64,000 bases of DNA, taken from contig QCHR01000002.1 of the NCBI GenBank assembly GCA_003277985.1, positions 1 through 64,000 of the forward strand. Direction: 5' to 3'. The stretch is from Prochlorococcus sp. AG-402-G06 (GTDB taxonomy: Bacteria; Cyanobacteriota; Cyanobacteriia; PCC-6307; Cyanobiaceae). The first letter of the stretch is position 1, and each line of letters starts with the position of its first letter. Below, piece after piece: positions 1-64,000 of this stretch. Below the pieces are notes generated by a model, which was given only the letters and a program-made list of their open reading frames with translations, did no database searches and was not told where the DNA came from. Made by a program: the position numbers and the translations under genes.

Positions 1-1167
1 CTTTGCCAGGCCTCCCATATTGGGTATTGAAAGAGTATTAGTCCTTTCATAAAAACTTCCGGTAACAAAAAACATTGCGGCAGCAATCAGTCCATGACTA
101 ATCATTTGGAGCATCGCTCCACTGATCCCAAGCGCATTGACTGCGCCAATTCCAACAAGAACAAAACCCATATGACTTACAGAACTGCAGGCTATGCGCC
201 TTTTTACATTGTCTTGAGCAAAAGCATTTAGAGCACCATAAATAATATTTACTATGCCAATGATGATTAGAGCTGGAGCGAGTATTAAATGTGTATCCGG
301 TAAAATTTGGACGTTAAATCTTATAAGAGCGTAACCTCCCATTTTTAATAAAACTCCAGCTAGTAACATTGAAACTGGTGCATTTGCCTCCCCATGAGCA
401 TCGGGAAGCCAGGTATGAAGTGGAAAGATAGGAAGCTTTACTCCAAAACCAATTAAAAAACCTAAATAACAAAATATCCCAAAATTCCCGGTAAAAGATT
501 TGGTTGCGATTTCACTTAAATTAAAGGTAAATTGATCTCCTGAAAGAGCTAAAGCAAGCCCACTAATTAATATTAGAAGAGAAGCCAGTGCAGTATAAAG
601 AATGAATTTTGTTGCTGCATATAGTTTCCTTTTCCCTCCCCAAATAGCAATCAATAGATAGACAGGAACAAGCTCAAGTTCCCAAGCTAAAAAGAAAAGT
701 AAGAAATCTTGTGATAGGAAAACCAACGCTTGGGCTGAGGCTTGAATCAGTAACAAAGCAAAGTAAAGCCTTGTTTTTTGTTTTACTTTCCAACTCGCTG
801 CTGCGGACAAAAAAGTGATTAACCCGCTTAGAACTACTAACGGTGCAGATATTCCATCTACTCCTAATGACCATTCAAGACCTATTGATGGAAGCCACTG
901 AAGTCTTTCAACTAACTGCAAACTTTCGCTACTTGGATCAAACAAATTGGCAAAAGCCAATACAATTATCAGAAAATCAGCTAATAAAATAACTAGAGCT
1001 ATATTCCTTGGCAAATTAGAATTTCTACTTTCTTGCGTTGGGAGGAAAGGCATTATCAATGCTCCAACAATGGGTAAGAGCACAATGAGTGAAAGCCATG
1101 GAAATACTGTCTGAGAATCAATACTCATAGGCAGATTGGCATCCATAATTTGGGGCAAGTCAGCCAT
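1..1167 (-). CDS. ndhD: NAD(P)H-quinone oxidoreductase subunit 4 (NdhD), partial
   Basis: Proton-pumping membrane subunit of the cyanobacterial NDH-1 complex in the thylakoid membrane, used in cyclic electron flow and respiration. An open frame of 389 codons runs from an ATG at 1167 off the left edge, so the C-terminal part is outside the window; the cut is an edge effect. The translation is a chain of hydrophobic helices with the NdhD/NuoM-type segments [15 protein letters not shown] (conserved Glu in a helix), [15 protein letters not shown] and [15 protein letters not shown]. Two later in-frame ATGs (1146, 1128) are possible starts. The NdhD paralogue type cannot be settled here. It reads in the same direction as thrB. 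Confidence 0.93.
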
Positions 1168-1203
1168 AAAGCTATCAGTTTTTGTTCGTTTTCATGAGTA
1201 GAA

Positions 1204-2151
1204 CTACCCAAAGGTGTTTGAAATGCATTCGCTTCCTCTGAGTTGGAGGCTCATTAAAGGAGCACGACTTGCTACACCAGCAGCTTCCCAGGCTTTGACC
1301 ATTGCGACGCTGACTTCTCGGCCTTTAGTCGCTTTGCACAAGGCAAGAATGCTTGGTCCTGCTCCACTTATTGCACATCCTAAAGCTCCGGCAGCCTTTG
1401 CTGCTTCTCTTACCTCTAACCCACCTTTAATCAATCCCCATCTATAGGGTTCATGTAGCTTGTCATGCATCCCATCTGCAATTAGATCCTCATTCCCTGT
1501 CCTTAGTCCTTGAAGTAAAAGAGTAAGAGCACCTAAATTGATTACTGCATCATTAATTGGAATGTTTTCAGGCATTACACGTCTTGCTTCACTTGTACTA
1601 AGGCGAATAGATGGAATTGCGACTACTGCTTTTATTGATTGATCCCAATCACAGCGAACTACGCGCCATCTATCGTTTGCTGTTTTGGCTGTTACGCAAA
1701 GACCTCCTATTAATGACGGAACAACATTATCTGGGTGACCTTCAATATCAATTGCCAGCTCCAATAATTTTTCTTTAGGCAAAGGATATCCAGCAAGTGC
1801 ATTTGCTCCAACCAATCCTGCAACGATTGCCGTGGCACTGCTTCCAAGCCCCCTTGCAGGAGGAACAGCTAGTTTTACTCTTGCTTCAAGAGCGACAGGT
1901 TCAACACCTGCGGTTCTCCAAACTCTTTGCGCGGCTCGATAAAAAAGATTCTCAGGGCCGCCTCTTAAATGATTGCCTTCAGTACTCTCCATGATCAATT
2001 CAAATCTTTCTGCATTACCCTCAATTCTTTTAATAGTGAACTGATTGGAAAGATCTAATGCTGCTCCAAGGCAATCAAACCCTGGACCAATATTGGCTGT
2101 AGTAGATGGAACTTCTACTACGACAGTTTGTCCTATTTTTGGCGGCCCCAT
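1204..2151 (-). CDS. thrB: Homoserine kinase
   Basis: Phosphorylates L-homoserine with ATP, the step before threonine synthase, in the cytosol. The 315-residue length is usual for this GHMP-family kinase. The N-terminal PSTTANIGPGFDCLG (about 15-29) and the ATP-binding loop PPARGLGSSATA (about 97-108) are the GHMP signature, and a C-terminal CAISGAGPS motif is present. It lies 36 bp downstream of ndhD's start on the same strand and 11 bp from glk, so it belongs to a dense minus-strand run. Its substrate is shared with the methionine genes metA/metY near 55 kb. Confidence 0.95.
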   Translation of the reverse strand: MGPPKIGQTVVVEVPSTTANIGPGFDCLGAALDLSNQFTIKRIEGNAERFELIMESTEGNHLRGGPENLFYRAAQRVWRTAGVEPVALEARVKLAVPPARGLGSSATAIVAGLVGANALAGYPLPKEKLLELAIDIEGHPDNVVPSLIGGLCVTAKTANDRWRVVRCDWDQSIKAVVAIPSIRLSTSEARRVMPENIPINDAVINLGALTLLLQGLRTGNEDLIADGMHDKLHEPYRWGLIKGGLEVREAAKAAGALGCAISGAGPSILALCKATKGREVSVAMVKAWEAAGVASRAPLMSLQLRGSECISNTFG

Positions 2152-2162
2152 GTTTTTATCCT

Positions 2163-3206
2163 TTAGCTAAGTCTCCCATTTGATTCGGCACTTAAGCGTG
2201 CTCTGCAAGCTGAACTGAATAATGTCGCTTCTGGATCTTTAAGAACAATCAATGGGATTTTCTTTAAATAAGATTGAAAGCGACCCTTATCACTAAATGC
2301 ATTAAGGAAGTTAGATGAGTTTATTCCATCGAGGTTTTTTGCTGCTGTTCCACCTGAAATCCATAAGCCTGAAGAGCAAAGTTCTTGTAGAGCAAGGTCT
2401 CCAGCTGCAGATCCATATGCATTTAGCCATAGCTGCAAAGCTTCTGACATTAACTTGTCCCCTTTATTTGCTTTTTCCCAAACAAGTGCGGGTAAATCGA
2501 TGAAAGCTGATTTGTCACTATCCATTCTTTTTAAAATTTCCCGAAGTGGATGGTTTTCATTTATTGGATCATCCAATTTCCATCTAGCAATCATTCCAAG
2601 ACCAGTACCACTAACTATTCTTTCAATGGATACTCTTTGAATATTTAACTTCTTTTTTAGCCATTTGACTAATGCCCATTCGTTTTCTGTTCTTGGGGAA
2701 AATTCCCGATGACCCCCTTCACTTGGAAATATAGAAATGCTTTTAGGGGTTATTAATCCTCTGGACATTCCTAAGCCAGTACCAGCACCAATAATGGCAA
2801 CTAATTCTGGATTATTTTTGTACTCAAAATTAAATGTTCCTTGGATTACTTGATATTGATTTTTTTTAAAAAATGGTATTCCATATATCAAAACTGAGAA
2901 ATCATTTATTAATTCAATGTTATTTATTTTTGAAAGTAGAGATAATTTTTCTGTTTTAATTTCCCAACCTAGATTTGTAATCTTAACTTTCTGGCTTGTT
3001 ATTGGACCTGCTACTCCAATACAAACATATTCAGGGAGTAATATATGATCTGGTAAATGTTTAATAAAATCTTCAAATATTGAGTAAAAAGATTTCCAGT
3101 CTGAAGAAATATAGTACTTTTCAAATAATTTTTTTGGATAGACATCGTTTGAATAAATAGCTAATATTGTTTTCGTGCCTCCTAGGTCTCCAGCAAGTAA
3201 ATTCAT
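2163..3206 (-). CDS. glk: Glucokinase
   Basis: ATP-dependent phosphorylation of glucose to glucose 6-phosphate. The 347-residue protein has the ROK/glucokinase phosphate-binding motif GDLGGTKT (6-13), a catalytic-type NDF (101-103), the adenosine-binding GAGTGLG (140-146) and PSEGGH (161-166), in the expected order. The start is ATG at 3206. It lies 23 bp downstream of thrS on the same strand. In this window it connects to glycogen metabolism (glgA at 16 kb) only by pathway, not by operon. Confidence 0.92.
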   Translation of the reverse strand: MNLLAGDLGGTKTILAIYSNDVYPKKLFEKYYISSDWKSFYSIFEDFIKHLPDHILLPEYVCIGVAGPITSQKVKITNLGWEIKTEKLSLLSKINNIELINDFSVLIYGIPFFKKNQYQVIQGTFNFEYKNNPELVAIIGAGTGLGMSRGLITPKSISIFPSEGGHREFSPRTENEWALVKWLKKKLNIQRVSIERIVSGTGLGMIARWKLDDPINENHPLREILKRMDSDKSAFIDLPALVWEKANKGDKLMSEALQLWLNAYGSAAGDLALQELCSSGLWISGGTAAKNLDGINSSNFLNAFSDKGRFQSYLKKIPLIVLKDPEATLFSSACRARLSAESNGRLS

Positions 3207-3229
3207 TGGTTAAAAAATCGCTTATTTCT

Positions 3230-5155
3230 TTAGGATTGATTCACTTGGATACCTTTTTTGCTAATTGATTCGTCAATTATTAATTTGAACTTGTCTATGG
3301 TCATATTCCCGAGATCTTTACCTTCTCTTGTCCTTACTGAGATTTCTTCATTCTCTTCTTCCTTGTCTCCAATAATTATCAAGAAAGGTATTCTTTGCAT
3401 AGTATGTTCTCTTATCTTAAAACCGACTTTTTCATTTCTTATATCAATTTCAGCTCTAAACCCAAAGTCAACTAATTTATCTTTAGCACTCAAACATGCT
3501 TGATTATTTCTATCAGTTATCCCCATGATCATTATTTGAATAGGTGATAACCATGTAGGGAAATTTCCTGAATAATTCTCAATTAAAATCCCAATAAATC
3601 TTTCAAAAGAACCTAAAATAGCTCTGTGAAGCATTACGGGTGTTTGTTTCCTCCCTGTAATATCTATGTAACTTGCATTGAGCCTTTGGGGCATGGAGAA
3701 ATCCACTTGAATTGTTCCGCACTGCCAAACTCTGTTGAGACAATCTTTTAAGGAGAATTCTATTTTTGGACCATAGAACGCACCCTCTCCAGGGAGTATT
3801 GTCCAATTTAATCCTTTTGAATCAAGTGCTTCAGATAAGGCTTTTTCTGATTTGTCCCAGATAGCATCACTCCCAACTCTTTTCTCTGGTCTTGTTGAGA
3901 GCTTAATAAGAATTGAATCAAAGCCAAAGGTTTTATAAACCTCAAATACCAAATCAATAAAATTTTGGACTTCTTCTTGTATTTGTTGATCGGTACAAAA
4001 TATGTGTGCATCATCTTGAACAAAATTTCTGACCCTCATTAAGCCATGCAGTGCACCAGAAGGCTCATTTCGATGACAAGAGCCAAATTCAGAAAGTCTA
4101 ATAGGAAGATCTCGATAGCTTTTTAAACCTTGATTGAATATTTGTATGTGGCATGGACAATTCATAGGTTTTATTGCATATTCCCTGTTCTCTGAAGTTG
4201 TAGTAAACATATCTTCTTTAAATTTCTCCCAATGACCTGACTTCTCCCAAAGACTCCTATCAACTACTTGCGGAGATTTAACTTCTTGATAATCATATTT
4301 TGTTATTGTTTCCCGAATAAAATCTTCTAAAATCCTATAAATAGTCCACCCTTTCGGGTGCCAAAAAACCATACCTGGTGCTTCTTCTTGTGAGTGAAAA
4401 AGTGAATATTTTTTTCCTAGCTTTCTATGATCTCTTTTCTCAGCTTCTTCAATTCTAGAGATGTATTCTTTTAATTCTTTAGAGCTTTTCCAAGCTGTCC
4501 CATATATTCTTTGTAGCATTTCATTGTTAGAGTCACCGCGCCAATAAGCCCCGGATACTTTCATTAGTTTAAATACTCTTAGATGCCTTGTATTTGGAAC
4601 ATGAGGACCTCTGCACATATCAATATATTCTTGATGTTTGTATAATTTTATGATTTCATTCTCAGGGATATTTTTAACTATATCTAGCTTGAAAATTTCA
4701 CCTCTATCAGTAAAAACTTCCGTTGCTTTCTCTGGACTAACTATTTCAACATCTACATTATAATCTCTATTAACTAACTCTTTCATTCTTTTCTCAATTT
4801 TGAGAAGGTCATCAGGGGTGAAGGTATCTTTGTAGGAAATATCATAATAAAAACCATCTTCAATTACAGGCCCTATTGCCATTTTTGCTTCGGGGTATAA
4901 TTGCTTTACAGCATGTCCAAGAAGATGAGCAAACGAATGTCTAATGATCTCTAATCCTTCATCATCTTTAGATGTAATAATTTGTATGTGAGAATTTTGA
5001 GTTATAGGAATACAAGTATCAATTAATTCTCCGTTTACTCTCCCTGCTAGAGCTGCTTTTGCTAAACCAGGTCCAATTTCTGATGCTATTTGATCAATTG
5101 TGACATCGGAATCATATTCTTTTTCAGTTCCATCAGGTAATGTAATTATTGGCAT
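3230..5155 (-). CDS. thrS: Threonyl-tRNA synthetase
   Basis: Class II aminoacyl-tRNA synthetase that charges tRNA-Thr. The 641 residues contain all expected parts: an N-terminal TGS domain (about 1-61), an editing domain with HxxxH at His73/His77 and CRGPHV, the catalytic zinc Cys in MNCPCH, motif 2 around [11 protein letters not shown], and motif 3 [11 protein letters not shown], followed by an anticodon-binding domain. It ends 23 bp before glk and starts 6 bp after the trpS stop codon, so thrS and trpS are probably cotranscribed. Confidence 0.97.
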
Positions 5156-5161
5156 AATTTT

Positions 5162-6175
5162 CTACAAATTTGAATAAAATCCGAGAGCATCTTTAACTCT
5201 ATTTAATGTTAACTTAGAAACCTCCTCAGCAGTAAGTTTACCTTTATTTAGTACTCTTTTTAACTCTTCTTGGTCATTCATTAGTTCTTTATATTTTTCT
5301 TGAATAGGTTTAAGAACGTTGATCATCGCTTCAGTGAATTCTGGTTTGAACTTACCCCAGCCCATTTCTGCACAATACTCAGCTGCCTTTTCTCTGCCTA
5401 GGCCAGAAATTATAGAATAAATTGTTAAAAGATTGTCAGCTTCAGGTCTTGAAGAATTTCCGAATTCTAATCCTAATTCTGAGTCGGTTTTTGCACGTTT
5501 TATTTTTTTAGTAATTACATCTGGACTGTCTAACAAAGTAATCCTACTATTCTCATTTGGGTCGCTTTTACTCATTTTCTTTGTTCCGTCTGTAAGGCTC
5601 ATGACTTTGGAACACTCTTTCAAAATCAAGGGATTTGGAACTTTAAGTATAGGATTCTCTTTTGTTCCGAATTTTGAATTAACTCGTTGAGAAGCAATAT
5701 CTCTCGCAAGCTCTAGATGTTGCGTTTGATCTTCTCCAACAGGAACCAAATCTGCGTCATAGAGAAGAATATCCGCTGCCATTAGGACTGGATAATCTAA
5801 TAATCCAATGGATACATTGTCACCTTGTTTAATTGACTTTTCCTTGAACTGAATCATTCTCTCCATCCAGTTTAAAGGAGTTAAGCAATTTAATATCCAG
5901 CAAAGCTCGCTATGGGCGCTTACTTGACTTTGAATAAATATTGAGCATTTATCAGGATTCATCCCACATGCCATATACAAAGCTGCTGTAGATAGAGAAT
6001 TTTGATGAAGAGATTTTGGGTCATGCGGAATTGTGATCGCATGAAGATCAACAACGCAAACAAAAGTTTCGTAATTTTCTTGTAATTCAACCCAATTTCT
6101 TATTGCTCCAAGCCAATTACCAATATGAACATCTCCTGTGGGTTGAACACCAGATAAGACACGCTTCTGATTCAC
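5162..6175 (-). CDS. trpS: Tryptophanyl-tRNA synthetase
   Basis: Class I synthetase that charges tRNA-Trp. The 337-residue protein has the HIGH-type motif HIGN (17-20) and KMSKS (200-204), and a length normal for bacterial TrpRS. The start is GTG at 6175, directly after the TAA of the upstream gene (zero spacing), with an AAGGA Shine-Dalgarno-like stretch inside the end of that gene. This suggests translational coupling with the RG-rich protein. Confidence 0.96.
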   Translation of the reverse strand: MNQKRVLSGVQPTGDVHIGNWLGAIRNWVELQENYETFVCVVDLHAITIPHDPKSLHQNSLSTAALYMACGMNPDKCSIFIQSQVSAHSELCWILNCLTPLNWMERMIQFKEKSIKQGDNVSIGLLDYPVLMAADILLYDADLVPVGEDQTQHLELARDIASQRVNSKFGTKENPILKVPNPLILKECSKVMSLTDGTKKMSKSDPNENSRITLLDSPDVITKKIKRAKTDSELGLEFGNSSRPEADNLLTIYSIISGLGREKAAEYCAEMGWGKFKPEFTEAMINVLKPIQEKYKELMNDQEELKRVLNKGKLTAEEVSKLTLNRVKDALGFYSNL

Positions 6176-6706
6176 TTATCCTTGCTCGCTTGTATTTGTG
6201 GAATCATTTTCATTTGAACTTGCTTCTGTTGCTTGATCATTATCTTTTTCTTCAGGATCTTGAGTAACAATGTTTGCCTGATCAGTATCAGCAACCTCCT
6301 TTTCTTTGACTGGCTTTTCTGGTCTTGCAAAAGGATTGGGCTTTGTGTCGGCTGAGTTGTTACTTTCACCGTTATAGTTTCCCCTGTTACCCCTGCCTCT
6401 TCTTAGGTCATTGGCCGGCGCTTGAGACCTATATTCGTTGACTAAATTTTCAAGACTTCCATCTTCAAGCATTTGGGCAAGAGTTCTTACAGCGAAACCT
6501 AGAACAGCGACTGTAGATCGAAGATTGAAGGCTTCTTGTAATGACCTAGCTGCGCGCATTTCATTATCACTTAAGCGAATGCGAAAGCCTCCCTCTCTAT
6601 TGTTAGGACCTCGCCCACCTCTGAAATTATTACGACCATTTTGTCTTTGGTTTTGGAAATCACCACCACCTGACTGATTATTGGTGTAAGAGTCGCCCAT
6701 GAACAT
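6176..6706 (-). CDS. RG-rich protein with ribbon-helix-helix-like core, unknown function
   Basis: Unrecognised by name. The frame is open from a TTG at 6724, but ATGs at 6706 and 6700 are more likely starts; about 174-182 residues. Three zones are visible: an N-terminal Gly/Asn/Arg/Gln-rich low-complexity stretch with RGG-like repeats, a compact predicted helical core (FRIRLSDNEMRAARSLQEAF onwards, about 45 residues), and an acidic Asp/Glu/Asn/Thr-rich tail. Such a layout is seen in nucleic-acid-binding proteins, so RNA or DNA binding is a reasonable inference, not shown. Its stop codon abuts the trpS start, which links its expression to tRNA charging genes. Confidence 0.75.
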   Translation of the reverse strand: MFMGDSYTNNQSGGGDFQNQRQNGRNNFRGGRGPNNREGGFRIRLSDNEMRAARSLQEAFNLRSTVAVLGFAVRTLAQMLEDGSLENLVNEYRSQAPANDLRRGRGNRGNYNGESNNSADTKPNPFARPEKPVKEKEVADTDQANIVTQDPEEKDNDQATEASSNENDSTNTSEQG

Positions 6707-6936
6707 ATTTGCCAATAGGGGCAAGTGTGACGCATAGCCGGTACTTTTGCGACATGTTTGAATATCTTGATTAGCACTTTCACATCTAATGATATTGATC
6801 TCACTGGAATGATTTGATTTCTTTAGGCATAAATTTTTTTCTTAAAAACGTAAAAAGCTTCTTTCTTTGCCGTTATTAAGGGAAAATTTGCTTTAAAATG
6901 AAAGTTAGCTAAGAAGAAACTGTATTTATTGAAATC

Positions 6937-8292
6937 GTGGAAAATCATTCATTAACAAAATCTCCTCTCTCCTTTCCTTCTTTTTCGATTCCGAAAATTA
7001 GTCTTTTTATTGGGTTAACTATCACAGGTCAATGGGTTTTGAGTGATGTGGCCCACATACCTGGGGGTGGACTTGGATTGCTATTAGGACTTGGCTGTAT
7101 TTTTTATTTTTTAAAACCAGGAAAGGTTTCATTTGATGCTCCCTCTACTGTTCAAGGATGGGTAAGAAGATGTCATGACGTTTTAGAGGATTTTGAGTAC
7201 TTACTTGAGGATGGAGAGCAAAGTGAAAGAAAAAAAGAAAGAATAAATTCCTTGCAAAAAATTATTGATAGAAGCGAAGATCAAAACATTGGTTTCTTGA
7301 AAACAAAAGGGGTAAAATTGCCTGATAAAGAGCAATTGGAACAAGTTTTAGGATTAAAAAATCAAATAAAAGTTTCTTTTCCGCCAGCTCTTCCTGTAAG
7401 AGATCGAAATTGGATTTTGCCAGATTTAATCCAAGAACAAGATTTTATTGTTTATTCTTTGGCACTTCCAATGAGCGCAGCTGATCTTTTGTGGATTAAA
7501 AATATCCCTACAGATCAACCAGCCTGGCTAATGGTTGCAAGTAAAGAATCTACTGATTGGTCTGATGAGCGAAATGCATTAGAGGCTCAATTACCAGATA
7601 GATGGACTAACAGAGTATTGAAATGGGATGGATCTCAAACAGAAATGGCAAAGACTCTTTCTCCAATTAAGAAACTTCTTGAAAATCCAAAAAAGAATAC
7701 AGACATTACTAAGCAAAGACTTTTGTCTCGATTGCATACTTCTTGGCAAAAAGACTTAGAAAAATTAAGAAGAGAAAAATTCAAGGTTATTCAAACAAGA
7801 TCTCAGTGGATAGTTGCTGGTATCGTTTTCGCCTCCCCTGTCGCCTCAACTGATTTGCTTGCAGTTGCAGTTGTTAATGGCTTGATGATCAAAGAAATGT
7901 CGAAAATATGGTCTTCTAAAATGAAGCCAGAATTACTTGAGGCAGTCTCACGACAACTAGCAATGGCTGCAATTGGTCAAGGAGTGGTCGAATGGAGTGG
8001 ACAATCCCTGTTGAGTTTAGCAAAGCTTGATGGTTCCTCTTGGGTGGCTGCTGGAACAATTCAGGCCTTGAGTGCTGCTTATTTAACAAGAGTGGTTGGA
8101 AGATCGATGGCTGATTGGATGGCTCTTAATAATGGAGTAACTCAACCTGATTTAGAACTTATTAAGCAACAAGCTCCTCAACTAGTATCAAAAGCTGCTG
8201 AGCTAGAAAGAGTTGATTGGGTTGCTTTTTTAAAGCAATCAAAAGAATGGATTCAGTCTCAATCTATTAATTACAAAGTTAAATCAGTTTGA
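6937..8292 (+). CDS. DUF697/YcjF-type membrane protein
   Basis: 451 residues, GTG start at 6937. Two hydrophobic segments lie near the N-terminus (about 20-37 and 44-61). A soluble middle part (about 80-285) has charged helices. A second hydrophobic region (about 288-400, including ASPVASTDLLAVAVVNGLMI) resembles the DUF697 domain, which in other proteins accompanies GTPase domains. No P-loop is seen here, so it is not itself a GTPase. It is the first plus-strand gene after a divergent 212-bp intergenic region. Its role is unknown; membrane location is inferred from the helices. Confidence 0.78.
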   Translation: MENHSLTKSPLSFPSFSIPKISLFIGLTITGQWVLSDVAHIPGGGLGLLLGLGCIFYFLKPGKVSFDAPSTVQGWVRRCHDVLEDFEYLLEDGEQSERKKERINSLQKIIDRSEDQNIGFLKTKGVKLPDKEQLEQVLGLKNQIKVSFPPALPVRDRNWILPDLIQEQDFIVYSLALPMSAADLLWIKNIPTDQPAWLMVASKESTDWSDERNALEAQLPDRWTNRVLKWDGSQTEMAKTLSPIKKLLENPKKNTDITKQRLLSRLHTSWQKDLEKLRREKFKVIQTRSQWIVAGIVFASPVASTDLLAVAVVNGLMIKEMSKIWSSKMKPELLEAVSRQLAMAAIGQGVVEWSGQSLLSLAKLDGSSWVAAGTIQALSAAYLTRVVGRSMADWMALNNGVTQPDLELIKQQAPQLVSKAAELERVDWVAFLKQSKEWIQSQSINYKVKSV

Positions 8293-8367
8293 TTTTATAA
8301 CTTTTCTTCTGGTATATCTTTGACTTATATTTAGATAAAACATTAATATTTTCTAATTTTAAATTTT

Positions 8368-9333
8368 ATGTTTAATAAAAAGATTTTTTCTGAGTATATT
8401 TGTAACAAAAACAAGATAATTAGTTTATCTATTTTCATTGCTTTAAATAGTTTATTCTTGACAGCATGTGTAAATAAAAACACTTATAGACGAAACGATG
8501 AAAGGCCTTTAGTTTTAACTACTTTTACAATTTTGGCAGATCTTGCTAGGAATGTCGCTGGGGATAGACTTCAAGTTGAATCAATAACTAAACCAGGAGC
8601 AGAAATCCATAGTTATCAATTTACACCCAGTGATATTGTAAAAACTAAAGGAGCAAAACTGATTATTGAAAATGGTTTAGGTCTTGAAGCGTGGTTTTCG
8701 AAATTCATGATTAGCTCGGGTGATATTCCTAATGTGAAATTAACCGAAGGGATTAAGCCATTATTAATAGATGGAGATGTTTATTCAGGGAAGCCAAATC
8801 TTCATGCTTGGATGTCGCCTAAAAGAGCTATGAATTATGTAGATAAAATAGCTGATGCTTTTATCAAAATCGATCCTGATGGAGCTCTTGAATACTCGTC
8901 TAACGCTTCAGCCTATAAAGCTAAACTTGAATCGCTTGATAAAGAGCTAAGGGATTCTTTATCCTCTATTTCTAAAGAAAGAAGATTTTTGGTGACATGT
9001 GAAGGAGCCTTTACTTATCTGGCCCGTGATTACGGAATGAAAGAGGCATATCTATGGCCAGTCAATGCTGAAAGTCAAGTAACCCCTAGGAGAATGGTGA
9101 ATCTAATAAAAAAAATCAAAGAAAATGAAGTCCCAACAATTTTTTGCGAAAGTACTGTGAGTGCAGAAGCGCAAATGGAAGTCGCGAAATCAAGCGGAGC
9201 TGTTTTTGGTGGAACCTTCTACGTTGATTCACTCTCAGACCTAAATGGTCCTGCCCCTACCTATGTAGATTTACTAAGACATAATGTTCGTTTGATTATT
9301 GAGGGTCTATCCAATGCAGCAGTGAAAAAATAA
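8368..9333 (+). CDS. mntC: Manganese-type ABC transporter, substrate-binding lipoprotein
   Basis: Captures the metal ion outside the inner membrane and hands it to the permease. The 321-residue protein has a lipoprotein signal with lipobox LTAC (Cys34) and the four metal ligands of the cluster A-I family at His81, His146 (NLHAWMSP), Glu212 (CEGAF) and Asp287 (YVDSLSD). Glu in the third place, and the absence of a His-rich loop, fit Mn2+ (MntC) better than Zn2+ (ZnuA, usually His there); that assignment is inference from known structures. The stop TAA overlaps the next gene's ATG by one base (TAATG), so the three genes form an operon. Confidence 0.88.
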   Translation: MFNKKIFSEYICNKNKIISLSIFIALNSLFLTACVNKNTYRRNDERPLVLTTFTILADLARNVAGDRLQVESITKPGAEIHSYQFTPSDIVKTKGAKLIIENGLGLEAWFSKFMISSGDIPNVKLTEGIKPLLIDGDVYSGKPNLHAWMSPKRAMNYVDKIADAFIKIDPDGALEYSSNASAYKAKLESLDKELRDSLSSISKERRFLVTCEGAFTYLARDYGMKEAYLWPVNAESQVTPRRMVNLIKKIKENEVPTIFCESTVSAEAQMEVAKSSGAVFGGTFYVDSLSDLNGPAPTYVDLLRHNVRLIIEGLSNAAVKK

Positions 9334-10130
9334 TGAATCCAATTTTTAAAAGTCACGAGCATGATTTTATGCGCATTGAGGCAGACCAAGTTTGTGTTGA
9401 CTACAACGGCACAGTCGCTCTCTATGACGCTAGTTTGAATTTAAAAGCGGGATCTATATGTGGCCTTGTGGGGATGAATGGTGCAGGGAAATCAACATTT
9501 TTCAAAGCTCTAATGGGCTTCGTTAGACCATCAAGAGGGAAAATAAGGATCAATGGTATAAAGGTTAATCAAGCTCAGAAGGAGCAATCGGTTGCATATG
9601 TTCCACAAAATGAAGGTATAGATTATTCATTCCCCGTGAGTGTTTGGGATGTTGTGATGATGGGGAGATATGGCGCTATGAATATTTTCCGAATACCAAG
9701 AGAATCAGATAGAAGAGCAGTTGCTCATGCCCTAGAAAGAGTTGATCTTTTGGATCTCAGAGAAAGACCAATAGGATCTTTATCAGGAGGGCAACGCAAA
9801 AGAGCTTTTCTTGCAAGAGCAATTGCTCAACGGGCATCAGTACTTCTTTTAGATGAGCCTTTCTCGGGGGTTGATGTGCCCACGGAAAAGCTTATGGCTG
9901 AGCTATTTCTTCAATTTCGACAAGAAGGACACACTATTTTGATATCTACTCATGATTTGAATCATGTGAGAGATTTTTGTGATTTTGTTGTTCTTATCAA
10001 CAAGACTGTTCTTGCGTATGGTGAAACCTCGGAAGTTTTTACTTCGGAAAATCTAAATAAAACATTTGGAGGAATACCACCAAATCCTTTATCAGGACCA
10101 ACTTCAAGTAATGATTTTATAAATGAGTGA
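9333..10130 (+). CDS. mntA: Manganese-type ABC transporter, ATP-binding protein
   Basis: ATPase subunit that drives import. The 265 residues contain Walker A GMNGAGKST (47-55), a Q-loop around PQNEG, signature LSGGQ (150-154), Walker B LLLDEP (171-176) and the switch His in STHD. It begins one base inside the stop codon of the binding-protein gene and its own end overlaps the permease start by 8 bases (ATGAGTGA), which shows tight coupling. The substrate is taken from the binding protein; Zn2+ or mixed specificity remains possible. Confidence 0.9.
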   Translation: MNPIFKSHEHDFMRIEADQVCVDYNGTVALYDASLNLKAGSICGLVGMNGAGKSTFFKALMGFVRPSRGKIRINGIKVNQAQKEQSVAYVPQNEGIDYSFPVSVWDVVMMGRYGAMNIFRIPRESDRRAVAHALERVDLLDLRERPIGSLSGGQRKRAFLARAIAQRASVLLLDEPFSGVDVPTEKLMAELFLQFRQEGHTILISTHDLNHVRDFCDFVVLINKTVLAYGETSEVFTSENLNKTFGGIPPNPLSGPTSSNDFINE

Positions 10131-10995
10131 ATTACTAATTTCCATTACACCAATTGATTGGCTTTTGGATCCATTAACGCATGACTTCATGAGAAGAGCT
10201 TTAATGGTTAGCGCTTTAGTGGGGGGTGTTTGTGGACTTTTATCTTGTTATATGACTTTAAAAGGTTGGGCATTAATGGGTGACGCAGTTTCTCATGCGG
10301 TTATGCCTGGGGTGGTTGTTGCATATGCATTAGGGCTACCGTTTTCCTTAGGTGCTTTTGTTTTTGGAGTTGGTTCAGTTGCTTTGATTGGATTTGTTAA
10401 ACAGAAATCTAGAATTAAAGAAGATACAGTTATTGGACTTGTGTTTACGGGCTTTTTTGCATTAGGACTTGTATTAGTTTCAAAAATTAAAAGTAATATT
10501 GATCTAATGCAAATACTTTTTGGCAGTCCTCTAGGGATTTCTCGTTCAGATGTTAACCAGACTTTAATAATTTCGTTTATTGTTATATCTATTTTGCTTA
10601 TATTTAGGAAAGATTTAATGCTTTATTGTTTTGATGCAAAGCATGCTAGATCTATAGGGATAAATACAGGTATACTTCATTATTTATTATTAACTTTATT
10701 ATCTCTATCCGCAGTAGTTGGTTTGCAAACTGTTGGTATTATTTTAGTAGTCGCAATGCTTATTACGCCTGGTGCTACAGCATACTTGTTAACTGATCGT
10801 TTTGATAAAATGACCTTATTAGCAGTTATTAGCAGCTCATTCTCCAGTGTTTTAGGTGTCTATATAAGTTATTGGTCGGATATTGAAACAGGTGGATCTA
10901 TCGTTTTAGTTCAAACATTAATATTTCTAATTGCATTTTTATTTGCCCCAAGATATGGAATATTTAAAAACCAAACTTTTATAAATAATAATTAA
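10123..10995 (+). CDS. mntB: Manganese-type ABC transporter, permease
   Basis: Membrane channel of the metal importer. The 290 residues form about eight to nine hydrophobic helices with the ABC-3 family pattern, including YMTLKGWALMGDAVSHAVMPG in the N-terminal third and LITPGATAYLLTDRF in the C-terminal third. The start overlaps the ATPase gene by 8 bases. The three genes run binding protein, ATPase, permease, as in the cyanobacterial mntCAB order. Named from context and family. Confidence 0.9.
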   Translation: MSELLISITPIDWLLDPLTHDFMRRALMVSALVGGVCGLLSCYMTLKGWALMGDAVSHAVMPGVVVAYALGLPFSLGAFVFGVGSVALIGFVKQKSRIKEDTVIGLVFTGFFALGLVLVSKIKSNIDLMQILFGSPLGISRSDVNQTLIISFIVISILLIFRKDLMLYCFDAKHARSIGINTGILHYLLLTLLSLSAVVGLQTVGIILVVAMLITPGATAYLLTDRFDKMTLLAVISSSFSSVLGVYISYWSDIETGGSIVLVQTLIFLIAFLFAPRYGIFKNQTFINNN

Positions 10996-11007
10996 ATTAA
11001 GCAAAAG

Positions 11008-12186
11008 ATGAATAACCTTTCTTCTGAACAAAAATGGAGTTGGTGGCCACTTTTACCGCTCTATCCTTATGGTAAAAAAAGAACAATATTCAGAGAATTA
11101 GTTCCTAATCAGATTTGGAGTTTTGAACAACTGCAAGGAATTTATTATGTTGCTGTCCCAGTAAGACTATTGGTTGTAAGAGTAAGAGATGGATTGATGA
11201 TAATTAACCCTCTCCCACCCACGAAAGAATTGCTGAGGGACATAGATGTACTTGTGAAAAAAATCGGTCCCGTAAAAACAATTGTATTACCTACGGCCTC
11301 TGGTTTGGAGCATAAAATTGCGCTTCCTGCTTTAGCTAGAGCTTTTCCTGATTCAAAAATATGGGTGTGCCCAGGGCAATGGAGTTTCCCATTTCAAATG
11401 CCTTTTGATTGGTTGGGAATTCCCTCTAAAAGAACAAATATTTTGTTGGCTGATGGATTACCTCATGTTGACTATTGTGACTGGATTTCATTGGGACCAA
11501 TTGATATTGGTCTAGGACGCTTTCAAGAAATATCTTGTTTTCATAAACCATCAAAATCTTTATTGGTTACTGATGCAATTGTGGGGATTGAAGAGACTCC
11601 TCCAGAGATCTTTGATCTGGACCCTACCCCTTTATTGTTCCATTCAAGAGAGAAGGGGGCTGATGAGCTTATTGATACGCCAGTTGCGAGAAGAAAAGGA
11701 TGGCTTCGTTTGGTTCTTTTTGCTTCCTACTTAAGACCTGAAAAGTTGGACATACCAAAAATAAAAGAAATTTTTAAAAACTCTTTTAAACCAAATTTAA
11801 GAAATAAAAGAGCACATTTTGGTATTTATCCTTTTTCTTGGCAGAAAGGTTGGGAGTTATCTGCTAAAAAACTTGTTGGAAAAAATACTCCTTTAATACA
11901 AATTGCTCCTGTAATAGAAAGGCTCGTTTTACCAAGAGGGAATAAAGCTCTAATAACTTGGTTGAATAAAGTTGAATCCTTACAAGGTCTTTCATGGCTT
12001 ATCTCTGCTCATTACAGCGGGAAAGTTAAATTTTCAAAATATGAAATAAAAGCTTTAAAAAATAAAGTTAATAAAACAGACTGGGCTAATAGCGAAGGTG
12101 ATTTTGGATTCTTAGGTTGGTTAGATAATAAATTATTGAAAATCGGTGTAGTCCCTCGAGACCCTCTGGAAAAGTTTAGTGATTAG
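11008..12186 (+). CDS. DUF4336 domain protein, metallo-hydrolase-like
   Basis: 392 residues. The middle part (LLVVRVRDGLMIINPLPPT..., then IVLPTASGLEHK) resembles the DUF4336 family, distantly related in layout to metallo-beta-lactamases, and a GLEHK motif is visible. The classical HxHxDH metal motif is not present, so catalysis is not shown. It starts 12 bp after the permease gene and may be read from the same transcript. Its 3' end overlaps the convergent DUF760 gene by four bases (12183-12186). Function unknown. Confidence 0.75.
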   Translation: MNNLSSEQKWSWWPLLPLYPYGKKRTIFRELVPNQIWSFEQLQGIYYVAVPVRLLVVRVRDGLMIINPLPPTKELLRDIDVLVKKIGPVKTIVLPTASGLEHKIALPALARAFPDSKIWVCPGQWSFPFQMPFDWLGIPSKRTNILLADGLPHVDYCDWISLGPIDIGLGRFQEISCFHKPSKSLLVTDAIVGIEETPPEIFDLDPTPLLFHSREKGADELIDTPVARRKGWLRLVLFASYLRPEKLDIPKIKEIFKNSFKPNLRNKRAHFGIYPFSWQKGWELSAKKLVGKNTPLIQIAPVIERLVLPRGNKALITWLNKVESLQGLSWLISAHYSGKVKFSKYEIKALKNKVNKTDWANSEGDFGFLGWLDNKLLKIGVVPRDPLEKFSD

Positions 12187-12551
12187 ATTTTATCTGGGTC
12201 AACTGACATTTCCTCATCAGATAAAAGTGTTTCCTCTAATTGTTTCCTTTGTTCCATTTGTCTTAGGAAATAGCCTGTCATCATCGCAGAGGCTAATAAA
12301 CTAGCCAAATTGTCCTTGCTAGAAGTTACCTTCACCTCAAATTGCTCTCCTGGAAGCATTCCAAGTAAACCTTGAACATTGTGGCGGATTATCTCTTGAA
12401 TTTCTGGACTAGCAGATTTTGCAACTCTTTGTAAAACGTCTGCAGGCTGATCTTGTAAGTACTGAATTAAAGCATTTGCTTCATGAGCCTCATTATTGTC
12501 GGTAGCTAAAAATTCAGGATTAAACATCCAGTTTTTTCCATCTATTAACAC
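12183..12551 (-). CDS. DUF760 domain protein
   Basis: 122 residues from a GTG at 12551; an in-frame ATG at 12527 (MFNPEFLATD) is an equally plausible start. The body, with ANALIQYLQ, HNVQGLLGMLP and the hydrophobic LLASAMMTGYFLRQMEQR, matches the cyanobacterial/plastid DUF760 family, and the tail is acidic. No enzyme motif is visible. Its 3' end overlaps the convergent DUF4336 gene by four bases. Confidence 0.8.
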   Translation of the reverse strand: MLIDGKNWMFNPEFLATDNNEAHEANALIQYLQDQPADVLQRVAKSASPEIQEIIRHNVQGLLGMLPGEQFEVKVTSSKDNLASLLASAMMTGYFLRQMEQRKQLEETLLSDEEMSVDPDKI

Positions 12552-12589
12552 ATTATCGCAAAATGTACTCCAATAAAATTTAATTTAGG

Positions 12590-13156
12590 TTATGGGAACC
12601 GAATAGGTCCTATATTTTTTAATGGCCAGTACCTTGCAAGTGCTGTACCTATGAGATTTCTTTCTGGGAGAGCACCCCAGATGTGAGAGTCTAAACTGTT
12701 ATTTCGGTTGTCTCCTAAAACCCAAAGTGAATATTCAGGTACATTTATCGCTTCCATTTCATATTTCATAGGTTCTTTAATCCACGGTTCATTTATTTCT
12801 TTTTCATTTCTATACAGTTTCCCATTAGTGACTTCTATTTTGTCTCCAGGTAATCCAACAACTCTTTTTATTAGCGCTGAACCATCACCGTATCCAGCTT
12901 CTGTAAGGATTTTTGGAGGTTTAAAAATAACAATCGAATTTAAACTTAAATGTTTATTTAGTTTATGAGTAAATTTTGGGGTTATTTTTTCTATCAATAT
13001 TCGGTCTTGAATTTGCAAAGTAGGAATCATTGATCCAGATGGAATCCATCTAGGTTCAACTGCTTGCCATCTTAATAAAAGCGCAATTAGTATCCAAACC
13101 AACAATCCTTTCCAACTATTTTGGTTTTGATTCTTTTTTGATTCAGTTGATGTCAT
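12590..13156 (-). CDS. lepB: Signal peptidase I
   Basis: Cleaves signal peptides of exported proteins at the outer face of the inner membrane. The 188-residue protein has one N-terminal membrane segment (about 17-31), the catalytic Ser in PSGSMIPTL (about 40), the catalytic Lys in ALIKRVVGLPGD (about 96) and the box GDNRNNSLDSH near 150. These are all S26 family boxes. The length suits a single-membrane-span cyanobacterial LepB. It reads away from menD across a 63-bp shared promoter region. Confidence 0.95.
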   Translation of the reverse strand: MTSTESKKNQNQNSWKGLLVWILIALLLRWQAVEPRWIPSGSMIPTLQIQDRILIEKITPKFTHKLNKHLSLNSIVIFKPPKILTEAGYGDGSALIKRVVGLPGDKIEVTNGKLYRNEKEINEPWIKEPMKYEMEAINVPEYSLWVLGDNRNNSLDSHIWGALPERNLIGTALARYWPLKNIGPIRFP

Positions 13157-13219
13157 GAATTTTCTTTGTTTTAGTTTCTTTTTGGAAAGTTTTTTACAAA
13201 AATCGAAGTAGTTGTTCTT

Positions 13220-15013
13220 TTGGCAATTTCACTGGCACGTTACAATTTTTTTATCAGCTTAGAGCTACTCAAAACTCTAGTAGCAAAAGGAGTGAAATAT
13301 TTTGTCCTTTGCCCTGGAAGTAGATCAGGCCCTCTTGCATTAGCAGCAGCAAGTCTTTCAAGAAGAAAAGAATTAATTCTAATAACATCAATTGATGAAA
13401 GGTCGGCTGCATTCCTTGCTCTGGGAATAAGTGCAGCTAGCGGACAAATAAGTTGTGTCATTACAACTTCTGGAACTGCTGTTGCAAATCTTTTGCCGGC
13501 GGCTGTTGAAGCAGATAGGTCATGCCATCCCCTTTTGTTTTTAACTGCAGATAGACCTTTACGATTAAAAGAATGTGGAGCGAATCAAGCAGTTAATCAA
13601 GAGGATTTTCTGAAGTCAGTTTGTAGACATTTTGATGAATCTCCAAAGGAAGGAATTCATTTAATTTCTAAAGAGAGACTGACATCTTTAGTTGCAAAAT
13701 CTTTGGAAATGGCTTCTAACATGCCTGGCCCAGTTCATATTAACCTTGCTTATGAAGAGCCTTTGCATCCTTGCGAAAATGACCAGAAAAAAGTTCTTGA
13801 TGGATGGGTCCTTGAAGGATTTTTAAAGGATAAAGTCACTTCAAATAAATTTGAGGCTGTAAATAACTCTCCATCTTTAAAGCTACCCAGATTAGATCCA
13901 TTCTCTTTGGGAATAGTTATTGTTGGTCCATGGAGAGGAAAAGCAAAGCAACTTGTCTCTTTTAGGGGCGCGTTAAAGAAATGGCAAAAATTAACTGGAT
14001 GGCCAATTCTTGCTGATCCACTCTCTGGGGTGGAAAATGATCAAGAGGGTTTAATAAATCACTGGGATCTTTTTTTCTCAGTAGGTTTATTTGAAAAAAT
14101 TAAAGAGATTCAAGTTTTACGTTTGGGTCCAATACCACCAAGTAAAGAATTACAAGCTTGGCTTAATAAAAGTGGAAAAGTTCAAGTACTTATTACTGAG
14201 GAAGATTGTCGAAATCTTGATCCGATAGGTCGATCAACTCAATTTAGTGAAGGGTTTTCTTGTTGGGTAAATGAATTGCTCGAGGGTATCCCCGCAAAGC
14301 CAGCAATAGATAAAAAAATTGTTAGTCTAAAGTTGACTAAAGAGCTTATAAAATATGATTTATTTATCCATGATTGGCTTGATAAAAGGTTATTCAGAAA
14401 TGGATTAATTACTGAGCCTGCTTTAGCTAGATTGCTTCCTCGCTTGTTGCCAACCTCTATCCCTGTGATGCTTGCGTCTAGTAGTCCAATAAGAGATTGG
14501 TTGACTTATTCTGGGGAGGGAGCTTTCTTGAGAAGGTGTTTTGGCTTTAGGGGGGCGTCAGGAATTGATGGGACACTCTCAATGGGAATGGGATTATCAA
14601 TAATTATGGGTAGAATGGTTTTGATAACTGGTGATTTAGCACTTCTTCATGATACAAATGGTTGGCTATTTTCAAAGAATAAAAATATTAGTCTAATCGT
14701 AATCGTCATTGATAATGGAGGAGGGGGTATATTTAATCAATTAAATATTGATAAAATTGAAGAAGGAGATTTTGAAGAAATTTTTCTTATGCCTCAGCAA
14801 GTTTGTCATCTTACACTTGCTAAAGCCTATGGATTGAAATATAAGCAAGTTTCTTGCTTGGATGATTTAGAACGAGTAATTGAATGGAGTTTTTCTTTGT
14901 CAACAAATGTATTAATAAGAGTTTGTACTAACTCTCTTGAAGATCATACATTGAGAATAAGTTTACGTGATGATCTTAAAAAAACATTATCTGAAAATTT
15001 ATCAAGTTTTTAA
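13220..15013 (+). CDS. menD: SEPHCHC synthase (menaquinone/phylloquinone biosynthesis)
   Basis: ThDP-dependent condensation of 2-oxoglutarate with isochorismate, a step towards phylloquinone, the quinone of photosystem I. The 597 residues begin at a TTG codon; the N-terminal part LCPGSRSGPLALAAA and DERSAAFLALG are MenD hallmarks, and the ThDP-binding region GDLALLHDTNG ... DNGGGGIFN is near the C-terminus. It is 18 bp upstream of menB, which acts three steps later in the pathway, so the two are probably cotranscribed. Confidence 0.95.
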   Translation: MAISLARYNFFISLELLKTLVAKGVKYFVLCPGSRSGPLALAAASLSRRKELILITSIDERSAAFLALGISAASGQISCVITTSGTAVANLLPAAVEADRSCHPLLFLTADRPLRLKECGANQAVNQEDFLKSVCRHFDESPKEGIHLISKERLTSLVAKSLEMASNMPGPVHINLAYEEPLHPCENDQKKVLDGWVLEGFLKDKVTSNKFEAVNNSPSLKLPRLDPFSLGIVIVGPWRGKAKQLVSFRGALKKWQKLTGWPILADPLSGVENDQEGLINHWDLFFSVGLFEKIKEIQVLRLGPIPPSKELQAWLNKSGKVQVLITEEDCRNLDPIGRSTQFSEGFSCWVNELLEGIPAKPAIDKKIVSLKLTKELIKYDLFIHDWLDKRLFRNGLITEPALARLLPRLLPTSIPVMLASSSPIRDWLTYSGEGAFLRRCFGFRGASGIDGTLSMGMGLSIIMGRMVLITGDLALLHDTNGWLFSKNKNISLIVIVIDNGGGGIFNQLNIDKIEEGDFEEIFLMPQQVCHLTLAKAYGLKYKQVSCLDDLERVIEWSFSLSTNVLIRVCTNSLEDHTLRISLRDDLKKTLSENLSSF

Positions 15014-15031
15014 CTAAATTTAATTAAAAAA

Positions 15032-15925
15032 ATGACTTTAAAACCTGTTTCTCCTAACAATATCTCTAGAAGAGTTCTTCCTGGGGAAATTATTACCTCA
15101 TGGGTCACTGTTGGTGAATACAAAGATATCTTGCTTGACATTAGTCCTGAAGGAATTGCTCGCGTTGCGATAAATCGTCCTGAGAAAAGAAATGCTTTTC
15201 GACCTCAAACGATTTCAGAACTTTGTGATGCATTTATCAGAATCAGAGAAGATCCGAAGATAGGAGTAGTTTTATTTACAGGTGTAGGACCTTCCAAGGA
15301 TGGAAAGTTTGCTTTTTGTTCTGGCGGAGATCAGGCCATACGTGGAAGTGGAGGATACTTTGGTGATGATGGAATCGCACGTTTAAATGTTCTTGATTTG
15401 CAACGTATAATTAGGAGCCTTCCTAAAGTAGTTATTGCGCTTGTTCCTGGTTTCGCAATTGGGGGAGGACATGTTTTACATTTGATTTGCGATTTGAGTT
15501 TGGCTGCAGATAATGCAATATTCGGTCAAACGGGACCTAAAGTGGGAAGCTTTGATGCAGGTTTTGGTTCAAGTTATTTAGCAAGGGTTGTAGGTCAAAA
15601 AAAAGCAAGAGAAATTTGGTTCCTATGCAGAAAATACGGAGCGCAGGAAGCATTGGATATGGGATTGATAAATGCCATTTCACCAATTAATTTGCTTGAG
15701 TCAGAAGGGGTTAAATGGGCTAGAGAAATACTTCAAAACAGTCCAACCGCTATAAAGTGTTTGAAATTTTCTTTCAATGCTGATACTGATGGATTAGCGG
15801 GCATCCAAGAGCTTGCTGGCCAGGCAACACATCTTTTTTATACGACTGATGAGTCAAAGGAGGGAAGAAATGCTTTCATGGAGAAAAGGGATCCTGATTT
15901 CTCCGAATCAAAATGGCTTCCATGA
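15032..15925 (+). CDS. menB: 1,4-dihydroxy-2-naphthoyl-CoA synthase
   Basis: Crotonase-fold enzyme that closes the naphthoate ring in phylloquinone synthesis. The 297-residue protein has the MenB region [13 protein letters not shown], the oxyanion-hole segments FCSGGDQ and [13 protein letters not shown], and YFGDDG, all typical. It follows menD by 18 bp. The N-terminal 20-25 residues are variable and the ATG start at 15032 is the only reasonable one close to menD. Confidence 0.96.
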
Positions 15926-15973
15926 TTTTATTTGGTTTATCCAAAAGATAAATCTTTCTTCTTCATGAATTAA

Positions 15974-17437
15974 ATGCGAATACTTTTTGCTGCTGCTGAA
16001 TGCGCTCCAATGATAAAGGTTGGAGGGATGGGTGATGTTGTTGGTTCATTACCTCCTGCGCTTAAAAAACTTGGACATGACGTTCGATTGATAATTCCAG
16101 GGTATGGAAAACTATGGACTTTGATGGATATTGCTTCTGAACCTATCTTTCGTGCCAACACAATGGGTGTTGACTTCGCTGTTTTCGAAACAAGGCATCC
16201 TTCTAATGGCTTGCCAATTTATTTAGTTGGACATCCATGTTTTGATTCTGAGCGTATTTACGGAGGTGAAGATGAAGATTGGAGATTTACTTTTTTTGCT
16301 AGTGCAGTCTCTGAATTTGCATGGAATTCATGGAAACCACAAGTGCTTCATTGTCATGATTGGCATACTGGAATGATCCCAGTTTGGATGCATCAAGACC
16401 CCGAAATCAGCACGGTATTTACTATTCATAATCTCAAGTATCAAGGCCCATGGAGATGGAAGCTTGATCAAATAACTTGGTGCCCATGGTATATGCATGG
16501 TGATCACACCATGGCGTCAGCAATGTTGTATGCCGATAGAGTGAATGCAGTATCTCCAACTTACTCACGGGAAATACGAACATCTGAATATGGAGAAAAA
16601 TTAGAGGGGCTGTTGAATTATATTTCTGGGAAATTACGTGGAATATTAAATGGAGTTGATCTAGAAGAGTGGAATCCAGCAACGGATAATTCATTGCCAG
16701 CTAAATTTAGTGTAGATAACATTTCTGGTAGAGAAATAAACAAAAGAGTCCTTCAAGAAAGAATGGGACTTGAAGTGAATCCAGATAAATATCTAATGGG
16801 AATGGTTGGTAGGCTTGTTGACCAAAAAGGCATTGATCTTTTATTACAAGTAGCTAATAGGCTTCTTTCTTATACTGACTCTCAGGTTGTTGTTCTTGGT
16901 ACAGGAGATCGCTATTTAGAATCATCTTTATGGCAACTTGCAATTGAGTATCCTGGTCGTTTTTCTGTTTTTCTTACTTACGATGATGCATTGTCTAGGC
17001 TCATTTATGGAGGTGCTGATGCATTCTTAATGCCTAGTCGTTTTGAGCCATGTGGAATTAGTCAATTATTAGCTATGCGTTATGGTTCTATTCCGATTGT
17101 CAGGAAAGTAGGCGGTTTGGTTGATACAGTAGAGCCTTATAACCCAATGAATGAAACAGGTTCCGGATTTTGCTTTGATAGGTATGAACCAATTGACTTT
17201 TATACAGCATTAGTTCGTTCTTGGGAAGCATATAGACATCAAAAAAGTTGGAAGGAGCTACAAGTAAGAGCAATGTCAAATAAATATAGTTGGGATAGAT
17301 CCGCGAAGGAATATGAATTAATGTACAAGGATGTTTGTGGAATTAAGGAGCCTTCTCCTGATGCCGCAGAGGTTGAAAAGTTTTCTTATGGCCAAGACGC
17401 AGATCCTTCCAGGAAAGGGACAAAAATTAAGTTATAG
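15974..17437 (+). CDS. glgA: Glycogen synthase
   Basis: GT5 glycosyltransferase that adds glucose from ADP-glucose to glycogen. The 487 residues begin with the family's N-terminal [21 protein letters not shown] (ADP-glucose-binding KxGG) and end with the acceptor/donor site region [17 protein letters not shown] and KVGGLVDTV. The length is normal. It follows menB by 48 bp on the same strand. Confidence 0.97.
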
Positions 17438-17482
17438 GATTTTTAAGTATTTTGATTAATTTGCTTCTGTTCAAATATTTAT

Positions 17483-18880
17483 ATGGCTATTACTTTTAAG
17501 GAATTAATTAAACTTTGGGGAAAGCCTGGTAATCAAAAGAAAATAGACCTTGATTTACCTATTGGTCGTATATCTACTGATTCGAGGACAATTGAAAAGG
17601 GTGATTTCTTTGTCCCTTTAGTAGGCAATATATTTGATGGTCATGATTACTTAGATATGGCTTTTCATATTGGTATACAGGCAGCAATAGTTTCTGAAAA
17701 CTTTAATGGTTTTGTACCAAATGATCTGCTTCACTGGGTGGTTCCTGATACTCTTTACGCCTATCAACAGATAGCATTACTCCACCGTAGAAATTTAAGC
17801 CTTCCTGTAGTAGCTGTTACTGGATCTGTTGGTAAAACAACTACAAGAGAAATGATTCGGGCAATACTGTCTCCTCTTGGTGAAATTGTTTCAAGCAGAG
17901 GGAATGAAAATAATGATGTCGGTGTTCCAAAAACTTTGCTAAGAGGGTCGGAAACAGATGCTGCATTTGTTCTTGAAATGGGGATGCGTGGCTTCGGTCA
18001 AATTGAACGTCTCTCTCTAGTCGCTGAACCTGATATCGCTGTAATTACTAATGTAGGACAAGCTCATATTGGTATTCTTGGTAGTAGGAAAAATATTGCA
18101 AAAGCTAAGTCGGAAATCACCTCAAACTTAAGATCTGATGGAGTTGTGATTATTCCATTTGGTGACAAACTCTTAGAAAATGCTTTATTAGAAAAATGGT
18201 CAGGACGTATTGTTCGAGTAGCGATAGATGGCTTTTCACTGAATTGGTTAGGTTGTAATGATGAGCATTTTGCTTCTCAAGATATTGAACCAGATTATAT
18301 TTCTCAAATTGATATGCAAAATAAGTTCATATTTTTTGAGGGAAGTAAATTTAGATTGCCCCTTGAAGGAAGACATAATGCTATGAATTTTCTTATGGCA
18401 TTGACTGTCGCAAAAGAATTAGGACTATCAATTAAGAATCTTGATCAATTAAAAATAAGTATGCCAATGGGAAGAAATAGATTGGTTGATTGTGGACAAT
18501 ATTTGGTTTTAGATGAGACTTACAATGCATCTCCCGAATCTGTTATTGCATCTTTAGAGTTATTGGTAAGCAAGCCTGGCAGACATTTTGCAGTTTTAGG
18601 TACGATGCTTGAGTTGGGGACTGAGAGTATTTCACTTCATCAGAAAGTTCTTCAAAGAGCCATTGAATTAGGTCTTGCTGGAATTGTTTTTGTCTCTTGT
18701 GGGGAGGAATCTCATATCATAAAAAAGATAATCAAGGAATTACCAAATCATGATGTAGTAGGAACTCCAAGAGAAGCTGCTATATCATTATTATCATGGC
18801 TTTCACCCGGGGATAGTATTTTAATTAAAGGTAGTCGTAAGTTGGAATTGGAAAAAATATTACCTTATTTACAGAAATAA
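17483..18880 (+). CDS. murF: UDP-N-acetylmuramoyl-tripeptide--D-alanyl-D-alanine ligase
   Basis: Last cytosolic amino-acid-adding step of peptidoglycan precursor synthesis. The 465 residues contain the Mur ligase P-loop VTGSVGKTTTREM (about 112-124), the central ENNDVGVPKTLL and EMGMRGFGQIERL blocks and DETYNASPES in the C-terminal domain, the MurF pattern. It converges with glmU, leaving only 14 bp between the stop codons. Confidence 0.95.
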   Translation: MAITFKELIKLWGKPGNQKKIDLDLPIGRISTDSRTIEKGDFFVPLVGNIFDGHDYLDMAFHIGIQAAIVSENFNGFVPNDLLHWVVPDTLYAYQQIALLHRRNLSLPVVAVTGSVGKTTTREMIRAILSPLGEIVSSRGNENNDVGVPKTLLRGSETDAAFVLEMGMRGFGQIERLSLVAEPDIAVITNVGQAHIGILGSRKNIAKAKSEITSNLRSDGVVIIPFGDKLLENALLEKWSGRIVRVAIDGFSLNWLGCNDEHFASQDIEPDYISQIDMQNKFIFFEGSKFRLPLEGRHNAMNFLMALTVAKELGLSIKNLDQLKISMPMGRNRLVDCGQYLVLDETYNASPESVIASLELLVSKPGRHFAVLGTMLELGTESISLHQKVLQRAIELGLAGIVFVSCGEESHIIKKIIKELPNHDVVGTPREAAISLLSWLSPGDSILIKGSRKLELEKILPYLQK

Positions 18881-18894
18881 CAGCGCTGTTTTCG

Positions 18895-20235
18895 TTAATC
18901 AGTCTTGGTTCTAATAATTGCTTTTGATCTTTCAACTACTAAACTTTTATCAGGTATATCTTTACTTATTGTCGAGCCTGCACCAATGGTTACATGTGCT
19001 CCAATCTTGATGGGTGCAACCAGTACTGAGTTTGCACCGGTTTTTGAATAATCATCAATAATTGTTTTATGTTTATTTTTGCCATCAAAATTAGCTGTAA
19101 TAGTCCCTGCTCCAATATTAATATTTTTTCCTAGAGATGAATCACCGATATAGCTTAAATGATTAATTTTTGTTCCTTCACCAATAAAACTTTTTTTTAT
19201 TTCTACAAAGTTCCCTATTTTAGAATTTTTACTTATGTTTGATTCTGGCCTTATGTGAGCGAATGGGCCAATAGATGTATTGTTCCCAATCGTTGCTTCA
19301 TTGATGACTGAATTAATGGCTAATACATTTTCCGCAAGTGTTGAATTTGTTATGACACTACCTGGCCCTAAATGACATCCATTGCCAATACTGCATTTGC
19401 CTCGAAGATGAGTTTGTGGCTCAATTATTACGTCTGTACCAAAGTTCGAATCTTCACTTAGCGAACAACTATTAGGATCAACGAATGAAACTCCCTTGCT
19501 CATCCATAAAGATTTAAGCTTTTCTTGGATGTAATATTCGCATTCAGATAGTTGAAATCTATCATTAATGCCCTTAATCTCAAATTGATTGTCTACCTTA
19601 AAATGTAAGGCTTTTTTGAGTAAACTTATAGTATCTGTTAGATAAATTTCATTTTGACTATTCTTATTAGATAATAAATTTAAAACATCTGACAATTGTT
19701 GCCAATTAAAACAATATATACCCGCATTTATTAATTTATTTTTTCGCTGTTCATTAGTGCAATCTCTCTCTTCGATAATTTTTTTTACAAGTCCCGACTC
19801 GTCTGTGAATACTCGCCCATATCCTGTTGGAGATTCTAAGCTTGCAGATAAAAAAGTTACACTTGCGTTGGATTCTTTGTGAAATTCTAAAAGTGAACTT
19901 AATGTTTCCTCTTTTATCAGTGGCACATCGCCATTTAATACTAAAAGTTCTCCATTAAATCCTTTTAATCTTGGACTTAATTGCTGGATCGCATGTCCTG
20001 TTCCATTTTGAGGTTGCTGAAGAACAAAATCTAAGTCTTGATGATTTTTTAGATGGTCCTCTACCAAGTTAGCTTGATGTCCTACAACTACTAATCTACG
20101 GTTTGGCTTGAGTCCTTGAGTACAAGACAAAACCCTTTCAATAAGAGATTTACCTGCCAGAGGATGAAGAACCTTAGGCAGTTTACTTTTCATTCGCGTA
20201 CCTTTCCCAGCCGCTAAAATTGCGATGGCAAGCAT
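18895..20235 (-). CDS. glmU: Bifunctional UDP-GlcNAc pyrophosphorylase / GlcN-1-P acetyltransferase
   Basis: Makes UDP-GlcNAc for peptidoglycan and lipopolysaccharide. The 446 residues have the uridylyltransferase loop [19 protein letters not shown] at the N-terminus, LNGDVPLI for the metal Asp, and from about 245 on a left-handed beta-helix made of hexapeptide repeats (e.g. [24 protein letters not shown]), ending in the acetyltransferase active-site region. Length is usual. Confidence 0.96.
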
Positions 20236-20272
20236 TAGAGTACTTTTTTGACGAAATCTAATTGCTTTATAG

Positions 20273-21169
20273 CTATTGCGCAGTATTCCATCGTTTTCTC
20301 CACAATGAAGTGTTTATTAATTGACTTTTAGATTGTTCTATTTCTCTTGATGAAATAATTTCTTGAGAATTTCCTTCCCCTGTTGGATCTCTGTAAGGAA
20401 TTGATGAGCGCGTAGCAAGGTGTTCTACTTCTCTTGTGCTTAAGTCTTTAAGCTGACAATTTTTTGAAATGAAATTTTGTTCTATTTTCTTTTTCATAGC
20501 AACTGTTCCTGAGCTCCATTTGTTTTGTTCGTCGATTGATGGAATTATTGAATAGATTTTTAAACCAGCTCTTTTGAAACTCCCTCTAATTGAAGCGGCA
20601 GTTGAATATGTAATCAAGCGGCCTTCAATAGATAGTCTTTCGGTTAATGCGCAGATAAATTCCTCACTCCATAGCTCAGGACACTTTTGTGGTGAAAAAG
20701 GATCAAGAAGAATTAAATCAAACCTTAAAGACTCTTTTATTTCGTATATTTTTTGTCTTGCATCTCCCCAGTGAATAGTTCCTTCGTTAGAGTCTTTAGC
20801 CCATTTCCCTGATTGGTTTAAGCAATGAAAAAAATGCAATACTTTTGGAGACCAAGTTTCCAGAAATACTTTCTCATTAAGAGCAAGACTTAGAGGCCTT
20901 TTATCAATTTCTAGACCATGCCATTCGATTTTTATTTTGCTTTGAAGTAACTTTTCTAGAATACATCCTGTGTTATACCCCAATCCCAAACAAACATCTA
21001 AAACAACTATTTTTTTAGTATTAGAAAATTGTTCTAATTGAGCGGGTAAGAGATATTTAGCAATCGATTCTCTAAGTGCTCCTTCCTTATCATGAAATCC
21101 TTCTCTATAGCTAGAGCTATAAAGACTTAAGCTCCCATCATTTGTTGTATGTTTTTTTAAATCATCCAA
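20273..21169 (-). CDS. MnmC-type SAM-dependent methyltransferase
   Basis: 298 residues with the MnmC2-type fold: the SAM loop [13 protein letters not shown] (about 55-67), an acidic binder [13 protein letters not shown], and the catalytic region [17 protein letters not shown] with [13 protein letters not shown] following. Enzymes of this type methylate the aminomethyl group on the wobble uridine of tRNA (mnm5s2U pathway). The FAD-dependent MnmC1 half is absent, as in many cyanobacteria and plants, so it would depend on another source of the substrate. Substrate assignment is by family only. It sits between glmU and aroA on the same strand, 12 bp from aroA. Confidence 0.85.
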
Positions 21170-21181
21170 TTTTACTAAAAG

Positions 21182-22516
21182 CTAATTATTTTGCTGAAGT
21201 CTCAAAAGATCATTCCAAAAATCAGGATATGATATTGCTGCAGCCTCACTACGTCGTAATGTCGAACTAGAAGTAGCCATTATTGATGCAATAGCTAAGC
21301 TCATGGCTATACGGTGATCGTCTTCGCTATCTAGCTCGCATCCTTTTAAATTAGTCCCTCCATAGATAGTAAGACCATCTTCATGTTCATCTACTTTGGC
21401 ACCCATTCTTTTTAATTGCCTGGACATTACTGCTAAACGATCAGTTTCTTTGACTCTCAATTCACTTGCTCCCTTTATTTGACTAATACCATTGCAAAAA
21501 CATGCTGCCACAGACAAAATAGGTATCTCGTCTACAAGTCGAGGCATTATTTCTTCATCAAGCTTAAATGGTTTCAAGTTCTCTTTGTAGAAAACCTCTA
21601 TATCTCCAACAGGTTCACCAGCCACATCTCTCTTGTTTATTATGTTGATACTTGCTTCCATTGTTTCTAATACGTCAAGTATTCCAGTCCTTGTTGGATT
21701 TAGACCAACATTTTCAATTATTAGTTCTGATCCTGGTATGATGCTACCTGCAACTAGCCAAAAAGCTGCGGAACTAATATCACCCGGAACAATAATTGAT
21801 TGACCTTTTAGATTTTTCCCGGGGAAAACAGTTATATGTCTACCCATTTCACCACCTACTTCTAGATTAGCTCCGAAGGCTTTTAGCATTCTCTCGCTAT
21901 GGTCTCTTGATCGCGCGGGTTCAATAACAGTTGTTGAACCTTCTGCTTTAAGGGCAGCAAGTAAGATTGCAGATTTTATCTGAGCACTTGCCACTGGTGT
22001 ACCAATTACTGCGCCTCTTAATTTGCTCCCAGTGATCGAGAGAGGAGCGAAGTCGCCACCACATCTTCCAGAAATCTTAGCCCCCATCATTTTTAATGGT
22101 TGTCCTACTCTTTTCATTGGCCTATTTCGAAGTGATTTATCTCCTGTAAGGATGAAATGATGATCTTCTTGACCGGCTAATAACCCCATTATTAATCTCA
22201 TTGTTGTTCCTGAATTTCCACAATCCAAAACATCTTGTGGTTCTTGGAGACCACTTAATCCAACACCCTCAACTTCAACGATGCTGCCTTTTTTTATAGG
22301 ACTAATCGTTACGCCCATTGACTTCAGGCATTCAGCAGTACTTAATGGATCTTCAGCAGGTAAAAGGCCCTCAATTAGCGTTTTCCCTTTAGCTATAGCC
22401 CCAAAAAGAAGTGCTCGGTGTGATATGGATTTGTCTCCAGGGACTTTCACTTTCCCACAGAGCGAGCCTCCTTTTTGAAGGTCTCTTAAAGACTGATCTT
22501 TAGTGGGAACTTTCAA
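21182..22516 (-). CDS. aroA: 3-phosphoshikimate 1-carboxyvinyltransferase (EPSP synthase)
   Basis: Sixth step of the shikimate pathway, joining shikimate 3-phosphate and PEP. The 444 residues show [15 protein letters not shown] (about 24-38), [27 protein letters not shown] and [13 protein letters not shown], all EPSP synthase boxes. The Gly-rich GNSGTT and the Lys/Ser/Arg substrate-binding set are intact. It feeds chorismate to MenD and to the aromatic amino acids. Confidence 0.97.
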
Positions 22517-22571
22517 TGAAAAAACAATATATTTTTTTATATTTTATTTATAGACAAGCTTTATTTCTGAT

Positions 22572-24149
22572 TTATGAATTGTTTATTTGTTTTTGACGCA
22601 TAAGTTCATCGATAACGTACCCAAATAATTCTGGACTTGGTTTGTTGTTTGACAGATCTGATAATCCTAGTTCTTCCCATCTTTCATCGACTTTGTCTTC
22701 AAGTTCTTTAGGCCTTGTTAAAGGTTTTCCCCAATCATGATTTTTCTCTGGACCAATTTTTGTTGTTGCATCAATAGCTAATCTCCCTCCTAGCCCTATA
22801 TGTTCACTCGCGAAGTCAAGAGTATCAAAAGGAGTATTCTCGAGTATGAATAAATCTCTCTGGGGATCGACTTGACTTGATAAGACCCAAACTACTTGTC
22901 TAGGATCTCTCACGTTAATACTGGAGTCGACTACGACGACGAATTTTGTATAGGTGAATTGGGGTAATGCACTCCAAAAAGCCATTGCAGCTCTTTTTGC
23001 TTGCCCGGGATATGCTTTGTCAATAGATATAACTGCTAATTTGTAACTCAAGGCTTCCATAGGAAGGAAAAAATCAATAATCTCAGGTATTTGTTGTTTA
23101 AGGATTGGTGTATAAATCCGATTTAATGCTATTGCAAGCATGGCCTCCTCTTTTGGAGGCCTACCGCTGAAGGTCGTTAGAAAAATTGGTTTTTTCCTTT
23201 GAGTCATACAGTGGAATCTAATCAAAGGTGAGGACTCAGCACCCCCATAGAACCCCATATGGTCTCCAAAAGGACCATCCGTCATCTCTTCCCCAGGAGA
23301 TATAGATCCTTCTAGAACAATTTCACTGTGACTTGGTATCTGAAGATCGATAGTTTTGCATTTGGTTAATCGAACACCTTCTCCTGCGTATAGACCTGCA
23401 AAAAGCCATTCGCTAAGCTGCACTGGAATAGGAGTCGCTGCAGCCATTACAAGAAGTGGATGAACTCCAATGGCAACAGCAACTTCTAACTTTTTATTCA
23501 TAGCAGCTGCTTTGCGAAGATGTCTGGCGCCTCCTCTGACACTTAACCAATGGACTGTCATGCTTTTGGCAGATTGTCTTTGGAGTCTGTAAACACCAAC
23601 ATTTGGTACACCTGTTTCAGGATCTTTTGTGATTACTAGACCTAAAGTTATGGCTCCTCCAGCATCCTCTGGCCATGGACGCAAAAGTGGTAATTGATTT
23701 AGATTCAAATCCTTTTCACCAATTATTTTTTGATGGCATGGTGGTAAAAGATCAATATCTGGACGCGCTTTAAGAAGATCCCAAGCAACTGATGCAAAAG
23801 CTTTGGTTTCTTTAAATCCTTTTGGAGGCCGAGGCTGCTGGAGTAGGGCTAATTTTTTCCCTAAATCTTCCAACTCTTCTTGCTTCTCTAAGCCCATACT
23901 CCAAACCACGCGTTCCATTGTCCCAAGTAAATTCACTGCAACAGGAATTGATGATCCTTTTACGTTCTCAAAAAGTAGGGCAGGTCCTCCCATCCCCAGG
24001 ACTCGGTCACTTATTGCCGCAATTTCTAAGTCACTATCCACCTGACTGCTTATTCTCTTTAACTGACCTTTTTTTTCTAGAAGAGTAAGAAAATCTCTAA
24101 TGTCCCTTGTAAGAGGTTCTTGACGAAATAATTTCATGAAGGTCTGCAC
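22572..24149 (-). CDS. UbiD-family decarboxylase
   Basis: 525-residue prenylated-FMN-dependent decarboxylase. Typical UbiD segments include LVITKDPETGVPNVGVYRLQ, GEEMTDGPFGDHMGFYGG (Glu/His active-site region) and TFSGRPPKEEAML. In cyanobacteria, members act on 4-hydroxybenzoate-derived plastoquinone precursors; which substrate this one uses is not shown. It starts 52 bp from the divergent comB gene. Confidence 0.88.
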   Translation of the reverse strand: MQTFMKLFRQEPLTRDIRDFLTLLEKKGQLKRISSQVDSDLEIAAISDRVLGMGGPALLFENVKGSSIPVAVNLLGTMERVVWSMGLEKQEELEDLGKKLALLQQPRPPKGFKETKAFASVAWDLLKARPDIDLLPPCHQKIIGEKDLNLNQLPLLRPWPEDAGGAITLGLVITKDPETGVPNVGVYRLQRQSAKSMTVHWLSVRGGARHLRKAAAMNKKLEVAVAIGVHPLLVMAAATPIPVQLSEWLFAGLYAGEGVRLTKCKTIDLQIPSHSEIVLEGSISPGEEMTDGPFGDHMGFYGGAESSPLIRFHCMTQRKKPIFLTTFSGRPPKEEAMLAIALNRIYTPILKQQIPEIIDFFLPMEALSYKLAVISIDKAYPGQAKRAAMAFWSALPQFTYTKFVVVVDSSINVRDPRQVVWVLSSQVDPQRDLFILENTPFDTLDFASEHIGLGGRLAIDATTKIGPEKNHDWGKPLTRPKELEDKVDERWEELGLSDLSNNKPSPELFGYVIDELMRQKQINNS

Positions 24150-24201
24150 GTTTAACCTATTTATCTAGTTACTGTGACGCAAGTTATCAGCCTTTGTGGA
24201 A

Positions 24202-24930
24202 ATGAAACTTTCTTATTTTTATGTAGCGGCAGATGTGCCTATTGGAATTATTCCTGAATCATCAGTCGTAATTGATGTTCTCAGAGCTACAACAACTATT
24301 GCCTGGGCTCTTGAAAATGGAGCTGATTCAGTGCAAGTGTTCGCAGATGTTGATGAACTTAAAAATCACGCAAAGACTTTCGATGATAAAGATAAAATTC
24401 TTGTTGGTGAAAGAGGAGGAAAAAAATTAGATGGATTCGACTTGGGAAATTCTCCATTAGGAGTCTCAACTGAGAGAGTAAAAGGTAAAAGAGTTTTTAT
24501 GAGTACAACTAATGGAACAAGGTCACTTCATCGAGTAAGAGAATCAGAAAGTTTGTACACGATGGCACTCCCGAACAGAAAAGCTATTGCTGAAAGATTG
24601 AAAAATGATAATCCCAAAGAAGTTTGGATTGTTGGTAGTGGGTGGGAAGGTTCCTATTCTTTAGAAGATTCCCTTGCCGCTGGGGCTTTGGCCTCTCTTT
24701 TAATGGATCAATTAGAGTCAGTTGAAATATTAAATGATGAATTGATGGCTGCTATCGCATTATGGAAAACTTGGGAGAATGATGTTGAAGGATGTTTACG
24801 TATTGCAAGTCATGGACAAAGACTTGCAGGAATAGGTAATCATGATGATGATTTTGCTTGTTGCGCTTCTTTGGACAACCTTTCTGTTATTCCAAAACAG
24901 ATTGAGATGGGCGTACTTCGCTCAAACTAA
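24202..24930 (+). CDS. comB: 2-phosphosulfolactate phosphatase family protein
   Basis: About 242 residues. The frame is open from a GTG at 24196, but the ATG at 24202 ([13 protein letters not shown]) has a GGA-type ribosome site and is preferred. The sequence has [27 protein letters not shown] and [12 protein letters not shown], the ComB signature. In archaea ComB dephosphorylates 2-phosphosulfolactate for coenzyme M; cyanobacteria do not make coenzyme M, so the real substrate here is uncertain. Confidence 0.85.
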
Positions 24931-24959
24931 CTTTTAAATTATTTTTCTTTTTTAACTCA

Positions 24960-25784
24960 GTGTCAGATTTTTTGGCTGCGGCCTTACAGCTAACAAGTAC
25001 CTCAGATATAGACGCAAATCTCAATGCTGCAGAAGAACAAATTGAGTTAGCGTCTAGACGTGGGGCTGATCTCGTTGGACTACCTGAAAATTTTGCTTTT
25101 TTAGGGGAAGATCAAAAAAAATTAAAAATTGCCTCGTCAATCTACGAAAAATGCAATAGTTTTTTAGTAACAATGGCAAGGAGGTATCAAGTAGTTTTAC
25201 TTGGAGGCGGTTTCCCTGTCCCTGCTGGTGATGGAGTAAGAACTTTAAATAGAGCTGAGTTGTTTGGAAAAGATGGGCAATCTCTAGCAAGATACGACAA
25301 GATTCATCTTTTCGACGTTGATCTTCCAGAAGGTAATACCTATAGAGAATCAGAAACAATTGTTTCTGGAAGTCAATCTCCACCTGTGGTTGATGTGCCT
25401 GGTCTTTGCAAAATCGGTTTATCTATTTGCTATGACGTACGTTTCCCAGAACTTTATCGGGATTTGGTCAATAAAGGCGCAGATTTATTAATGATTCCAG
25501 CTGCTTTTACTGCTTTTACCGGAAAGGATCATTGGCAAGTCTTGCTTCAAGCTAGAGCTATTGAAAACACTGCCTACGTTGTTGCACCAGCTCAAACTGG
25601 CCGCCACTATGGAAGGAGACAAAGTCATGGGCATGCAATGGTTATTGATCCATGGGGAACTGTTTTAGCAGATGCAGGAGTAGTTCAGGGAGCAGCAATA
25701 GCCCCGGCTGATAAAGAGAGAGTAGAGAGAATCAGAGGACAAATGCCCAGCCTTAAGCATAGAAAAACAGAGCTTTTTATTTGA
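24960..25784 (+). CDS. Nitrilase-family amidase (Nit1/NIT2-like)
   Basis: 274-residue carbon-nitrogen hydrolase with the Glu-Lys-Cys triad visible: LPENFAFLGED (Glu about 41), RYDKIHLFDVD (Lys about 116) and SICYDVRFPELYR (Cys about 156). The family includes deaminated-glutathione amidase and omega-amidase, the closest match in pattern. The GTG start at 24960 follows comB by 29 bp, and its TGA stop overlaps the ATG of the next gene. Confidence 0.87.
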   Translation: MSDFLAAALQLTSTSDIDANLNAAEEQIELASRRGADLVGLPENFAFLGEDQKKLKIASSIYEKCNSFLVTMARRYQVVLLGGGFPVPAGDGVRTLNRAELFGKDGQSLARYDKIHLFDVDLPEGNTYRESETIVSGSQSPPVVDVPGLCKIGLSICYDVRFPELYRDLVNKGADLLMIPAAFTAFTGKDHWQVLLQARAIENTAYVVAPAQTGRHYGRRQSHGHAMVIDPWGTVLADAGVVQGAAIAPADKERVERIRGQMPSLKHRKTELFI

Positions 25785-26869
25785 TGTTTAAAGATCAATC
25801 TTTAAAGTCAAAACTGGCATTATTTGCGGGATTTATTTTTTGTTCCAATCTCTTTATTCCTTTACCACTCAGATCTGCTAGTGCTCTTGCAGCTTGGGCC
25901 TTAACAAGTAACGGTAGCCTTAAATTACGAACTTCCTCTGGGGCTAAATTAGATGCTTTCTATCAATCCTCAACAACTAATAAAGGTGAAAGGGTATGGA
26001 TTGATTTCCCTGGAGAATTAAGCCGCCCTAGAACTATTAAAGGCAATGGATCAGTTAAGGAAATCAGATTAGGTAAACCTAGTAAGGGTAAAACAAGGCT
26101 TGTTATTGAGTTCCTTCCATCAGTTGAGTTGGAACCCTCAAAACTACAATTAATTGGTATTTCAGCAAATACATGGGAGTTGAAATTTATTGGATTAGAA
26201 AGTAATTCTTTTAACTCTATTGAAGAAGGTAATATTTTAAGAAACTCAATAAAAAGAACTTATGAAAAAATAAAGATTCAAGATTTAGATATTTCCTCTT
26301 TACCCAATGTTCCCTTCGGAAAGTATAAAGTTGTTATTGATCCAGGGCATGGTGGTTCTGATCCTGGTGCGGTTGGAATAAATGGATTAAGAGAAACTGA
26401 TATCGTTTTAGAGGTCTCTAAGAGTGTTTCAAAATTCCTAACAAATAAAGGAGTGAAAACTATTTTAACTCGGAATTATGAGAGAACATTAGACTTACAA
26501 CCAAGGGTTACTAAAGCTAATAATTCAAGAGCAGATGCTTTTGTCAGTATTCATGCAAATGCAACAAGAGGAAAGCGAAAAGATGTTAATGGCTTAGAGA
26601 CTTATTATTACTCTGGTTATAAAGGCTATTCTTTAGCGAAAAACATTCAAAAACAAATTTTAATTTTTTCTCCACAAAGTCCAGATAGAGGTGTTCGTAG
26701 ATCTCGCTTTTTTGTAATTAGGAAAACATCCATGCCCGCGGCTTTAGTAGAGATTGGATTTGTAACTGGTATGTATGATGCAGATTTATTACGTCAAAAA
26801 GGATACAGGGATAAAATGTCTTTTGCTATTGCTAAAGGAATACTTGATTATCTAAAAGGTCCACAATAG
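25784..26869 (+). CDS. N-acetylmuramoyl-L-alanine amidase with AMIN domain
   Basis: Cuts the amide bond between muramic acid and the stem peptide in the cell wall, used in cell separation. About 361 residues: a signal peptide up to around 37 (SASALAAWA), an AMIN-like beta domain (about 40-140), and an Amidase_3 domain with zinc ligands in VIDPGHGGSDPGA, GLRETD, SIHANA and the catalytic Glu in LVEIGFVT. The ATG at 25784 overlaps the nitrilase gene's stop (TGATG); a TTG three bases earlier is less likely. Confidence 0.92.
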   Translation: MFKDQSLKSKLALFAGFIFCSNLFIPLPLRSASALAAWALTSNGSLKLRTSSGAKLDAFYQSSTTNKGERVWIDFPGELSRPRTIKGNGSVKEIRLGKPSKGKTRLVIEFLPSVELEPSKLQLIGISANTWELKFIGLESNSFNSIEEGNILRNSIKRTYEKIKIQDLDISSLPNVPFGKYKVVIDPGHGGSDPGAVGINGLRETDIVLEVSKSVSKFLTNKGVKTILTRNYERTLDLQPRVTKANNSRADAFVSIHANATRGKRKDVNGLETYYYSGYKGYSLAKNIQKQILIFSPQSPDRGVRRSRFFVIRKTSMPAALVEIGFVTGMYDADLLRQKGYRDKMSFAIAKGILDYLKGPQ

Positions 26870-26871
26870 AT

Positions 26872-27669
26872 ATGCGCCTTGGATTGTTTGATAGTGGTGT
26901 TGGGGGCTTCACTGTTTTGAAAAAGGTTATTGAATTATATCCCAATAATTCATTTATATATTTGGCTGATACAGCAAGAATTCCCTATGGAGTAAAGACA
27001 ACTCATGAGATCATAAAAATTGCTGAAGAAATATCAAATTGGTTTAGTTATCAAAATATTGATGCTTTTTTGGTTGCATGTAATACAACAAATGCAATTG
27101 CCCTGGATGTGATCAAAAGAAATTTAGATGTCCCTGTTTTTGACTTGATTGGGTCAGTTGCTTCAACTATCCAGGAATCTAGGGTAGGTGTTCTCGCAAC
27201 TCCCTCTACGGTTAAAACCAAGGCTTACACAAATGCGATTTTACAATTCAAGCCAAAAACTTTTGTAATTGAGCAACCATGTCCTGAATTTGTTCCTATG
27301 ATTGAGCTGGATAATATTAATTCAGTTGAGATTACTGATGTTGCAATTAGATATTTACAACCTCTTTTAAATCAAAAAATTCACTCTTTAATTCTTGGTT
27401 GTAGTCACTATCCTCTTATAAGTCCTTTGCTGACGGAGGTATTACCCTCTAGTATTAAATTGATTGACCCCGCTGATGCTCTTTCATTCAAATTAAAGTT
27501 GTTTATGGATTCAAAAGCCAGCAATTATTCAAAGAGACAAAATTTAGTTGATTTAAAGATTTACGTAACCTCTAATCTTAAAAACTTTCCTGATAAGGCT
27601 AAGCATTGGTTGAATGTGTTTCCTGAAGTTAATCTCGTTTCACTGCAGAAGAAGGGTTGGGTCTCTTAA
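26872..27669 (+). CDS. murI: Glutamate racemase
   Basis: Supplies D-glutamate for peptidoglycan. The 265 residues begin with GLFDSGVGGFTVLK and carry the two catalytic cysteines in VACNTTNAIA (about 74) and LGCSHYPLI (about 182). It lies two bases after the amidase stop codon, so the two cell-wall genes are coupled. Confidence 0.96.
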   Translation: MRLGLFDSGVGGFTVLKKVIELYPNNSFIYLADTARIPYGVKTTHEIIKIAEEISNWFSYQNIDAFLVACNTTNAIALDVIKRNLDVPVFDLIGSVASTIQESRVGVLATPSTVKTKAYTNAILQFKPKTFVIEQPCPEFVPMIELDNINSVEITDVAIRYLQPLLNQKIHSLILGCSHYPLISPLLTEVLPSSIKLIDPADALSFKLKLFMDSKASNYSKRQNLVDLKIYVTSNLKNFPDKAKHWLNVFPEVNLVSLQKKGWVS

Positions 27670-27691
27670 TATCAAAAAGTAGAGCGGTTTT

Positions 27692-28663
27692 ATGACCACA
27701 GCCACGGAAATTCTTCAACCTATAGAACTTGATCTAGAAGCATTGCTTTCTGATCTTCGAAGCCTAATAGGAGCTGGACACCCTATTTTGCAGGCAGCTG
27801 CAGAACATCTTTTTAGTGCAGGGGGGAAACGTTTAAGGCCTGGAATTGTTTTATTAATTTCAAGAGCTTTGACATCTGAAAAGGATCTTCCTTTGAAGCA
27901 TCGAAAATTAGCCCAAATTACTGAGATGATTCATACCGCTTCTCTTGTTCATGATGATGTGGTTGATGAAGCTGATACCCGAAGAGGTGTAGAAACTGTT
28001 CACAGTCGATTTGATCCGAGGATAGCTGTTCTTGCAGGGGATTTTCTATTTGCACAAGCAAGTTGGCATTTGGCAAATCTTGAGAATTTAGATGTTGTTA
28101 AATTATTAAGCAGAGTGATTATGGACCTAGCTGAAGGAGAAATAAAGCAGGGACTTAATAGATTTGATTCAAGTCAATCCTTTGAGAGCTATTTAGAAAA
28201 AAGTTATTGTAAAACTGCCTCATTGATTGCCAATAGCTCCAAGGCTATTGGAGTTTTATCTGATGTAGATAAAGAGGGCTTGAATTCACTTTATTTCTTT
28301 GGGAAACAGTTAGGATTAGCCTTTCAAGTGGTGGATGATATTCTCGATTTTACTGGAAACGATGAACAATTAGGTAAACCAGCAGCTAGTGATCTACAAA
28401 GTGGTTATCTTACTGCACCTGTTTTCTACGCTTTGGAAGAGAATCCAACTCTTAGCGAATTGATTAATGGTAAATTCTCCCAAAAAGATGATCTGGATAA
28501 GGCTCTCTCTCTAGTAAGAGATTCAAGTGCAATTAAGAAATCAAGAAAATTAGCCGAAAAATTTGCTTCTGAATCAAAAGATTCAATTTCGTGGTTGCCA
28601 GATTCACCTTCAAAAGAAGCTTTACTTGAACTGCCTGAATTTGTTATTAGCAGACTTTATTAA
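27692..28663 (+). CDS. sds: Solanesyl/polyprenyl diphosphate synthase
   Basis: Long-chain trans-prenyl diphosphate synthase making the side chain of plastoquinone. The 323 residues contain the first Asp-rich motif DDVVDEADTRRG (about 89-100), the second DDILDFTGNDEQLGKP, and GGKRLRPGIVLL near the N-terminus. The product length (solanesyl) is inferred from cyanobacterial relatives. The ATG start follows murI by 22 bp. Confidence 0.93.
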   Translation: MTTATEILQPIELDLEALLSDLRSLIGAGHPILQAAAEHLFSAGGKRLRPGIVLLISRALTSEKDLPLKHRKLAQITEMIHTASLVHDDVVDEADTRRGVETVHSRFDPRIAVLAGDFLFAQASWHLANLENLDVVKLLSRVIMDLAEGEIKQGLNRFDSSQSFESYLEKSYCKTASLIANSSKAIGVLSDVDKEGLNSLYFFGKQLGLAFQVVDDILDFTGNDEQLGKPAASDLQSGYLTAPVFYALEENPTLSELINGKFSQKDDLDKALSLVRDSSAIKKSRKLAEKFASESKDSISWLPDSPSKEALLELPEFVISRLY

Positions 28664-28664
28664 T

Positions 28665-29345
28665 TTAATAATCACTCAATATTTGTTCGATTTCTTTTAA
28701 ATGTGTGATTTGTTTTAAATTGATGTGTTTTTCGAAAACTTCTTTTTCTTCAATTTCATCACGTTTATCTTTTAAAAAGAAAACATAACATCCTGCCTCC
28801 AAGGCCGAAGATACTCCTGAAATTGAATCTTCAACAGCCCAGCATTCTTTAGGCGCAATATTTAATTTTTCAGCGGCTAATAGATATGGATCTGGAGCAG
28901 GTTTCCCTTTGGCTAGTAAGTCGTCATCGCCAAGAACCATTACAGTGAATAGGCTAATCCATTTATGAGGGGCGGTTTTTATTTGGAAAGATTCAGAGCT
29001 GCTACTGGTTACTAAAGCCATAGGTATATTATTTTGATGACATCTTTTGACCAAACTTTCGCCACCTCGCATCGTTTGTGCACTGAGGATAAGTTTTCTT
29101 GAGATGGGCTTATGCAGGTTTAGAAATTCTTTCTCCTTAACTGTCTTCGGAATCAATTTAACTAGTTCATTGGCACAATCAATTCTTCTTTTGCCTCTTA
29201 AAAGCTTTAGTTGGGTATCAGTTAGATGTAGATCAAAAAGTGCAGCTGTTTCTTTCCATGCTTGTCCATGTAAGGGTTCTGAATCAATCAGAACTCCATC
29301 AAGATCAAATAAAATTGCTTTAGGAAAATTCCAATCTTTCTTCAT
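28665..29345 (-). CDS. HAD-family hydrolase (beta-phosphoglucomutase-like)
   Basis: 226 residues with HAD motif I FDLDGVLIDSEPLH (nucleophile Asp13), motif II VTSSSS, Lys in LAKGKPAPDPY and motif IV EDSISGVSSALEAG. The cap domain sits between motifs I and II. Members are phosphoglucomutases or sugar phosphatases; substrate not identifiable here. It converges on the polyprenyl synthase gene with one base between the stops. Confidence 0.85.
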   Translation of the reverse strand: MKKDWNFPKAILFDLDGVLIDSEPLHGQAWKETAALFDLHLTDTQLKLLRGKRRIDCANELVKLIPKTVKEKEFLNLHKPISRKLILSAQTMRGGESLVKRCHQNNIPMALVTSSSSESFQIKTAPHKWISLFTVMVLGDDDLLAKGKPAPDPYLLAAEKLNIAPKECWAVEDSISGVSSALEAGCYVFFLKDKRDEIEEKEVFEKHINLKQITHLKEIEQILSDY

Positions 29346-29436
29346 TATGAATTGTTTTAAATAAGAGTTTCACTATTCAAGCCTTTTGGTCAGAAATAGC
29401 TTGAATGAAATAAATGAAAAGTTGTTTTTATCTTTC

Positions 29437-31413
29437 ATGAATTCAGACAATTCTAACTCTATTGAGTCTGTTCTTCAGGAGCAGAGAGTCTTCCCCCCCT
29501 CTGATGACTTTTCCAGTAAAAGCAGAATCTCATCTTTTTCTAAGTATTTGGAAATGTCGGAGATGGCTAAATCAGATCCCAATAAGTTTTGGGGTGACGC
29601 GGCGAGGGAAGAATTATTTTGGTTTAAATCTTTTGATAAAGTACTTGACTGGTCCAATCCACCATTTGCCAAATGGTTCGATGGTGGAAAAACTAATATT
29701 TCTTATAATTGTCTAGATAGACACTTAAATAGTTCAACTGCTGACAAAGTTGCCTTGATTTGGGAAGGAGAGCCAGGTGATCAAAAAAAATATACGTACA
29801 AACAACTACACAAAGAAGTTTGTAAAGCAGCTAATGCCCTCAAGTCTATGGGTATAGGTAAAGGAGATCTTGTCGCTTTGTATATGCCTATGGTCCCCGA
29901 GGCTGCAATTGCAATGCTTGCTTGTGCAAGGATTGGAGCACCACATTCAGTCGTATTTGGAGGCTTTTCCTCTGAGGCTCTAAGGGACCGATTAATTAAT
30001 GGAGAAGCGAAAGCAATAATTACAGCTGATGGAGGTTTTAGAAAAGACAAAACAATTCCTCTTAAAGATGCTGTTGATAAAGCATTGGAAGGTGGTGCTT
30101 GTCCAAAAGTCGAATCAGTTTTAGTTGTTCAAAGGACAAAAAAACTTATTGCTATGGATGATGGTAGAGATTATTGGTGGCATGAAATTGTAGATAGTCA
30201 ATCAGAAGAATGTTTGCCAGAACAAATGGATAGTGAGGATTGCTTATTTGTTTTATATACTTCTGGCTCTACAGGAAAACCAAAGGGAGTAGTTCATTCA
30301 ACTGCTGGGTACAACCTTTGGTCACATTTGACTTTTAAATGGATTTTTGATGTCCGTGAAAATGATGTTTATTGGTGCTCCGCTGATGTGGGTTGGATAA
30401 CTGGGCATAGTTATATCGTCTATGGTCCACTATCTAATGGTGCAACTACTGTTATGTACGAAGGAGTTCCTAGACCATCAAATCCAGGCGCTTTTTGGGA
30501 TGTAATACAGAGGCATAAAATATCGATTTTTTATACTGCTCCAACTGCTATAAGAGCCTTTATGAAAGCAGGAGAAAAGATTCCTAAGCAATACGACTTA
30601 TCTAGTTTGAGACTTTTAGGAACTGTTGGAGAGCCAATTAATCCAGAGACTTGGATCTGGTATAGAGATGTTATTGGAGCAGGGAGATGCCCAATAGTTG
30701 ATACATGGTGGCAAACAGAAACTGGAGGAGTAATGATTAGTCCTCTTCCAGGAGCTACTCCAACAAAACCTGGATCAGCAACTTTCCCTTTGCCTGGGAT
30801 TGAAGCCGATGTGGTCAATTCAGAGGGGGATTCTGTATCTAATAATGAGGGTGGATATTTGGTAGTTAAAAGGCCATGGCCTGGCATGATGAGAAATGTT
30901 TATGGAGATGAAAAAAGATTTAGAGAGAGTTACTGGGAGTATTTAAAACCTTCAGACAATAGCTATATATATTTTGCTGGAGATGGGGCTCGTCGAGATG
31001 AAGAAGGTTATTTTTGGGTTATGGGAAGAGTTGATGATGTAATAAATGTCTCTGGTCATAGGCTTGGGACAATGGAAATAGAATCAGCTTTAGTTAGTCA
31101 TGAGCTCATCTCAGAAGCTGCAGTTGTAGGCAGACCTGATGATTTAAAGGGGGAGTCAATAGTAGCCTTTGTTACTTTGAAAACTGGTGCAGCTGCAAAT
31201 GAAAATATTAATGCAGAATTGAAACAACATGTCGTGAATGAAATAGGACCAATTGCCAAACCTGATGAAATTAAATTTACTGATTCTCTTCCTAAAACAA
31301 GAAGTGGAAAAATAATGCGCAGAATTTTGAGAGCACTAGCTTCAGGTGATGAAATAAGCGGAGATACAAGTACTCTTGAAGATAGATCGGTTTTAGACAA
31401 ATTAAGAAATTAA
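29437..31413 (+). CDS. acs: Acetyl-CoA synthetase
   Basis: Forms acetyl-CoA from acetate, ATP and CoA. About 658 residues. The frame opens at a TTG (29386), but the ATG at 29437 starts the more normal-looking protein. The AMP-binding signature [39 protein letters not shown], and the C-terminal [15 protein letters not shown] with the acetylation-site Lys are all present. Length fits Acs. Confidence 0.95.
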
Positions 31414-31415
31414 TA

Positions 31416-32141
31416 TTAAATTTTCCATTGAGTTACTTGATCGACTATTAAATCAATTGTCTTGTATTTTATGGAGCTTTGAAGATTAGACTTTAGTATC
31501 TTCTCTCTTATTCCCATACTTACTGGGGTTAGATGATTACCATCTAACAACAAAATTTTAGATTTATCAGAAGGTCTTTCCTTTAATGATTTAAGTAATA
31601 ATTCATTTTGATCTAGGTTATCATTTTTAAACTTGATCAATAGATTATTTATTTGCTCATAGTGTTCTCTAATAAGATTTAATGTCTCGGAAGGACTTGG
31701 ACTAAATTCAGTTTGAAAGTCAATCTTTTGAGACATTTTTCTAAGAAAAGGTATAGATTTATTTGCCTTGAAATTATTAAAGCTTATAGCTACTAAACCA
31801 TCGCAATTCCTTCCTCCATCCGGTGCTAGCAAATGTAATTTACATCCAAGACTATGACCCACTTTTATTGATTTTGGTTTTAAGCCAACCCGTTTCTCAA
31901 GAATTTTCCGAGATTCTCGGAATTGTTTCCACGCATAATTTGCTTGAAGTTGATGATCAAAGTTAGGGATATAGCCCCAGGAATGGACTGCGAAATTTCT
32001 TTGTAAAAAACCAGAAATTAGTTTTTTGTATGTAACTTCTGGCTTGATTGATATATAGCTACCTCCAATAAGTTCTATAAGACCAATGGGTCTTGATGGC
32101 CATTGACAAGAAACATCACTTATACGCCTAAAAGTGCTCAT
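31416..32141 (-). CDS. DUF1350 alpha/beta-hydrolase-like protein
   Basis: 241 residues. The region around VGHSLGCKLHLL resembles the nucleophile elbow of an alpha/beta hydrolase (G-H-S-L-G), and the whole fits the cyanobacterial/plastid DUF1350 family. A final beta strand, LLLDGNHLTPVS, carries Asp and His that could complete a triad, but this is not proven. It converges with acs (two bases between stop codons). Function unknown. Confidence 0.8.
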   Translation of the reverse strand: MSTFRRISDVSCQWPSRPIGLIELIGGSYISIKPEVTYKKLISGFLQRNFAVHSWGYIPNFDHQLQANYAWKQFRESRKILEKRVGLKPKSIKVGHSLGCKLHLLAPDGGRNCDGLVAISFNNFKANKSIPFLRKMSQKIDFQTEFSPSPSETLNLIREHYEQINNLLIKFKNDNLDQNELLLKSLKERPSDKSKILLLDGNHLTPVSMGIREKILKSNLQSSIKYKTIDLIVDQVTQWKI

Positions 32142-32282
32142 TGATGAATAATCACTCTATAAAGAGAAATAAAAAACGATTATAAATTAAATATGAGTAT
32201 CTTTTATTTTTAATGTTCTACTAAGTTTTTATTCAACTCTGTTTTTTTGATGATAATAGAAGTATGACTAATTAATTTTGAA

Positions 32283-33122
32283 GTGAAAGAAGAGCAGAAT
32301 CATCAGAAAGAGAGCGAGCAGCTGGGCTTTCTATATGAAACAACTAAAGAAATTGCTAATGAAAAAGAGAAGTACTCAGAGGCAAGTAGTTGTTTTAAGT
32401 CAAATGAAGAACGGGTTGAAATTTTAAGGAAAGGAGATGTCCCTGAGAACATCTTGATTTTGGATACAGAAACTACAGGTCTTGACAATGTGAATGATGA
32501 TTGCCTTGAAGTTGGTTCGATCCTTTTTAACGTTAAAAGTAGATCGGTTTTAGCGCAGCAATCTTTTCTTTTACCAGTTGAAACTAATAACGCAGAAACA
32601 ATAAACAATATTCCTGCTGAAATAACTAGATTGCCTCAACCTCTAGATGAAGCAATTAAATATTTTGAATCTTTGATTCGTGTATCAGATGTGGTTGTTG
32701 CGCACAATGCAGAATTTGATATGAAATGGTTTGGTCTCAAAAAATTACCTCAGATTGAAAGGCAATGGGTTTGTTCCATGGACGATATAACTTGGCCAGC
32801 GGATAAACAATTGAAAACTCGACCCTCTGTAAGAGATCTTGCATTGGCATATGGTGTACCAGTTTGGAATGCCCATAGAGCTTTGACAGATTGCATTTAT
32901 TTGGCAGAGGTTTTTAAAAGATGTAGTGAACTTGAAAAATTATTGATGAGAGCTTTAGAGCCAAAAGTTCTTCTTCGTGCTGAGATCTCCTATGAGGAAA
33001 GGTATTTAGCTAAAAATGCTGGCTTTAGGTGGAATGATGCAATTAAAGGTGCTTGGTCTAGAAAAATGAGTCGTCGGGATATGGAAAAATTAGAATTCCC
33101 GGTACATGAGGTTGACTTATAG
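32283..33122 (+). CDS. DnaQ-type 3'-5' exonuclease
   Basis: 279 residues from a GTG. After about 55 charged residues the DEDDh exonuclease domain follows: ILDTETTGLD (Asp/Glu), AHNAEFDMKWF (Asp) and NAHRALTDCIYLAEVF (His/Asp). The C-terminal about 60 residues form a separate domain with EERYLAKNAGFRWND, seen after exonuclease domains in other bacterial proteins. It is probably a DNA or RNA trimming enzyme rather than the replicative epsilon subunit; which one is not decided here. Confidence 0.87.
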   Translation: MKEEQNHQKESEQLGFLYETTKEIANEKEKYSEASSCFKSNEERVEILRKGDVPENILILDTETTGLDNVNDDCLEVGSILFNVKSRSVLAQQSFLLPVETNNAETINNIPAEITRLPQPLDEAIKYFESLIRVSDVVVAHNAEFDMKWFGLKKLPQIERQWVCSMDDITWPADKQLKTRPSVRDLALAYGVPVWNAHRALTDCIYLAEVFKRCSELEKLLMRALEPKVLLRAEISYEERYLAKNAGFRWNDAIKGAWSRKMSRRDMEKLEFPVHEVDL

Positions 33123-33222
33123 GCTTGAAGTAGATTTTTCATAAAGTACTCATTTCAAATCTTTGCTATATGTTTAATGTATTGGTTAATGAGTTTTTCT
33201 TAATTTTCTCCATGATTGATTT

Positions 33223-33510
33223 ATGAGAAAAAATTTAACTAATAAAAATTTTGTTGGTCAGTTTTCTCTCGTTAAAAGTAAGACTGACGGAAACGAATTA
33301 AAAAAGCGTCTCAGACAATGGCAGCATTCAAGAAGTTGGGCTCGTTTAATTTGTGAAGCTGAAAAAATGTGGAGTCTTGAATCAAGAGAACTAAAGAGAC
33401 TCGGAGCTATGGAATTAATTCAACTCCAAAATGAAATGCCTTTTAATGTGAGAAGAAGAGTTAATTTTTGGTTGGTTAAATATTCAGGCGTAACTAGACT
33501 AGAGAATTAA
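33223..33510 (+). CDS. Small basic protein, unknown function
   Basis: 95 residues, ATG start at 33223, not recognised. It is rich in Arg, Lys and Trp with predicted helices (KKRLRQWQHSRSWARLI, MELIQLQNEMPFNVRRRV), without a membrane segment or signal peptide. The codon use resembles its neighbours. It stands alone between the exonuclease and hisS, with more than 100 bp on each side, so it probably has its own promoter. Confidence 0.6.
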   Translation: MRKNLTNKNFVGQFSLVKSKTDGNELKKRLRQWQHSRSWARLICEAEKMWSLESRELKRLGAMELIQLQNEMPFNVRRRVNFWLVKYSGVTRLEN

Positions 33511-33638
33511 GCTTAATGAGTTTCATGACTTGAGTCTCACTAACTTGGTTTATTAAAATTCAGTGGTTAAATATTATTTTACAGTTTACTTAAACATTTA
33601 CTATTAAACAAACAACAAATAATTTTGCTGAAGCTACT

Positions 33639-34910
33639 TTGACTAATCTCAAGAATTTAAGAGGAATGGTAGATCTTTTGCCTGAGCAGAGTCAGTGCTG
33701 GCAGAAGGTTGAATCAATTGCACTTGAACATTTTAGTCGGGCTGGGCTCAAAGAAATCAGAACACCGATCATTGAACAAACTGAATTGTTTGCTAGGGGT
33801 ATTGGAGAGAATACAGATGTTGTGGGTAAAGAAATGTATAACTTCAACGATAGAGGAGGTCGTTCTTGCACTTTGAGACCAGAAGGCACAGCTTCTGTTG
33901 CTAGGTCAATTGTCCAGCATGGATTATTAAATAACGGGCCTCAAAGGCTATGGTATAAAGGCCCAATGTTTAGATATGAGCGTCCTCAAGCAGGAAGACA
34001 GAGGCAGTTCCATCAAATTGGAGTTGAGTTTGTTGGATTGGCTTCTGTTATGAGTGACGCTGAGGTTATTTCAATAGCTTGGGACTTTTTAAAGGATGTT
34101 GGACTGAATGACTTGACTTTAGAAATTAATAGTCTTGGAAGTAATGAAGACCGAAGTGTTTTCAAAAAAGAGTTACAAGATTGGCTTAATAAGAGATTTG
34201 ATTTATTAGATGAAGATTCTCAGAAAAGAATTAATTTTAACCCTTTGAGAATATTAGATAGTAAAATTAATTCTACAAAAGAACTTTTATCTGAAGCTCC
34301 TTCTTTAAAAGACTTTTTATCTAATAAGAGTAAAACTAGATTTGATTATTTACAGGAGATGCTCGCCAAACTTAAGATCCCATTTAGAATTAATAATAAC
34401 TTAGTAAGGGGTCTTGATTATTATTCCCATACAGCCTTCGAAATAACAAGTGATCAATTGGGATCTCAAGCAACTGTATGTGGTGGGGGACGTTACGATG
34501 GATTGATAAGCGAATTGGGTGGTACTCAAACTCCATCAATTGGGTGGGCTATTGGGATGGAAAGGCTGATAATTCTTGCTGGAGATAAGCTTCTACAAAC
34601 AAAATCTCCTGATGTTTATGTAATTCATAGAGGTGAGAAAGCTGAACAACTTGCTTTGGAAATTACGTGTCAGTTAAGATCATCAAACTTAACTATTGAA
34701 TTGGACTACTCAGGTTCATCTTTTTCAAAACAATTTAAGCGAGCAGATAAAAGTAAGGCGAAATGGGCCTTAGTTATAGGTGAGGATGAGGCATCTAAAG
34801 GTCATTTATTGATGAAGAAATTAAGGGATAAACAACATGATGAGGATAGCAAGGAATATATTTTTTCAAAGGTCGATCTAGATCAGTTAATTAAAAAATT
34901 GATTGATTAA
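33639..34910 (+). CDS. hisS: Histidyl-tRNA synthetase
   Basis: Class II synthetase for tRNA-His. The 423 residues show [11 protein letters not shown] at the N-terminus, motif 2 [21 protein letters not shown], the histidine-specific [14 protein letters not shown] and GGGRYDGLI, then a C-terminal anticodon-binding domain. The start is TTG at 33639; no ATG fits as well upstream. ugd follows 21 bp downstream. Confidence 0.96.
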
Positions 34911-34931
34911 TAAAATCATGGATTATTTAAA

Positions 34932-36335
34932 ATGAGCTCTAATAAAATTCAAAAAATATGTTGTATTGGCGCTGGATATGTTGGTGGTCCAACTATGTCT
35001 GTTATTGCAGATAAGTGCCCCGATCTAGAAATTAGGGTCGTTGATATAAATAAAGAAAGAATTGATGCATGGAATGATTCAGATCTCAATAAATTGCCAA
35101 TATATGAACCTGGATTAGATCGGATAATTTCAAGAACGAGAGGGCGAAATCTTTTCTTTAGTTCAGAAATGGAAAAGTCAATATCCGATGCTGATATGGT
35201 TTTTATATCAGTTAATACTCCAACAAAAACAAAAGGTCTTGGAGCTGGACAAGCTAGCGATCTTAGTTGGGTAGAAGCTAGTGCAAGGCAAGTAGCTAAA
35301 TACGCAAAAGGTCATACCATAGTAATTGAAAAAAGTACTCTTCCAGTTCGTACTGCTCAAGCAATAAAAGAAATACTTAATACAGCTAATAGAGAGGATC
35401 AAAAAAATCAAATTTCAAAAACTTTTTCTGTTTTATCTAATCCTGAATTCTTAGCAGAAGGGACTGCAATAAATGACCTAGAAAAACCTGACAGGGTTTT
35501 AATAGGTGGAGAGGATCTTGAAGCAGTAAATGCCTTGGTAAATGTTTATATGAATTGGGTTCCACGTAATCAGATAATTTGTACGAATTTATGGAGTAGC
35601 GAGCTTTCAAAATTAGCTGCTAATGCATTCCTAGCTCAAAGAATTAGTTCCATAAATTCCATTTCAGCCTTTTGTGAAGCTACTGGAGCTGATGTTAAGG
35701 AAGTTGCAAAAGCAATAGGAACCGATAAAAGGATTGGCAATCAATTTCTTAGAGCAGGGCCTGGGTTTGGTGGTAGCTGCTTTAAAAAGGATATTTTGAA
35801 TTTAGTTTATTTAAGTGGATATTTTGGTTTACCAGAGGTTGCAAAATACTGGAATCAAGTTGTGGTAATCAATACTTGGCAGCAAGATAGAATTTATAAA
35901 ATTGTCCTTGAGAAGCTTTTTGGTACGGTAAATGGGAAAAATATAGCAATACTCGGTTTTTCTTTTAAGGCAAATACAAACGATACGCGAGAATCTCCTG
36001 CAATAAGAATTTGCAGTGAATTACTTGAAGAGGGAGCTGTTTTATCAATTTATGACCCTAAGGTTTCATCTGAAAGAATAGAGGAAGATTTAGAAAAATT
36101 TTCATTCAATAATCAATGTATTTGGAAAATGGCTAATTCCATCCCAGAGGCATTGAAAAATGTAGATGCGGTTTTAATTCTTACCGCATGGGATGAATTC
36201 TTTGGACTTGATTGGAATTATTTAGCCTCTTTAATGAGATCACCAGCGTGGGTCTTTGATACAAGGTCGGTTGTTAATCGACAAGAAATCGAAAATACGG
36301 GCTTAAATCTTTGGAAGCTGGGAGAGGGGGACTAA
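34932..36335 (+). CDS. ugd: UDP-glucose 6-dehydrogenase
   Basis: NAD-dependent double oxidation of UDP-glucose to UDP-glucuronate, a precursor for surface polysaccharides. The 467 residues have the Rossmann loop GAGYVGGPTMSV (13-24), the substrate segment NPEFLAEGTAI (170-180) and the catalytic Cys283 in GFGGSCFKKD. The length and QRISSINSI region resemble the longer, eukaryote-like UGD form. Next to hisS, likely cotranscribed. Confidence 0.93.
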   Translation: MSSNKIQKICCIGAGYVGGPTMSVIADKCPDLEIRVVDINKERIDAWNDSDLNKLPIYEPGLDRIISRTRGRNLFFSSEMEKSISDADMVFISVNTPTKTKGLGAGQASDLSWVEASARQVAKYAKGHTIVIEKSTLPVRTAQAIKEILNTANREDQKNQISKTFSVLSNPEFLAEGTAINDLEKPDRVLIGGEDLEAVNALVNVYMNWVPRNQIICTNLWSSELSKLAANAFLAQRISSINSISAFCEATGADVKEVAKAIGTDKRIGNQFLRAGPGFGGSCFKKDILNLVYLSGYFGLPEVAKYWNQVVVINTWQQDRIYKIVLEKLFGTVNGKNIAILGFSFKANTNDTRESPAIRICSELLEEGAVLSIYDPKVSSERIEEDLEKFSFNNQCIWKMANSIPEALKNVDAVLILTAWDEFFGLDWNYLASLMRSPAWVFDTRSVVNRQEIENTGLNLWKLGEGD

Positions 36336-36427
36336 AATATCGTCAAAAACAACTTATATTGCTACAATTATTTTTCAAATAAGCTAAATTTAAGATAGAT
36401 TTTAAATTATTTAATTTTACAAAAATA

Positions 36428-36631
36428 ATGCTCTTTAAATTTCTTTTCAAAAAGAAAAAAAAAATTCAGAAACAATCTGAACAAAAACTTAGTATGAACA
36501 AATGGATGAATTTAACAAAGGAAGAAAGACTTGAAATTGATTTAAACCAAAAGAATGAAATAATGAGAAAAAAAAAGGCATTGCTAAAATCAATCAGAGA
36601 AGAATATATTAAATTAAAAAAGAAAATTTAA
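36428..36631 (+). CDS. Very small Lys-rich protein, unknown
   Basis: 67 residues, not recognised. It begins with MLFKFLFKKKKK and is almost wholly Lys, Glu, Arg and Leu, with one predicted long helix (EERLEIDLNQKNEIMRKKKA). Such composition is easy to reach by chance in AT-rich DNA, so the call is weak. It shares strand and small size with the next two genes. Confidence 0.45.
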   Translation: MLFKFLFKKKKKIQKQSEQKLSMNKWMNLTKEERLEIDLNQKNEIMRKKKALLKSIREEYIKLKKKI

Positions 36632-36709
36632 TAATTTTAAATCTATTTTTTAAATACAAAAATGCTAAAAATATACTTAACTTAATAAAAATCCTAACAT
36701 TTTACTTTT

Positions 36710-37051
36710 ATGATTTGGCCACCAAAGAAAGCATGGACAAGCAAGTTACCCATTGATGGTAAAGTTCATTTTGTTGCAATAAATTATGGTGGCCAACTGC
36801 TAAACAGATGGGTTGTTTTGATGTCAGTAATAGATTCTAGTGTGGTTGTGAAAGTATCTTGGTCTCAATTTGTTGATTCTTCTAATTGGGAATCAGGATG
36901 GGGTGAAATAAACCACGTAGAATCTTCTAAATTAGTTAATGATAAGAGTTATGAGAAAACAACTGAATTCTCTTTCCCCTCTAATGATTCAGGGTTGACT
37001 ATACCTATAACTAAAAAGACTATTAGGCCTTGGTTTGACAAAATTAAATGA
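36710..37051 (+). CDS. Trp-rich small protein (TIGR02450-like)
   Basis: 113 residues. The segment KKAWTSKLPIDGKVHFVA, then WSQFVDSSNWESGW, follows the Trp-rich family TIGR02450 (repeated W with basic residues and a WxxGW end). The C-terminal 40 residues are unlike the family core. No signal peptide. Function unknown in the family. Stand-alone gene with own upstream gap of about 80 bp. Confidence 0.65.
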   Translation: MIWPPKKAWTSKLPIDGKVHFVAINYGGQLLNRWVVLMSVIDSSVVVKVSWSQFVDSSNWESGWGEINHVESSKLVNDKSYEKTTEFSFPSNDSGLTIPITKKTIRPWFDKIK

Positions 37052-37188
37052 TATTTTAATTAAGATTTTGACTCATTTTATCTTTAATTATATTGTTGCT
37101 TAATTTTAAAGTTAATATCTTTAAACTGATGTGTGGCTTCCTTTGATTTGCTTTTTACGTTAAAAAAAAGATACTGACTTATTGAAGC

Positions 37189-37431
37189 ATGATAGAAGAT
37201 TCAATGTGGTTATCAGAAAAAGAAGCTAGTGAGGTTTTAAAAGTTGATGAACATTCTTTAAAGGTATTGAGAGAGAACGGGTATTTAAAGCCAGGATCTC
37301 ACTGGAGAAGTTCAAATGATCCTAAGCAATTACCATGGAAGCCAAAAGCTTTCTATTTTATAAGCGGATGTAAGGAAGTTATTGATTATTGGAAAGATAA
37401 GTATGACTCTATTGACCAGAGAGCAGCTTAA
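37189..37431 (+). CDS. Small helix-turn-helix-like protein
   Basis: 80 residues. The first half (MWLSEKEASEVLKVDEHSL, then LKVLRENGYLKPGSHW) looks like an excisionase/MerR-type winged helix that reads DNA, and the rest (ISGCKEVIDYWKDKYD) is not recognised. It might be a small transcription factor or a leftover of a mobile element; no integrase or att-like repeat is seen nearby. Confidence 0.55.
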   Translation: MIEDSMWLSEKEASEVLKVDEHSLKVLRENGYLKPGSHWRSSNDPKQLPWKPKAFYFISGCKEVIDYWKDKYDSIDQRAA

Positions 37432-37465
37432 AGGAAAATAAAAAGCTTTATATTTTAGAATTTTT

Positions 37466-37630
37466 TTAGGCCACTAGATTTTCACCTTTGCAATCTTTTA
37501 TTGACGTCTCAAGAATTGGATAAAGAGAAATCATTTTTCCATATTCGGGCGATGTTCTATAAACATTCGCTTTTTTTCTATAGTGGTCCTCTGTCTCCAT
37601 CTCTAGGCTATTAAATCGATTGAAGTTCAT
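37466..37630 (-). CDS. Possible 54-aa protein on the minus strand
   Basis: Read by hand: an ATG at 37630 and TAA at 37466-37468 enclose 54 codons with no stop. The peptide starts MNFNRFNSLEMETEDHYR, contains YRTSPEYGKM and ends KGENLVA. The composition (Asp, Glu, Tyr, Arg mixed, no long runs of Lys/Asn/Ile) is more protein-like than the surrounding DNA. No clear Shine-Dalgarno is seen. It lies convergent to the HTH-like gene and upstream of pcb. Unrecognised. Confidence 0.4.
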   Translation of the reverse strand: MNFNRFNSLEMETEDHYRKKANVYRTSPEYGKMISLYPILETSIKDCKGENLVA

Positions 37631-38004
37631 GATTCGTGATCCATAAGGATTTAATTATTTAATAGTTATAAATAAAGAGACCAAATTAATCTTTTATATT
37701 AATTACATATTTGCATGTATTTATATGGATTTTGAGACTTAATTGGTCTCGATTACCTGATATAAATTCTTTTTATGTATCAATTAATTCTTTAATTAGA
37801 AAGTCTTAGTTATGCAATTCTTTTGATTTTGTTTGTTTTGTCTTCTAGGGAGTCTGTTTTTTATTGTTAAAAACCTCTTCTTTTTGATATTTTTTATTTT
37901 CATTTGATTTAAATAATAAAAAAAATTTACAGATTCTTTCTCTTAGATGAGTATTCGATGAAATTGCAGTATTCTCTGTTCGGTTTTGAAAAATAGAACT
38001 TCTA
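37631..38004. other. Long AT-rich leader/promoter region of pcb, with a dyad
   Basis: 374 bases without a supported gene. It should hold the promoter and leader of the pcb antenna gene. An interrupted dyad is visible: GAGACCAA at 37677-37684 pairs with TTGGTCTC at 37743-37750, and the inner ATTAA/TTAAT parts extend it with a bulge. No ribosome-binding sequence precedes the pcb ATG clearly. I see no other element. Confidence 0.5.
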
Positions 38005-39054
38005 ATGCAGACCTATGGAAATTCAGCAGTCACCTACGGGTGGTGGGCTGGTAACTCAGGGGTCACCAACCGCTCAGGCAAATTTATTGCTGCTCATGCC
38101 GCTCATACCGGTTTGATTGCTTTCTGGGCTGGTGCCTTCACGTTATTTGAATTGGCTCGTTTTGACCCTTCAGTGCCTATGGGTCATCAACCTTTAATTG
38201 CTCTTCCTCATTTAGCTACTTTAGGTATTGGTTTCGATGAAACTGGAACCTTTGTTGGCGGGAGTGCTGTTGTTGCAGTTGCTGTGTTTCATCTAGTTGG
38301 ATCCATGGCTTATGGGGCAGGTGGATTGATGCATTCTCTTCTTTTTTCAAGTGACATGCAGGAATCCTCTGTGCCACAGGCCAGAAAATTTAAACTTGAA
38401 TGGGATAACCCCGACAACCTAACTTTCATACTTGGCCACCATTTAATATTTTTTGGTGTAGCCAACATCATGTTTGTTGAGTGGGCAAGAACACATGGCG
38501 TTTATGATGCCGCTGCTGGTTTGATCAGACCAGTTGAATACAATCTCAATCTTTCAATGATTTGGGACCATCAATTTGATTTTTTAACTATTGATAGTTT
38601 GGAAGATGTACTTGGTGGGCATGCATTCTTAGCTTTCTTGCAAATAACTGGTGGTGCTTTCCATATTGCTACTAAGCAAGTTGGAGAATACACAAAATTT
38701 AAGGGGGCCGGCTTGCTTTCTGCAGAGGCTGTTCTTTCTTGGTCACTAGCAGGAATCGGCTGGATGGCAGTTGTTGCAGCATTCTGGAGTGCAACAAACA
38801 CTACTGTTTATCCTGTTGAATGGTTTGGAGAACCTTTAGCACTTAAATTTGGGATCTCACCTTATTGGGTAGATACTGTCGATTTAGGTTCTGCTCATAC
38901 TTCCAGGGCTTGGCTAGCTAATGTTCATTATTACTTTGGATTTTTCTTTATTCAAGGTCATCTATGGCATGCTCTTAGGGCAATGGGATTTGATTTCAAA
39001 CGAGTTACTGGTGCCTTAAGTAATCTTGATACTGCTTCAGTATCATTAAAATAG
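38005..39054 (+). CDS. pcb: Chlorophyll a/b-binding antenna protein Pcb
   Basis: Six-helix light-harvesting protein of the CP43/IsiA family binding divinyl chlorophyll a and b in Prochlorococcus. The 349 residues start with MQTYGNSAVTYGWWAGNSGV and contain conserved His-bearing helices (AAHAAHTGLIAFWAG, FILGHHLIFFGVAN, VHYYFGFFFIQGHLWHALRA). The large lumenal loop of CP43 is absent, as in Pcb and IsiA. The gene has a long upstream region and a strong terminator, so it is expected to be a monocistronic, strongly expressed transcript. Which Pcb paralogue (and which photosystem) is not clear. Confidence 0.95.
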   Translation: MQTYGNSAVTYGWWAGNSGVTNRSGKFIAAHAAHTGLIAFWAGAFTLFELARFDPSVPMGHQPLIALPHLATLGIGFDETGTFVGGSAVVAVAVFHLVGSMAYGAGGLMHSLLFSSDMQESSVPQARKFKLEWDNPDNLTFILGHHLIFFGVANIMFVEWARTHGVYDAAAGLIRPVEYNLNLSMIWDHQFDFLTIDSLEDVLGGHAFLAFLQITGGAFHIATKQVGEYTKFKGAGLLSAEAVLSWSLAGIGWMAVVAAFWSATNTTVYPVEWFGEPLALKFGISPYWVDTVDLGSAHTSRAWLANVHYYFGFFFIQGHLWHALRAMGFDFKRVTGALSNLDTASVSLK

Positions 39055-39074
39055 TTAAATAAATTTAACTAACT

Positions 39075-39104
39075 AAAAAAGCCCCACTAGTTTGGGGCTT
39101 TTTT
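39075..39104 (+). terminator. Rho-independent terminator of pcb
   Basis: Perfect 11-bp stem, AAAAAAGCCCC with GGGGCTTTTTT, around an 8-base loop, followed by an A/T tract; it starts 20 bases after the pcb stop codon. G+C-rich core plus U-run is the textbook form, and the A-run on the other side would make it work for the minus strand as well. Confidence 0.93.
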
Positions 39105-39357
39105 ATTGGTTTATATTTGCCAATAGTTCAGCATTAATGATGAGAATAAATAATATTTTTTATTCTTTTAATAATTTTAAAATATTTATTTAATCAATTC
39201 CTAATTATGGATTGATCAAATATTTAATAATAATAAGAGCTAATCAAATGATTTGATTGAGATATGATAAGAATCAAATTTACTTTCAATGTTAAATATT
39301 CATATGGGATATTATTTTTTAGGAATTTTTCATTTACTTCCATAAGCTCGTTAATAT
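39105..39357. other. AT-rich intergenic region upstream of the GltS-like gene, with a dyad
   Basis: The gap between pcb and the next gene (39055-39357, about 300 bases) has the terminator and then only AT-rich sequence. A 7-bp inverted repeat with a 3-base spacer, AATCAAATGATTTGATT, lies at 39242-39258, about 100 bases upstream of the start at 39358. It could be an operator; no known consensus (such as NtcA GTA-N8-TAC) fits. Confidence 0.45.
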
Positions 39358-40743
39358 ATGAGTCTGTCGTTTTTAGGTTTGGAAGACCTATATAAAATTA
39401 ATGCAATCCCAACTTTAGTCCTCTCTTTGGGTTTGCTTGGAATTATAGGAATTCTTCTAACCCTTGGTAGAAGATTGGATTCCGCAATGAAGTTGGAAAG
39501 ATTTGGTATTCCCATTGCCCTTTTAGTTGGAGCATTAGGTTTTTTAATTGGTCCCTATGGACCTCTTTCTTTATTACCAGAAAGAGTTCTGAATACTTGG
39601 ATGCAATTACCAACTCCATTACTTACTTTGGTCTTTGCGACCTTAATGCTAGGGAGACCTATTCCAAGAATTAGTGCTTTATGGAAACCAGTTGCTTCGC
39701 AGGCATTACTTGGGCTTTTACTTGGTTTTGGTCAATACGTTGTTGGTGGGATAATTGTTTTGTCATTTCTACTTCCTTATTTAGGAGTAGATCCACTGAT
39801 GGGATGCATTATTGAAGTTGGTTTTGAAGGAGGACATGGGGCTGCGGCAATAATGGGAGATAGTTTTATGAAGTTAGGTTTCCCTGAGGGATTAGATCTA
39901 GGATTCGCGATGGCAACTGTAGGTTTACTAGCTTCTACATTGTTAGGAAGTGGTTTAGTTGTTCTAGGTAGATTGCTTGGATGGCTTGTACCTGCTGAAC
40001 AAGAGCTCACAAATGATTTAAATGAAATTGAATTGGAATTTAAACCAATTGAACAACTTAAGTTACTTTTATATAATTTTGCTCTAGTAGGATTGGCAGT
40101 TTTGGTTGGAATCTTTTTACTTTATTGCTTAAGGTTATCTTCTACTTATTTGAGTGATATAAGTAAGCAGGTGTTATTAGCTTTTCCAGTTTTTCCATTG
40201 GCTTTGATGGGTTCATTTTTAGTAAGATTTACATTAGAAAAAATTGGACACACCAAATTAGTCTCATCACTTTTTCAACGTGAGATCGGCATACTTTCAA
40301 CAGATTTACTCATAATTACCGCCATGGCAGGATTGAATTTACCTTTATTAGTTAACTACTGGGTTCCAATAACTATATTAGCCATTGGTGGATTGATTTG
40401 GAATCTTGTAGGGATGTTGATTTTTTCTAGATTATTTTTTAGAGAAGAATGGTTTGAAAGAGCAATAGCAGAGTTTGGAAATTCCACGGGAGTCGCAGCT
40501 AGTGGACTATTGCTTTTGAGATTGGCTGATCCTAGGAATTCTACCAATACGTTACCTGTGTTTTCTATTAAGCAATTATTTCTACAACCACTTCTTTCTG
40601 GAGGCCTAATTACTGTAATAGCTCCTTTGTTTATTAGTAATTTTGGGCTTAAAGGGTGGACAGAATTTTGTGGATTAATTTCATTGTCTTTATGCGTAGT
40701 CGCAATATCATTGCAGTCAAAATATACAAAAGCCTCAGCATGA
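39358..40743 (+). CDS. Sodium:glutamate symporter-like permease
   Basis: 461 residues, almost all in about 11-12 hydrophobic helices, with the GltS/ESS hallmark loop IEVGFEGGHGAAAIMGDSF near 150-170. A second, related reentrant-like loop near EFGNSTGVAASGLLLLR fits the inverted repeat of the family. GltS members move Na+ with glutamate; whether this one moves glutamate is not shown. The start is ATG at 39358. Confidence 0.83.
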   Translation: MSLSFLGLEDLYKINAIPTLVLSLGLLGIIGILLTLGRRLDSAMKLERFGIPIALLVGALGFLIGPYGPLSLLPERVLNTWMQLPTPLLTLVFATLMLGRPIPRISALWKPVASQALLGLLLGFGQYVVGGIIVLSFLLPYLGVDPLMGCIIEVGFEGGHGAAAIMGDSFMKLGFPEGLDLGFAMATVGLLASTLLGSGLVVLGRLLGWLVPAEQELTNDLNEIELEFKPIEQLKLLLYNFALVGLAVLVGIFLLYCLRLSSTYLSDISKQVLLAFPVFPLALMGSFLVRFTLEKIGHTKLVSSLFQREIGILSTDLLIITAMAGLNLPLLVNYWVPITILAIGGLIWNLVGMLIFSRLFFREEWFERAIAEFGNSTGVAASGLLLLRLADPRNSTNTLPVFSIKQLFLQPLLSGGLITVIAPLFISNFGLKGWTEFCGLISLSLCVVAISLQSKYTKASA

Positions 40744-40814
40744 CAATTAACTTACTTAACTAAAGTTATAATTTGTAGAAATATTAGTTTCAATAAATCA
40801 TTTCTCTCTTTTAT

Positions 40815-41072
40815 ATGAACCGACAAATTTACAAAGATATCCCTCCTCAAGAATTAAAAGAAAAATGGTTTAAAAGTCATCTACTTGGAAAAGAGGTTGA
40901 ATTAAGAGAACTCTATGAGTTGCCTCAGGATCAGTTGGATTTAGTCATGGCAGAAACTGCGGAGTTTAGGAGCGATATAGGAAATAGAGATAGAAATCTA
41001 GGTAAATTTTGTACAGCTGGTTATTTTTTAGAGTTATCAAGAATCATTGACAAAAGAAGATCCTCAGAATGA
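40815..41072 (+). CDS. Small soluble protein, unknown
   Basis: 85 residues, ATG start at 40815, not recognised. The sequence is charged and helical (ELKEKWFKSHLLGKEVELREL, then DLVMAETAEFRSDIG) without membrane segment. It ends inside the convergent GST gene by 9 bases (41064-41072). Composition is protein-like, so I think it is real; no function can be offered. Confidence 0.6.
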   Translation: MNRQIYKDIPPQELKEKWFKSHLLGKEVELRELYELPQDQLDLVMAETAEFRSDIGNRDRNLGKFCTAGYFLELSRIIDKRRSSE

Positions 41073-41753
41073 GTTTCTACTTTTTTGTCCAAAAAATAGA
41101 GGTTCATTTTGCTTTCTCCAGGGTTCATTCTTTTTCATAACTATTGGATATTTCTCATGAGTAAAAAAATAATTTAACCAACTTCGTAAATATTTGATTT
41201 CATGGTTTTGATCAAACTTTTTTATGTCCGCTATTCTAAATTGCCTTACAAATGGCCATATAGCCCAATCAGCTAAGGTTTCTTTTGCATCAACAAGAAA
41301 CAAAGATTTACCTTCGTTTGAAAATTCTTTTAATCTGTTATTTAAAGATAAAAGTGTTTTCATGGCTTCAGCACGATGAGTTTCTGATTCTTCAATATTA
41401 AATCTAGATGCATATTTAAACCGATCCAAATGATATTTAAATACTTTATCATTTGTTTCTATAAGTCTAAATATTTCTTTTGACTTTTCATTATTTTTAT
41501 CAAAAAATAGTTCATGCATATTTGATTTTTTAATACTCCAGATCATTATTTCTAAGCTCTCATCAATTACTTTATTTAAGCTAGTCTTTAGAACAGGTAC
41601 AGTTGCTTTTTTTGAAATTTGAATTAATTCAATAGGCTTGTTCTTTAGTTCGACCTCTCGTAACTCCACTACTTGATTTGTATTTAATAAAGCCCACCTG
41701 GCTCTAATTGCGTAGGGACATCGTCTAAAGCTATATAGAATATTGTGCTTCAT
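41064..41753 (-). CDS. Glutathione S-transferase family protein
   Basis: 229 residues. The N-terminal thioredoxin-like domain begins YSFRRCPYAIRARWALL (Cys13 in the omega-class position), carries KKATVPVLK (cis-Pro loop), and an all-helical C-terminal domain follows with LADWAIWPFVRQF. Cys rather than Ser/Tyr suggests reduction of disulfides or dehydroascorbate-type reactions; the substrate is unknown. It diverges from the GIY-YIG-like gene across 152 bases with two dyads. Confidence 0.82.
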   Translation of the reverse strand: MKHNILYSFRRCPYAIRARWALLNTNQVVELREVELKNKPIELIQISKKATVPVLKTSLNKVIDESLEIMIWSIKKSNMHELFFDKNNEKSKEIFRLIETNDKVFKYHLDRFKYASRFNIEESETHRAEAMKTLLSLNNRLKEFSNEGKSLFLVDAKETLADWAIWPFVRQFRIADIKKFDQNHEIKYLRSWLNYFFTHEKYPIVMKKNEPWRKQNEPLFFGQKSRNSF

Positions 41754-41783
41754 AATTTTCCTGTTAAAATCATCTTGTGCCCT

Positions 41784-41845
41784 ATACCTAGGTATGATTA
41801 TTCAAGCCCATAAATCGTAAATAGAATATGCTTCACAAGCATATT
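41784..41845. promoter_or_regulatory. Two inverted repeats between divergent GST and GIY-YIG-like genes
   Basis: A perfect 12-bp palindrome ATACCTAGGTAT spans 41784-41795. A second dyad, AATATGCTT, CAC, AAGCATATT (9-bp arms), spans 41825-41845. They lie 31 and 72 bases from the GST start, in the shared promoter region. They are plausible operators; the second could also be a weak hairpin, but has no U-run after it. Confidence 0.4.
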
Positions 41846-41905
41846 TCTTATGATTTTCTTTGGAAATTATATTCCAATTGTTTCATTTCTTAAGAAAATA
41901 AAATT

Positions 41906-42466
41906 ATGTCAGGATTTGTTTATTTAATGAAAAATGGTGATTTATATAAGCTTGGATGTGCCACTAATTTGGAAAGTGAGACTAGTAAAATGAAACCAGG
42001 TGAAATAATTTCTTATTTCAAAACTAATGATCCCAAATCTTTTGAGGTAAGATTGTTGCGGCTTTATAAGAAAAAAAGAATTCCGGATACGAACTATTTT
42101 CGTTTGTCTGAATCAGAGGTTAATGATTGTAAAAAACATTTAGAAGGAAAAAGTAATTTTCCAAAAAGCTTAAATGATGAGTTAAGAATAGGATTAAATG
42201 GATCTTTGTTTTTTGCGAGTATAACTTTTCTGATTTCATTCCTTATTAATAAGATGTTTATATTTAGCTTTTTCCTTTCAATATTATTTGCCTCTCTACC
42301 TATGTGGTCACTTGCAATCCTTGGTAGTTTTGGCGGCTATGATACTAAAGACCTTTCACTTTTCTCGACAGCTTCTAACAGATTTAAAGGCCTTTTGATA
42401 GCTATTTCCATGATTTCAATTGCATATGTTTTATATACTTTTTCTCGCTTTTTAGTTACCTTTTAA
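41906..42466 (+). CDS. GIY-YIG-like domain fused to membrane helices
   Basis: 186 residues. The first about 80 follow the T5orf172/MUG113 branch of the GIY-YIG nuclease fold: SGFVYLMKNGDLYKLGCATNL, then RLLRLYKKKRIPDTNYFRLSE. The Tyr-x-x-Gly core is partly kept, but nuclease activity is unproven. The C-terminal half has about three hydrophobic segments (roughly 96-113, 115-133, 160-182). A membrane-tethered GIY-YIG-like protein is unusual. It is followed by another small membrane protein gene. Confidence 0.65.
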   Translation: MSGFVYLMKNGDLYKLGCATNLESETSKMKPGEIISYFKTNDPKSFEVRLLRLYKKKRIPDTNYFRLSESEVNDCKKHLEGKSNFPKSLNDELRIGLNGSLFFASITFLISFLINKMFIFSFFLSILFASLPMWSLAILGSFGGYDTKDLSLFSTASNRFKGLLIAISMISIAYVLYTFSRFLVTF

Positions 42467-42570
42467 CCTAAACAATCATTTTCTACTTCCATACATAAAA
42501 TTTATAACTTCTTGCTTAATTATCTAATATTAGCTATAAATATACATAATAGGTAAAGACCTTCGCGAGA

Positions 42571-42825
42571 ATGAACATTTCTGATTATCTTCAATTCTTA
42601 GAACCAATACAAGAACAGCTTAATAAGTTTTACTCAATCGCCTCTTTGGCCCTTACTGTTTTAATTTGTTTATGGCTATTTAATTTTATAGTTGGTCTCA
42701 TACAAAGAACGTATTCAGTAGGTAAAGCTATAGGAAGTTTTTATAGAAATTATTTTCATAAGTATCTCCGTAAGGCAATTCTGGGAGTGTTGAATACATT
42801 TAAGAAAACCAGTAACCCTATTTAA
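42571..42825 (+). CDS. Small single-span membrane protein, unknown
   Basis: 84 residues with one clear hydrophobic segment (about 22-43, SIASLALTVLICLWLFNFIVG) and a basic C-terminal tail (RNYFHKYLRKAILGVLNTFKK). It is not recognised. The ATG at 42571 follows a short intergenic gap. Small membrane proteins of this sort are common in picocyanobacteria but largely uncharacterised. Confidence 0.55.
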   Translation: MNISDYLQFLEPIQEQLNKFYSIASLALTVLICLWLFNFIVGLIQRTYSVGKAIGSFYRNYFHKYLRKAILGVLNTFKKTSNPI

Positions 42826-42843
42826 AAATATAACGTTTTTCTT

Positions 42844-43557
42844 CTAAATGGTTTTTTCAAGTTGACAATTTAGTGCGATTTCAAAAGGAACAGAACTGTT
42901 TGGTAAATCCAGTAAATTTGAACAAATAGTTGCAATATCATTTGTCTGTATCATGTCTTCTTTGGGAAAATGATTTATTTCTTTTGCCATATCTGTATTT
43001 ACCCAGCCTGGGCAAATGGCTGTAACTCTAATACCTTTTTCCCATCCTTCATTTCTCATGGTTTGGCATAAGCTCATTAAGGCGAATTTACTCATTGAAT
43101 AGCTAGCCAAGTTACCCTTTGATCGTTTTCCACTCATTGATACCATTACAATAATTCGGGCTGAATTACTAATGGATAAATACTTCCAAGCATTTTTTGT
43201 TAATATCCATGGTCCCATCACATTAACTTTCCATAGGTCTTCAATATCTTTCACTTCATCATCATTAAATAATAAACTTGTTCTTTTAAATATCCCAGCA
43301 CAATGAATAATAGTATCAATACCTTTAAAAGTTTCGACTGTTTTCTCTACCCATTTTTTTGACGACTTTTGATCAGTTGCATCATAGTGGTGAACTAAGA
43401 AATTATCTTCATTTTTTGATCTTGGATCTAAGGGAGTATTGATTAAATCTTTTATTTTTCTTACTCCCAAGCTTAATGAATGACCTTCTTTAAGTAATTT
43501 TAATGCTATTGCTTTACCTATACCTCTACTTGCACCAGTTATAATTATTTTTCTCAT
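42844..43557 (-). CDS. Short-chain dehydrogenase/reductase
   Basis: 237-residue NAD(P)-dependent oxidoreductase of the classical SDR type: TGASRGIGKAIA (8-19) binds the nucleotide, HCAGIF follows, and SYSMSKFALM (YxxxK) is the catalytic part. It is the last gene of a three-gene minus-strand unit: its ATG overlaps the lycopene cyclase TGA by four bases (ATGA, 43554-43557). This suggests a role linked to pigments, but the substrate is not shown. Confidence 0.85.
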   Translation of the reverse strand: MRKIIITGASRGIGKAIALKLLKEGHSLSLGVRKIKDLINTPLDPRSKNEDNFLVHHYDATDQKSSKKWVEKTVETFKGIDTIIHCAGIFKRTSLLFNDDEVKDIEDLWKVNVMGPWILTKNAWKYLSISNSARIIVMVSMSGKRSKGNLASYSMSKFALMSLCQTMRNEGWEKGIRVTAICPGWVNTDMAKEINHFPKEDMIQTNDIATICSNLLDLPNSSVPFEIALNCQLEKTI

Positions 43558-44840
43558 TTATTATTAACTATTAATGCTTTAATCAACAAATTAAATTCTC
43601 TGCCATGCATATTTATTAAGCCTTGTTTGATAGTCCAGGGTGATTTCCTAAACATCTTCCACATTGCGGATATTAGTTCTTTAAGGCTAAGTGTATTTGT
43701 AAGGAATCCATACCATTGGTTGTTAGGTAAACTGAAAAATTCTACAAAAAATCCTCTTAGCAACTTCTCTTCGAATCGCATCAATTTTTCTAATCCAAAT
43801 TTATAAATAGCTTGTTTTCTTCTGAGTTCTGATGGCCATAAAGCTTGCCAACCTTTCTTTGCTAATGAAGCTGAGGATGCTTTTGGGTCTTTCATTGCTA
43901 ATGAAAGAGTTTTGGCAACTTTAGGAGCTCTTCTTAAAAGACTGCCAACCATGTATCCCGATGCGGGATGTACCATTCCAGCAGAACCGCCAAATCCAAG
44001 GATCGGCTGTGTTAGGTCAGGGATAGGCATGTTCATTGGCAGATATGAACCATGCTCTTCATGTTCAAGACTTTTTATTTCTATACCCCGAGTTTGTAAT
44101 CTTTTTTCCAGTCTTCTTTTTAACTCATCTAGAGAGACTGGAGGAAATAGACCTAAGGATGTTTCTTCTAAGAAAAACTTTCCATCTCCCATATCCATAG
44201 CGTACAAAAATGTTGGAGCTTCTTTTCTCTCCTCTTGATTCAAATGATCGCAGCGATAATCCATTAGAACAAATTGATTTTTCTCGACAGGGGGTGCGTT
44301 GAACTCCCCTACGATCCCGTAACAAGTTTGCACGGCTACTGGTCCTTGGTTAGGAGATTTAATAAAAACAGGTTTATAGCCGGTTGCGTCAATTACCAAA
44401 CGAGCATTAAGTTCCTTTCCATTAGATGTTTTAACCGTGCTGATTAATTCATTTGTTTCTAAGTTGATTGCTGAACCTTTATGCCACTCTATTTCAGCCT
44501 TATTGCATTGCGCTAACCAATAAGCTTGTAATTTATTTTTATCAAAAAGCCCATAATCTCTATTATGCTTCGTAACTTGATTTTTTTTTGAATTTGGATC
44601 CTTGTCACCCTCTCCAAAATAACTAATGGTGTCTACCCATCTATGTTCAAGCAAATGACTTAGCCCAAGCTCGTCAACCTCTTCACCCCAAATTCCATAT
44701 GTGAAGGGCCAAGGTTCCTCTGGCGATTGTTCCGATAAGATTTCAACATTTAAGTTTTCACTCGCCAATGCTGCTGCTATTGATAAAGCGCCTGGGCCGG
44801 AGCCTAGTACTAAAGCATCTTTTAATGCACTTGTACTCAT
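43554..44840 (-). CDS. crtL: Lycopene cyclase (probably beta type)
   Basis: FAD/NAD-binding enzyme that cyclises the ends of lycopene for carotenes and zeaxanthin. The 428 residues begin with a dinucleotide-binding VLGSGPGALSIAAAL (10-24), then the lycopene-cyclase signature FTYGIWGEEVDELGL, and GSAGMVHPASGYMVGSLLRRA in the C-terminal half. Beta is more likely than epsilon, but Prochlorococcus has both and this cannot be settled by eye. Both ends have ATGA overlaps: with the SDR downstream and with a small ORF upstream. Confidence 0.88.
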   Translation of the reverse strand: MSTSALKDALVLGSGPGALSIAAALASENLNVEILSEQSPEEPWPFTYGIWGEEVDELGLSHLLEHRWVDTISYFGEGDKDPNSKKNQVTKHNRDYGLFDKNKLQAYWLAQCNKAEIEWHKGSAINLETNELISTVKTSNGKELNARLVIDATGYKPVFIKSPNQGPVAVQTCYGIVGEFNAPPVEKNQFVLMDYRCDHLNQEERKEAPTFLYAMDMGDGKFFLEETSLGLFPPVSLDELKRRLEKRLQTRGIEIKSLEHEEHGSYLPMNMPIPDLTQPILGFGGSAGMVHPASGYMVGSLLRRAPKVAKTLSLAMKDPKASSASLAKKGWQALWPSELRRKQAIYKFGLEKLMRFEEKLLRGFFVEFFSLPNNQWYGFLTNTLSLKELISAMWKMFRKSPWTIKQGLINMHGREFNLLIKALIVNNK

Positions 44841-44994
44841 GGCTTCCCTTGAGGAATATAGCTTTTCCCTTTTACTTGGAGTCGAAAAATAGGATTTGAT
44901 TTCTTAGAATAAAATTTAGTTATTTGATCGCCTTCCTGGAATACCACTTTAAAACACCATTGCCTTTAGAATCAACAATAGCTCGCGATGGCAT
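44837..44994 (-). CDS. Small 52-aa protein upstream of crtL, split between two frames
   Basis: Not recognised. An ATG at 44994 opens a frame reading MPSRAIVDSKGNGVLK, then running off after 8 more codons to TAA (44920-44922). The -1 frame continues instead VVFQEGDQITKFYSKK ... YIPQGKP to a TGA at 44837-44839 that overlaps the crtL ATG (ATGA). The two halves join at T TTA AAG (44947-44953), a canonical X-XXY-YYZ slippery heptamer in the zero frame; -1 slippage would give a 52-residue basic protein. Alternatives: a one-base deletion in a T/A run, or independent translation from the GTG at 44947. The ATGA coupling supports a real gene here. Confidence 0.5.
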
Positions 44995-45144
44995 TAACAA
45001 TGAATTGTATTAATGTTTTTTATTAACTTAATGATTTTATTTTGTTTTTAAGTATGTATAAAGAGTTTTTGATTGAAAATTGAAATAATAAACATTTTAA
45101 TTTAATTTTATTCCAAAATCATTTAATAAAAACTTGAAAAAATT

Positions 45145-46167
45145 ATGAAAGAAAAATCAAGTATTTCAAAAAAAGATAAACCTTTAACTATTTTTATAAC
45201 AGGTGGTTCATCAGGTATTGGGTATCAAGCAGTATTAAAATTAATTTCCCTTGGTCATAATATAATTTTACCTTGTAAAAATATAGACAGAGCAAATCAA
45301 GTATTGACTAATATATTTAATCAATTTCCAGTTGAATTATCCAAGAAAGGTGAGATTTATACTCCTATAATGGATCTTTCTGATTTTAAAAGTATTAACT
45401 TGCTTTGCTCTGAACTTAATAGAAAAGGAGTGAAAATTGATGTTTTAATTTTGAATGCTGGTCTTCAATATACAGGATCAAAAATACCTAGAATGTCAAC
45501 TCAGGGGATTGAATTAACATTTGCTGTCAATCATTTAGCACATTTCTATCTGACACAAAAGATTTTACCTTTAATTGATATGAAAAATGATCCGAAAATA
45601 ATTATTACTTCTTCAGAAGTTCATAATCCAAAAAGTGGTGGAGGTAAAGTAGGTGCAAAGGCAAGCTTGGGTAACTTAAAAGGATTAGAATCTGGTGTAG
45701 GTTTTGAAATGATTGATGGAAATAATTTTAATGCTGATAAAGCATATAAAGATAGTAAATTATGTAATATTCTTTTTGCAAGAAAGTTAAGTAATGAATT
45801 GGTGAGTAAGAAATCATCTATACCAGTTATTGCATGGGCTCCAGGCTTGGTTATCTCTAGAGATAATCAGGGATTTTTTAGGTATAGCAGAAAATATAAT
45901 CAATTTGGACAAATATTATTTGCTTTTATAGCTAGAGATATTTTACGTATAACCACATCAAATAAAAAAGCAGGTTTACTTTTAAGTAATCTAGCTTGTT
46001 TATGTAAATATAGAAAACCTGGTTTCAATTACTATAGTAATAAAATTATTTCATCAGGTAAATTTATTTTTGAAAAAAGTGATATAAGTCATGATGCACA
46101 AAGAGAAGATTTATCTGATAATTTATGGGAGTTATCTAAATCTTTAATAGATAAGATACGAAGATAA
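45145..46167 (+). CDS. Protochlorophyllide reductase-like SDR
   Basis: 340 residues, ATG start, of the POR-like SDR group: ITGGSSGIGYQAVLKL (19-34), LNAGLQ, FAVNHLAHFYLTQK, and the catalytic YxxxK in KAYKDSKLCNILF (Tyr about 203). Genuine light-dependent POR carries extra conserved Cys residues that I do not clearly see here, so chlorophyll precursor reduction is not claimed. The gene is AT-rich compared with crtL. Function unknown. Confidence 0.75.
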   Translation: MKEKSSISKKDKPLTIFITGGSSGIGYQAVLKLISLGHNIILPCKNIDRANQVLTNIFNQFPVELSKKGEIYTPIMDLSDFKSINLLCSELNRKGVKIDVLILNAGLQYTGSKIPRMSTQGIELTFAVNHLAHFYLTQKILPLIDMKNDPKIIITSSEVHNPKSGGGKVGAKASLGNLKGLESGVGFEMIDGNNFNADKAYKDSKLCNILFARKLSNELVSKKSSIPVIAWAPGLVISRDNQGFFRYSRKYNQFGQILFAFIARDILRITTSNKKAGLLLSNLACLCKYRKPGFNYYSNKIISSGKFIFEKSDISHDAQREDLSDNLWELSKSLIDKIRR

Positions 46168-46174
46168 ATACCTC

Positions 46175-47191
46175 TTATTTATTTACATGAATAGTTTGGG
46201 TTGGATATGCAAAGTTAATATTTTCATTTTGGAACTTCTTCATTATTTCTAGATTAATTTCTTGCTGAGCTGTCATCGCTTGTAGGTAATCACTTGTGGG
46301 AATGTAATAGACAAGTTCAAAATCAAGACTGCTATTTGCGAATTCGATAAAATGACATCGGTCGAAGATCGCATTTTCAGTTTTGTCAACGATATTTTTT
46401 ATCATCATAGGTATGCTTTTTGTTTGTTCATAGGTAGTTTCATAGACCACACCTAATTTATGGACCAGCCTTCTTTTCTTCATCTCAGCATAATTTGATA
46501 TTACTCCATTTGTGAGTCTGCTATTGCTCATTACTATTGCTTCTCCGTTAATACTTCTTAAGCGTGTGGACCTGACACCTACACTCTCAACTTTTGCCCA
46601 GATCCCATCAATATGAATAAATTGTCCACTTTGAAATGGTTTATCTAGGAGGATAGTTATGTACTCGAAGAACTCTTGAACTGGCTCCTTTAAGGCTAGT
46701 CCAGCTCCTATGCCTCCTGCACTTAGAAGAGCCCAAATGGCTGCCATTTGGACACCCATGTTTTGAAGATAAAAGATAACTCCTAGACTCCAAACAGATG
46801 CCCCAACCATTGGACTAAGTGAACGAATCATTTCACTGATAGATTGATCATTGATTTTGCTTGCCCACCTTTGTATTATTTTTAAGAACACCCTATTTAC
46901 AAATCTGACAATATAAATAAGACATAGAAACTTACTAATACCAATTAATGTTTTATCTACTATTCCACCAATGAGTAAGACTTTCCATGCAACTATGAAA
47001 CTTAAGATAAATCCTAAAGGTTTAATAGTCTCAATTAAAAGAGTAGCTATGTAGTCATCAGTTTTGCTTTGTGTTGCAGAGGTTATTCTTCTAAGAACTT
47101 TTTTTAAGATTTTTGGACTTACGAGGGAAAAAATGGAACCAACCAAAAAAGTAAGTAAAGAAATAATTATGTTTTTATAAAAATCATCCAT
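46175..47191 (-). CDS. Small-conductance mechanosensitive channel (MscS family)
   Basis: 338 residues: about four N-terminal hydrophobic segments, the pore-lining helix region GAGLALKEPVQEFFEYI near 160-180, and a beta-rich vestibule with FIHIDGIWAKVESVGVRSTR and VMSNSRLTNGVISNYA. Opens under membrane tension to release osmolytes after hypo-osmotic shock. It lies in the same 20-kb block as the compatible-solute-like genes at 49.5-53.6 kb, but on its own transcription unit. Confidence 0.88.
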   Translation of the reverse strand: MDDFYKNIIISLLTFLVGSIFSLVSPKILKKVLRRITSATQSKTDDYIATLLIETIKPLGFILSFIVAWKVLLIGGIVDKTLIGISKFLCLIYIVRFVNRVFLKIIQRWASKINDQSISEMIRSLSPMVGASVWSLGVIFYLQNMGVQMAAIWALLSAGGIGAGLALKEPVQEFFEYITILLDKPFQSGQFIHIDGIWAKVESVGVRSTRLRSINGEAIVMSNSRLTNGVISNYAEMKKRRLVHKLGVVYETTYEQTKSIPMMIKNIVDKTENAIFDRCHFIEFANSSLDFELVYYIPTSDYLQAMTAQQEINLEIMKKFQNENINFAYPTQTIHVNK

Positions 47192-47256
47192 TTTGTCAGA
47201 TTACTTTTCTTCAGACTGCCTGAAAAAAATCATTTGTCTAGATATGTTCTAATTAT

Positions 47257-47865
47257 TTAATTTGAAAATGAATTTTTTAATATTTTACTAACCTCCCTAA
47301 ATTCTTCTCTATTAGAGGTCTTACATAATTCACAAATTAGACTTTCAGTCGTGGATGCAACCGCACCAGATGATATCAGCCTTAAAAATGCTGTATCATT
47401 ATCTATTTTATTCCTACTTCCAATAGCATCTCTTGGGATTAGTATGTTGAGCCCTTTGTTTAAAAGATCAATTGATGTCTGAAGAATACATATATGACTC
47501 TCAATTCCACAAACTATTATATTTTTAAATTTATATTCATTTATATAATTTATAAAGTTCTTATTTTTACTACAGCTAAATTCCATCTTTTCAAATTTAG
47601 GATATTCATTATTCTTTATAATTGACTCTAGAGTCTTCCCAAGCTTCAATGGATTTTGTTCCGTTATGGCGATACGAACATTAAGTAAATTGCATGCATC
47701 GATAAGTTTTTTTATATTAAATATTAATAATTTATTGTTGTTAATACTGTTTATAAGCTTTTGTTGCACATCTACTATAAGTAGTAATGTTTCATCCTCT
47801 AATAATATTTTGCTATTATTATTAATCTTGCTTGGTGTGGGATTATTCCTTGAAGATTGATCCAT
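47257..47865 (-). CDS. Isochorismatase-like cysteine hydrolase
   Basis: 202 residues. The fold's Asp (LLIVDVQQKLI), a Lys/Glu region (ITEQNPLKLG) and the catalytic Cys in VCGIESHICILQTSIDLL (about 117-134) are visible; a cis-peptide is expected before GIESHI. Such enzymes hydrolyse nicotinamide, isochorismate or related amides; the substrate cannot be read from the sequence. Very AT-rich with many Asn/Ile/Lys. Confidence 0.82.
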   Translation of the reverse strand: MDQSSRNNPTPSKINNNSKILLEDETLLLIVDVQQKLINSINNNKLLIFNIKKLIDACNLLNVRIAITEQNPLKLGKTLESIIKNNEYPKFEKMEFSCSKNKNFINYINEYKFKNIIVCGIESHICILQTSIDLLNKGLNILIPRDAIGSRNKIDNDTAFLRLISSGAVASTTESLICELCKTSNREEFREVSKILKNSFSN

Positions 47866-48007
47866 TTTAGAATTTCTTTATTTTTGTTTAAATATAAATC
47901 ATCTAATTAACTTAGACATTATTTCTATCGAAAGCACTACCTTGGATCATTCCCCTTGTTGCATGCTGTTCTCATTACGCTAAACTATTGAGAAAATAAA
48001 GCTTATA

Positions 48008-48466
48008 TTGATTTCTCCTGCTTCCTATCGCACTCATCCTTCCCCTTTTGAATCTGGTCTTCGTTCAGATGGTAAAAGAATGACCCCTCAAAGGAAAAAA
48101 GTTCTTTCTTTGTTTGAGGAGATTGGCTCTGGAATTCATCTCAGTGCGGAAGAGGTACATTCCAAATTGACAATTTCTGGGGAGAAGGTTTCTCTTGCGA
48201 CTATTTACAGAACTTTAAGACTTTTGGTCAAGATGACCTTCCTTAATGAACTTGACTTGAGTGAGGGAGGGAATAGGTTCGAATTGCTTAGTCATGATCA
48301 CCCAGATCACCATCATTTGATTTGTATTCGTTGTGGTAGAACAGAAGAGTTTGAGAATAAGGATGTTATTAATGCTGGTAAAGCAGCAGCTAAAAACTTC
48401 GGATTTAAATTATTGGAGTCATCTTTAAACGTAAGAGCATTATGTCCAAAGTGTTTTAACAAATAA
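48008..48466 (+). CDS. Fur-family metalloregulator
   Basis: 152 residues from a TTG at 48008. The winged-helix domain has RMTPQRKKVLSLFEE and SLATIYRTLRLLVKM, the dimerisation/metal domain has HDHPDHHHLICIRCGRTEEF and a C-terminal CPKC, giving two CxxC zinc sites. It is a sensor of Fe, Zn or peroxide (Fur/Zur/PerR); which one is not decided by the visible motifs. Its targets might include the Mn/Zn transporter at 8-11 kb, which is inference only. Confidence 0.87.
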   Translation: MISPASYRTHPSPFESGLRSDGKRMTPQRKKVLSLFEEIGSGIHLSAEEVHSKLTISGEKVSLATIYRTLRLLVKMTFLNELDLSEGGNRFELLSHDHPDHHHLICIRCGRTEEFENKDVINAGKAAAKNFGFKLLESSLNVRALCPKCFNK

Positions 48467-48476
48467 ACTTTATTGA

Positions 48477-49421
48477 TTAATTTAATTCTCCACCACAGCT
48501 TGAACCAGCTCCAGCAGTACAGCCAAAACAATGATTTCCTATTGAAATAGGATTATTATTTAAAGATACAAGTGGAATCAATAGATCATCCAAATGCTTA
48601 ACGATTCCTTTTCTCTTCATTCCAAGTTGTTGGTTGAAATCACAATCATATAAATACCCTCTCCAGTCAACACTAAGAGTTGTTCTACACATTACTGAGT
48701 TGAGATTTGCTGGGTTATGATTATCTTTAAGTAGTTTATTATACTCTTCTAGTTTCCCAATTACCTTTAAATAGTTTTCATATCTATTAATTGGCATATT
48801 AGCTAAAACAAATAAATTAGAGAAGAAAATACCATACCTATCTTTTAGTTCACGTCTATAAGTATCTTCTAATTCTTTCTGGGATGGTGGAAGTTGTGGA
48901 CCACTTGGGTTATAGACTAGATTCAAAGGTAGACCTTTATCTTTTATGCCATAACCGAGAGAATTAAGTTGTTTAAGAGCTAATAAACTTTTTTCAAAAA
49001 CACCATTTCCTCGTTGTTTGTCTACATTGTCTTCGAGATAACAAGGCAGTGATGCAGTTATTTGTACTTTATTTGAGGCTAAAAAACTTGCTAAATTTTC
49101 ATAACCTGGTTCTGTAAGGATTGTTAAATTACATCTGTCCATTACTTCAACATTAAGTCTGCGTACTTCTTCCACTAATTGTTTAAACTTAGGATGAAGT
49201 TCAGGGGCCCCTCCAGTAATATCTAGAAGCTTTATATTGTTTGCTTTTATAACTTTAGGTATAAGTTTTATGACTTCATCACTCATCATTTCTGTTCTGC
49301 TTGGACTAGAATTAACATGACAATGACTGCATGCTTGGTTACATTTATAACCTATATTTATTTGCAAAGTATCAAGATAATCTCTCTTGATTTTTGGGAA
49401 TTTTGTTTTATTTATCTCCAT
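48477..49421 (-). CDS. ArsS-like radical SAM protein
   Basis: 314 residues. The radical-SAM cluster is Cys27, Cys31, Cys34 (CNQACSHC), followed by a TGGAPELHP GGE-type motif, and the C-terminal part has DCDFNQQLGM and the signature CFGCTAGAGSSCGG for auxiliary cluster ligands, as in arsenosugar biosynthesis protein ArsS (DUF3641). Members make arsenosugars from dimethylarsenite; no ArsM methyltransferase is in this window. It is downstream of the phosphatase gene on the same strand (78 bp apart). Confidence 0.82.
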   Translation of the reverse strand: MEINKTKFPKIKRDYLDTLQINIGYKCNQACSHCHVNSSPSRTEMMSDEVIKLIPKVIKANNIKLLDITGGAPELHPKFKQLVEEVRRLNVEVMDRCNLTILTEPGYENLASFLASNKVQITASLPCYLEDNVDKQRGNGVFEKSLLALKQLNSLGYGIKDKGLPLNLVYNPSGPQLPPSQKELEDTYRRELKDRYGIFFSNLFVLANMPINRYENYLKVIGKLEEYNKLLKDNHNPANLNSVMCRTTLSVDWRGYLYDCDFNQQLGMKRKGIVKHLDDLLIPLVSLNNNPISIGNHCFGCTAGAGSSCGGELN

Positions 49422-49499
49422 AGAAGTCTATATATAGATTGCATTATAGTTGAAATGTTTATTTAAATGAGTTCATTTTATAATTTTTTTATTGAAAAG

Positions 49500-50699
49500 C
49501 TAATAGTTACTAGCTAATTGTTTAAACCACTCTATATATTCTTTTGGACCATCATTAATAATCATATTGAATTTTAAATCATCATTTGGGTCACTAATGC
49601 CTGTCATATCAGTTCCACTAATTCTTGGTCTTAATACTTGATTATTGCAGCTGTTAACAAATACAACTTGATTCTCTTTCTTATATGATTCTCCCAACCT
49701 TTGGATCAATGTTAAGAAACCTCTATCACTTCCACCCCTTAACCAAGAATTATTTTTATTATCTTTAATCGAGGTTACTGTATCGCCAACACCTACTAGC
49801 AGTGGCATTTGATCACTAGGAATTTTATCTCGGCATAGTTCTATTAATTTTTTATGTGTCTTAGGGGCATTCCTGACGTTAAAGGTTTCTCCGAAAGGAT
49901 AAATGCCAGTTTTGTTTGCTATGTATTTATTTAATAACACTAAAAGACCTGCTTCTTTTATTGCGCCTTTGATAATGAACTGAATATCTGTTGTCCCAAA
50001 TTCATTTTTAGTTGAATATTTCATTATTTCTTTGCCATCTCTTATCCCTAGATTTGGCATCAAATGCAGATAAAAAGAATTATCTAATCCAAAATTTTTA
50101 GAATCTTCAAGTAAATTATTCATTATTTTTTCCATTATCAATTGCAACTTTTTCACTTTTTGAAAATCATTTTTAACGTAATTAAAAATTCCATTAAAGT
50201 TTAAAGTGGGAGTAAAGCGCGTATCACATACAGCTACATCAATTAATTTATTTCTTAATTCATCTGAAAGATTTGGTAAGAATGTTGTTAACTCATTAGT
50301 TAACATTGATCTCATCATTGTTGGGACTTCTGCTAAAAAGTCAATCTCATCATCTTTGAGCCCTGGATGGGATAAATTACTAAATTTATCTTGAAATTCA
50401 ACTCCACATGCCGCAAGGCCAGGTAAGTAAAAGCCATTCTCTTTCGCTGTTGTTTTTGAATTTAGTGCTTTCTCTACTAAACGGTTAACACCTCTTCTGC
50501 CTTCATGTTCGCCGCAGGTTAGGACTGCAAACTTCTCTCTTAATCTTGAAACGTCCTTCACATATTCTTTGCTGATCTCTCTTTTGAGTGGGTCTTGAAC
50601 TAGTGGGATACAAACGCCGTCAAGATCCTGAACTATGAGGATATTTTGTTCATTTATTATAGTGTTAATAACTTCTTCTCTCGTCTTAAACATTTTCAT
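49500..50699 (-). CDS. stpA: Glucosylglycerol-phosphate phosphatase-like (StpA/GgpP family)
   Basis: 399 residues matching the StpA family in pattern: LIVQDLDGVCIPLVQDPL (23-40, motif I Asp), LTCGEHEGRRGV, GLYLP-like YLPGLAACGVEF, YLHLMPNLGIRD, GTTDIQF and LLVGVGDTVTS (motif with metal Asp). In salt-tolerant cyanobacteria StpA removes phosphate from glucosylglycerol phosphate, the last step of this osmolyte. No ggpS synthase is in this window, so the substrate here is inferred. It diverges from the two plus-strand genes that follow across a 163-bp promoter region. Confidence 0.78.
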   Translation of the reverse strand: MKMFKTREEVINTIINEQNILIVQDLDGVCIPLVQDPLKREISKEYVKDVSRLREKFAVLTCGEHEGRRGVNRLVEKALNSKTTAKENGFYLPGLAACGVEFQDKFSNLSHPGLKDDEIDFLAEVPTMMRSMLTNELTTFLPNLSDELRNKLIDVAVCDTRFTPTLNFNGIFNYVKNDFQKVKKLQLIMEKIMNNLLEDSKNFGLDNSFYLHLMPNLGIRDGKEIMKYSTKNEFGTTDIQFIIKGAIKEAGLLVLLNKYIANKTGIYPFGETFNVRNAPKTHKKLIELCRDKIPSDQMPLLVGVGDTVTSIKDNKNNSWLRGGSDRGFLTLIQRLGESYKKENQVVFVNSCNNQVLRPRISGTDMTGISDPNDDLKFNMIINDGPKEYIEWFKQLASNY

Positions 50700-50739
50700 A
50701 AAAGAAGTATTTAAATATTAGCTTACTCTAGTTCTAATT

Positions 50740-50754
50740 AAGAAACACTTTCTT
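50740..50754. promoter_or_regulatory. Inverted repeat in the divergent promoter region
   Basis: AAGAAA, CAC, TTTCTT (6-bp arms) lies between the divergent starts at 50699 and 50863, about 41 bases from the phosphatase start. It may be an operator shared by both directions. AT-rich surroundings make short dyads likely by chance, so the call is weak. Confidence 0.25.
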
Positions 50755-50862
50755 GATAGTTCTTATTCTTAAATAAGTATATAGATATATATTCAGTATA
50801 ATAAAAACTATTTTTAAAAGTTTCTTATTATTGTATATAATATAATTGAATTAAAATGAACT

Positions 50863-52404
50863 GTGTTTGATAAGAATTTACGTAATAGCTTCTTTGCAGA
50901 GCCTTATTCAAGTGAGCGTATAGCCATAAGAATTAAAGAGGTTTTGAATGGAAAAGTTGGATTTTACAGTGTTGGATTATATCCTGCCTCTCTTGCTTAT
51001 AACTGTGCCTTGCAAAATGATGGCTTTAACATTCTTTTAGCACCTAGAGATGGTAGGGAACTATTTGGAGCTTTTTCTACTGTTGATCTCTCTGAAATGG
51101 ATGACGGTATAAAAAATAAAATTGAATCTATGGCAATTTCTAATAATGAAAAATCGGGCAGATATAATACGCTTAAGGATTTAATACTTAACTGTGAATT
51201 AGTTGTTTTGAGTTCAAATAGTAAACATATAATAAACGACGTTAAGTTAGCATTTAAACTCAAAAAAGAGCTTAATCGAGATAATGTTTTAATTGCATGC
51301 TTGGTTGGATCATTTTGTCATGATTCTAGTTTAAATGAATCTTTTGTGCTGTGCGAAAAATTAAATAATCTTGCCTTTTTTTCAGGGTTTCATCGACACG
51401 GAGCTCTTCGCAATCCATTAGATAGCTTTACTGCTAATTTTTGTCATCCAGACGCTTTGAATGCAATATTAGGTGCGAAATTATTAAATAAGATTTCACC
51501 AAATATTCAAGTTTCTGCAGGTATTCATAACGTTGAGGGTCAATATATAAAAGCTGCTAAAAATATATCTTCAATATTAGCAGGTTTTGGTCATACTTTT
51601 CATAAGAATAATCCTGGATTGCTACCAACTTTATTAACTCTATTATTAGATCAATGCCTAGATCAGGCAGCCTATGTTTCCATGAGTCGAACAGATAGAG
51701 AGCATTTATATACAAAACAACCTTTTCCTATTACTGAACTTGGATATAGCGTCCAACGTATAGAGGCGTCATATCTTAAGGATGGAGATTTTGTACAAGT
51801 AAGAGATCATACTTTTACCCAATTGACAGCTATGGTTGCCGATGTGAGAGGAAGCATGATGTTACCTGTAAGCGGTAAACCCACTAGAAATTTTCAAGCT
51901 GGTGAAGTCCTGGCTGAGATGATGATTGAGTATAAAAGATGCCCAAAAGGTGTTGATGAGTTTATAGAATGGTGCGAAAGATCTGGTCTTAAACGTGGAG
52001 CATTAGAAGGAATAAATTCTTTAAATTATTGGCCTGACATCCTAAGAAAGTATTCAATACCCTTGAATAATTCCTCAATGATTAATCTTTTATATGTGTG
52101 TATAATGGGCCCTGATGAGATTAAAGAATATGTTTATAATGTTATGACAAGTAGCCGCGAACTGGCTAACTATTGTCAGGAATCTGTTAAGTCATTACAG
52201 ACTAAGAAAATATCTGAAGCACTGAATAATTTCCATTTAAAAACTTCTATAGATTTTGTAACAGATTCACTAACTAATTACGATAAATCGTTTTTTGAAT
52301 TAAATGAGATTGACTTTTATAATACACTAGGTCCAGAAGATAAGCCTATTTATAATAAAGTTATTGATTATATCGAAACTTATTTAACAGAAGCTAATCT
52401 ATAA
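50863..52404 (+). CDS. Unrecognised Rossmann-like protein, dehydrogenase-like layout
   Basis: 513 residues, GTG start at 50863, not recognised by name. The N-terminal part reads KVGFYSVGLYPASLAYNC (31-48) then ELVVLSSNSKHIINDV and NVLIACLVGSFCHD, a nucleotide-binding alpha/beta layout like glycerol-3-phosphate dehydrogenase GpsA. The C-terminal half is helical, with ADVRGSMMLPVSG and RNFQAGEVLAEM. If the layout is real it might act on a three-carbon phosphate; this is inference. It starts opposite the StpA-like gene and ends 11 bp before the kinase-like gene. Confidence 0.65.
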   Translation: MFDKNLRNSFFAEPYSSERIAIRIKEVLNGKVGFYSVGLYPASLAYNCALQNDGFNILLAPRDGRELFGAFSTVDLSEMDDGIKNKIESMAISNNEKSGRYNTLKDLILNCELVVLSSNSKHIINDVKLAFKLKKELNRDNVLIACLVGSFCHDSSLNESFVLCEKLNNLAFFSGFHRHGALRNPLDSFTANFCHPDALNAILGAKLLNKISPNIQVSAGIHNVEGQYIKAAKNISSILAGFGHTFHKNNPGLLPTLLTLLLDQCLDQAAYVSMSRTDREHLYTKQPFPITELGYSVQRIEASYLKDGDFVQVRDHTFTQLTAMVADVRGSMMLPVSGKPTRNFQAGEVLAEMMIEYKRCPKGVDEFIEWCERSGLKRGALEGINSLNYWPDILRKYSIPLNNSSMINLLYVCIMGPDEIKEYVYNVMTSSRELANYCQESVKSLQTKKISEALNNFHLKTSIDFVTDSLTNYDKSFFELNEIDFYNTLGPEDKPIYNKVIDYIETYLTEANL

Positions 52405-52414
52405 TATAAACTCT

Positions 52415-53578
52415 ATGGATTTTGAAAAAATAAATTTAGTTACTTGCAATTTCTTTGCTAATAGTAAATTATTAAATATAGATTTTATAGATTCTGGATT
52501 GATAAATAAAACGTATGTCATTGAACATTTAACTAATGGAAAAAAGTCTAAATTTATTTTGCAGTGTCTTAGTAATATATTTGAATCTTATGAGAGGGTT
52601 AATATGAATCATATCTTAATAACTGATCATATGAAAAATAAAATAAAAAGAAAATATTTTAAGTCTGAGAAACAAAGATGGGAGCTTCCATTTTTAATTA
52701 AGTGTAATTCTAATAACCTTTTTATTCTATCTTTTAGCTCAGATAAATGGCGAGCGATGGAATATATAGATGATAGTGTTAGCTTTGATATTTTAGAAGA
52801 CAAAAAAATGGCTTATCAAACAGGAATTGGTCTTGCTAAGTTCCATTCTATATGTTCCGATATCGACCTTAAAAAATTAGAAAATACTATTAAAGATTTT
52901 CATAATACAAAGCATTATATAGCACAATTTAAAAGTATGATTAGAGATTATAACTTTTTAAAATTAGACGATAAAACAAATAAAAGAGTTCAAAAATTAA
53001 TTTTTAGCCTATCTAAGCATATGTTATATGTTGAATATTTATTAGAATCTTTAAAGGGAAAATCCATACAACTTAGTTTAATACATGGAGATCCTAAATT
53101 AAGCAATTTTCTTTTTGATATTAAATATAAATATGTTGTCTCATTAATAGATTTGGATACTGTATCATCTGGCTATCTGCTTACTGATTTAGCCGATTGT
53201 ATACGTTCAATTTGTAATAATGCTGGAGAGGATCCAGATAATATAGATAATGTATACTTTGATATTAACTGTTGTAGGTATTTTCTAAATGGCTATTTCT
53301 CAACAACTAATCAAAAGGCTTGTTTCTACTTTGGTCTCCTTCCAGAATTTATTTATATGATAATAATTGAATTAACTATCAGATTCCTGACTGACTTTTT
53401 GCAATCAAATAATCACTTCAAAGTAAAATATCAAACCCACAATTTATATAGAGCAGAGGTTCAATACCGATTACTTTCTAGTTTAGTTATTCAAATTCCT
53501 ACTTTGTCAAATGTACTGCATGAAATTGGGATTTCATCAAATCCAACTTTTGTCTCAGATGTACAAAAAATTGTTTAG
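52415..53578 (+). CDS. APH/anomeric-kinase-like phosphotransferase
   Basis: 387 residues, AT-rich. The core HGDPKLSNFLF (224-234; catalytic Asp226, Asn231) and SLIDLDTVSSGYLLTDLAD (243-261; metal Asp) are the aminoglycoside-phosphotransferase-fold signature, and the pattern around DLDTV resembles sugar-1-kinases such as NahK. The acceptor is unknown. It follows the unrecognised protein by 11 bp, so both are on one transcript. Together with the divergent StpA-like phosphatase it suggests a small phosphosugar or polyol pathway. Confidence 0.72.
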   Translation: MDFEKINLVTCNFFANSKLLNIDFIDSGLINKTYVIEHLTNGKKSKFILQCLSNIFESYERVNMNHILITDHMKNKIKRKYFKSEKQRWELPFLIKCNSNNLFILSFSSDKWRAMEYIDDSVSFDILEDKKMAYQTGIGLAKFHSICSDIDLKKLENTIKDFHNTKHYIAQFKSMIRDYNFLKLDDKTNKRVQKLIFSLSKHMLYVEYLLESLKGKSIQLSLIHGDPKLSNFLFDIKYKYVVSLIDLDTVSSGYLLTDLADCIRSICNNAGEDPDNIDNVYFDINCCRYFLNGYFSTTNQKACFYFGLLPEFIYMIIIELTIRFLTDFLQSNNHFKVKYQTHNLYRAEVQYRLLSSLVIQIPTLSNVLHEIGISSNPTFVSDVQKIV

Positions 53579-53632
53579 GGTTTCAAATAATGCAACTTGT
53601 CACTAAAGTAAAATTGATATTTATTTTTTCTT

Positions 53633-55706
<2,074 letters not shown>

Positions 55707-55728
55707 TTTTCCAAAGAGGTGTATAGAT

Positions 55729-56622
55729 ATGGCTTTAATACTGCCTCGTAGTTATCATAAAATTTCATCAATTGAAAAAAATCATATCTCGTGGATTGAG
55801 CCTGAATTGGCAGAAAGACAGGATATTAGACCTCTTAGAATTGGGATATTAAATATTATGCCTTTGGGAAAACAATATGAATTTAATTTATTGCACCCGT
55901 TAGGACTTTCTCCCTTACAAATAGAACCTATATGGATAAGATTAAAATCTCATTCATATAGAACTTGGGATTTAGAACATCTAAAAAACTTATATGTTCA
56001 TTGGGAGGAAGCAATGTCTCCAACTCCTCTAGATGGCTTGATTATTACTGGAGCGCCTGTGGAACATCTCCCGTTTGAAGAAGTTAATTATTGGAAAGAA
56101 TTAGTAAATTTAATTGAGGAAGCAAAATTAAAATGTGCAAGCACCCTAGGATTGTGCTGGGCTGGTTTTGCAATGGCATATATGGCTGGTGTTGAGAAAA
56201 ATAATTTCAATAAAAAGCTTTTTGGTGTATATCCGATGAGGAGTCTTGTGCCTGGCCATTCTTTAATGGGAACACAAGATGATGAGTTCCTCTGTCCTCA
56301 AAGTAGGCATGCCGGGTTACCTGATATTGAAATGGAAAAAGCTGAAAAGAAAGGAAAGCTAAGATTATTGGCCCACGGAGAAAAAGTAGGTTACACAATT
56401 TTTGAAACACCAGATCAAAGGCAACTAATGCATTTAGGTCACCCAGAATATAATGTTGATCGATTGAAATCAGAGATGCAAAGAGATAAGAGAAGAGGCG
56501 ACGTGCCTCCTCCAGAAAATTTTGATTTGACAAAATCGAATACTTCATGGCGATCACATAGAAACTTATTATTCCAACAATGGTTGTGGTTCTGTTATCA
56601 ACGAGTGAGCCTAAGTGTTTAA
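55729..56622 (+). CDS. metA: Homoserine O-acetyltransferase (MetA fold)
   Basis: Activates homoserine for methionine synthesis. The 297 residues have the catalytic Cys143 (LGLCWAGFAMAY), His in LGHPEYN and TGAPVEHLPFEEV. In this fold a Gly after TGAP-x gives succinyl-CoA use and a Glu gives acetyl-CoA use; here it is Glu (residue 112), so acetyl-CoA is expected (established rule for MetA; the assignment here is inference). It follows metY, which uses O-acetylhomoserine, in agreement. Confidence 0.92.
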   Translation: MALILPRSYHKISSIEKNHISWIEPELAERQDIRPLRIGILNIMPLGKQYEFNLLHPLGLSPLQIEPIWIRLKSHSYRTWDLEHLKNLYVHWEEAMSPTPLDGLIITGAPVEHLPFEEVNYWKELVNLIEEAKLKCASTLGLCWAGFAMAYMAGVEKNNFNKKLFGVYPMRSLVPGHSLMGTQDDEFLCPQSRHAGLPDIEMEKAEKKGKLRLLAHGEKVGYTIFETPDQRQLMHLGHPEYNVDRLKSEMQRDKRRGDVPPPENFDLTKSNTSWRSHRNLLFQQWLWFCYQRVSLSV

Positions 56623-56680
56623 TTTTCTTAGATTTATTAGGACTTGCATTTACTGCATAAAATAAATTTAACTAACTTAA

Positions 56681-57946
56681 CTAATTTAAAGGTGGCATTA
56701 CATTTCTTGGATCATGAATGGCTTTTATTTCTCGTAATTTTGGAAGCCAGTCTTTGAATGCCGATGATAATTCTTTTTGATGCCAATCTAAATGTGGGTG
56801 TATTTGCGCAAGATGCACACCAGGGCAAATAAATTCTAGATTATTCCAACACTCCTTCATCCATTCAAGGGTTCTGGTTCTCTTTGATTGATCGTAGGCT
56901 TCCCAAGCTCCATTAATCCAAGGTTTCCAGACAGCATCACGATGAATAAATGAGGTGTCAAGATCATTAAAATGTGTTAACCCTCCTAGTTGTTGAGAAG
57001 CTATATAGCAACTTTTATTAGGTCTTTTATTGATTAATTCTTTAAGATTTTTTAATACTTGTGGATTTCGCTCTTGCCATGCAGGGCCCAGTAAACCAAG
57101 AACTTCGGAGTGGTTTGAATAATTATTTTTACTATTTCCTAAGCTTAAGTTTGGTAAAGAGTTCATATCATTGACTTTACTAATGATTCTATTTCGAGAA
57201 AATGGCAATTTTTCTAATAAATTAATCAATACGGATTCATCATCAATATTTTTAATTTCTCCAATTGCATGACCGAAAATATCATCTCCACATATCCATT
57301 GAAAGCTAAGTGAGTTTGGCCAGCTTTCCGCTTGATTAATACATTCAGATAGCTGAGAGAATGAAAGATTTGCTGTCCAACTTAATAATGGCCTTAATGG
57401 CTGAGTTTTTAACTTCACTTTTGTGATTATGCCGAGAAATATAGCTGCTCCGCAAAGGGCTTTCCATTCAAATTGTGATTCATTTTTTTTATTTGGTAGT
57501 AATAAATGAAATTCTTTCCCATTTCCCCAAAAACCTTTAATCTCCTTGATTTGATCAATAGCTAAGCCTCTGCTTCTGCTAAGAGGACTTATTCCACCTG
57601 TCAAGATATATCCCATTCCTGTCTTCCCAGATAAACCAATTGGAAAACTTCTTTTATGCTTTCTTAAAAAAGACGATAACTCTCCCATTTTTACCCCAGC
57701 CTCAATTTCTACATCTTTTTTGTCCGAATCGAAAGATATGTTTTGGTATTTTTTTCTTAGGTCTAAAATCCAATGTTTGTCTGCGGATGCTCTACTTGTA
57801 GTTCCGCCACTAGATACTAAAAATGGTCTTGAAGTTTGTTGGGATAATTTCAGTGATTGGAATAATTCTGAATTGACAGTTTCATAAACCCCAAGTACAT
57901 CGCTATCTTTGGAATTTTGATTTTGCAGTGATATTGGATTTTTAAT
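56681..57946 (-). CDS. FAD-linked oxidase with an atypical start
   Basis: FAD-binding (PCMH-type) oxidoreductase of the BBE/glycolate-oxidase class. The first ATG in the frame is at 57688, but the frame stays open to a TAG at 57962-57964 and the extra 86 codons hold the PCMH motif SSGGTTSRAS, then ILDLRKKYQNISFDSD before VEIEAGVKMGELSSFL. No ATG, GTG or TTG is in frame there. An AAGGAG site at 57953-57958 is 6 bases upstream of an ATT at 57946, a rare but known start codon. Total about 421 residues. Substrate unknown. An internal ATG at 57688 would delete much of the FAD site. Confidence 0.72.
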   Translation of the reverse strand: MKNPISLQNQNSKDSDVLGVYETVNSELFQSLKLSQQTSRPFLVSSGGTTSRASADKHWILDLRKKYQNISFDSDKKDVEIEAGVKMGELSSFLRKHKRSFPIGLSGKTGMGYILTGGISPLSRSRGLAIDQIKEIKGFWGNGKEFHLLLPNKKNESQFEWKALCGAAIFLGIITKVKLKTQPLRPLLSWTANLSFSQLSECINQAESWPNSLSFQWICGDDIFGHAIGEIKNIDDESVLINLLEKLPFSRNRIISKVNDMNSLPNLSLGNSKNNYSNHSEVLGLLGPAWQERNPQVLKNLKELINKRPNKSCYIASQQLGGLTHFNDLDTSFIHRDAVWKPWINGAWEAYDQSKRTRTLEWMKECWNNLEFICPGVHLAQIHPHLDWHQKELSSAFKDWLPKLREIKAIHDPRNVMPPLN

Positions 57947-58019
57947 AATCTGCTCCTTTTTCTATAATGAATTTCTTAAGTTGATATTTTATAAAACTAT
58001 ATTCAATTAAAGTAGATTA

Positions 58020-59048
58020 TTGGCTAAAAGCGTTTTGATTTCCACGGCATCAATAAATTCTCATTATCCATCTAATATTGGAATTGTTTTATGTGGACAT
58101 GGGAGTAGAGATCCTCAAGCAGTAGAGGAGTTTATTAACGTAGTAAATAAACTAAAATCTAGGATACCTAATATTCCAGTTACCTTCGGATTCCTAGAAT
58201 TTAATCGACCAATAATTACAGAGGCTTTAGATCAAATTAGAACCATGGGAGTAGAGAGAGTAATTGCTTTACCAGCTATGTTATTTGCTGCAGGACATAC
58301 TAAAAATGATATCCCTGCGGTTTTGAATAAATACTCTGCTGAGCATGGACTTCCCATTCAATATGGGAGGGAGCTTGGTCTAAATTCTTTGATGATTGGA
58401 GCAGCAGGAGCAAGAATCAAAGAAATAATTGATAGTAATCCAGTCTTTCCGATATCTGAAACATTACTTGTCGTAGCAGGGAGGGGATCATCAGACCCAG
58501 ATGCTAATTCAAATGTTTGCAAGATTACGAGGATGCTCGTTGAGGGATTTGGTTTTGGATGGGGAGAAACCGTTTATTCAGGAGTTACCTTCCCCCTAGT
58601 TGATCCTGGCCTGAGACATGCTCTTAAATTAGGCTTCAAAAGAGTAGTGCTCTTACCTTATTTTCTTTTCTCGGGAGTTTTGGTAACTCGTGTTAGAGAT
58701 CATTCTATGAGAGTTGCAAATGATAATCCTAATGTGGAATTTTTAAACGCAAGCTACTTATCAGATCAAGATTTAGTGATTGATACTTTTATGGAAAGAA
58801 TTCAAGAAGTTTTTAATGGAGATAATTTTATGAATTGTGCTTTATGTAAATATCGCTCTAATTTATTAGGTTTTGAAAGTGAGGTTGGACATGAACAGAT
58901 CAGTCACCATGATCATGTTGAAGGTTGTCTAGATATTTGTTCAGAAAATAAATCACATGAACACTCTCATGAACATTTTCCTTATCCTCATGCTGAGCAT
59001 CCTTTAGGACCTGTCACGCTTCGCTCTTTAAATAAAAGCCAAATCTAA
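58020..59048 (+). CDS. Sirohydrochlorin chelatase-type (CbiX) protein with His-rich tail
   Basis: 342 residues, TTG start at 58020. Two tandem CbiX-like halves: LCGHGSRDPQAVEEF (about 23-37) and VVAGRGSSDPDANSN (about 150-164), each with a His/Gly pocket, then a His-rich tail with HHDHVEG, HEHSHEHF and ending YPHAEHPLGP. The family inserts Co2+ or Fe2+ into sirohydrochlorin for cobalamin or siroheme. The metal cannot be told from the sequence. Divergent from the FAD-oxidase gene. Confidence 0.88.
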   Translation: MAKSVLISTASINSHYPSNIGIVLCGHGSRDPQAVEEFINVVNKLKSRIPNIPVTFGFLEFNRPIITEALDQIRTMGVERVIALPAMLFAAGHTKNDIPAVLNKYSAEHGLPIQYGRELGLNSLMIGAAGARIKEIIDSNPVFPISETLLVVAGRGSSDPDANSNVCKITRMLVEGFGFGWGETVYSGVTFPLVDPGLRHALKLGFKRVVLLPYFLFSGVLVTRVRDHSMRVANDNPNVEFLNASYLSDQDLVIDTFMERIQEVFNGDNFMNCALCKYRSNLLGFESEVGHEQISHHDHVEGCLDICSENKSHEHSHEHFPYPHAEHPLGPVTLRSLNKSQI

Positions 59049-59435
59049 AAAAAATTGGTTTAAATTAAAGAATCATTTGTCTCTGTCTTGCCTGTGTCGC
59101 AAGGGACTCGTTGTTTATACATTTTTTTAATGTTTAGTTTCAGCTCTTTTCCCCAAGTGATTTCCACAACTAGCGAAGAGTTTTCCACCATGAAAAACCA
59201 AGAATCCAGTTTTCGTGAAGAGGTTGTGGGATTCAATAGATATTTTAATAGTAATTTACACTTAGACATCTTAATCTGTTGAAAATGTTTTGCTCGAGAT
59301 TCTTGCTCGAGAAGCATTGGTATGAAATGAGTCTATTTCTGTCTTGGATTTTTAGTATAGTTTTTCTTTATCTTTGACGTTTTATTGAAAATTTAAGATC
59401 CTTATCTCATAAGATTTCGACTTTTAAAAAAGGAA
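59049..59435. other. Gene-free stretch with three DnaA-box-like 9-mers
   Basis: 387 bases without a supported gene. Short frames on both strands look like chance. Three 9-mers match TTTTCCACA at 8 of 9 positions on the same strand: 59147-59155, 59160-59168 and 59181-59189. A small CTCGAG, ATTCTTG, CTCGAG hairpin lies near 59290-59315. The cluster is suggestive of DnaA binding, but no origin-associated gene is near. Confidence 0.4.
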
Positions 59436-59705
59436 ATGGAGTTTAATCAAATTGAAACCCGTATTGATGCGATAAAAACTGATGAGTTCTGCTGTCGTGA
59501 AAATGACTTGGACGTTATGTCTATAAGTCTTGAAGCTGAGGTGCCTGAAGCTCTTTATGTAGGTATGAGAGATTTTATAAGTGGAAACGATAATTGGGAT
59601 CAATCAAAGCTTATTAGTTCAGCTATTGCAAATTTTCTTTTTCAAAATGGTTCCGAGGATAGAGCTATTACTGAGAAATACTTGAATGATATTTTTACCC
59701 TTTAA
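59436..59705 (+). CDS. DUF2811 family protein
   Basis: 89 residues. The core MSISLEAEVPEALYVGMRDF, then NWDQSKLISSAIANFLFQNG, matches the cyanobacterial DUF2811 family. No catalytic motif. Its end overlaps the convergent GMC oxidoreductase by 11 bases (59695-59705). Function unknown. Confidence 0.8.
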   Translation: MEFNQIETRIDAIKTDEFCCRENDLDVMSISLEAEVPEALYVGMRDFISGNDNWDQSKLISSAIANFLFQNGSEDRAITEKYLNDIFTL

Positions 59706-61338
59706 AGTCCATAATTGCCTTTTCGCATGCTCTTTTAGTTATTGCCATCATTGTTAAAGTTGGGCTTTGCCAAGATGAAGTTGGCCAGCAAGCTCCATCA
59801 ACTACCAATACATTGCTGCATTCCCATAGTCGATTCCAGTTGTCCAAAACGCTATTTTCCTTGTCATTTCCCATTGGTGCTCCTCCCACTTCATGTATGT
59901 AATAACCAGGGGGTGGAGCATCATTTTTAATAGCAACAGATTTACTTAGAATTTTTTTTGTAAATGGAATATTTAGGATTTCATTCGCCGGAATAATATT
60001 GCCATTTCCAGAATTGATAATAAGTTCAATCATTCTGTTCATTTCTGTGACCATTCGTTTCTCATTTTCACGCCAAACTATTGAGATATGTGGGATAGAA
60101 ATATCATTTATATCTTTGCTACTTGAGAGAGAAACTGTGTTCTTATGATTAGGGAGTACTTCTCCATGACCAATAAGAAATCCTGTTTTTGTACTTTTAT
60201 ATTTTTTTAAAACATCTGGTGGCTCAAATCTATCGATTCCTCCCCAGATTCCATATCCTCCTACAAAGTTGTTTTTAGTTGATTGGTCTCTACCGATTGG
60301 GATAAAGAAGCTGCCAGCACCTGATAGAGGATTATTTGTGTTTTTATCTGAATAACTAGTTAAATTCTTATCGACTGGGACAGTAAAAAACCTACAAGTT
60401 GAAATATGATCCATTAAGTTCTTTCCTAATGAATGAGAAGGATCAATTAGACCATTTGAATTATTATTTTCTTCGGAACTTAGTAGGATTCTAATTGTTT
60501 GGATTGTTGATGCACATAATATTATTAATTTACCTTCTAATTCGCTTCTTTCTCCATTTTTTTGATTGACTATAATAATACTTTTCGCAGACTTTTTATC
60601 CTTGTGCAATACTAACTTTTCTACAATATGATCTGAAAGCAATTCTACTTTCCCTAACCTAGAGGCTTCCTTTAATGTGCTGCCCAAGCTGCTATATCTG
60701 GGCCATTTTGTTCTATTTTCATTGACTCCAAACCCTCTGGAATGTATGAAGGGAAGATTTAATTTTTCTTTTATGTTGGAAGCAAATCTTTCTTCGCTTT
60801 CTGTGAATGGAAGCTTACCAATATATTCGCCATTAGGTAGTTGATTTAGATCGTCTTTGTTGCCATATATTTTTAGAAAATTTTCTATTTCTGAATAATG
60901 TGACTCAAGATCTTTATAACTTATAGGCCATTCAAGCTTGTATTCTTTATCTTTTGAGGCTTCAAAATCTTCGTCGGCTAATCTCAGGGTTATGCCTCCC
61001 CAAGTAAGGCTCCTTCCACCAACTTGATTGCCTTGCGTCCAAATAAATGGAGCTTTTGGTGGGTGTGTGTAAGGATTTGCTTTTTTGTTTGCGAATAGTA
61101 AGGGATTTGATTTCCAGAAACCTGGATGTTGAGGTTGTTTTTGATAATTTCCAGTTGTTACTCCTATGAGCCTTCGAATCATATTGCAAGGCTCTGTTCC
61201 CTTTGCCTCATTGATTTCTAGTTCAGGACCTCTTTCAATTACTAATACTCTTACGCCTGCTTTGGCCATTGTTAAGGCAGCCATTCCACCTGTTGCTCCG
61301 GAACCGATAATTATGACTTCATATGGCTTGTGAATCAT
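59695..61338 (-). CDS. GMC-family oxidoreductase
   Basis: 547 residues. The FAD-binding loop is VIIGSGATGGMAALTMAKAG (9-28); GGRSLTWGGITLRL is the second FAD/substrate box and HEVGGAPMGND (with conserved His) and the C-terminal NVLVVDGACWPTSSWQSPTLT complete the family pattern. Members oxidise alcohols or sugars. Substrate unknown. It diverges from the pentapeptide-repeat gene across 368 bases with a long palindrome. Confidence 0.88.
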   Translation of the reverse strand: MIHKPYEVIIIGSGATGGMAALTMAKAGVRVLVIERGPELEINEAKGTEPCNMIRRLIGVTTGNYQKQPQHPGFWKSNPLLFANKKANPYTHPPKAPFIWTQGNQVGGRSLTWGGITLRLADEDFEASKDKEYKLEWPISYKDLESHYSEIENFLKIYGNKDDLNQLPNGEYIGKLPFTESEERFASNIKEKLNLPFIHSRGFGVNENRTKWPRYSSLGSTLKEASRLGKVELLSDHIVEKLVLHKDKKSAKSIIIVNQKNGERSELEGKLIILCASTIQTIRILLSSEENNNSNGLIDPSHSLGKNLMDHISTCRFFTVPVDKNLTSYSDKNTNNPLSGAGSFFIPIGRDQSTKNNFVGGYGIWGGIDRFEPPDVLKKYKSTKTGFLIGHGEVLPNHKNTVSLSSSKDINDISIPHISIVWRENEKRMVTEMNRMIELIINSGNGNIIPANEILNIPFTKKILSKSVAIKNDAPPPGYYIHEVGGAPMGNDKENSVLDNWNRLWECSNVLVVDGACWPTSSWQSPTLTMMAITKRACEKAIMDFKG

Positions 61339-61706
61339 TTCTAGGATCTTGTGAAATTTGTGAATTATATTTTTATATATAAAACATATTAAATCATAGG
61401 GTTGGTTCTTAGATGGTTAGAAAAATTGATTAATTTATAGCTTATTTATCTTCTATAATTAAGCTTTAGCAAGGGATATTTGTTATCATATGACTTTCAA
61501 ATCATTTTAGATAATTATTAAGATCAATATATTGGTCTTAATAATTTGCAAGTAAATAAAATAAATATTTAGTTACTTTGATTTATTTTTATGATTTATA
61601 AGAGATTATAGCAGTTGTTTTTAATTCTACTATATATTAAATTCAACATTTAACTTTTTACCCCTTTTTGAATTAAAATATGATTATTGGCAGTTAGTAG
61701 AGAGTT
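61339..61706. other. Divergent intergenic region with a 34-bp palindrome
   Basis: 368 bases between the divergent GMC and pentapeptide genes. A near-perfect 34-bp inverted repeat lies at 61513-61546: arms AATTATTAAGATCAATA and TATTGGTCTTAATAATT (17 bases each, one T/G mismatch, no spacer). It could be an operator or RNA hairpin; no U-run follows. The rest is AT-rich with nothing else I can support. Confidence 0.55.
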
Positions 61707-62177
61707 ATGTTTAAACGCGTTCTTTTTTTTGTAAGCTCGGTTCTTTTTTTCTTTTATTCTCTACCAGCTTATGCAGCCTTGGACTATGGAAAGCAAACCT
61801 TGATAGGCGCTGATTTCTCCAACACAGATTTAAAAGGTGCTACTTTCTATTTAAGTGATCTCCAAGATGCTGATTTTTCTGGTAGTGATCTTCAAGGAGC
61901 TAGTTTTTTTGATGCAAAGCTTGAAAACGCTAATCTAAGTAATACAAACATGAGAGATGTAACAATGGATGCAGCCATACTTAATGGTGCAAACCTTTCA
62001 AATAGCATATTAGAAGGTGCGTTTGCTTATAATGCAAAATTTGAAAATGTTATTATTAAAGGTGCCGATTTTACTGATGTATTGATTGCGAATGATGTAA
62101 AAAAAAAGCTATGTGTTATCGCAGATGGGATAAACAGTGTCACTAATAAAAAAACAAGTGATTCGTTGGATTGTTAG
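61707..62177 (+). CDS. Secreted pentapeptide-repeat protein
   Basis: 156 residues. A signal peptide of about 23 residues ends AYA, with a hydrophobic core FFVSSVLFFFYSL. Then pentapeptide repeats of the A(D/N)LxN type (ADFSNTDLKGATF, ADFSGSDLQGASF, ANLSNTNMRDVTM, ANLSNSILEGAFA) build a right-handed beta-helix of about 90 residues, and a C-terminal part has two Cys (Cys near 134 and 156) that may form a disulfide. Expected in the thylakoid lumen or periplasm. Function unknown; pentapeptide proteins are common in cyanobacteria. Confidence 0.85.
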   Translation: MFKRVLFFVSSVLFFFYSLPAYAALDYGKQTLIGADFSNTDLKGATFYLSDLQDADFSGSDLQGASFFDAKLENANLSNTNMRDVTMDAAILNGANLSNSILEGAFAYNAKFENVIIKGADFTDVLIANDVKKKLCVIADGINSVTNKKTSDSLDC

Positions 62178-62185
62178 TAAATAGT

Positions 62186-64000
62186 ATGAGTATACTTATT
62201 AAGAAAAATATTAATCACTATAAATATATTTTTTGGACTTCAGTTATATTTATATGGATTATATCCACCTTTGCTGATCGGATTTGGTGGAATTTCTATA
62301 GCAATACGCCTTCATGGGATCAGGCTGATTATCTCAATAGCGCTCTTGAGCATGCTAAAGCGCTCTCTTTTTTGGGGGGAGATGGAGCTTCAGACTTTGG
62401 ATCTTTTCTTGATAAATCTCCAAAAATTCCTCCTTTTGCTTCAATAATCAATGGAGCCGTAATAGCCTTCGCTGGTAATGCTCCTCATGAAGCTGCCTGG
62501 TCTTTAAGTATTTGGAATGGATTTTTTATCTTTAATATTGCTTCATGGGGACTTTATTTAAGAGGAAAAAAATTTTCGCTTATTTGTGTTCTTATTAGTG
62601 CATTTTCCCCATTTTTATTTGATCTAAGAACAGATTATGTATTGGAGTTGCCTCTGATCGCCTCCATTACATTTTATTTGTTTCATTTAGGCAAGTGGAG
62701 TGATAAATCAATTGGAGGCAAATGGATTCAATTGATAATAGCTTCTCTAGCATGTGCTTCTTCTTTGTTAATTAAGCAGAGTTCTTTATTAGTTATATTA
62801 CCCTCTTTATTATTTATTTTTATACTTTCATTTAAAAGAGATAAAAAATTTAGATTACAATTTTTAGTCCTATTTCTTATAAATCTTTTAGCAATTTTCC
62901 CTTGGTTTTATCACAATTGGATAATGATATTGAGTGGAACTTATAGAGCTATTTTTGAATCGGCGGCAATAGAAGGTGATCCCTATTTTTTGAGCTTCAA
63001 AAGTATTTTCTGGTACTTTCCTTATTTAAATAATCAGTTTGGAAGTGTTACTTTTTTTGTTGGATTGTCAGGGTTACTATTTGCCTTTTTAACATATGTA
63101 AGATCTTTTAAACCTCCAGTAAGATTAGTTGATACTTTAAATAAGAAGAATTATAAATGGACATGGATTTATTTTAATTTAATAGCATGCTGGACCTTTA
63201 CAACTTTCATACCTAACAAGGATGAAAGATATATTGCAAGTACGGTTCCGTTAATTATTTTACTGTTATCACTTGGACTCTCGAAATGGAGTGATTGGAT
63301 AGATACTTATTTTAAATTCAAATCTTATGGTTTATTATTAATTCCTTCTTTAAGTTTTCTATTTTCTAATTCTATTAACAAGTTTAACACTTTAGAAAAT
63401 ATTTCAAGTAAATATTATCCTGTTAAAGACATTATATCGATTGTCAAATCGGATCAGACTTTCGATGAAAAAGAAACAGTTATTATTGTTCCCAGCACTC
63501 CTGAAATTAATCAACATAATATAAGCTATTTTGGGAGAATAAATGGTGGAAATATTTTAGGCAGACAACTTGGGCAATCTCTTTTGCATATAGAACCTGT
63601 TCTTAAATACTCTAATTGGATTGTTTTGGCTGAGGGGGATCAAGGCTCAGTTTCAAGTAATTCGCTTGCTCTTGATAAATCGATTAGAGATAGTCCTTTT
63701 TTCAGAAAAGTTAAGGTATTCCCTAGAGAAAAAGAAGGAAGCTATTCTTTATGGAAGCGAAGATCAAGTTCGTTTAAGCAAAATGAATTCCATTATAGAT
63801 TTAATGAACTAGCAAAAGGAATGGAGACAGGTCCACTAGGCATTAAATTGATTTTTGATGAGATAGGAATCCAACATATGCTTGATGGGCATTTTAAATA
63901 TCAAAATATAGTTAGAGATAAGGCTTTAACCCAAATAAGTTCTAACCCTGAAAATGTTGAATCTTTATGGTCCTTATCGCTTCTGAAGATATTATCGAAT
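62186..64000 (+). CDS. GT39-type membrane glycosyltransferase, partial
   Basis: Open frame of 605 codons from an ATG at 62186 off the right edge, so the C-terminus is missing. About 10-12 hydrophobic helices follow an N-terminal segment with the loop TPSWDQADYLNSALEH (acidic pair of GT39/ArnT-type enzymes). The C-terminal visible part (NELAKGMETGPLGIKL onwards) is soluble. Such enzymes move sugar from a lipid carrier to cell-surface acceptors. Acceptor unknown. It lies 8 bases after the pentapeptide-repeat gene and may be cotranscribed. Confidence 0.8.
   Translation, partial: MSILIKKNINHYKYIFWTSVIFIWIISTFADRIWWNFYSNTPSWDQADYLNSALEHAKALSFLGGDGASDFGSFLDKSPKIPPFASIINGAVIAFAGNAPHEAAWSLSIWNGFFIFNIASWGLYLRGKKFSLICVLISAFSPFLFDLRTDYVLELPLIASITFYLFHLGKWSDKSIGGKWIQLIIASLACASSLLIKQSSLLVILPSLLFIFILSFKRDKKFRLQFLVLFLINLLAIFPWFYHNWIMILSGTYRAIFESAAIEGDPYFLSFKSIFWYFPYLNNQFGSVTFFVGLSGLLFAFLTYVRSFKPPVRLVDTLNKKNYKWTWIYFNLIACWTFTTFIPNKDERYIASTVPLIILLLSLGLSKWSDWIDTYFKFKSYGLLLIPSLSFLFSNSINKFNTLENISSKYYPVKDIISIVKSDQTFDEKETVIIVPSTPEINQHNISYFGRINGGNILGRQLGQSLLHIEPVLKYSNWIVLAEGDQGSVSSNSLALDKSIRDSPFFRKVKVFPREKEGSYSLWKRRSSSFKQNEFHYRFNELAKGMETGPLGIKLIFDEIGIQHMLDGHFKYQNIVRDKALTQISSNPENVESLWSLSLLKILSN

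Follow-up and report, generated by a model that had tools for sequence, protein, structure and literature searches.

A predicted, highly diverged glycerol-3-phosphate dehydrogenase paired with an StpA-type phosphatase in cyanobacteria

What supplies sn-glycerol 3-phosphate (G3P), which is required for bacterial glycerolipids, in Prochlorococcus-type cells, which are regarded as the most abundant phototrophs? Because gpsA, glpD, and glpK were not found in 26 Prochlorococcus-type genomes, the lipid backbone there has a source without an assigned gene. A locus of Prochlorococcus sp. AG-402-G06, within a stretch of 64,000 nucleotides (the window), offers a candidate. A sequence-only reading had described a minus-strand StpA-type phosphatase gene facing two plus-strand genes, one for a 513-residue protein (here X513) and one for a kinase, and the open reading frames lie where that reading placed them. 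In our judgment, X513 is quite probably a highly diverged G3P dehydrogenase that is tied to glucosylglycerol synthesis and has replaced GpsA.

The StpA-type phosphatase and its divergent partner

The minus-strand gene (positions 49500..50699) encodes a HAD phosphatase of 399 residues and of the StpA/GgpP type (glucosylglycerol-phosphate phosphatase family). The protein scores 535 bits against the equivalog model TIGR02399 (cut-off 365.5) and 579 bits against PF09506 (E 6.9e-174). Among the residues invariant in 34 aligned members are D25, D27, K248, and D306, which we take to be the HAD motif residues. The structure model (pLDDT 94.5) finds its best matches among trehalose-6-phosphate phosphatases, a ranking that does not exclude other kinds, glycerol-3-phosphatases included; since these are the best matches, free glycerol is not indicated as the product of StpA. 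StpA looks active even in genomes without GgpS.

X513 and StpA occur in exactly one common set, 50 of the 59 genomes surveyed. The two genes are divergently linked within 12 kb in 48 of these genomes (within 0.6 kb in 32) and lie on different contigs in the remaining 2. In the family of genome G070 (27 genomes), StpA is present in 15/15 X513 carriers and in 23/27 genomes overall. Thus, the conserved module that had been proposed stands for StpA and X513, but not for the kinase, as discussed later.

Gene order supports the proposed connection with glycerol phosphate and glucosylglycerol. In one lineage (G181, G330, RCC307, and L112), both genes lie inside a cluster that reads HSP90-GgpS-Ggt transporter-X513/StpA-amylase-GlpD-GlpK. 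In this respect, and in a phosphatase score above the equivalog cut-off, the pair resembles the Synechocystis-type pathway of StpA/GgpP and GgpS. Unlike that pathway, however, a search with TIGR02398, which detects GgpS in 24/59 genomes, finds none in 26 genomes that contain StpA. This holds for the window's genus: beyond the window, too, no GgpS was found either in the window's own assembly (86% complete) or in two near-complete genomes, the three of the genus that were searched. X513 itself is not mentioned in the available part of a review of the pathway (PMC6753628). According to the abstract of another paper (PMC8168540), a strain engineered to produce glucosylglycerol became more salt-tolerant when a G3P dehydrogenase, which is called the rate-limiting step, was added.

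Fold and conserved residues of X513

X513 (positions 50863..52404, plus strand; 513 residues, start codon GTG) meets none of the Pfam or NCBIfam cut-offs in profile searches and has no meaningful match among PDB chains by sequence. Its structure model has a pLDDT of 81.9. With VIA-align 2, the top 16 entries are NAD-dependent G3P dehydrogenases without exception (Z 28.2 to 21.4), led by the Coxiella GpsA 3k96 (Z 28.2, 308 of 325 residues, rmsd 3.0), and the next family, ketopantoate reductase, follows at Z 14.8. With Foldseek, G3P dehydrogenases fill ranks 1-12 (E 4e-8 to 3e-6), with modest TM-scores of 0.34-0.48 by query length. The predicted structure therefore has the whole-enzyme GpsA/GPD1 fold, a Rossmann domain followed by a helical C-terminal domain, across nearly the whole GpsA chain, in keeping with the "GpsA-like layout" suggested earlier. 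It differs from GpsA/GPD1 (PF01210 plus PF07479) in an identity of 11-15% in the 16 best structural rows and, in most of those rows, in about 65-75 residues that remain after the end of the alignment. X513 is thus predicted to be a diverged G3P dehydrogenase that uses NAD(P) and carries a C-terminal extension, an assignment that draws on the fold, on sub-threshold matches to PF07479, on its pattern of occurrence relative to GpsA, and on its link to StpA and the GgpS cluster. Also among the best matches is 6iuy (Z 26.2), the osmotic GPDH of Dunaliella salina, in which a HAD phosphatase is fused to a G3P dehydrogenase. X513 and StpA would present the same pairing, but as two separate divergent genes.

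PF07479 models the C-terminal domain of G3P dehydrogenases, and no other Pfam family is hit by two or more of the 37 X513 members (6/37 match it, with a best E of 0.003; the best score, 18.2 bits, falls short of the cut-off, 25), and 3/10 members match it in a rescan. Full-length comparisons of the X513 and GpsA profiles are not significant (best E 0.035); the C-terminal halves, picked after those comparisons failed, give E 0.00038 with a probability of only 36%. Among the matches listed, X513 is confined to cyanobacteria, save four mislabelled bins.

Several positions can be compared with the GpsA motifs. The GpsA SRN motif aligns with R342-N343 of X513 in two modes of MAFFT, hhalign concurs in two comparisons, and both residues are invariant in the 37 members. 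The G-x-G-x-W-G loop of GpsA, in contrast, aligns with S36-V-G38-L-Y-P41, so that X513 has an S-x-G-L-Y-P nucleotide loop in which S36, G38, L39, and Y40 are invariant and P41 nearly so. The lysine of the GpsA TKG motif is absent. The catalytic Asp of the GDL motif is paired by hhalign with D327, which is invariant, and by both MAFFT runs with S331. K230, K233, and N234 are invariant as well; a pairing of K233-N234 with the catalytic Lys-Asn of GpsA (ALKN/IKN) is by eye only, as no alignment gives that register. Also by eye, a stretch with invariant H177-R178 and a nearly invariant H179 replaces the GpsA SGPN motif.

The changed loop bears on two other explanations. X513 might be a GpsA homologue that has lost catalysis and acts instead as a sensor of NAD(P)H or G3P, with StpA or GgpS under its control, as the G-to-S and G-to-P changes in the loop and the constant pairing with StpA could suggest. 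The kept Arg-Asn position and the many invariant polar residues argue against this, and if X513 were dead, 26 genomes would have no known way to make G3P; we regard this explanation as exceedingly improbable. Alternatively, X513 might be a GpsA-fold dehydrogenase for another phosphorylated polyol or glycoside linked to StpA, and marine strains would then obtain G3P through an unrecognised enzyme or, if they have them, through GlpK or a reversed GlpD. This idea would accommodate the altered loop and the H177-R178 (H179) stretch at the SGPN place, but only G3P dehydrogenases appear among its top structural matches, and the next family scores far lower.

X513 in the place of GpsA

The distribution of X513 is largely complementary to that of GpsA. 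Among the 59 genomes, 46 have X513 only, 9 have GpsA only, 4 have both, and none has neither; GpsA is thus found in 13/59 genomes, comprising 9/9 without X513 and 4/50 with it. In the family genomes with X513, GpsA was not found in 46/49. In a draw across the phylum, PF07479 matches 330/386 genomes, and by subtraction the X513-only genomes account for 46 of the 56 misses. Absence of GpsA rests on two kinds of search, of which the first look was loose (PF07479 matched in 10/14 control genomes), and gpsA loss may have been one event, so the counts from the 59 genomes are not independent. This absence of GpsA from most genomes with X513 did not figure in the sequence-only reading.

The other routes to G3P follow a separate pattern. 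GlpD (called at E < 1e-30), GlpK, and GgpS are each present in one identical set of 24/59 genomes, and 26 Prochlorococcus-type genomes with X513 returned nothing in searches for GpsA, GlpD, GlpK, and GgpS. X513 is accordingly found where the usual GpsA gene is missing and has a GpsA-like predicted fold, so it probably fills an overlooked metabolic gap, and since most X513 genomes have no detected GpsA, it probably serves lipid synthesis too.

These results are best explained by the following scheme. Like GpsA, X513 would act as an sn-glycerol-3-phosphate dehydrogenase that reduces dihydroxyacetone phosphate with NAD(P)H and so supplies G3P; GgpS would then add glucose, and StpA would take off the phosphate. 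Where cyanobacteria keep GpsA, X513 would be an additional enzyme tied to the synthesis of glucosylglycerol. Marine Synechococcus and Prochlorococcus would have lost the ordinary gpsA, and X513 would have taken over as their G3P source of the NAD(P) type, for membrane lipids as well. In Prochlorococcus, which also gave no GgpS, GlpK, or GlpD, no candidate source of G3P other than X513 was found. From the predicted fold, the co-occurrence and linkage with StpA, and the replacement pattern, we infer the activity, its direction, the cofactor, the use in lipids, and the order of events.

The tie to StpA, even where GpsA is kept, is tighter than a plain lipid role needs, which counts against this scheme and in favor of another phosphorylated polyol or glycoside as the substrate. 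The sub-threshold sequence scores, the modest TM-scores, and the changed nucleotide loop also count against the scheme. A survey (PMC9361551), in the part available, also names the FAD-type GlpA as the marine variant. Under that alternative, however, the 26 genomes without GpsA, GlpD, and GlpK would have no known G3P source, and we consider it unlikely. A bolder extension of the preferred reading is doubtful but deserves mention: X513 might found a new G3P dehydrogenase family, so far cyanobacterial only, that replaced GpsA in the ocean's most abundant phototrophs, and in Prochlorococcus without GgpS, X513 and StpA might still belong to an unrecognised pathway for glucosylglycerol or some similar glycoside, with a glucosyltransferase from outside the GgpS family joining glucose to G3P made by X513.

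If X513 is a G3P dehydrogenase, it would close the lipid-backbone gap in the 26 Prochlorococcus-type genomes, amend the view that marine strains rely on an FAD enzyme, assign a gene to the G3P step in metabolic models, and provide for study an enzyme of this kind whose nucleotide-binding loop is altered. The retention of an apparently intact glucosylglycerol-phosphate phosphatase in streamlined genomes without a known synthase is a testable puzzle.

The downstream kinase and the intergenic region

The third gene (positions 52415..53578, plus strand) encodes a putative NahK-like sugar 1-kinase of the APH fold with 387 residues. It scores 47.5 bits against PF01636 (cut-off 23.2, E 2.6e-12), and its closest solved relative in the PDB is the N-acetylhexosamine 1-kinase NahK (E 2.3e-29 across 337 residues). 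The gene begins 10 bp after X513, rather than the 11 bp given before. It had been assigned a pathway role, in which phosphatase, dehydrogenase, and kinase make one phosphosugar or polyol solute and the kinase gives a sugar 1-phosphate. The kinase gene does lie downstream of X513 in the same orientation, at up to 0.4 kb in 17/50 genomes and up to 12 kb in 29/50. However, 17 of the 50 genomes with StpA and X513 yielded no kinase, all 9/9 genomes without the pair have it, and in 9/10 stretches from genomes that lack X513 or carry it elsewhere it adjoins gene family f12; it is also diverged, with 28-37% identity outside the genus. A three-gene pathway is therefore very unlikely. The distribution and neighbours of the kinase are independent of X513 and StpA: it is a frequent positional neighbour, not a module member. 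Of the earlier interpretation, the fold, the pairing with StpA, and the glycerol-phosphate tie survive, and the kinase does not.

The divergent genes are separated by an AT-rich region of 163 bp (positions 50700..50862), the length reported before. It contains one overlapping pair of σ70-like sites on the plus strand (50813/50814-50841); promoter-like sites in the scanned stretch number 23 against a shuffle mean of 23.9, and thus show no excess. The three-gene stretch is AT-rich, as had been noted, with a GC content of 0.300 against 0.348 for the window. Of 240 overlapping windows as long as this stretch, taken at a step of 250, 2 have a GC content as low, and these 2 may overlap the stretch itself. 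The low value arises mostly from the kinase gene (0.259) and the intergenic gap (0.166); the StpA (0.325) and X513 (0.327) genes are ordinary.

Gene identities and the predicted fold of X513

The three genes of the locus lie where the sequence-only reading had placed them. The minus-strand gene (49500-50699) encodes a clear StpA/GgpP-type phosphatase (TIGR02399, 535 bits versus a cut-off of 365.5), while the last gene (52415-53578, plus strand) encodes an APH-fold kinase whose closest solved relatives are N-acetylhexosamine 1-kinases. The gene between them, X513 (50863-52404, plus strand), encodes a protein of 513 residues that matches nothing above cut-off in Pfam or NCBIfam. Sequence searches of PHROGs (E up to 0.1) and of the PDB (E up to 1) were likewise empty. 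No publication on X513 was found by term search, and a locus-tag search, with tags that were guesses, was also empty. Its nearest named relatives are in the Prochlorococcus single cells AG-402-P16 (79% identity) and AG-402-P18 (78%), and the window is Prochlorococcus-like. A recent foreign island, considered on account of the AT-richness of the region, is rejected: StpA and X513 are embedded in a gene order common to other genera of the family, and the GC content of both genes is ordinary. The promoter that StpA and X513 had been thought to share finds no backing, as promoter-like sites in the stretch are no more frequent than in shuffles.

An AlphaFold model of X513, made with 37 sequences, has a pLDDT of 81.9 and is weak at residues 1-5 and 291-318. 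Foldseek ranks 1 to 12 are all NAD-dependent glycerol 3-phosphate (G3P) dehydrogenases; their TM-scores, normalised by query length, are modest (0.34-0.48). VIA-align gives the same class at ranks 1 to 16 (Z 28.2-21.4 over 297-336 residues), followed by a gap to ketopantoate reductase (Z 14.8). Thus, the GpsA-like layout proposed earlier is borne out in the predicted structure, whose best matches are all G3P dehydrogenases. The sequence evidence is thin and agrees with this. Among Pfam families, PF07479 alone is matched by several X513 members (6 of 37, best E 0.003, under cut-off). The C-terminal halves of X513 and GpsA align with an E of 0.00038, though the probability is just 36%; this comparison was shortened after the full-length one failed. 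Proof of homology by sequence failed or was weak, both in the PDB sequence search and in profile comparisons. In MAFFT, S-V-G-L-Y-P of X513 aligns with the GxGxWG loop and T-R-N with the SRN motif; the catalytic Asp of GpsA is paired with D327 by hhalign and with S331 in both MAFFT runs. Residues K230, K233, and N234 are invariant, and their likeness to the ALKN motif was judged by eye only. X513 falls outside the GpsA family as Pfam defines it, and the idea that it works like GpsA is well supported, if unproven.

Probable replacement of GpsA and proposed supply of glycerol 3-phosphate

In a draw of 386 cyanobacterial genomes, taken evenly from a larger group, X513 is present in 50 (leaving out one match at 3.2e-4 in genome G378): 49 of the 58 genomes of the window's family, plus G070 from another family. 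The nine family genomes that lack it belong to three genera and are 2.1-3.7 Mb in size. Searches for StpA, GgpS, the kinase, GpsA, GlpD, and GlpK covered 59 of the 386 genomes (all 58 of the family and G070); one further follow-up search covered 19 genomes. A scan of bacteria and archaea, one genome per species, gave 298 coding stretches matching X513. Among the best 80 of these, 76 carry cyanobacterial titles (including Xenococcaceae, Acaryochloris, Leptolyngbya, Lyngbya, Zarconia, Synechococcus, Cyanobium, and Prochlorococcus) and four are labelled as Gammaproteobacteria MAG. These four contigs (L105, L106, L108, and L128) have picocyanobacterial gene order and neighbours, and their labels are probably binning errors. 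X513 was not found in phages, plasmids, or viral contigs (57 pattern stretches, 0 confirmed; further searches without a match).

When the 59 genomes were searched with a profile built from six cyanobacterial GpsA proteins, 13 had GpsA. These comprise all nine that lack X513 and four of the 50 that have it (G181, G330, G370, and G070; one match at 4.7e-5 in G070 is not counted). Consequently, 46 genomes have X513 only, nine have GpsA only, four have both, and none has neither. The Fisher value for this exclusion within the family, 2e-8, overstates independence, since the genomes share history, and the loss of gpsA may have been a single event. In the wider draw, PF07479 has matches in 330 of 386 genomes (329 over cut-off); of 14 control genomes, 10 gave a match. 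By subtraction, the X513-only genomes account for 46 of the 56 genomes without a match, and the other ten lie outside the window's family; 36 of the 56 misses are not listed by name. In two genomes of genus g53 in another family, G183 and G268 (3.0 and 3.1 Mb), the GpsA domain is matched unusually weakly (E 5.6e-12 and 1.5e-4). These two and the ten are possible cases of further gpsA decay or replacement.

The physiological argument for X513 is independent of this genome count. Glycerolipids need sn-glycerol 3-phosphate, and in 26 genomes that have X513 and StpA, neither GpsA, GlpD, GlpK, nor GgpS was found among the 59 searched. These 26 include the incomplete assembly of the window and two near-complete members of its genus. 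X513 is therefore the sole candidate found there, as far as the searches for these four enzymes reach. The FAD-type G3P enzyme normally runs in the oxidising direction, and it cannot be the source of G3P in the 26 genomes; for GlpD, 53 of the 59 genomes match at E <= 0.001, 24 of them strongly, and the weaker matches (E from 1.5e-5 upward), which are short segments at the FAD motif, are not counted. The available text of one study places the FAD-type enzyme in marine and brackish strains, gpsA in freshwater strains, and both in SC5.2 (PMC9361551). Both glpA and gpsA are likewise reported for SynAce01 in the part of its description at hand (PMC6337551), and this strain also has X513 (locus L096). 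The accessible portions of two papers on MED4 metabolic models name no gene for the G3P-forming step (PMC5111396, PMC7900632); one of them has 60 gap-filled reactions, unnamed in that portion.

For X513, we infer activity, cofactor, direction, and order of events as follows. The protein would form sn-glycerol 3-phosphate by reduction of dihydroxyacetone phosphate. In genomes that have both GpsA and GgpS, it would supply G3P specifically for glucosylglycerol (GG); in 20 genomes with GgpS, GlpK, and GlpD and without GpsA, taken as marine Synechococcus, it would serve as the NAD(P)-type enzyme; and in the 26 Prochlorococcus-type genomes it would be the only candidate left for G3P. The best explanation overall, that X513 is a diverged G3P dehydrogenase tied to GG that replaced GpsA, is considered quite likely.

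Linkage of X513 to StpA and to glucosylglycerol genes

The StpA family is present in exactly the 50 of 59 genomes that have X513. In 48 of the 50, the two genes are divergently arranged no more than 12 kb apart, and in 32 no more than 0.6 kb apart; in the remaining two they are on different contigs. This pair is kept together in other genomes. In the family of G070 (27 genomes), all 15 genomes with X513 have StpA, eight have StpA only, and four have neither (one-sided probability 0.028). Because StpA is in all carriers of X513 and eight genomes have StpA only, X513 implies StpA, and not vice versa, in the 64 X513 genomes checked. Among 80 named loci (the best of 298), StpA lies within the X513 stretch in 40 of 55 picocyanobacterial loci versus 0 of 25 others, in stretches of 3-21.5 kb, several of which end at contig ends. 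StpA is absent despite 21.5 kb of sequence at loci L095-L097, L099, L104, L114, L117, and L140, so linkage is not universal. Outside picocyanobacteria, fixed neighbours of X513 were sought and rejected: shared ones are confined to single lineages, with three genes common to four Acaryochloris loci and three others to three Xenococcaceae loci.

X513 and StpA lie inside one GG cluster in G181, G330, Synechococcus RCC307 (L127), and L112. The order is HSP90, GgpS, binding protein, two permeases (the second named from position, not scanned), ATPase, X513, StpA, amylase-family enzyme, GlpD, and GlpK; an MscS-type channel gene follows GlpK in G330 and L112, and the RCC307 stretch has no MscS match. 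For freshwater picocyanobacteria with a ggpS-ggpP cluster, only CH-040 and ATX 6A2 are named in the available part of PMC9361551; both are among the X513 hits (L097 and L104), where X513 has neighbours other than this cluster. GgpS, GlpK, and GlpD (E < 1e-30) occur in an identical set of 24 of the 59 genomes, not counting a weak GgpS match in G070 and two GgpS fragments below cut-off in G330; in this sample, GG synthesis and glycerol use are either both present or both absent. For sponge-symbiont Synechococcus, the loss of ggpS, stpA, glpK, and glpD is reported (PMC12997750). For a GG-engineered strain, G3P dehydrogenase is termed the rate-limiting step, and adding one raised salt tolerance, while the yeast enzyme failed (PMC8168540, from the text available).

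A whole-genome search for ggpS, proposed earlier, found none in the window's assembly or in the two near-complete genomes of its genus, and the GgpS model has no match at E <= 0.001 in Prochlorococcus-type genomes. Their StpA sequences keep the invariant residues. Either an unrecognised synthase remains or StpA acts on another substrate. Counting against an unrecognised GG route are two statements, each from a partial text: most Prochlorococcus lack key GG genes, the one exception being from the Red Sea (PMC6753628), and glucosylglycerate and sucrose are taken as the probable main solutes in a transcript study (PMC9606707). The StpA model (pLDDT 94.5) best matches trehalose-6-phosphate phosphatases (Z 22.3), which suggests a glycoside phosphate as substrate. 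Free glycerol as the product, as in yeast or Dunaliella, is less likely, as the structural matches listed include no glycerol-3-phosphatase. A changed specificity of StpA in genomes without GgpS is also not favored. In 16 Prochlorococcus-type sequences (the window, 13 so named, and two more, L128 and L139, assigned from their gene order and similarity) versus 18 others, with the records grouped by name and not by GgpS status, 16 columns differ (invariant in the 18, different in 40% or more of the 16); the changes are mostly conservative, and none involves D25, D27, K248, or D306.

The kinase and other neighbours

The kinase had been proposed as a third member of the pathway. It is present in 42 of the 59 genomes, comprising 33 of the 50 with X513 and all nine without, so that 17 genomes have X513 and StpA and no kinase. 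Furthermore, it has another neighbour, the small gene f12, which adjoins it in 9 of 10 stretches from genomes where X513 is absent or far from the kinase, and which also follows it in several X513 loci. The kinase is thus a neighbour and not a module member. The three-gene module is thereby reduced to the StpA/X513 pair, and it gains a larger meaning, with X513 as the probable replacement of GpsA in marine picocyanobacteria.

The f12 family has roughly 190-205 residues (for example, L051:14869-15486), and the one member scanned has no Pfam match. The kinase-f12 pairing is seen at L178-L181, L183-L186, L188, and L190, whether or not the genome has X513; no f12 gene was detected next to the kinase of the window.

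In the window, StpA and an MscS-type channel gene (46175-47191, minus strand) are 2.3 kb apart, and such a gene is near StpA in most mapped Prochlorococcus-type loci. In G330, L112, and L123, an MscS-type gene also adjoins GlpK within the GG cluster, an osmotic neighbourhood in two distinct gene arrangements. An ArsS-type radical SAM gene (48477-49421, minus strand; TIGR04167, 453 bits) adjoins StpA in most picocyanobacterial loci mapped. Beyond the kinase, a 232-residue protein (53633-54331, plus strand), for which neither Pfam nor NCBIfam gives a family above cut-off, keeps its position before a metB-like gene in most family loci mapped.
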